Shown here: positions 1 to 23,440 of the stretch, one piece after another
Numbering within the stretch: the first letter of the stretch is position 1
How the letters are laid out: every line of letters starts with the position of its first letter
Translations under genes and position numbers: made by a program
IMG/VR virus record: IMGVR_UViG_3300022871_000117
Location: 1-23,440 of that record
DNA: 23,440 bases
DNA from: a virus
Reading direction: 5' to 3' (one strand)
Notes under the pieces: model-generated
Told to the model about the DNA's origin: nothing
Database searches by the model: none
Seen by the model: only the letters and a program-made list of their open reading frames with translations

Positions 1-1327
1 CTTCTTTTTTGTTTGAGGCGGACAAAACTTCCAGGCCTAATTTCTCCGCTACCGGCATTAAGATTGTTGAGAATCCTTTAATAAAATCCTCCTGCAATGT
101 TTTGGTTCTTCCAACAAATCCAACCACCGGCTTTTTGGTCATACTTATCATACTCGTCATACTTTTTTGCTTTGGCTTGAATCTTTCGGTGTCGACTCCA
201 TTATGCAAAACAAAAACATCCTGCTTTCTTCCTAGCTTTTTGAGTTTGTGTTCGAGTCTGAATTTGATATCTTCGTTCTGGCAGATGATTCCTGCTTCTT
301 CTTTGTTCGTATTTAGGTGCGCCGTGATTCTATCTTCAGCCAACTCTCCGCCGGTTGTTATGCTGGAGAAACTTATCGACCTTAAGTCTGGCCTGAATCT
401 TAAAAGTTTTTGATGTCGCTTGGAGCTGCACCTGGCCCAAACTAAATCTCCATTCCAATTTTTATATTTATCGAGATCCTTCTTTGCATCTTCAATAATT
501 AAAAATTCATAATTTGGAAGTCTCTTTGTGACCTCCATGACTGTGGTGTGGTAGCACCAATCTGTAGCATCAATATGAACGAGGATTTTTGGCCTTTGTT
601 CTGGTATACCAAAAAATGCAGAGAATTCTTTTTTGTAGCCTGGGATTCTCTTTTCTAAATTTTCAATGAATTTATTCTCTGTGAAGTCGTAGTCTTCTTG
701 GTTTAGGATTCCGGATCCTGTTTTTCCTCTGTCTGACCAACTGCTTGCTTTCTCGTCATAGTAAAAGTTCGACCAATCTCCAAACTCGATATATCGCCTA
801 ACTTGTGTTTTGATTTCGCAGAGTGCCAATTGGTCCGAGAACCATTCCTCTTGTCGCTTTTCGCAGTTGGCTCGGTACTCTTTGATTGTTTCCAAATCAT
901 TCATCCCAAAAATCTCCGCAGCATAGACAGCCTTTCCAAAATCATTTTCAAAATTTCGCCTCATCAAAATAACCTTAAGGGGTTCCAACATTTCCAGGAG
1001 TGACTCGGGTGTTTTGTTAATCATGGCCGTGCAGTCTATCCATAGCAAAGGTTCTCCTAGCCTAATCCAGGCTTTCTCCATAAATTCTCCTTTTAGGTAT
1101 GTGACTCTGAAGACTTTTTTGTCGTTTGGAGTCTTTTGAATCAGTTGCTTTTTCTCGTTTATGAATTCGACATTTGGGAATTTCTCCTTAAACTTTTTTT
1201 GCATCTCCTGGCTAACATTGATTAAAAAAATTAAGCACTTTTCGTCTGTGGATTTGTCCTGGAGGCTAGTTAAAAAGTGATGCAACCAGTTGAGATATGA
1301 TTCTGTGCTCATGCTTACGATCGCCAT
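1..1327 (-). CDS. Two-domain glycosyltransferase (partial, runs off the left edge)
   Basis: About 442 codons are open from the ATG at 1327 to the window edge, so the C-terminus is missing. The N-terminal part (about residues 1-230) looks like a GT-A-type domain: it starts MAIVSMSTESYLNWL, has WIDCT near residue 96 and a conserved-looking FGDWSNFYYDEK stretch. The C-terminal part begins like a GT4 (GT-B) glycosyltransferase, with HNGVDTERF followed by GFVGRTK and KGF, the usual start of the nucleotide-sugar domain. Such an enzyme would transfer sugars onto a virion or host surface glycan; the acceptor is unknown. A TATA box at 1349-1360 lies about 26 nt upstream of 1327, supporting a leaderless start there; a second in-frame ATG is at 1312. 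The family call is firm, the substrate is not. Confidence 0.85.
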   Translation of the reverse strand, partial: MAIVSMSTESYLNWLHHFLTSLQDKSTDEKCLIFLINVSQEMQKKFKEKFPNVEFINEKKQLIQKTPNDKKVFRVTYLKGEFMEKAWIRLGEPLLWIDCTAMINKTPESLLEMLEPLKVILMRRNFENDFGKAVYAAEIFGMNDLETIKEYRANCEKRQEEWFSDQLALCEIKTQVRRYIEFGDWSNFYYDEKASSWSDRGKTGSGILNQEDYDFTENKFIENLEKRIPGYKKEFSAFFGIPEQRPKILVHIDATDWCYHTTVMEVTKRLPNYEFLIIEDAKKDLDKYKNWNGDLVWARCSSKRHQKLLRFRPDLRSISFSSITTGGELAEDRITAHLNTNKEEAGIICQNEDIKFRLEHKLKKLGRKQDVFVLHNGVDTERFKPKQKSMTSMISMTKKPVVGFVGRTKTLQEDFIKGFSTILMPVAEKLGLEVLSASNKKE

Positions 1328-1348
1328 ATAAAGAGAAACTTGTTGTTA

Positions 1349-1360
1349 TTTATAAATATT
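1349..1360 (-). promoter_or_regulatory. TATA box of the glycosyltransferase gene
   Basis: The minus strand reads AATATTTATAAA here, centred about 26 nt upstream of the ATG at 1327. No Shine-Dalgarno site lies between it and the ATG. This spacing fits an archaeal leaderless transcript. Confidence 0.6.
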
Positions 1361-1432
1361 CCTAATTCTTCGGGGTGTGCTCGTACCATTCCGCGCAATA
1401 GGAGATTATGTTTGCGGATGTTGAGCCGTTAG

Positions 1433-1537
1433 TTATTCTAAAAATATAAATCCTGTTTCGTCATAAGCATTAACGAAGGATTGTTCAAAATCAATATTAC
1501 GGCCGGTTCGTGCGCTCTGGATTACTTTCCTTACCAT
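1433..1537 (-). CDS. Small protein candidate, 34 aa
   Basis: The frame starts MVRKVIQSARTGRNIDF and ends GFIFLE before a TAA. It is the only plausible coding content of the 248-nt gap between the glycosyltransferase and the 69-aa membrane protein. Support comes from a TATA-like box at 1559-1568 placed about 26 nt upstream of the ATG, the same arrangement as its neighbours. The protein starts basic (K and R in the first half) and turns acidic and aromatic near the end. No family is recognised. A frame this short could be chance, so the call rests on the promoter geometry. Confidence 0.4.
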   Translation of the reverse strand: MVRKVIQSARTGRNIDFEQSFVNAYDETGFIFLE

Positions 1538-1558
1538 GATATTTTAACAATTCTATTC

Positions 1559-1568
1559 TATAAAAAAT
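1559..1568 (-). promoter_or_regulatory. TATA-like box before the 34-aa gene candidate
   Basis: The minus strand reads TTTTTTATAG, about 26 nt upstream of the ATG at 1537, matching the position of the other TATA-like boxes in this window. Confidence 0.4.
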
Positions 1569-1575
1569 TACCTAT

Positions 1576-1785
1576 TTAAAGCGGAACGAACCTTCTGAAC
1601 CCAAGTGCCACAGTCAAGATAAAAAGCCATAGCGCTCCGATGATAATTTGGGTTTTTGTTCTGTATTTGCAGTTTTGGTAATAAGTCATTTTGGTTCTGA
1701 TCTCTTGGATATTGTCAAAGACTACGGCTTCCCTCTGTTTTTTTGGGAGACTCAAGAATTCGTCCCGGTTTAAGTCGATTGGCAT
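1576..1785 (-). CDS. Small single-TM membrane protein, 69 aa
   Basis: The first 45 residues are hydrophilic and mixed-charge (starting MPIDLNRDEFLSLPKK). Residues about 47-63 (QIIIGALWLFILTVALGF region) form one hydrophobic membrane segment followed by a short basic tail, RRFVPL. No signal peptidase site is apparent. The orientation would be N-terminus inside if the RR tail did not override it; the positive residues on both sides make this uncertain. It sits downstream of the tail module with its own TATA-like box at 1804-1815. A holin-like or virion-egress role is possible from size and place, but no holin family is recognised. Confidence 0.7.
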   Translation of the reverse strand: MPIDLNRDEFLSLPKKQREAVVFDNIQEIRTKMTYYQNCKYRTKTQIIIGALWLFILTVALGFRRFVPL

Positions 1786-1803
1786 AATGTTGCTAACAAT
1801 GGG

Positions 1804-1815
1804 TAATAAATAAAC
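1804..1815 (-). promoter_or_regulatory. TATA box of the 69-aa membrane protein gene
   Basis: The minus strand reads GTTTATTTATTA, centred about 25 nt upstream of the ATG at 1785, again with no Shine-Dalgarno site in between. Confidence 0.55.
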
Positions 1816-1819
1816 GTTA

Positions 1820-2071
1820 CTATCCGCAGATGAGTCTTGGGGATCTTAGAAAGTTTGCAACCTCGTAGGATTCTCTATTATATTCTCCTTCAGATAAATC
1901 AACTTTATAAAATTCGCTGCTCTCATCAAAGCAGATTCCCATAAAAGTATCATTGCATTGCATATCGTACTCGTCGGTATGGTCGACTTCTCTGGTTGAA
2001 AAAATATAAGAAGGAAAGCAAAGAGACTCGATGATCAATAATGCTATAAGGATTTTTGTGATTGTTTCCAT
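1820..2071 (-). CDS. Small secreted or membrane-anchored protein, 83 aa
   Basis: The protein begins METITKILIALLIIESLCF, a hydrophobic stretch (about residues 5-24) typical of a signal peptide or N-terminal anchor. The remainder is acidic and hydrophilic, rich in D, E, S and Y, with cysteines at about 39 and 47 that could form a disulfide outside the cell, and a last cysteine at 82. The family is not recognised. It has its own TATA-like box overlapping the end of the upstream gene. Its place at the end of the tail module, next to another membrane protein, would suit a host-envelope or exit role, but this is inference only. Confidence 0.65.
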   Translation of the reverse strand: METITKILIALLIIESLCFPSYIFSTREVDHTDEYDMQCNDTFMGICFDESSEFYKVDLSEGEYNRESYEVANFLRSPRLICG

Positions 2072-2090
2072 GGACTTACATAGGTTTTCT

Positions 2091-2102
2091 GTTTAAAAAA
2101 CC
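2091..2102 (-). promoter_or_regulatory. TATA box of the 83-aa secreted protein gene
   Basis: The minus strand reads GGTTTTTTAAAC, centred about 25 nt upstream of the ATG at 2071. It overlaps the last codons and stop of the 100-aa gene. Confidence 0.5.
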
Positions 2103-2395
2103 ACGCTTTTCGGGTTGTAGGTCTTTTCTTTTGACTTCTCCATGTGCGCAACCGCATTCCCAAGATGAGTCTCTCGTTCTTTGAGGCTAATCATAAAATT
2201 CTCTTTTGATATTTTTTTATTTAAATTCTTCAGAAGTTCTAGGTCTTCCCTTAATTCTTGAAGCCTTGCGAGTTTCTCTGGGGTTAGGGAGTTGAGACTA
2301 TTTAGAAAGTCCTCAGTTATTTTTTGGGCCTGTTTGACTCTGACGATCTCGTCTTCCAAGTCTGTGAGGCTCAGTTCTCTGTTGCTCATTTCCAT
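2093..2395 (-). CDS. Coiled-coil protein of unknown function, 100 aa
   Basis: The sequence is almost entirely predicted helix: residues about 8-80 are rich in L, E, K and R with heptad-like leucine spacing (for example LARLQELREDLELLKNL). There are no cysteines and no membrane segment. It starts two bases after the stop of the 77-aa gene (2398-2631), so it belongs to the tail transcription unit. A second Met at codon 3 (MSNRELSL) could be the true start. The family is not recognised. A trimeric coiled coil attached to the tail tip, or a chaperone for it, would fit its place and make-up. Confidence 0.7.
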   Translation of the reverse strand: MEMSNRELSLTDLEDEIVRVKQAQKITEDFLNSLNSLTPEKLARLQELREDLELLKNLNKKISKENFMISLKERETHLGNAVAHMEKSKEKTYNPKSVVF

Positions 2396-2397
2396 GT

Positions 2398-2631
2398 TTA
2401 AATTTCTCGATCTGTGCCTATAAGTTCGGTTCCAGATATCGGCGGTACTGCATCTTTGTACTTCTTAGCCAAAAGTTCCTCAACTTCTGCAAGCCACAAA
2501 GGTTGCCCAGTGATTGGATTTGCTTTCTTCGTTTCCAAAGAAAGGCCCAAGTTCTCAACACCATATTCGGTGTCGACTTTCACTCGAAGTTGTCCGCCAA
2601 CTTCTTTAACCTCTAATATTTTTATTTTCAT
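2398..2631 (-). CDS. Small tail-module protein of unknown function, 77 aa
   Basis: The protein begins MKIKILEVKEVGGQLRVKVDTEYG, a beta-strand-like start, followed by NPITGQPLWLAEVEELLAKKY, which looks helical. No family is recognised. Its ATG overlaps the stop of the 709-aa hub gene as TAATG, implying translational coupling and a shared transcript. The position directly behind the hub/adhesin suggests a small tail-tip protein or an assembly partner. Confidence is high that it is a gene and low for any function. Confidence 0.7.
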   Translation of the reverse strand: MKIKILEVKEVGGQLRVKVDTEYGVENLGLSLETKKANPITGQPLWLAEVEELLAKKYKDAVPPISGTELIGTDREI

Positions 2632-4760
2632 TATACGTCTAGCTCGTGTTTACATTTAATCGTCCCTTGAACCAAGTCTCCATTTGCATTGTCTGTGAAT
2701 ACTCTTGCTCTCCAAAATCCCGGAGCATCTGGATAGGTCCCTCCATTCGAGAGATCAACATCAAAATCTATGGTCTTCCCGGTATTTAATATTGAGTGTT
2801 TATTAATCCAAGCCGCACCATTCCAAAAGTCTACATAAATACTGACTTGGGTTGCGTTTATGGATCCAGAATCGGACACCCCATCTCCAATTGCAACATT
2901 ATGATTATGACTTGCCGCTCCGTAGGATCCGTCATCGTGGCCGTGATTATCTGCCTCATACGATCCGTCAGTATGTCCGTGATTTGCTGCCGAGTATGTT
3001 CCGTCGTCGTGATTATGTTTGATTGTTAGTACGTTGAGCGCACCTCTGAGACTTATCGCTCCGGTTTGAGGTCTGACTTGCACGTAGATGTCATGTGTGC
3101 TAGACGTCACGGTTCCAACAGCTATTCCTCCGCTTATCGACATTGATGTGTCTCGGAATCCGTCCATATAAGCTGCCCAAACTGATGCTCCGCTTCCAGT
3201 TGTGGTAGGGTCGATGTATCCAAAGACGGAATCATTTCCTATTCTAACATCAATATCTTCTGCTCCTCCGGAACTTCCGAGGATAGTCATTTCTGCTACA
3301 AGATCTTGATTCAAATAAGAAGAGCCGGGTCTGACAGTTGCAAGCGTGGTCCAGACTCCAGAAGAGCAAGCAACCGTGCTTAATCCATCACTTCCAACTG
3401 AGGTATAAGTATAATGTGTCCCTGAATCTCCGCTCACACTTGGAGCAGTTGATGCGCTTGTTCCACTTACATCCGGCTGGGTATTTGCGCTTGTTCCGTT
3501 AACAGTTGGGGCCACGTCATCCTCGCTTGCACTTCCAACTCCGCTTCTAAATGGATCCACGTCATAATCAAGCGTGAATGTGTTGACTCTCAAATTTCCA
3601 ACTTCGTCTTTTATGAATGCTTCTTCGAGGTATGCTTTGACTCTCAATGGTGCCGAACTATTTCCATTAATCATCTCGGAGAATGTTAGGATATTTGTGG
3701 TTCCTTGCATGTAAGAACTTGTATCTCTGAATTGTTTTGATAGCTTCATTTGTTCCTGGCCTACCTTGATCAAGGTTTCTGAAAATTCTTTATTGACAAC
3801 TTCAAAACTCAAAAATTCTCTATTATTTTTTATTCCTCTTTCTACTGCTGTGACTCTCACTTCTTCATCTTCAAGTCCGACATCTTTTGAGTTGATTGTG
3901 ATCACGTCCCCTGTGCCTATTGTGGAGCTTAGGTCGTTGACGTTGAACAAGTATACCTTAACCGGATCCTTGAATTTTGGGACTAGGATATCCGCCTTTT
4001 GGTTTGCCTCACTTACAGACACGGCCGTTGGATCCAAAACTGTCTTAACAATCACTCCGTATGTTGACTGGGAGCCTGCATCTTGGCCGCTAGAAGATTC
4101 TGATTTGATTTGATTGGCCCCATCTCCCTTTCCATAAACAATAACATAATTTCCGGTTGGATAAGTTCTTCGATATGAGATGTTGGAAATTTCCAAACCA
4201 TCGTTTAATGTTGCGACACTCGTTGCACTTCCTCTATGATCAGAAATATCAACCTTCAAAGAGGCCGGATTGGAATCGTCGAAGATTATGTCCTGGCCTG
4301 TTTTTGATATCAAATCTCCGCATGCGTTGAGTATGCTGTCAGATTTCTCGAGACGGAAGTCGATATCCAATCCAGTTGCGATTGTTCCTGGGGACCATTC
4401 GGAGGCTTCACTTATTGCGCTATTGAAGATTGTCGCGCTAGCAGTTGCAGTCCAAGGAGAATTCGCATAGTTGCCGTTTTCCCTGGCCATCGTGATTTCT
4501 TTTCCTGTGAATGTCGCCTTAACAGAACCACCCTGGAATCTTTCAAGAGTGGCCACTTCTCCATATAATTGCTGAACGCCATCACGATAAATTAATAATT
4601 TGGATCCTTCTTGGAGTAGAGCTTGATCTGAGCTGTTGAGAGATTCAAATTTAAGGACCCCTTCTCTGATTTGATTTAGTGGATCCACATAAGTAAAATT
4701 TTGAGTTTCAATGGTCCCTGTCTTTCCTGCAAGGTTCTCAATATCAATTCTATAAACCAT
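2631..4760 (-). CDS. Tail hub / adhesin protein with HxH metal-binding repeats, 709 aa
   Basis: The N-terminal half (about residues 1-350) has the alternating beta pattern of baseplate hub (gp27/Tal-like) proteins: it opens MVYRIDIENLAGKTGTIET and has IYRDGVQQLYGEV and a region with VIVYGKG. A Ser/Thr/Gly-rich linker follows (about 415-460) with repeats like NGTSANTQPDVSGTSAST. A beta-rich domain comes next, then about residues 578-618 carry H-x-H and DGSY repeats that could bind metal. The C-terminal about 80 residues form another beta domain. It sits directly after the distal tail gene and starts in a TAATG overlap with it, the usual place of the tail-tip hub. It most likely forms the tail tip and part of the receptor contact. 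Confidence 0.75.
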   Translation of the reverse strand: MVYRIDIENLAGKTGTIETQNFTYVDPLNQIREGVLKFESLNSSDQALLQEGSKLLIYRDGVQQLYGEVATLERFQGGSVKATFTGKEITMARENGNYANSPWTATASATIFNSAISEASEWSPGTIATGLDIDFRLEKSDSILNACGDLISKTGQDIIFDDSNPASLKVDISDHRGSATSVATLNDGLEISNISYRRTYPTGNYVIVYGKGDGANQIKSESSSGQDAGSQSTYGVIVKTVLDPTAVSVSEANQKADILVPKFKDPVKVYLFNVNDLSSTIGTGDVITINSKDVGLEDEEVRVTAVERGIKNNREFLSFEVVNKEFSETLIKVGQEQMKLSKQFRDTSSYMQGTTNILTFSEMINGNSSAPLRVKAYLEEAFIKDEVGNLRVNTFTLDYDVDPFRSGVGSASEDDVAPTVNGTSANTQPDVSGTSASTAPSVSGDSGTHYTYTSVGSDGLSTVACSSGVWTTLATVRPGSSYLNQDLVAEMTILGSSGGAEDIDVRIGNDSVFGYIDPTTTGSGASVWAAYMDGFRDTSMSISGGIAVGTVTSSTHDIYVQVRPQTGAISLRGALNVLTIKHNHDDGTYSAANHGHTDGSYEADNHGHDDGSYGAASHNHNVAIGDGVSDSGSINATQVSIYVDFWNGAAWINKHSILNTGKTIDFDVDLSNGGTYPDAPGFWRARVFTDNANGDLVQGTIKCKHELDV
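2901..3021 (-). repeat. Four-fold H-x-H-x-x-G-x-Y coding repeat in the tail hub
   Basis: The encoded protein repeats a 10-11-residue unit around NHGHTDGSYEA four times. Three units carry the D-G-(S/T)-Y step and all carry paired histidines. At the DNA level the units are similar but not identical, so this is an older repeat rather than a recent duplication. Confidence 0.75.
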
Positions 4761-5524
4761 TATGCACTATGCCCATCTCGGAACTTCTTTGTTAGAGTCC
4801 CAGTTGTGTTTGTTGCGGTGACCGTTGATATGTTTGCGGCCGCATCCAATTTGAGAAGTCCGGTTGTTTTAGTTGTTACGATTGTTGGGCTTGTGTAGGA
4901 TGCATTGTTGTCAACTTCTATCACTCCGAATTTAGAGATGTTCAATCCGCTTCCAGATTCGATCATCTTCACGAAGGAATATCTGAAGTATGTGTTTCCG
5001 ACAAGGTCCGCCTCTTTGATTGTGATTTCATTTCCAAGAGCATCCGCCAAAACAATATCCCCAGCCCCATCATGCTGGCCTGTTATCTCTGTGACGAATG
5101 TTGTTATGTTCCCTGCATTAACTCCAGTTATCCTTTCAGTATCTCCGAAGAGTATTGCTAGGACTGTTTGGAAAGTTGCAACATAATCTACGAAGTTTGT
5201 TCGACCTCCGGAGTGTGTCTTTTTGCATTGACTAAGCATTCCCAAATAATATCTATCAGAAGTAAAATAAAGCCTTTGAAGTTCATTTGAGAATTGGAAT
5301 TTTGACAGGCTCTCGTAGTCTGTGTTTCTAGTGGATCCGGAGAAGTGCCCGGACAAAACTACCAGCTTTGCGTTGTTTCCTCCTCCGCTTACAACCATGT
5401 GATGGTTCTTGTATGGGATTGGGAAATATGTGTTGTTAGTATCGATTGGATCGTCGAAGCTATTTGGGTTATGTGGGAACGAGAATGTTCCAGTCTCATC
5501 ATTGAATTCTATTGATACTGCCAT
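4760..5524 (-). CDS. Distal tail protein (Dit-like), 254 aa
   Basis: The N-terminal half fits the Dit family: FPHNPNSFDDPID near the start, then a strand-rich part, and around residues 92-118 YYLGMLSQCKKTHSGGRTNF followed by VDYVATFQTV, which resembles the G-R-x-N-F-x-x-Y signature of phage distal tail proteins. The C-terminal half (about 140-254) is an extra beta-rich domain with T/N/G-rich strands, longer than a minimal Dit ring domain. The gene lies between the tape measure and the hub, as expected for the protein that closes the tail tube and holds the hub. Its start and stop overlap the neighbouring genes by one to a few bases. Confidence 0.7.
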   Translation of the reverse strand: MAVSIEFNDETGTFSFPHNPNSFDDPIDTNNTYFPIPYKNHHMVVSGGGNNAKLVVLSGHFSGSTRNTDYESLSKFQFSNELQRLYFTSDRYYLGMLSQCKKTHSGGRTNFVDYVATFQTVLAILFGDTERITGVNAGNITTFVTEITGQHDGAGDIVLADALGNEITIKEADLVGNTYFRYSFVKMIESGSGLNISKFGVIEVDNNASYTSPTIVTTKTTGLLKLDAAANISTVTATNTTGTLTKKFRDGHSA

Positions 5525-6288
5525 CAGAAATAAACAACTTGTGAGTCTGCGCCCCCCATCGCCATATCTTTTTGGGTTCTTTCTCTGTTTAAATATTGAA
5601 GCATTGCCGCACTTGATTCTTCATCTGTTAGTTTTCTTCCGAACGTGGGGTTTCCCATAATGCCACCGATGAAAAACTCTAGGAAGGATTGACTTGTGTC
5701 TTCTCCTCTGGCTTCAGACAAGTAAGTGTCAAAAACTTGGCCCAATAATGCTGTAGATAAACCAAGCCCTCCAACCGATCCGAACTTTGCTCCGGTTCCT
5801 ACTGCCGTTGGTAGTGCTCCCCCTTCAGCCGCAGCAGTTGCACCTCCAGCCCCTGGTATTGGTATCTTTTTGATTAAATTAATAAATTTAGAAACTGCCT
5901 TGTAAGCCACACCACCAACACCCAAAGCAGCAACGCTATTGACAATTCCACCGAATAAATCTGGATTCTGTTGTGCCCATCCGGATAAGTCCGTCATCCA
6001 TCCTGCGGCCGTCTCGAATGCCGGCGCAAGAGACTCTCCGATTGCCATTGATAATTCCAATCCTGCGACTTTCATTTGCGCCATGGATCCTGCGACTGCC
6101 GGGGCATTTTTTGCTATTGAGAATAATCCAACTCCTGCGGCCGCAACCCCAACAAAACTTGCGGAGATCCCTTTCGCACTTGATTCTGTTCTGACCATGT
6201 CTGAGTTTAGAGAATCGAATTTGTCTCCAAGTTGATCAATTGAAGAATTAAGACTTCGAACTGAGTCCTGGATTGACTGAGTATCCAT
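5524..6288 (-). CDS. Tape measure protein, unusually short, 254 aa
   Basis: Position identifies it: it follows the G/T chaperone pair and precedes the distal tail gene. The sequence agrees. Residues about 1-40 form an amphipathic coiled coil (SIQDSVRSLNSSIDQLGDKF), followed by Ala/Gly-rich hydrophobic segments (GVAAAGVGLFSIA, about 47-60, and NSVAALGVGGVAYKAV, about 118-133) and a Gly/Ala-rich stretch near 145-185. Typical tape measures have 600-2000 residues; at about 0.15 nm per residue this one predicts a tail near 38 nm. No lytic transglycosylase or peptidase domain is present. I see no sign that it is truncated: both ends fit tightly with the neighbouring genes. Confidence 0.7.
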   Translation of the reverse strand: MDTQSIQDSVRSLNSSIDQLGDKFDSLNSDMVRTESSAKGISASFVGVAAAGVGLFSIAKNAPAVAGSMAQMKVAGLELSMAIGESLAPAFETAAGWMTDLSGWAQQNPDLFGGIVNSVAALGVGGVAYKAVSKFINLIKKIPIPGAGGATAAAEGGALPTAVGTGAKFGSVGGLGLSTALLGQVFDTYLSEARGEDTSQSFLEFFIGGIMGNPTFGRKLTDEESSAAMLQYLNRERTQKDMAMGGADSQVVYF

Positions 6289-6314
6289 CTTCGCGCCGAT
6301 TGTTAGTTGACCCT

Positions 6315-6548
6315 CTACAATATTCCCATCTCCTTCATTAGTTGGTTTTTGTTTTGGATGCTAATTTGTTTTTGATTCTTTGCCATTTTCATTTGTTTGA
6401 TGAATCTGAAATCTGCGGATTGGTTTTGTCTCCATTCGGTTGGACTGATTCCTTTCTCGTATGATTCGTACATATCTAAAAACAGAAGTTCTCGTGGGTC
6501 CTCAATGCCTATAACTCCGTCCTGTGAAATCAAAATCTTATTTATAAG
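6315..6548 (-). CDS. Tail assembly chaperone T part, expressed as a -1 frameshift G-T fusion
   Basis: This reading frame has no ATG near its start; the only initiator-like codon upstream of the conserved part is a TTG at 6533. The frame is open back to the A AAA AAC slip site at the end of the preceding gene. A -1 shift there continues as LINKILISQDG into this frame and gives a G-T protein of about 212 residues. The T part is 77 residues and mostly helical and basic near its end (KMAKNQKQISIQNKNQ), as in other tail assembly chaperone extensions. These proteins coat the tape measure during tail-tube assembly. The gene order G, G-T, tape measure is the classic siphovirus arrangement. Confidence 0.75.
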   Translation of the reverse strand, partial: LINKILISQDGVIGIEDPRELLFLDMYESYEKGISPTEWRQNQSADFRFIKQMKMAKNQKQISIQNKNQLMKEMGIL

Positions 6549-6952
6549 TTTTTTTTTACAGAGTCATCTTGGAATTCCACTTTATTGATTCCTGTCATTA
6601 GTTTACCCATCAAATCTGAACTCAACTTGCATAAAAATTCTTCTCTTTTCTTAGCTGGCAGATCCTTAAATTCTGAATCAATCATCAGTATCTTTTTGAC
6701 ATGCTCTTTTGAATATGGAGCCTCTAAAATATTTCTTAATTTGCACTTGTTTAACTTTCCAAAATTTTGCCTAGTTGTTTGGACCATTTTCCCTTCGACC
6801 TCTGCATCGACTATCTCCATGTAGTCTGGGGCCCAGTCTAGCTCATCCGAGTTGCTTACTTTCTTATATCTAAAAGTCCGGCCATCAACAACTACGTCAA
6901 CTATCTCTCCGGCTTCCAAATTAAAATCAGAAAAATCAGTAGGAGAATCCAT
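6542..6952 (-). CDS. Tail assembly chaperone G, 136 aa
   Basis: The gene follows the tail tube gene, overlapping it by 17 nt, and precedes the tape measure, which is the place of gpG-type chaperones. The N-terminal 45 residues are acidic and strand-like (FNLEAGEIVDVVVDGRTFRYKK); the rest is helical (for example KKILMIDSEFKDLPAKKREEF). It ends in VKKNL just after a run of nine A residues in the message. Ribosomes that slip back one base there make the G-T fusion. Sequence similarity to a named family is not obvious by eye, so identity rests on synteny plus the frameshift signal. Confidence 0.75.
   Translation of the reverse strand: MDSPTDFSDFNLEAGEIVDVVVDGRTFRYKKVSNSDELDWAPDYMEIVDAEVEGKMVQTTRQNFGKLNKCKLRNILEAPYSKEHVKKILMIDSEFKDLPAKKREEFLCKLSSDLMGKLMTGINKVEFQDDSVKKNL
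6548..6554 (-). promoter_or_regulatory. Programmed -1 ribosomal frameshift site A AAA AAC
   Basis: The message reads GTA AAA AAA AAC TTA TAA in the frame of the G gene. The last seven bases before TTA form the canonical X XXY YYZ heptamer A AAA AAC in the correct phase, inside a run of nine A residues (6549-6557). The stop codon of the zero frame follows two codons later, and the -1 frame is open for 78 codons including its stop. No clear stimulatory hairpin is seen downstream. Confidence 0.75.
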
Positions 6953-7901
6953 CTTCGCCTGTTATCGTGAGATTAAGTGGAACGCCAACCAAGTCAATCG
7001 GGGAAACGCCTTGCATGTTTGTCGCGCCTATTGGGGCCGTGCTTAGTCTCATACTATTTAGTTGAAAAGAAATAAAATTGTGAGTATCAACTTGCAGCTT
7101 GATTATGTTGCTCCCTGCCAGAACTGTGCCGTTATCCCAATCATCAAAAAAACTACTATCACTAGGATTAATGTTCATCGTCATTCCGTATCTTTTTAGT
7201 GTGCAGATTGGTTCTCCCAACTCACGATCGAGTGTGTAGTTGCAGTATCTTGAATCGTCTTCGTTTATTCCGTTGTTGCATCTTATCTCTCCGGAATTAA
7301 CCTCAACAACCTCTCCGCCTTCGTATGTGAATGTTTGGTTGAAGAATCTGTATGCAGTTGCTGTTGGGTATGCGATTGTTGTGATTGCGGTCCCTTTGCT
7401 ATATCCACTTGCAACACACTCAGCCTCAACCGTTACGAATCCGTCCGTTGGTCCGGTTCCTTTCTGCCATGCGAATCTCCAGGACTTGATTGTGCATCCT
7501 GTCAGAGTGATCACTTCATTGGTTGCCAATCTTTTGGCCCATTCATATTGGAAAGTTTTGACTGGGTTGTCTATAGTCCACACGTGCTCGTTGTAGGTAG
7601 TTTTGTCGACGTTCGTAACATCTGGATGAGTTGAATATTTTATGAAAGAAAAATTGTAAGGTGTGAATTTTAGGGTGAAGTTTAACTTAAGTGCGCCTTG
7701 CTCCATGTCTTTAACTTCTGCATTGTCTCCTCCGTTGTTTAGGATCTCTTGCCAGTTCTGATCGAAGTCCGGAGTGAAGATTGTGTTGTAACCTACGATT
7801 TCCCCATCGTCGACCATAGTGTTCGTTCCAAGATTCTTAAAACCGCCTTGCTCCTCTACCCATGCATTCTGTTCTCTCGAGCCTACATCATATTCACTCA
7901 T
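6936..7901 (-). CDS. Major tail tube protein, 321 aa
   Basis: The protein is beta-rich, without membrane segments, and lies between the tail terminator and the chaperone genes, the standard place of the tail tube protein. The start MSEYDVGSREQNAWVEEQG and the following GYNTIFTPDFDQNWQEIL resemble tube proteins of other tailed archaeal viruses in style. At 321 residues it is longer than a simple tube subunit (about 150-250), so it may carry an extra surface domain, possibly in the C-terminal third. The start overlaps the terminator stop by four bases (ATGA). The call is by position and fold pattern, not by a catalytic motif. Confidence 0.7.
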   Translation of the reverse strand: MSEYDVGSREQNAWVEEQGGFKNLGTNTMVDDGEIVGYNTIFTPDFDQNWQEILNNGGDNAEVKDMEQGALKLNFTLKFTPYNFSFIKYSTHPDVTNVDKTTYNEHVWTIDNPVKTFQYEWAKRLATNEVITLTGCTIKSWRFAWQKGTGPTDGFVTVEAECVASGYSKGTAITTIAYPTATAYRFFNQTFTYEGGEVVEVNSGEIRCNNGINEDDSRYCNYTLDRELGEPICTLKRYGMTMNINPSDSSFFDDWDNGTVLAGSNIIKLQVDTHNFISFQLNSMRLSTAPIGATNMQGVSPIDLVGVPLNLTITGEDGFSY

Positions 7902-8623
7902 ATTTCTATTTCTCCCTCATTTGTACTATCGAACTCGAGTATAAATAATTTATGATGGGCCTGGTATTCTTCATCGAACGGCAAGTCCCTGTCTGATGTT
8001 GGGATTCTTAGAGAATAACCGTAACAATGCAACTTATCCTCGTTGTCAGATAGGTTCTTTTTGGCCTTGCTTATGAGGTAATCTGCCAGCTTGTCATTAG
8101 ACCACTTGAATCCGTTTGGGTCTGTGTAGATAAAATCACGCTTTACCCAGAAGTCTAATTGGAGCGCGATTGATTCTTCCATTGGTGCTTTGTAGTTTCC
8201 GAATCTAGTTGCAGCTCCAGCGATCTTCAAAACACTAATCCTGGGGAACGATGTTGCCGATAGTTTAGTGTTTGATTTGTCCGGATAGATCCAACCATTT
8301 CCCTGCTTGTAATTAACAACAACTTCTCCGGCTGCCGCGGTTGGTAATAGGATTTTGAAGTTCTGCCAATCGTAGAAGTAATCTTTCCATTTCTCCTGGG
8401 CCACTCCTCCAATTGTTAGGCTGGTTATGACTTGTGGGCTTCCGGTTGTGGCTGTTAGAGTATAAGAAGTTGCTCCGGCCGATAGGGTTTCGGAGTTTGT
8501 TGATTCTCTAGAAGTTCTCGGGTCCGTCATGACCTCTCTGAGTAAGTCTGCAATAATCACTTTGGGGTTTAATGTGTAGTTCGTCATCTTGACTGGAATT
8601 AACTCCTCTTGGAGTATGCTCAT
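7898..8623 (-). CDS. Tail terminator / completion protein with an inserted beta domain, 241 aa
   Basis: Residues about 14-40 (NPKVIIADLLREVMTDPR) and 125-241 (with EESIALQLDFWVKRD and HHKLFILEFD) form the alternating helix-strand pattern of tail terminator proteins. Between them, about 45-108, lies a strand-rich insertion (YTLTATTGSPQVITSLTI and EVVVNYKQGNG), likely an Ig-like or similar domain displayed on the outside of the neck. Its place between the gp10-like connector and the tail tube gene fits. A TATA-like box at 8638-8647, just past the stop of the upstream gene, supports the ATG at 8623; another Met is at codon 13. Confidence 0.65.
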   Translation of the reverse strand: MSILQEELIPVKMTNYTLNPKVIIADLLREVMTDPRTSRESTNSETLSAGATSYTLTATTGSPQVITSLTIGGVAQEKWKDYFYDWQNFKILLPTAAAGEVVVNYKQGNGWIYPDKSNTKLSATSFPRISVLKIAGAATRFGNYKAPMEESIALQLDFWVKRDFIYTDPNGFKWSNDKLADYLISKAKKNLSDNEDKLHCYGYSLRIPTSDRDLPFDEEYQAHHKLFILEFDSTNEGEIEI

Positions 8624-8637
8624 AATTAATCTATAAT

Positions 8638-8647
8638 CTTTAAATAG
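8638..8647 (-). promoter_or_regulatory. TATA-like box of the tail terminator gene
   Basis: The minus strand reads CTATTTAAAG, immediately after the stop of the gp10-like gene and about 20 nt upstream of the ATG at 8623. It would allow the tail genes to be transcribed separately from the neck genes. Confidence 0.5.
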
Positions 8648-9073
8648 TTATCTCTTGGTTTCATCCTGGAAGAATTTTGGAACCCAAATCTTTCTAACTT
8701 CTAAAAAAGCCGGGTACATGAACGGATGAGCATCGGTTCCAAATTTTGCGATCTTCTTTGCTACTGGGTACGCCGCATTTTCATCCCCTAGCTTCAGCCT
8801 GGCCCAATCCTTCAAATCGTTGGGGTTTACTCTGTGGGGTTTTGTTCCAAACTCAACCGCTTCCGAATGTTGCGCCTGGGAAATGATTTGGTATTCTGTT
8901 GCTCCGTATTGCTTTGGGAAGAAGTCTATCTTCTGCGCGAGTTCGTCCGTGGCCCCCCTGGGCGCGTTCTGGACTGCCAATGCATGAATCTTCAAAACAG
9001 CCTTAAATAAAACATTCTTAAAAATACCCTGGACCTTCTCCTCATCCAAATTAAACTCTACTTCGAATGCCAT
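8648..9073 (-). CDS. HK97 gp10-like neck / tail-completion protein, 141 aa
   Basis: The sequence has the family pattern of HK97 gp10-like proteins: an N-terminal helix (FNLDEEKVQGIFKNVLFKAV), A-V-Q-N-A-P-R-G-A-T-D-E-L, then YQIISQAQHSEAVEFGTKPH with the E-x-G-T signature, and a last part, HPFMYPAFLEVRK, equivalent to the usual P-F-x-x-P-A motif. Length is normal. It is thought to join the connector to the tail terminator. It starts one base after the stop of the head-closure gene and lacks a promoter of its own, so it is read from the adaptor transcript. Confidence 0.8.
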   Translation of the reverse strand: MAFEVEFNLDEEKVQGIFKNVLFKAVLKIHALAVQNAPRGATDELAQKIDFFPKQYGATEYQIISQAQHSEAVEFGTKPHRVNPNDLKDWARLKLGDENAAYPVAKKIAKFGTDAHPFMYPAFLEVRKIWVPKFFQDETKR

Positions 9074-9074
9074 A

Positions 9075-9443
9075 CTACTCTGATCCAGTCAGACTTATAT
9101 TTCTTACGACTCCGATCGAATAAACATTCGGATATTGCGCCGTGATTTTATCCATGTGCCATTCGACATTGTCGCTCCTAATAATAGAATCTCCTTCGAT
9201 TAGGTCCTGGTCCACATCAAAATAAACCTTCAGATTTCCTGGAACCGCCAAACCCATCTCATGAATTTTTAAGTCCTTCGCGGTGATGTTTCCGAAAACA
9301 ACCTTTATTTCTAAGTCGACATAAGTTTGAGAAGTCATTCCGCCCATTCCGTCGTTCACATCAGTATACCTTCTCCTGGTTACGGTTTCGCCTTGTTTTA
9401 AGATAGGGTTATTCTTGAAACTTGTTTTGTTTCCGATTGTCAT
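9075..9443 (-). CDS. Head-closure (stopper) protein, 122 aa
   Basis: This is a small beta-barrel-like protein (EMGLAVPGNLKVYFDVDQDLIEGDSI and NVEWHMDKI), with the length and strand pattern of head-tail stopper proteins (gp16/gp9-10-like). It lies between the adaptor and the gp10-like gene, exactly where the stopper is found in other siphoviruses. The D-L-I-E-G-D step, followed by a strand, resembles the conserved turn of this family, where G-D is common. Its ATG overlaps the stop of the adaptor gene by a base. It would plug or open the portal channel after packaging. Confidence 0.65.
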   Translation of the reverse strand: MTIGNKTSFKNNPILKQGETVTRRRYTDVNDGMGGMTSQTYVDLEIKVVFGNITAKDLKIHEMGLAVPGNLKVYFDVDQDLIEGDSIIRSDNVEWHMDKITAQYPNVYSIGVVRNISLTGSE

Positions 9444-10339
9444 TAAGCATACCTCAGATTTTGCATTTTGTCTGCAACCCCAGTCTGTTCTGTTAGCCTT
9501 TTTATCTCGGCACTCAACATCTTAACCGTTTCTCGAAGGTTCGTGTATGGCTCTCCTAGTGCTTCGTTGTACTCTCCTAAACTCCAAGACGTAACGTCAT
9601 TGTAGGATCCCCCGGTAATATGAACGAAGATCTTAATTGCGGAGAGGTATTTGCAGAGTTGTTCGATTGCGGTTGGGATATTGGACTGGCCGTAGGATCC
9701 GCTCACTCTGATGTCCTGGTAGTTGTACGGTGTTTGAATAGTTGGATAAACGAATAATTTAATACGGCCCATGGGGATGACTTGGTAATCGAACCCTTCA
9801 GTTCTTTCATTCCATTCGTATTCGCCGCTTTCGTCTGGTGTGATGCTTGTTCTGAATTCAACCTTAATGTCGGAGACTCCCCTATGATCTAAAATTATAT
9901 TATGCCTAACTGAAAGATACTTTGAGTCGAGTGTTTCTTCGAATGTTTCTGTCCGGCCGTAGACTCGTTTGGTTGCTTGGTCGAGGTTCTTTGAGACGTC
10001 ATAGATCCAATCGTAGATGTCGTTTGTTGTGATTGAATCTGGAAGGGTTGCTGTGGTTAGTCCGGCCGCTCTCAGGACATCTTTTGGGTCTGTGTATATA
10101 TATCTTGCTTGACCTTGGTTTGGTTCAGAATAATCCGTCGTTTTGGTTGCATCGTCATTTGTGAATCTTATTTTATAAAAATCCGTTGAGATTCCGTTTG
10201 CATCGTAGTAAGTAAAATCAGAAATTACCAGAGTCGTAATCTTTGAATAGACTCCTGTTTCGGTGCTAGACTTATGAACTTCTGTTTTCGTCCATGTTGA
10301 GTCGGATGGACTTTCCTGCCATAATATTAAATTTCCCAT
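9443..10339 (-). CDS. Head-tail adaptor protein with an N-terminal FN3-like domain, 298 aa
   Basis: Residues about 80-298 look like a gp6/gp15-type adaptor: after ARYIYTDPKDVLRAAGL come helices (NDIYDWIYDVSKNLDQATKRVYG), a beta middle part and a C-terminal helix (NLRETVKMLSAEIKRL). Residues about 1-75 are separate: LILWQESPSDSTWTKTEV, ITTLVISDFTYYDANG and FYKIRFTND form a pattern like a fibronectin type III domain. Such a domain on an adaptor would sit on the outside of the neck and may bind a glycan or a fibre. The protein is nearly double the size of the usual adaptor (about 100-200 residues). Gene order (adaptor, stopper, gp10-like, terminator) supports the call. Confidence 0.7.
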   Translation of the reverse strand: MGNLILWQESPSDSTWTKTEVHKSSTETGVYSKITTLVISDFTYYDANGISTDFYKIRFTNDDATKTTDYSEPNQGQARYIYTDPKDVLRAAGLTTATLPDSITTNDIYDWIYDVSKNLDQATKRVYGRTETFEETLDSKYLSVRHNIILDHRGVSDIKVEFRTSITPDESGEYEWNERTEGFDYQVIPMGRIKLFVYPTIQTPYNYQDIRVSGSYGQSNIPTAIEQLCKYLSAIKIFVHITGGSYNDVTSWSLGEYNEALGEPYTNLRETVKMLSAEIKRLTEQTGVADKMQNLRYA

Positions 10340-10360
10340 TGTTTTTTTATAGTGTTTGAA

Positions 10361-13180
10361 TTAATTAAATGTTTCTATTGATTTAATTGTTGGAGTTATG
10401 TTCTCGGAAACCTTGATTGTGGGGACTATGTTTTCAGACATCTTAATTGTTGGTTTAAAAGTGTCAGTTATTCTTATAGTTGCATTAGAGGTCTTCTCGA
10501 ATAATATCCGAAATAAAACTCTGGCATCTCCGGTTTTTTGGATTTGGTTATCGTTTATCTTAATCCTTGCAGTTGCGGTTTTGTCGATTTGGCTTTGAAT
10601 TTTTATTCTAGAGTTGGCTGTTTTTTGGATTTGGCTTTGGATTAATATTCTAGCATCGGAGTTTTTGTCGATTTGATTTTGAATTAAGATTCTTGCAGTT
10701 GAGGTTTTATCGAAAGAGTCTTGGATTAGAATCCTGGAGTTGGCTGTTTTGTTAAGTTCGTTATTGTTGATTTGAATTCTAACATCGGAGTTTTTAATAA
10801 ATGAGTTAATAGATCGAATATAGGCAGTTCCATTTTTTGTGAATTCTGTGTTGTTGATTTGAATACTTGCAGTTGCGTCATAGACTTGCTCAGTATCATT
10901 AACTTGTACTCTAGAGGTTCCGGTTTTTGTGAAGGAATCTTGTGTTTGAATTCTAGCATCGGAGTTTTTAATAAAGGAGTCTTGGAATACAATTATGGAG
11001 TTTGCTGTTTTATTGAATTGGTTGTCTATGATTTTTATCCTTGCAGTTGCGGTTTTGTCGATTTGGCTTTGAATTTTTATTCTAGAGTTGGCTGTTTTGG
11101 TGAAGGAGTCTTGGATTAGGATTCTGGCTTTGGCTTCTTTAGTGAATTGACTTTGAATTAAGATTCTTGAGTTGGCTGTTTTGGTGAAGGAGTCTTGGAT
11201 TAGGATTCTGGCGTTGGAGTTTTTATTGAATTGGTTATTGTTGATTTTTATTCTAGAGTTGGCGGTTTTGTTTATTTGACTTTGGATTAGAATCCTTGCT
11301 ATTGAATCCTTTGTGAATTGATTGCCTTGTATCTCTATACTTGAATTTCCTGTCTTGGTGAATTCTGTGTTGTTTATTTCTATTCTTGAGTTGGCGGTTT
11401 TGTTGAAAGAATCTTGTGTTTGGATTCTGGAGTTTGCTGTTTTATTGAAGGAGTGTTGTAATATAATTAATGCAGTTCCATTTTTTGTGAATTCTGTATT
11501 GTTGATTTTTATTCTAGAGTTGGCGGTTTTGTTGAATAATAGTTGCCTTTGAATTCTTGCATTTGCTGGTTTTGTGAATGTTATTGGGGCTTTGACTGCC
11601 GTGAAAGTTCCGTCTGCTGTGAATGTATGAACAGTATTTGAGCCATCAGTTGTGATTGTTCCACCTGTGCAATCTCCAAAGTCAGCCGTAACATATGAAA
11701 TAATAACAATACCAGAACCACCAGATGCACCAACATCTCCTGCTCCACTACCACCTCCTCCACCTCCGGTGTTTGCAGTTCCAGCTGTCCCAACATCTGA
11801 ACTTCCGTCTCCGCCTCCGCCTAAACCACCACTACCGACAGTCCCTGAACTGTACATTCCTCCACCTCCACCTCCGCCATAATAAGTAGATGTTCCGCTT
11901 ATCGGATTTGAAAATCCATCCCCACCATCTCCTGACACAGAAGCAGTCGCATCAGAACCATTTTGACTTCCTCCTCCGCCTCCGCCTGTTGGATATGGGA
12001 AACTATCATATATGCACTTTCCACCATCAGCACCCTGAGAACCTGTTCCACCTATTGCTGAAGAGTTGGTACTACCTGCTCCTCCCCCACAACCGCCATT
12101 TATTCCACTAGTATATCTATTACCTCCTCCTCCTCCTCCGGTTGTGGATATAAAAGGAAAAGTACTATTACCACCTGCAGACCCACTAGTTCCACCAGTT
12201 CCTCCGGCCCCTCCATCCCCAACAACAACAGAGTATGCTTGTGCGATTACTGATAATGCCGAGTTGAATGATAAACCACCAGCCCCACCTCCTCCTCCGC
12301 CATTTGCTCCTCCACCTCCGCCTCCAGCGACAACTAATGCCTTTATTGTTCCGATGAAACTTGGAATTTGGATTCTGGCATTTGCATCATAAACTTGGGT
12401 GTTATCGTCTATCTTTATTCTAGCTGTTGCGGTTTTGTCGATTTGGCTTTGAATTTTTATTCTAGAGTTGGCTGTTTTGGTGAAGGAGTCTTGGATTAGG
12501 ATTCTTGAGTTTCCTGTTTTTGTGAAGGAGGCAGATGTTGAGAATGGATAAGCCAAACCATCTCCAGAATTATAAAGTTCCCCTACTTCTGTTGAGTTTA
12601 ATTCTCTTGACCATATACCTACTTCGTCGATTAAACCATTAAAACCAAAACTCGCAGTCGGTTGTGCGATTCCCATACTTAAACTTCCTGCTGTTGTCCA
12701 GATACTAGAAGTTATTGTATTTTTTAATACCCCATCGTTATAAACATAAGAATTAGTCCCATCGTTAGTTATTACTGTGTGATGCCAATCATTATCATTC
12801 CATAAAATAGAGCTTAATTCGTTATCTGTTGAACCAATTTTTAACCTCATATAATTACTGTTTGAATATCTTGCAAATTGGAACCCCGTAGTATCACTAG
12901 TTCCTTGTCCTATTAGACTCCTCCAAGTAGTTCCTCCAATCCAACTATCTACTTTCCACCAAAAAGAAAGACTTTTTATATTAGAACTTAAGGTAGTAGT
13001 AACTTTGTCATCGACTCCATCAAAATCAAAAGCACTATTTATCTTCCCACTAGCATCATATAAATTAGCTGTGTTCGTTGAGGCTGTCCCATCGTTAGAA
13101 CCATGAGCATCATCAACAGTCGTACTAGCTGCGTTCTCGTCTAACTTATAATAAGCAATAAGGTTGTCTGTTAACGCCAT
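10361..13180 (-). CDS. LamG / glycine-rich / repeat adhesin (fibre protein), 939 aa
   Basis: Domains in order: a LamG/concanavalin-like lectin domain (about 1-212: NLIAYYKLDENA, AFDFDGVDDKV, HHTVITNDGT, GLIDEVGIWSREL); four short repeats (about 217-275); a glycine-rich domain (about 280-500) that starts IKALVVAGGGGGG and ends GGSGIVIISYV, as in known glycine-rich receptor-binding domains of tail fibres; about 26 further repeats (about 535-905) of 14-15 residues with consensus F-x-K-T-A-N-S-R-I-x-I-Q; and three PTIK repeats at the end. The repeats are likely a beta-solenoid shaft or stalk. The role is probably receptor or glycan binding on the host surface. The gene lies between capsid and neck genes, so the fibre might sit on the head or neck instead of the tail tip. 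Its ATG overlaps the stop of the 139-aa gene (TAATG). Confidence 0.85.
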   Translation of the reverse strand: MALTDNLIAYYKLDENAASTTVDDAHGSNDGTASTNTANLYDASGKINSAFDFDGVDDKVTTTLSSNIKSLSFWWKVDSWIGGTTWRSLIGQGTSDTTGFQFARYSNSNYMRLKIGSTDNELSSILWNDNDWHHTVITNDGTNSYVYNDGVLKNTITSSIWTTAGSLSMGIAQPTASFGFNGLIDEVGIWSRELNSTEVGELYNSGDGLAYPFSTSASFTKTGNSRILIQDSFTKTANSRIKIQSQIDKTATARIKIDDNTQVYDANARIQIPSFIGTIKALVVAGGGGGGANGGGGGGAGGLSFNSALSVIAQAYSVVVGDGGAGGTGGTSGSAGGNSTFPFISTTGGGGGGNRYTSGINGGCGGGAGSTNSSAIGGTGSQGADGGKCIYDSFPYPTGGGGGGSQNGSDATASVSGDGGDGFSNPISGTSTYYGGGGGGGMYSSGTVGSGGLGGGGDGSSDVGTAGTANTGGGGGGSGAGDVGASGGSGIVIISYVTADFGDCTGGTITTDGSNTVHTFTADGTFTAVKAPITFTKPANARIQRQLLFNKTANSRIKINNTEFTKNGTALIILQHSFNKTANSRIQTQDSFNKTANSRIEINNTEFTKTGNSSIEIQGNQFTKDSIARILIQSQINKTANSRIKINNNQFNKNSNARILIQDSFTKTANSRILIQSQFTKEAKARILIQDSFTKTANSRIKIQSQIDKTATARIKIIDNQFNKTANSIIVFQDSFIKNSDARIQTQDSFTKTGTSRVQVNDTEQVYDATASIQINNTEFTKNGTAYIRSINSFIKNSDVRIQINNNELNKTANSRILIQDSFDKTSTARILIQNQIDKNSDARILIQSQIQKTANSRIKIQSQIDKTATARIKINDNQIQKTGDARVLFRILFEKTSNATIRITDTFKPTIKMSENIVPTIKVSENITPTIKSIETFN
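10563..10624. repeat. 62-bp perfect direct repeat, copy A
   Basis: This stretch matches 11037-11098 base for base (62 bp). It encodes two adhesin repeat units including KTATARIKI. Confidence 0.85.
11046..11125. repeat. 80-bp perfect direct repeat, copy B
   Basis: This stretch is identical to 12426-12505 over 80 bp; both copies start GTTGCGGTTTTGTCG and end GGATTAGGATTCT. Copies are 1380 bp apart (a multiple of three), so a crossover between them would delete the glycine-rich domain in frame. Confidence 0.9.
12370..12540 (-). repeat. Short repeat block upstream of the glycine-rich domain (4 units)
   Basis: Four units of the same 14-15-residue repeat lie between the LamG and glycine-rich domains (FTKTGNSRI, FTKTANSRI, IDKTATARI, and QVYDANARI). 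The QVYDA variant recurs once in the larger block as QVYDATASI. Confidence 0.8.
12426..12505. repeat. 80-bp perfect direct repeat, copy C
   Basis: This is the second copy of the 80-bp repeat at 11046-11125. The two copies bracket the whole glycine-rich coding region plus about twelve repeat units. Confidence 0.9.
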
Positions 13181-13599
13181 TATTCAGTCTTTAATTCGTG
13201 ACCTTCATCTGTGACAAATGCAAATCTCTTGACGTTCTTTCCGTAAACATCTGCTTGCCATCCTATTCCATAGCCGACAGATTCTTCAGATCGCAATCCG
13301 GTCATCCGATATGAGACTCTTTTTCGATTAAAATTAATCCAACGAAGGTTGTTGATGTTTAGTTTAGCCTTCGTTTGCTCATCGAGGTTTAACTCGACAA
13401 TGTTTCCATCGATTATAATTTCTCCTGTCTCTAGATTAATGTGTACATTTTTTCCTTTAGACTTGACTGAGAATGATTTTATTTCTTCGGTTTTTTTGTT
13501 GAGAAAGTTTTTGTTAAAGTCTCCAATGCTGAGGGTCTTATCCGCATCAAAGTTGAGTTCTTTTTCTTGGCCGTTTTCTTTGTATTTTATTTGTCGCAT
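13180..13599 (-). CDS. Protein of unknown function next to the adhesin, 139 aa
   Basis: The protein is mixed-charge and lysine-rich. The middle (VHINLETGEIIIDGNIVELNL) looks beta-stranded; the C-terminal part has NNLRWINFNRKRVSYRMTG and ends with a strand-like KRFAFVTDEGHEL. No membrane segment, cysteine or known motif is visible. Its stop overlaps the adhesin ATG as TAATG, so the two are translationally coupled. That suggests a partner: a fibre-assembly chaperone or the anchor joining the fibre to the capsid. A TATA-like box at 13613-13624 supports the ATG at 13599. Confidence 0.7.
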   Translation of the reverse strand: MRQIKYKENGQEKELNFDADKTLSIGDFNKNFLNKKTEEIKSFSVKSKGKNVHINLETGEIIIDGNIVELNLDEQTKAKLNINNLRWINFNRKRVSYRMTGLRSEESVGYGIGWQADVYGKNVKRFAFVTDEGHELKTE

Positions 13600-13612
13600 T
13601 ATTTCATTGTAT

Positions 13613-13624
13613 TGAATTAATTAA
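13613..13624 (-). promoter_or_regulatory. TATA-like box of the 139-aa / adhesin operon
   Basis: The minus strand reads GTTAATTAATTC, about 20 nt upstream of the ATG at 13599, slightly closer than in the other genes. It would drive the 139-aa gene and the coupled adhesin gene. Confidence 0.4.
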
Positions 13625-13636
13625 CAATCTATAGAA

Positions 13637-14140
13637 TCAACTCTTTAAATACTTTTCAGGCTGATGTTTTCTGTGCCATTTCATGTGACAAGACCTACAC
13701 CGCATCTCGAGGTTTGTTAATTCGTTATTGAAGTGGTCGCCGTCCTTGTGATGAACGCAGAGTCCATGGGTCCTTTTGCATTTGACACAGACTTGCTTTA
13801 GGTTCGCAAATGCCATCTTTCGATACTCTCTCTCATGCCATCCTATTCCGGACTTTCTTTGGGCTAGAGATATCTTTAAAATTGTTTCCTCCGAATGAGA
13901 ATGTCCAAGCATGTTTTTGTTTCCACGCATTGATTTTGAAATATTTTTTTTATGTTCTTCTGTTTTGTTCTTCCAAGGATTCAAATCATTAATCTTTTGA
14001 GATTGAGATAGTGTTCGAGCAGGAATGCCTAATCTTCGCATTTCTTTTTTAACCTTGTCTTGATTCCAACCCAACTCTCTAGCAATTGCTCTTTGAGATT
14101 TAGTTTGGTTCCAGTATAAGTCATATAATTTTTCCTTCAT
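13637..14140 (-). CDS. Free-standing HNH homing endonuclease with NUMOD motifs, 167 aa
   Basis: Residues about 1-45 form a helix-turn-helix resembling those of homing endonucleases (QRAIARELGWNQDKVKKEMRRL). Residues 55-98 carry two NUMOD3-like DNA-binding motifs (WKNKTEEHKKNIS and LGHSHSEETILKIS). The C-terminal HNH domain has C118-x2-C121, H130-H131, and C148-x2-C151 followed by H152 and H156, so both the catalytic histidine and a complete zinc site are present. It should nick or cut DNA at a specific site, probably in a related virus lacking it. It lies between capsid and adhesin genes with its own strong TATA box, typical of a mobile freestanding endonuclease. Confidence 0.85.
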   Translation of the reverse strand: MKEKLYDLYWNQTKSQRAIARELGWNQDKVKKEMRRLGIPARTLSQSQKINDLNPWKNKTEEHKKNISKSMRGNKNMLGHSHSEETILKISLAQRKSGIGWHEREYRKMAFANLKQVCVKCKRTHGLCVHHKDGDHFNNELTNLEMRCRSCHMKWHRKHQPEKYLKS

Positions 14141-14154
14141 GGAAGAATAAGGAT

Positions 14155-14170
14155 TCTTTTCTTTTTAAAA
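14155..14170 (-). promoter_or_regulatory. Promoter of the homing endonuclease gene, shared 16-bp element
   Basis: The minus strand reads TTTTAAAAAGAAAAGA, with the TATA part centred about 26 nt upstream of the ATG at 14140. The same 16 bases occur at 17974-17989 upstream of the 95-aa gene. Confidence 0.65.
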
Positions 14171-14191
14171 GTTTCGTCGTATTAAATGTCT

Positions 14192-14701
14192 TTACGACTC
14201 ATCATATTGGATCGAAAGTGTTTGTGTTCCGATATCCCCTGGGGTTGTCACGGCATCCGTAGCATTAAGTTGGATTACTAGGAAGTCAGTCTTGTCTCCG
14301 TCAGTATCGATTCCGCCTGCGGGTGTGATGTCGATTGCAGTTCCTTCTGTTATTGGCATTGCAGTCGTAGCAACACTCGAGTTCGTGTTAACTGGAGTTA
14401 CTCCGGTGGCTGTCTCTCCAACGGATAGTGTGATTCCTGCATCAGAGAAAGTTCCGGCAGATTTCCAAGCTAGTACATTTGTGATTGCGTTGAAGGTTCC
14501 AGTAAATTCAACCTTTAACCATCGCTCGTAAGAATAAGCTGTCCCGCTTGCTAGAATTGTGATTGGTGCAGCCTGATAAGCTGAGCCTGTTGTATCGTAG
14601 GCATCAGTGCTCATTAAGTTCCAGTTTGTCGCATCGCCAGCTGGTGCTTCTGTTCCGGCGTCTGTTCCGGTGTATACTTTTAAGTTATGTCCTGCTGCCA
14701 T
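14192..14701 (-). CDS. Putative capsid decoration protein, 169 aa
   Basis: The protein is rich in T, A, G, D and S with an alternating beta pattern (ITILASGTAYSYERWLKVEF and NAITNVLAWKS), without cysteines or membrane segments. It follows the major capsid gene directly, the usual place of a decoration or head-fibre protein. It probably binds to the capsid surface and stabilises it after expansion. The upstream 93-nt interval holds a probable terminator and a weak TATA-like word (GGTTAAACTC at 14716-14725) about 20 nt upstream of the ATG, so it may have its own transcript. No sequence family is recognised with certainty. Confidence 0.65.
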   Translation of the reverse strand: MAAGHNLKVYTGTDAGTEAPAGDATNWNLMSTDAYDTTGSAYQAAPITILASGTAYSYERWLKVEFTGTFNAITNVLAWKSAGTFSDAGITLSVGETATGVTPVNTNSSVATTAMPITEGTAIDITPAGGIDTDGDKTDFLVIQLNATDAVTTPGDIGTQTLSIQYDES

Positions 14702-14753
14702 TTTATTTTTGTGTTGAGTTTAACCACTCCTGGTTGAGTATCTCCTCCGAGTG

Positions 14754-14780
14754 AAACTTAAAATAAAAAAAATTAAGTTT
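14754..14780 (-). terminator. Probable terminator behind the major capsid gene
   Basis: On the minus strand the arms AAACTTAA and TTAAGTTT (8 bp) bracket a loop with eight consecutive T residues. The T-run would act in archaeal termination even without the stem. It lies 15 nt after the capsid gene stop. Confidence 0.45.
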
Positions 14781-14794
14781 AGGTGTTTCAAACC

Positions 14795-15892
14795 TTACGA
14801 GGACGCACTTATTGCCGTAGCAATATTGTACGAAATAGCGATTGCATCAGTATGACGAGCTTGGAATCCGAAGTCTTCAATTAGCAATAACTGAACACGG
14901 TCGAATCTTGGATCATCCCATTTCTTAATCTTAAGAGTACGGGACATCTTTGCTGGTACACCTATAAACACTTCATCAGCATTAAACATAATGCATTCTG
15001 TCTGTGTTTCAGTAACTTCATCAACTACACCACTTGCGTTCAAGTTCTCTTGTACGTAGTTCGATTCTATGAATTGAACTCCGAAGATTGGTGGAATCTC
15101 GCCTTTGAATATTGTCGCATCGCCCTGGTACTTTTCCCAGGTTTGGATTTGTTCAATATTTCGTCTGGCTTGATCGCCCACAGAAGTGGATCCAATCATT
15201 ACGCAACGGTTCTTTCGTCCTTGTGCATATCGTCCCAATGACTTCAACAGCTTGGAGACAATTGTCTCATCAAACTCAGCGTTCGAAGCATCGACTCCAG
15301 TTGCACTTGCGAGTTTTCTCAAACCCTTAAATGCTTTCCTTACATCAGTTGCAACTGTTACGTCGCTGTCCTGATGCGTAGTGGAATCGTCTCCGTTAAT
15401 GATAGCGTTGATTTCCGCTTCCATTACTGAGTTGATCATATCTTCTTTCAAGATAGTCTCAATCTGCTCACTAGCGTTGTACTCCAGAAACTTATTGTCG
15501 ATCATCAAGTTGATGCTCAACGTTTTCAATTCAATCTCACGCTCATCCGTAGATGATGCTGTGTCTTGAACTGGCAACTGAGTTGACGGATCTGTAGTGG
15601 CTATCGAAGCACCGATGTAACTCGTGCTCCATCTAGTCGTGAATGAGGGAATCTTCATCTTTAGGCTCGTCATAGTCATCGTTGGGATTACCTGTCTATG
15701 CCATGACCTTTCGAAGATTTCTCGAATTATATCCGCAGACCACTTGGTCGGAATAAATTCTTCACCGCTATTTGTTGTGTCATATGTCAATGCTTTCTGG
15801 AAAAAGTTTTCGCTAGATGCATCGTCGTTAGAATCTGCAAGAACACTTAAGCTCTTGTAATATTCACCGCCGATTTTTGCTTTTTTCAACAT
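14795..15892 (-). CDS. Major capsid protein, HK97 fold, 365 aa
   Basis: It follows the protease/scaffold gene and has the layout of HK97-type capsid proteins: a helical N-terminal arm (about 1-45), then EEFIPTKWSADIIREIFERSW, a strand part (LKMKIPSFTTRW), a long spine-helix region (SEQIETILKEDMINSVMEAEINAIINGDD), and a C-terminal A-domain with GRKNRCVMIGSTSVGDQ and a strand-rich end (VQLLLIEDFGFQARHTDAIAI). There is no delta domain beyond the short N-arm; the scaffold is supplied by the protease fusion. The spacer to the upstream stop is 17 nt and contains GAAGGTC, a weak ribosome site. It builds the icosahedral head. Confidence 0.85.
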   Translation of the reverse strand: MLKKAKIGGEYYKSLSVLADSNDDASSENFFQKALTYDTTNSGEEFIPTKWSADIIREIFERSWHRQVIPTMTMTSLKMKIPSFTTRWSTSYIGASIATTDPSTQLPVQDTASSTDEREIELKTLSINLMIDNKFLEYNASEQIETILKEDMINSVMEAEINAIINGDDSTTHQDSDVTVATDVRKAFKGLRKLASATGVDASNAEFDETIVSKLLKSLGRYAQGRKNRCVMIGSTSVGDQARRNIEQIQTWEKYQGDATIFKGEIPPIFGVQFIESNYVQENLNASGVVDEVTETQTECIMFNADEVFIGVPAKMSRTLKIKKWDDPRFDRVQLLLIEDFGFQARHTDAIAISYNIATAISASS

Positions 15893-15909
15893 TTTTTTTG
15901 ACCTTCAAT

Positions 15910-17373
15910 TTAGTTCCTCAAGTAGTCCAAGAACGGAGTCCCTGATTTCGCTTGAGTTTTTTCTGCTGGGACTGGAGTTGCTGGTTCCTGTTCCGTTTTC
16001 TTTGATTTTCTAATTGCCTTCTCTGATTCTGATGGTAAGGACTTTTTAAATTCTGCAAGTTTGCTCTCTAGCTTTTCGTTCTTTGCTTTCTCATCTTCGA
16101 ATGCTTTCTTATAATCAGTCTTATCTTCGTCTTCAGCCTTTTCATCAACTGCCTTCTCCGGGATTACTTCATCTTCAGCCTTTTTCTCGTTTGGATCTTC
16201 TTCCGCATCGCCCTCATCAGCAACTTCGGTTCCTGCATCTTCTCCATCAACATCTTCAACAGACTTCTTAATTGGTTTATCTTTCTTAGAATCCTTTTTG
16301 CCTACTAGATCTTGATTAACATTCTTGTCGGCTTCATCAACTTGTTCTTTCTTAACCATCTTCAATGCTTCGTCTTCGGATTTACCGTCAGCAACCGCCT
16401 TATCAAAAGCCTTTTTCTGAGAATCGTTCAAGTCTTCTTTCTTAACCATGGTTTTATCTTGGGATTTATTGTATTTAAAGTTTTCTCCATCTGCGGATTT
16501 CTTAATCTTTAGTTTATTCTCAGCATCTTCATATCTTCCCATAGATTCTTTCATTAATTTTTGCTTTTGTCCGATGTCGATTTTGTTGGCTGCGAAGTCT
16601 GTCATTATTTGGTTTACTTCACTTCCCCATTTCTTATGAAGTTCCTGGACCTTGCCTTCTATTTCTTCTGAGTGATTTCCTTGGCCTGTGCCTTTCTTAG
16701 GTCCGCTTCCTGGTCCGCCCTTTTTAATTTCCTTACCTTTCATGAAAGACCTTGGATCCCTCTCTTTAAGTATTTTTCTGGCCTTTTGGAAGGCTCCCAT
16801 CATCATCGAGGCTCCATTGATTGGTATGCTCGTCAGACTCACTTCGGTTGCGGTGGCCTTTTTAGCAACGGTGATTGTCATGTCGTTTGCTTCGTCGTAG
16901 TAGGATTCGACTTCTAAAAATGAGCCTCCCATTGAGAGTCCGTCTAGGGATCCGTTTAGGATGCTCTGCCATATCTCATAAGACCTTTGATGGTCCTCGT
17001 TAAGTTTTGCGAGAATCATGAGTCCTTTCGAGTCTGTAGCCGTTGCAACAATTATCCCGGATGCAATGTCTGAGTAATCGTGATTTAAGAATATTTTATT
17101 GTACGGCGCGCTTGTTAATCCTGGGGCTAGTTCTTCGAGTGTCTCGATTGGAAAGAGATCCCCTTGCATGTCTACTTTTTCAACATTGGCATAACCCCAA
17201 AAATATTTCCCCGATTCTAGGTTAAGTTCTTTGAATTGTTCCGGCATTGATTCGTAGCCTAGGTTCTGGGTTTGTAGCTTATCCTCGTCGTCATTCAGTT
17301 GGAAACTCTTCCTTAATTTGAGAGGCATGTTAAATTTACACTCTCCGTTGGCCATAACAAGTATTTGATTCAT
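15910..17373 (-). CDS. HK97-type prohead protease fused to a scaffold-like tail, 487 aa
   Basis: The protease domain is about residues 50-200: YFWGYANVEKVDMQGDLF, then FLNHDYS with H98 as the probable catalytic histidine, and GSLDGLSMGGSF with S147 as the nucleophile; ATEVSLTSIPIN (E177) matches the conserved end of the family. A linker with GGPGSGP (about 219-225) follows. From about 240 to 470 the chain is highly charged (runs of K, E and D) and helical, ending with coiled-coil-like EKAKNEKLESKLAEFKKSLP; this is typical of a scaffold that is cut away during maturation. Its start has the best TATA box in the window (17391-17404), about 24 nt upstream of the ATG, supporting a leaderless start. 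It feeds directly into the capsid gene. Confidence 0.85.
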   Translation of the reverse strand: MNQILVMANGECKFNMPLKLRKSFQLNDDEDKLQTQNLGYESMPEQFKELNLESGKYFWGYANVEKVDMQGDLFPIETLEELAPGLTSAPYNKIFLNHDYSDIASGIIVATATDSKGLMILAKLNEDHQRSYEIWQSILNGSLDGLSMGGSFLEVESYYDEANDMTITVAKKATATEVSLTSIPINGASMMMGAFQKARKILKERDPRSFMKGKEIKKGGPGSGPKKGTGQGNHSEEIEGKVQELHKKWGSEVNQIMTDFAANKIDIGQKQKLMKESMGRYEDAENKLKIKKSADGENFKYNKSQDKTMVKKEDLNDSQKKAFDKAVADGKSEDEALKMVKKEQVDEADKNVNQDLVGKKDSKKDKPIKKSVEDVDGEDAGTEVADEGDAEEDPNEKKAEDEVIPEKAVDEKAEDEDKTDYKKAFEDEKAKNEKLESKLAEFKKSLPSESEKAIRKSKKTEQEPATPVPAEKTQAKSGTPFLDYLRN

Positions 17374-17390
17374 GATTATTCTAGTTTTCT

Positions 17391-17404
17391 GATTTATATA
17401 AATC
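17391..17404 (-). promoter_or_regulatory. TATA box of the protease / capsid transcript
   Basis: The sequence GATTTATATAAATC is a perfect palindrome and lies about 24 nt upstream of the ATG at 17373. It is the clearest TATA box in the window, as expected for capsid genes expressed at high level. Confidence 0.7.
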
Positions 17405-17421
17405 TTACTCCTAGATTAAAA

Positions 17422-17516
17422 TGTGGGCTGGTTCCAAGCACACTTAGTCGTAGCCGACCACGACACCCACTTCCCAGTCTTTCCCAGTGGATAGACCGGT
17501 AAGGTTAGCATTCTGA
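17422..17516 (-). ncRNA. Structured non-coding interval, candidate RNA
   Basis: Between the tRNA-like gene and the protease promoter no reading frame is evident, but several stems can be drawn on the minus strand: GTCGT with ACGAC (17447-17464); CCGGTCT with AGACTGG (17493-17499 with 17474-17480); and ATCCACT with AGTGGGT (17486-17492 with 17465-17471), the last overlapping the loop of the former, so the two are alternative or form a pseudoknot; plus a weaker GTG/GCT stem at 17422-17442. Its G+C content is visibly higher than that of the flanks. It may be a processed part of the tRNA transcript or an independent RNA; its function is unknown. Confidence 0.35.
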
Positions 17517-17534
17517 ACCCTAAATTTAGCCGAT

Positions 17535-17608
17535 GCAAACAGCAGGGAATCGAACTCTGCACCTCAAGATATAAATACCTTACGCCCTTGCCTTTGGACT
17601 ATGCTTGC
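17535..17608 (-). tRNA. tRNA-like gene with an abnormal anticodon loop (anticodon not assignable)
   Basis: The minus strand folds as a cloverleaf: acceptor GCAAGCA with TGTTTGC (7 bp, one G-U), TA at positions 8-9, D arm GTCC-AAAGGCAA-GGGC, variable loop AGGTG, and T arm CAGAG-TTCGATT-CCCTG (one A-C mismatch). Two things are odd. The anticodon arm pairs as TAAGG with TCTTG, leaving an eight-base loop TATTTATA, or AAGGT with ATCTT, leaving six; a seven-base loop cannot be formed. And one extra C lies between the T stem and the acceptor strand. No CCA is encoded. It is either a decayed tRNA, a frameshift-suppressor-like tRNA, or a tRNA mimic. Confidence 0.6.
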
Positions 17609-17639
17609 TATCTAAATAAAAAATAATTATACTATGGTC

Positions 17640-17927
17640 TTAACCAAGCTGTGTTCTTAGTTCAGATATCATCTCTGCTCTATTTCTAATTACTTCAAAA
17701 CAATCTTCTAATCTTCTCTCAATTTCATCAAGTTTTGTCATAGATTGTTTTTCTACACCTTCTTCAGAATCTGTTTTTGTTTCTACTATATTAAAAAAAG
17801 CATGGTGCATTCCCCTAACTTCTCGAGATTCTGCAGTTATTCTTCCTAGAAGATCTACCGCCTTTCTTATAGTCTCTTCAATTCTAGCAGCAACGCATGG
17901 TTCCGGACACTTATCATCTTCATCCAT
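17640..17927 (-). CDS. Small coiled-coil protein of unknown function, 95 aa
   Basis: The protein is acidic at the start (MDEDDKCPEPC, with two cysteines four residues apart) and otherwise helical, with a likely coiled coil near the end (IERRLEDCFEVIRNRAEMI). No family is recognised. It is one of the few genes here with a strong ribosome site (GGAGGT, 6 nt before the ATG), and a TATA box (17979-17990) about 55 nt upstream, giving a leader of some 30 nt. Unlike its leaderless neighbours, it could thus be controlled at translation. Its place between portal and protease genes does not define its role. Confidence 0.7.
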   Translation of the reverse strand: MDEDDKCPEPCVAARIEETIRKAVDLLGRITAESREVRGMHHAFFNIVETKTDSEEGVEKQSMTKLDEIERRLEDCFEVIRNRAEMISELRTQLG

Positions 17928-17973
17928 TTTTTACCTCCATTTTATTTAGTTTGTTTCCTATCTAAACAACAAC

Positions 17974-17989
17974 TCTTTTCTTTTTAAAA
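17974..17989 (-). promoter_or_regulatory. Promoter of the 95-aa gene, shared 16-bp element
   Basis: The minus strand reads TTTTAAAAAGAAAAGA, identical to the element upstream of the homing endonuclease gene (14155-14170). Here the ATG is about 50 nt away and a Shine-Dalgarno site lies between. Confidence 0.6.
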
Positions 17990-17993
17990 TCTC

Positions 17994-20009
17994 CTATTCC
18001 ATGGTGAAAGTCAAAACGTCTCTGTCATTAGGCATAAATGGCGGGGCTAATCCGGAGTAGACTTTGTTTTTGTAGGTGATTTTGAATATTTTGTCGAGGC
18101 CGATTGCTTTCTCTGGGGTTCCGTATTTGGCTCCGAACTTCTTGGATTGCTCGCTTGTTCGATTGTCGTTTGTGATGACTAGGTACTTTTTGACTGGGGC
18201 TTTGGATCCCTGCATTGCGTTAAGGCTCCCCATATTGTTGGCTCGGTTCATCTCGGTTCGAACTAGGGTCTTGGTGTGGCCCTTTGCGGAGTCTCGGATT
18301 TTGTCTAGGGCCTTTTTGATGTCGGTTGCGGATTGGTTGTTAATGAATCCCACCTCTAGCACTCGCTTGATGTTTGCCAGTTCTCGGTCTGTGCTTGTTT
18401 TGACTTGGTCCAAATTGTAATCCCTTAAGAATGTTATTTCGTCTTGGTTTGGTTGGAATGCTTTCCCGATCTTCTTTGACACCTTTTGTCCGGCATCAAT
18501 GTATTGGCTTTGAACGAATGTCGCGAATGCAACCCCCATCCCGGATTGACTAAACATCCTATCCATCTGGCTCATCAAATCATCCGTCACAGCTTTCTGA
18601 AACTTTCCGTTTCTCTTTTCTAGATCAACTTTTTTTTTAGCGAGACTTATTGCCTCATCGTAGAATTTGTTTAATGGACTGAGAACCTCAGCCTCTTTTT
18701 TTAGGCTTACTACTGGAGATTTTACGTTTTTTTTTACGACTTTTTTTAAGGATTTTTCAATCTTTCGTTCGGTTGGTTCTTCAACTGGTGCTTCGGTTTC
18801 TCCGGTTGGATTTGCATCGGACCATATCTCATCCGCGCCTGGGTATTCGGCTGGATCGAACTCTGGGTATCCGATTTGGACTCGGGCCTCGTTTAGTGTG
18901 ACTAGCCCCTTCATCTTATTAACAATGTTCAGTTCCCTTTCCTCGTCTCGCTTGCTCGCCTTCTTACAAACAAACTTAATCTTATCAAATCCTAATCTAG
19001 GAAGTAATTCTGTGTTTGTCTTGTAGGCATGAGAGTTTTGTTTTGCTATCACTCGCCTGTCATAGGCCTGGAGCTGCACGTCTGAATTTGCTTTGTTCGA
19101 GTCCCCTGGCAAACTCATCATAATTGGCGGAACGCCCAACCCGATTAAAATTTCGTTTCGACATTCGATGTATCCCTTTTGGAAGTCGACATCTTTCTGG
19201 TTTAGGAAACTCTCGTATTTGATGTTGGTCCCTCTCAAGAATAAATCTTTTTGAGGATCGTTCTTTCCTTCAATGATTAGTTCGACATTGTCGTTGTACA
19301 TATCTTCAGACATATCCCCTGGAAAAGTCCACACCCCTCTTGGCTTGTGGTTTTGGAAAATTGCCCCATTGTATTTCTCGATGAACTTTCTGATTGCTCC
19401 GGAGTAGAGGATTGTTGAAACTAAACTCAGGCCGTAGTCCCTATCTCCAAATGCATTAAATCTATAATGAATAATATCGCTTGGTTCTAATCTCGCTACA
19501 GTTTTGCCATCGAGTTTCTGGACGTACTTGTCTACCTCTCCGGTTTTTTTGTTTTTAATTTCGATGGATGGTGTTTCAATAATGTACGAATCAAACTTAA
19601 GGACTCCTTCGTTTAGAAATGTTTGGACCTCCTGATATGCGTCATCATAAACTCCCAAGCATAGTTGGATATTTCTCCACTTCTCCATGTAGTTGTCTCG
19701 GTAGAATAATTCTTCGGCATCTTTCTTTTGCTGTTCTGCTTCTGGAGTATCTTCCAACAATTCGAAGTCATACCCGGCGCACACATTATCGACATCGGTT
19801 TGGATCGCTGCCCTAATCACCGCATCACTAAAAAAATAATCTCTGAGCATTATCTGGTTGACTTTGTAATCTGGTTTTTTCGAGGAGTCTGATTTCTTCC
19901 CGGCTTTTGTAACTTCTGGGGTTGCCGTGTCTACGTAGTTTTTTAGGAAATTTCGGGCCGTTTTCTTAAAAAATCCTTCATTCTTTGGCTTTTCTTCATT
20001 TTTTTCCAT
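17994..20009 (-). CDS. Portal protein fused to a MuF-like head-morphogenesis domain, 671 aa
   Basis: The portal part covers about the first 400 residues: DYFFSDAVIRAAIQTDVDNV, a beta part with EPSDIIHYRFNAFGDRDYGLS, and the clip/stem/crown region with GYIECRNEILIGLGVPPIMM. After a charged linker comes a MuF-like domain (about the last 225 residues): GFINNQSATDIKKALDKI, then TKTLVRTEMNRANNMGSLNA, the R-T-E-x-x-R-x-x-N signature, and PPFMPNDRD at the end where P-P-x-H-P-N-C-R is usual, so the last cysteine is replaced. The portal forms the packaging ring. The start at 20009 is chosen because a TATA-like box (20026-20038) lies about 23 nt upstream; an in-frame ATG at 20051 would add 14 residues and overlap the zinc-ribbon gene. 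Confidence 0.85.
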   Translation of the reverse strand: MEKNEEKPKNEGFFKKTARNFLKNYVDTATPEVTKAGKKSDSSKKPDYKVNQIMLRDYFFSDAVIRAAIQTDVDNVCAGYDFELLEDTPEAEQQKKDAEELFYRDNYMEKWRNIQLCLGVYDDAYQEVQTFLNEGVLKFDSYIIETPSIEIKNKKTGEVDKYVQKLDGKTVARLEPSDIIHYRFNAFGDRDYGLSLVSTILYSGAIRKFIEKYNGAIFQNHKPRGVWTFPGDMSEDMYNDNVELIIEGKNDPQKDLFLRGTNIKYESFLNQKDVDFQKGYIECRNEILIGLGVPPIMMSLPGDSNKANSDVQLQAYDRRVIAKQNSHAYKTNTELLPRLGFDKIKFVCKKASKRDEERELNIVNKMKGLVTLNEARVQIGYPEFDPAEYPGADEIWSDANPTGETEAPVEEPTERKIEKSLKKVVKKNVKSPVVSLKKEAEVLSPLNKFYDEAISLAKKKVDLEKRNGKFQKAVTDDLMSQMDRMFSQSGMGVAFATFVQSQYIDAGQKVSKKIGKAFQPNQDEITFLRDYNLDQVKTSTDRELANIKRVLEVGFINNQSATDIKKALDKIRDSAKGHTKTLVRTEMNRANNMGSLNAMQGSKAPVKKYLVITNDNRTSEQSKKFGAKYGTPEKAIGLDKIFKITYKNKVYSGLAPPFMPNDRDVLTFTME

Positions 20010-20025
20010 GATATATTGAGTTTTC

Positions 20026-20038
20026 TTTAAATTAAATA
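20026..20038 (-). promoter_or_regulatory. TATA-like box of the portal gene
   Basis: The minus strand reads TATTTAATTTAAA, about 23 nt upstream of the ATG at 20009 and partly inside the end of the zinc-ribbon gene. It argues for 20009 over 20051 as the portal start. Confidence 0.5.
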
Positions 20039-20238
20039 CCTTTCGGAACAATCCACTTCATTCTTGTGTATTTCTTTGAGCATCTGGTTGAGCATGTTTT
20101 GGCGTTCCTTGGTCTGATTCCTACCGGGATTCTGTTGTGTCTTCGGCTTTTTGAAACATAATATTTCCTTCCGCATCCTGGAATTATGCAAACTCTTTCC
20201 TCATAAACTTTTCTTAATTTCTTAGGATCCGTTATCAT
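20032..20238 (-). CDS. Small zinc-ribbon protein, 68 aa
   Basis: Four cysteines form a likely zinc site: C17-x4-C22 (CIIPGC) and C49-x3-C53 (CSTRC), about 26 residues apart. The protein is strongly basic throughout (runs such as KSRRHNR and SKKYTRMK), which fits nucleic-acid binding. The second half, CSTRCSKKY, resembles the C-S-x-x-C-x-x-x-x end of small zinc ribbons common in phages and cellular proteins. It starts in an ATGA overlap with the stop of the large terminase gene and ends near the portal start, so it is made with the packaging proteins. A role in DNA recognition during packaging is inference; no specific family is recognised. Confidence 0.75.
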   Translation of the reverse strand: MITDPKKLRKVYEERVCIIPGCGRKYYVSKSRRHNRIPVGIRPRNAKTCSTRCSKKYTRMKWIVPKGI

Positions 20239-21617
20239 CCGGACCTCACGCTAAACCCGGACTTGTTTAGTTCGAACTGCATCCTGATCATAACCGCATC
20301 GGAATAATCTGGGGACCTTCCAAGTGATTTCTTAATTTCATCTTTTCCTACAATGTCTTGCACTAGGTCGTTGTCCGGGTCCTTGGATTTTAGGTGGCAT
20401 AAATCTTCGACTAGGCCTTCTTTTATTTCTGGGCTAATTTCCTTAAAGATTGAGATTCTTCCGAGGTTGATGTAGTCTGCTAATCTGTAGTAGCATTGGG
20501 CTTTTAGGTTTCGGTAGTTTTGAAGTTTGTCTTTCTTTTCTTGCTCGGTTCGGATTGGACTAGAGTTGTTTACGAATCCCTTGATGCCTGGATAAAAGTC
20601 TTTGACTCCCCCACCAACCCCATCTTCATCAACTTGGATGTTCGATGTTGGGACTTGCCACTTACTTGCTAATTGATAGAGTATGTCCCGGACTTCTTTG
20701 ACGCTCGTCTTGGGATATTTCCACGCTCCAATAATATGGAATCCCTGCCATAATAAAACAACCGTCAAGTCATCTCCAAATCTAGCCGGATCACAAGTTA
20801 TGTATCTGGCCTTGTTTATTCGTGGCGCGCTGGTGAACATATCGTCCATTTTATCTCGGTCGATTAGCAATGCTGGGTCGTCATCATACTCCCAATCTCC
20901 AAACATCAACCGAGCTTTTTTTGCCTTGTCCTTAATCTCCGACAATGACTCTCCATAAGATTCTGCGGTATGAGGATTGTCTAGGTATAGTGATTGTAGG
21001 AAGACTCTGCTTTCTGGGAGAGTTCCTTCTTTCCATGGTTTATAATATTCGTAATAGGCCCAATGTCGTTTCGGGTTGCAAGTCATCAGTAATTTTGGGA
21101 AGATGTTATATTCTTTGTTCATGTGCCGGTTGATTCGGGATTTGAGTGTGTCGTATGCTCCGAAGTTCTGCTCACCTATCTCCTCTAGCCAACCGGACGT
21201 ATACTCCGAACTTCCAAATCTTTCGTAGAGTGGGTCGCTTGGTAAGTAGGCCACATCTAGAAGGTCAATTGTGGATCCGTTGTAAAAGTGAATAACGTGG
21301 TACTTCCCATCGAACCACCAATCGATTCCGTTCTTTAGGTTGTGGGCTTTGCAGAATTTTAAAAATGTGATGTAGGTTGTCATCATCAAACGCTTCAGTT
21401 CATTCCTTCCGATAAACATTCTAATCTCTGGATAAGCCAAGCACATCCCGACTTCCCAAGCCACACCCAAATAAGATTTCCCCCCTCCGGCTCCTCCGCC
21501 GAATAAAAGGAATCTTGTTATTCTGTCGTTAAGATACTTAAGTGCAGTGCTTTGTCTTGGGGTGGCGATGAAGTCTTTCATATTTTTATATTTTTGATTG
21601 TGAATCCCCACAAGCAT
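20235..21617 (-). CDS. terL: Terminase large subunit, 460 aa
   Basis: ATPase: Walker A GGGAGGGKS (about 40-48), Walker B SGWLEEIGE (about 141-149, with the paired acidic residues at 145-146) and motif III LLMTCNP (about 176-182). Nuclease: D276 in YITCDPARFGDD with D282/D283, D330/D332 in IQVDEDGVGGG, and D437/D440 in SPDYSDAVMI, so the RNase H-like acidic set is complete. Both activities are thus likely intact: it pumps viral DNA into the prohead through the portal and cuts the genome. Two starts are possible: 21617, and 21581 (MKDFIATPRQSTALKYL), the latter being where the usual terminase N-terminus begins. No good TATA box separates them. Confidence 0.95.
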   Translation of the reverse strand: MLVGIHNQKYKNMKDFIATPRQSTALKYLNDRITRFLLFGGGAGGGKSYLGVAWEVGMCLAYPEIRMFIGRNELKRLMMTTYITFLKFCKAHNLKNGIDWWFDGKYHVIHFYNGSTIDLLDVAYLPSDPLYERFGSSEYTSGWLEEIGEQNFGAYDTLKSRINRHMNKEYNIFPKLLMTCNPKRHWAYYEYYKPWKEGTLPESRVFLQSLYLDNPHTAESYGESLSEIKDKAKKARLMFGDWEYDDDPALLIDRDKMDDMFTSAPRINKARYITCDPARFGDDLTVVLLWQGFHIIGAWKYPKTSVKEVRDILYQLASKWQVPTSNIQVDEDGVGGGVKDFYPGIKGFVNNSSPIRTEQEKKDKLQNYRNLKAQCYYRLADYINLGRISIFKEISPEIKEGLVEDLCHLKSKDPDNDLVQDIVGKDEIKKSLGRSPDYSDAVMIRMQFELNKSGFSVRSG

Positions 21618-21651
21618 TGGGGAAATAATAATAACTTACTCTGATACTGGT

Positions 21652-22071
21652 TTAATTCTTTGCCTTAGTCTTCTCGTGCTGGATGCTTTTATCAATTTTA
21701 AACTGTTCAAGATTTTCCATCACTTTTATGATAGCTTGTAGGTCGACTTTTGTAAGAACCTTCCCGCCTGGATTATAGCATAGATGCAACTTTGGTTCCA
21801 AGCTATCATAACCAGTATTATTCTCATCCTTATTCATAAAATGTATCTGGCCTATCAAATTTGGATTTCCATCTTCTGTCTTAAACGATTTCCAATGCTT
21901 GCTGTCTTCTACTTCTACGAATGGTAGATTAGAACTTTCAATCATATCAATCTCATTATCAGCCTCTACAAATATACTTCTCTGTATACATAGTCTCAAG
22001 CTTGATGGAGCATCGGTTTTATCAATTTCGTTCGTAATGTCGTCAGTATTACTGTCTGTGTCTTTTGTCAT
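21652..22071 (-). CDS. Acidic protein of unknown function, 139 aa
   Basis: The first 25 residues are polar and acidic (D, T, N, S-rich) and probably disordered. The middle has strand-like parts (LRLCIQRSIFVEADNE) and LIGQIHFMNKDE; around residue 97 is LHLCYNPGGK; the last 35 residues are helical and lysine-rich (LQAIIKVMENLEQF). No motif for an enzyme is seen. It has a clear ribosome site (GGAGG, 7 nt before the ATG), one of the two strong ones in the window. It is placed between small and large terminase genes. The family is not recognised; it is not an obvious split part of either terminase. Confidence 0.7.
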   Translation of the reverse strand: MTKDTDSNTDDITNEIDKTDAPSSLRLCIQRSIFVEADNEIDMIESSNLPFVEVEDSKHWKSFKTEDGNPNLIGQIHFMNKDENNTGYDSLEPKLHLCYNPGGKVLTKVDLQAIIKVMENLEQFKIDKSIQHEKTKAKN

Positions 22072-22096
22072 ATTTTTCCTCCATTTTTTAATTTAG

Positions 22097-22339
22097 TTAG
22101 TAGCCGTTGTCTGTTTTAGTTGGATATCTTTTTCTTTTTTTTATACCGTGAACTATATTATGGCAGTCTCTACAAAGCACTAAAATGTTCTCCTCTATAT
22201 CTTCTCCGTCTTCACTTATCGGGGTCTTGTGGTGGACTGTTAGGTTGGTTCGGTTCTGGCATTTCGGACTCTGGCATCTGTGGTGTTTCCTCTTTATCCT
22301 CCGGTGTAGGGGGTTGATTTCTCCTTTTTTCCTCATCAT
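22097..22339 (-). CDS. Small HNH endonuclease overlapping the terminase small-subunit gene, 80 aa
   Basis: The HNH fold is complete in a short protein: C22-x4-C27 (CQSPKC), H36-H37 (VHHK), then NILVLCRDCHNIVH with C56, C59 and H60 plus H64. The catalytic histidine and zinc site are present. HNH proteins next to terminases are common in tailed viruses and in several cases are needed for cos-type DNA cutting during packaging. The first 42 codons are read in a different frame from the last 42 codons of the small terminase, a 128-nt overlap. The zinc-binding cysteines begin inside the overlap, so the overlap is real rather than a wrong start. Confidence 0.85.
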   Translation of the reverse strand: MMRKKGEINPLHRRIKRKHHRCQSPKCQNRTNLTVHHKTPISEDGEDIEENILVLCRDCHNIVHGIKKRKRYPTKTDNGY

Positions 22340-22898
22340 AATATGGGTCGTTTTGTAGTATGAAGTTTATTCCTATTGGCACCTTAATCTCTCCGGAGTG
22401 TTCGTTGAGTGTTTTGGTTGTTTCTAGGTAGCCCCGGTCTTTGGCCTGAGTCTTCAAAAAGAAGATAGTGGCCTTTGTGTTCTGGTTGTAGGCCTGTTGT
22501 TTTAGGAGATACTCAAACTCATCCTTCATGTACTCGCAGTTGTCTTCGTAAGCCCTTTTATATTCTGTGTCTCCTTCGATCCATGCATAGTGGGAACGTC
22601 TGGAGATTCCGGCCTTCTTGCAAGTGTTTCCTATGTGGCCCATGCTTTCGCCTAGTAATGTTAGGACTATTCCCTTCTTGAGCTTGACTGCTGGGGATCC
22701 GTTAAAATTATACTTCTTATTCGATTCAACATATCGGCCCTTTAGGAGATGTTTGTCTTTTTCCGCCTTATGTTGTGCATATTCGGGATTTGGTTTGCTA
22801 TCTTCTGGTGTTGGTTCTGGAGATGGTACTGGGCTGTCTTGGGGCTTATGTTGGTCACTTTCTAGGGATGATGGGGGTGTGGGGTCTTGTTCGTTCAT
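22212..22898 (-). CDS. terS: Terminase small subunit, 228 aa
   Basis: Residues about 75-110 hold a helix-turn-helix resembling that of phage small terminases: VLTLLGESMGHIGNTCKKAG followed by ISRRSHYAWIEGD. Helices follow (DEFEYLLKQQAYNQNTKATIFFLKTQ), the usual oligomerisation region, with the typical end KDRGYLE. The first 50 residues are rich in P, S, E and D and likely disordered. The last 40 are also P/E/Q-rich (PPTPEDKEETPQMP) and coincide with the overlapping HNH gene. It should bind the packaging start site and regulate the large subunit. The start overlaps the methyltransferase stop by four bases. Confidence 0.8.
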   Translation of the reverse strand: MNEQDPTPPSSLESDQHKPQDSPVPSPEPTPEDSKPNPEYAQHKAEKDKHLLKGRYVESNKKYNFNGSPAVKLKKGIVLTLLGESMGHIGNTCKKAGISRRSHYAWIEGDTEYKRAYEDNCEYMKDEFEYLLKQQAYNQNTKATIFFLKTQAKDRGYLETTKTLNEHSGEIKVPIGINFILQNDPYYDEEKRRNQPPTPEDKEETPQMPESEMPEPNQPNSPPQDPDK

Positions 22899-23440
22899 TT
22901 TCTAAAGGCCACCCTTTGGTAAGTTGTTGTTTCTCTGATGATCTCGCTGTTGCCGAACTTCTTGGTTGTTACTTCTAGGCCGGTTGTTCCTTTCCTGAGG
23001 TCTACAATGAATACTCCTTCTTTTTTTAGTTTTTCGTAGATTTCGTCTAGATACGTCTCTATTGGGTAGTGAAATCCGCAACTTATGAAACTTACTACTA
23101 GGTCGAATTCTACTCCTTCGTCAGATAGGATCATATTGTCATCTGTTGCTTCCTGGGTTATGATGCTTTCCCCTGGTACTCCGTTTGCAATTAGGTTTTT
23201 CTTTGCGATCTCCATGGAGTTGTAGAAACTTGTTTTGGCCTTGAACCCATAATAAAGATTTTCATCCAGTTGGGTTTTGTCGATTAGGTATATCTCTGGG
23301 TGTGCAAACTCTGGAAGGAAGCATTGCCATCCGGCGATTCCGCATCCGATATCTAGAACTGTTCTGACTGGGTTTTTGTTTCCTACCAAACTACGAGATA
23401 CTTCCATGAAGTCTTGTTTGTAGGATTTGACGATTGCTTT
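22895..23440 (-). CDS. SAM-dependent methyltransferase, probably sugar-directed (partial, runs off the right edge)
   Basis: The frame is open to the window edge; residues KAIVKSYKQDF precede the Met at 23407, so the real start is probably outside. Motif I is VLDIGCGIAGWQ, motif II IYLIDKT, and a motif near VEFDLVVSFISCG follows; this is a class I Rossmann methyltransferase. The sequence has no D/N-PP-Y or P-C DNA methylase motif, so DNA is an unlikely substrate. The layout resembles putative sugar O-methyltransferases encoded next to glycosyltransferases. It lies at the upstream end of the packaging genes and its stop overlaps the small terminase start, so it belongs to the same transcript. 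Confidence 0.75.
   Translation of the reverse strand, partial: KAIVKSYKQDFMEVSRSLVGNKNPVRTVLDIGCGIAGWQCFLPEFAHPEIYLIDKTQLDENLYYGFKAKTSFYNSMEIAKKNLIANGVPGESIITQEATDDNMILSDEGVEFDLVVSFISCGFHYPIETYLDEIYEKLKKEGVFIVDLRKGTTGLEVTTKKFGNSEIIRETTTYQRVAFRK

Follow-up and report, generated by a model that had tools for sequence, protein, structure and literature searches.

A probable G/GT tail-chaperone -1 frameshift in a diverged lineage of uncultured tailed viruses

The window analysed here is the whole of an IMG/VR record, 23,440 bases in length. Two contigs near-identical to it in the terminase (L002 and L003) span the window at that end, and L002 extends past it, so the window is a fragment of the virus genome. 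The structural genes all lie on the minus strand and follow the customary order of terminase, portal, capsid, neck proteins, tail tube, G, T, tape measure, distal tail protein and baseplate, with the neck and distal-tail names of the less conserved genes assigned from position. G and T are two small open reading frames between the tail tube and tape-measure genes, and the features of this interval are the following.

6936 to 7901, minus strand: major tail tube protein, 321 aa (Pfam Phage_tube_2, E 8.4e-6, 26.0 bits against a curated cut-off of 27; conserved in relatives)
6542 to 6952, minus strand: G, putative tail assembly chaperone, the product of standard translation, 136 aa (open reading frame; conserved in L005, L089, L090, L091 and L092; predicted fold)
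6551 to 6557, minus strand: slippery heptamer A AAA AAA, in phase (sequence)
6548 to 6554, minus strand: slippery heptamer A AAA AAC, in phase (sequence; A AAA AAN class in five of five relatives)
6315 to 6548, minus strand: T domain in the -1 frame, 77 codons and TAG (open frame, codon usage, tblastn, alignment)
5524 to 6288, minus strand: short tape-measure protein, 254 aa (PHROG tail length tape measure protein, E 1.8e-4; conserved in relatives)

By the customary rule of 1.5 Å per residue, a tape measure of 254 residues (269-270 aa in L005 and L086) would correspond to a tail roughly 35-40 nm long, which is unusually short. Elsewhere in the structural region, between the capsid and neck genes (10361-13180, minus strand), is a 939-aa protein that combines a LamG-like and a glycine-rich domain with numerous short KTANSRI-type repeats; it has a shorter homologue at L005 10064-11653 and is likely a host-binding adhesin. 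A tRNA-like element at 17534-17608 on the minus strand (Rfam tRNA, 33.2 bits, without an ARAGORN call) has an extra mismatched pair in the T-stem and an irregular anticodon loop, and is possibly a degenerate or unusual viral tRNA.

Read directly on the minus strand, positions 6559-6542 are GTA AAA AAA AAC TTA TAA, the 3' end of G, in which the nine A residues occupy 6557-6549 and the zero-frame stop 6544-6542. The first-pass annotation had described G as ending with an in-phase A AAA AAC, and the sequence bears this out; what that description left out is the overlapping A AAA AAA, which is also in phase. It had further described a -1 frame that is open and has no ATG at its start, and this too stands: the frame runs from 6548 to 6318 as 77 sense codons, followed by TAG at 6317-6315, and its first ATG is at 6473, with none before the 26th codon. 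A TTG is present in the T frame at 6533, without a Shine-Dalgarno match. On its upstream side the -1 frame opens at a TGA 22 nt before the G stop, so that any shift is confined to those 22 nt, and the A-run is the sole slippery site in this overlap. A search for Rfam frameshift elements gave none at the slip site.

The genes of the window, 7023 codons in all, contain 63 in-phase heptamers of the X XXY YYZ form, about 20 of which are A AAA AAN, a background for the latter of about 0.3% per codon. At every A AAA AAN site other than the pair in this A-run, the -1 frame stays open for at most 56 codons, the nearest of these sites being an AAAAAAT at 6112 in the middle of the tape-measure gene. Two heptamers of other types, close to where the tape-measure gene ends, do have long open -1 frames downstream, which enter the next annotated gene, itself provided with its own ATG. 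When the T region was shuffled with dinucleotides preserved, 0.9% of the shuffles gave an open frame of 77 codons, and at 1.7% of in-gene codon positions the -1 frame is open for 76 codons or more. The codon usage of the T frame is that of the virus, scoring +6.9 bits where the two remaining frames of the strand score -65 and -32.

Relatives were found by several routes: L005 by a capsid scan (84% capsid identity), L086/L092 by a scan with a terminase alignment followed by a tube search, and L089, L090 and L091 with a three-sequence tube alignment. Scans of viral contigs with G alone, the tube alone or the distal tail protein found no close relatives. The five contigs compared below (L005, L089, L090, L091 and L092) represent four further lineages, L090 and L091 being about 97% identical and thus one lineage, too close for a dN/dS estimate on T, and L092 being the same virus as L086. 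Their G proteins are 34-46% identical to that of the window and their tubes 30-53%. All five have the order tube, G, T, tape measure with T in the -1 frame, and in each an in-phase A AAA AAN heptamer falls within the short G/T overlap; no slippery heptamer occurs in that overlap outside the A-run, in the window or the five relatives. The slip sites compare as follows.

Window: A9C, overlap 22 nt
L005: GTA AAA AAA AAG TAA (A9G), overlap 22 nt
L092: TCA AAA AAA AAA GAA TAA (A10G), overlap 52 nt
L089: GGT AAA AAA AAA TTT CAA (A9T), overlap 49 nt
L090/L091: ATA AAA AAC GAA TAG (A6C), overlap 16 nt

In L089 a TAA abutting the A-run closes the -1 frame, and in L090/L091 a TGA just before the run does the same; in these contigs a slip there must therefore take place at the heptamer itself. 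T was matched by tblastn in L089 (E 7e-5) and in L090/L091 (E 8e-4), and the T alignment contains a conserved G-I-(S/T) motif. None of the relatives has an ATG within the first 12 codons of the T frame, the first lying some 12 to 28 codons in, and while the positions of these start codons are not conserved, the frame upstream of the first ATG is open and has similar residues. The comparison of heptamer and missing ATG that the first-pass annotation proposed thus came out in favour of its prediction, and the contrary cases it named, a relative in which T has a normal start or one with the heptamer destroyed and both frames kept, were sought in the five contigs and neither was encountered. In L005 one neck/tail gene is missing its first 57 codons, and G has a frame-breaking deletion upstream of the site; these defects, at L005:13354-13375 and L005:14990-15010, are either assembly faults or real damage, and the deletion in G makes L005 an imperfect contig as support.

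The identity of G was examined through its predicted structure, an AlphaFold model built from six sequences (mean pLDDT 81). The top Foldseek match of this model in BFVD is the tail assembly chaperone of Bacillus phage Gemini (E 3.5e-3, probability 1.00), further tail or tape-measure chaperones are among the next matches at a probability of at least 0.92, and FS-gp41 of phage Mu is among them at 0.96. VIA-align ranks YqbN of B. subtilis (PDB 3klu) first (Z 7.4, rmsd 4.3, 101 residues). These scores are modest and concern fold only, the likeness to YqbN and FS-gp41 being accompanied by about 12-13% identity, and Foldseek gave no usable match for G in the PDB. The modelled G therefore resembles the tail-chaperone fold. 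Neither G nor T has a significant Pfam or PHROG family match; one T member gave a weak match to PHROG 9001, a tail assembly chaperone family, at E 0.12. In the model of T (mean pLDDT 82) a helix lies on either side of the conserved Gly-Ile turn. T has no significant fold match in BFVD or profile match, and its assignment rests on position, frame and conservation.

Inspection of the RNA downstream of the slip site, which the first-pass annotation had suggested as a check, gave a divided result. In L090/L091 a 7-bp stem lies just 3' of the site (L090:3808-3895, z -2.75 versus shuffles), and L092 has a strong hairpin (L092:7321-7410, z -3.9 versus shuffles). The window itself has downstream RNA of no unusual stability (z +0.8; +1.3, -0.8 and +1.1 at other lengths), and no unusual structure was found downstream of the site in L005 or L089. 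No internal Shine-Dalgarno stimulator is apparent in the window. The stem in L090/L091 may compensate for their shorter A-run, a suggestion drawn from few cases.

An alternative raised at the outset is that the frames are joined in the mRNA, through slippage of RNA polymerase on the nine A residues to give some transcripts with one extra A (or two fewer). Nine or ten A residues in a row suffice for such slippage, and the window, L005, L089 and L092 have runs of this length. In L090/L091, however, the same frame relation is kept with six A residues and then C, an exact A AAA AAC on which the polymerase is not expected to slip efficiently, and it is the in-phase heptamer that is conserved across the contigs and not the length of the run. 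Because of the six-A site of L090/L091, polymerase slippage, a topic reviewed elsewhere (PMC5009743), is improbable as the general mechanism.

It is also very improbable that T is a separate protein, started in the -1 frame at the TTG at 6533 or the ATG at 6473 and coupled to termination of G. The window, L089, L090/L091 and L092 do have a Met at a similar position, 7-8 residues ahead of the conserved Gly-Ile, and with a Shine-Dalgarno-like motif at just 7 of 23 gene starts examined (versus 16% of random positions) the missing ribosome site at T is weak evidence against such a start. But ATG is the start codon of all 23 of these other genes, L089, L090, L091 and L092 have no TTG close to the beginning of T, and the TTG of L005 is not aligned with that of the window. 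L005 moreover has no internal Met, and a start at the internal ATG would leave unexplained both the heptamer and the open, similar frame upstream. Finally, that a homopolymer sequencing or assembly error has split one continuous gene is scarcely credible, for although homopolymers are error-prone and one extra A in the run of the window would fuse G and T, the split recurs in independently assembled contigs, including L090/L091 with their six A residues, and a zero-frame stop follows 0 to 14 codons after the site in every contig.

Slippage by the ribosome accounts for all five contigs, and we conclude that G and T are very probably a G/GT tail-assembly-chaperone pair made by programmed -1 ribosomal frameshifting. 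What the analysis itself establishes is the slip site, the open -1 frame with its codon usage, the conservation of the arrangement among relatives and the likeness of the predicted G fold to chaperones, and the frameshift joining G and T that had been predicted is, with five contigs and the G fold behind it, strongly supported; the slippage itself, its efficiency and the binding roles of the products are what we infer from these. Most ribosomes would reach the TAA of G and release the 136-aa chaperone, and a minority would slip back by one base with the codons GTA AAA AAA AAC in the ribosome and continue in the -1 frame to give a G-T fusion of about 212 aa. If the parallel with lambda holds, the tape-measure protein (5524-6288), as the expected client of G, would be coated by it, and the fusion would use its T part to bring in the tail-tube protein (6936-7901), the expected partner of T.

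The slip site of phage lambda is G GGA AAG, and the A AAA AAA / A AAA AAC of the window differs from it. In other respects the likeness to the lambda G/GT pair that the first-pass annotation had pointed out is sound: both have the order tube, G, T, tape measure, and in both the T frame lies at -1 and is reached by a shift close to where G ends (PMC5009743). Conservation of the G-T shift is widespread among long-tailed phages (PMC5009743), and a -1 shift from G into T has also been put forward in the haloarchaeal siphoviruses HVTV-1 and HCTV-1, -2 and -5, the site in HCTV-2 being A_AAA_AAC (PMC5009743, PMC8211752). The window resembles these viruses in its proposed -1 joining of G and T, and shares the heptamer of HCTV-2; they differ from it in having known hosts. 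With such shifts already proposed in these four viruses, the site would be no novelty in kind even in an archaeal virus. No sequence similarity was found between the G of the window and any annotated phage G, and protein searches with G, tube and capsid matched none of the records in the phage collection. The finding is a well-supported but ordinary addition to the known class of G/GT tail-chaperone frameshifts.

An archaeal host had been assumed from the start, and no test here shows one. The terminase is closest to those of Bacteroidetes phages (35-44% identity), the structural proteins tested gave no match pointing to a host, and scans of genome contigs with capsid and terminase alignments found no provirus. 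One weak BFVD fold match of G is a protein of an uncultured archaeal virus, and the scarcity of Shine-Dalgarno matches does not discriminate between candidate hosts. We regard as tentative, and rather unlikely, the reading in which this virus group infects non-haloarchaeal archaea, archaeal ribosomes shift efficiently on A AAA AAC, and poly-A length and a downstream stem serve as interchangeable boosters between lineages; efficient shifting enters that reading because the L090/L091 site alone would require it.

With this locus and its relatives, a diverged lineage of uncultured tailed viruses joins those that keep the G/GT frameshift, and it offers natural variants of the slip site (A6C, A9C, A9G, A9T and A10G) and of the downstream structure that are directly comparable. 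To our knowledge, few examples are known of -1 frameshifting by archaeal ribosomes, and if the host were archaeal, the site would be a short, AT-rich test case of it.
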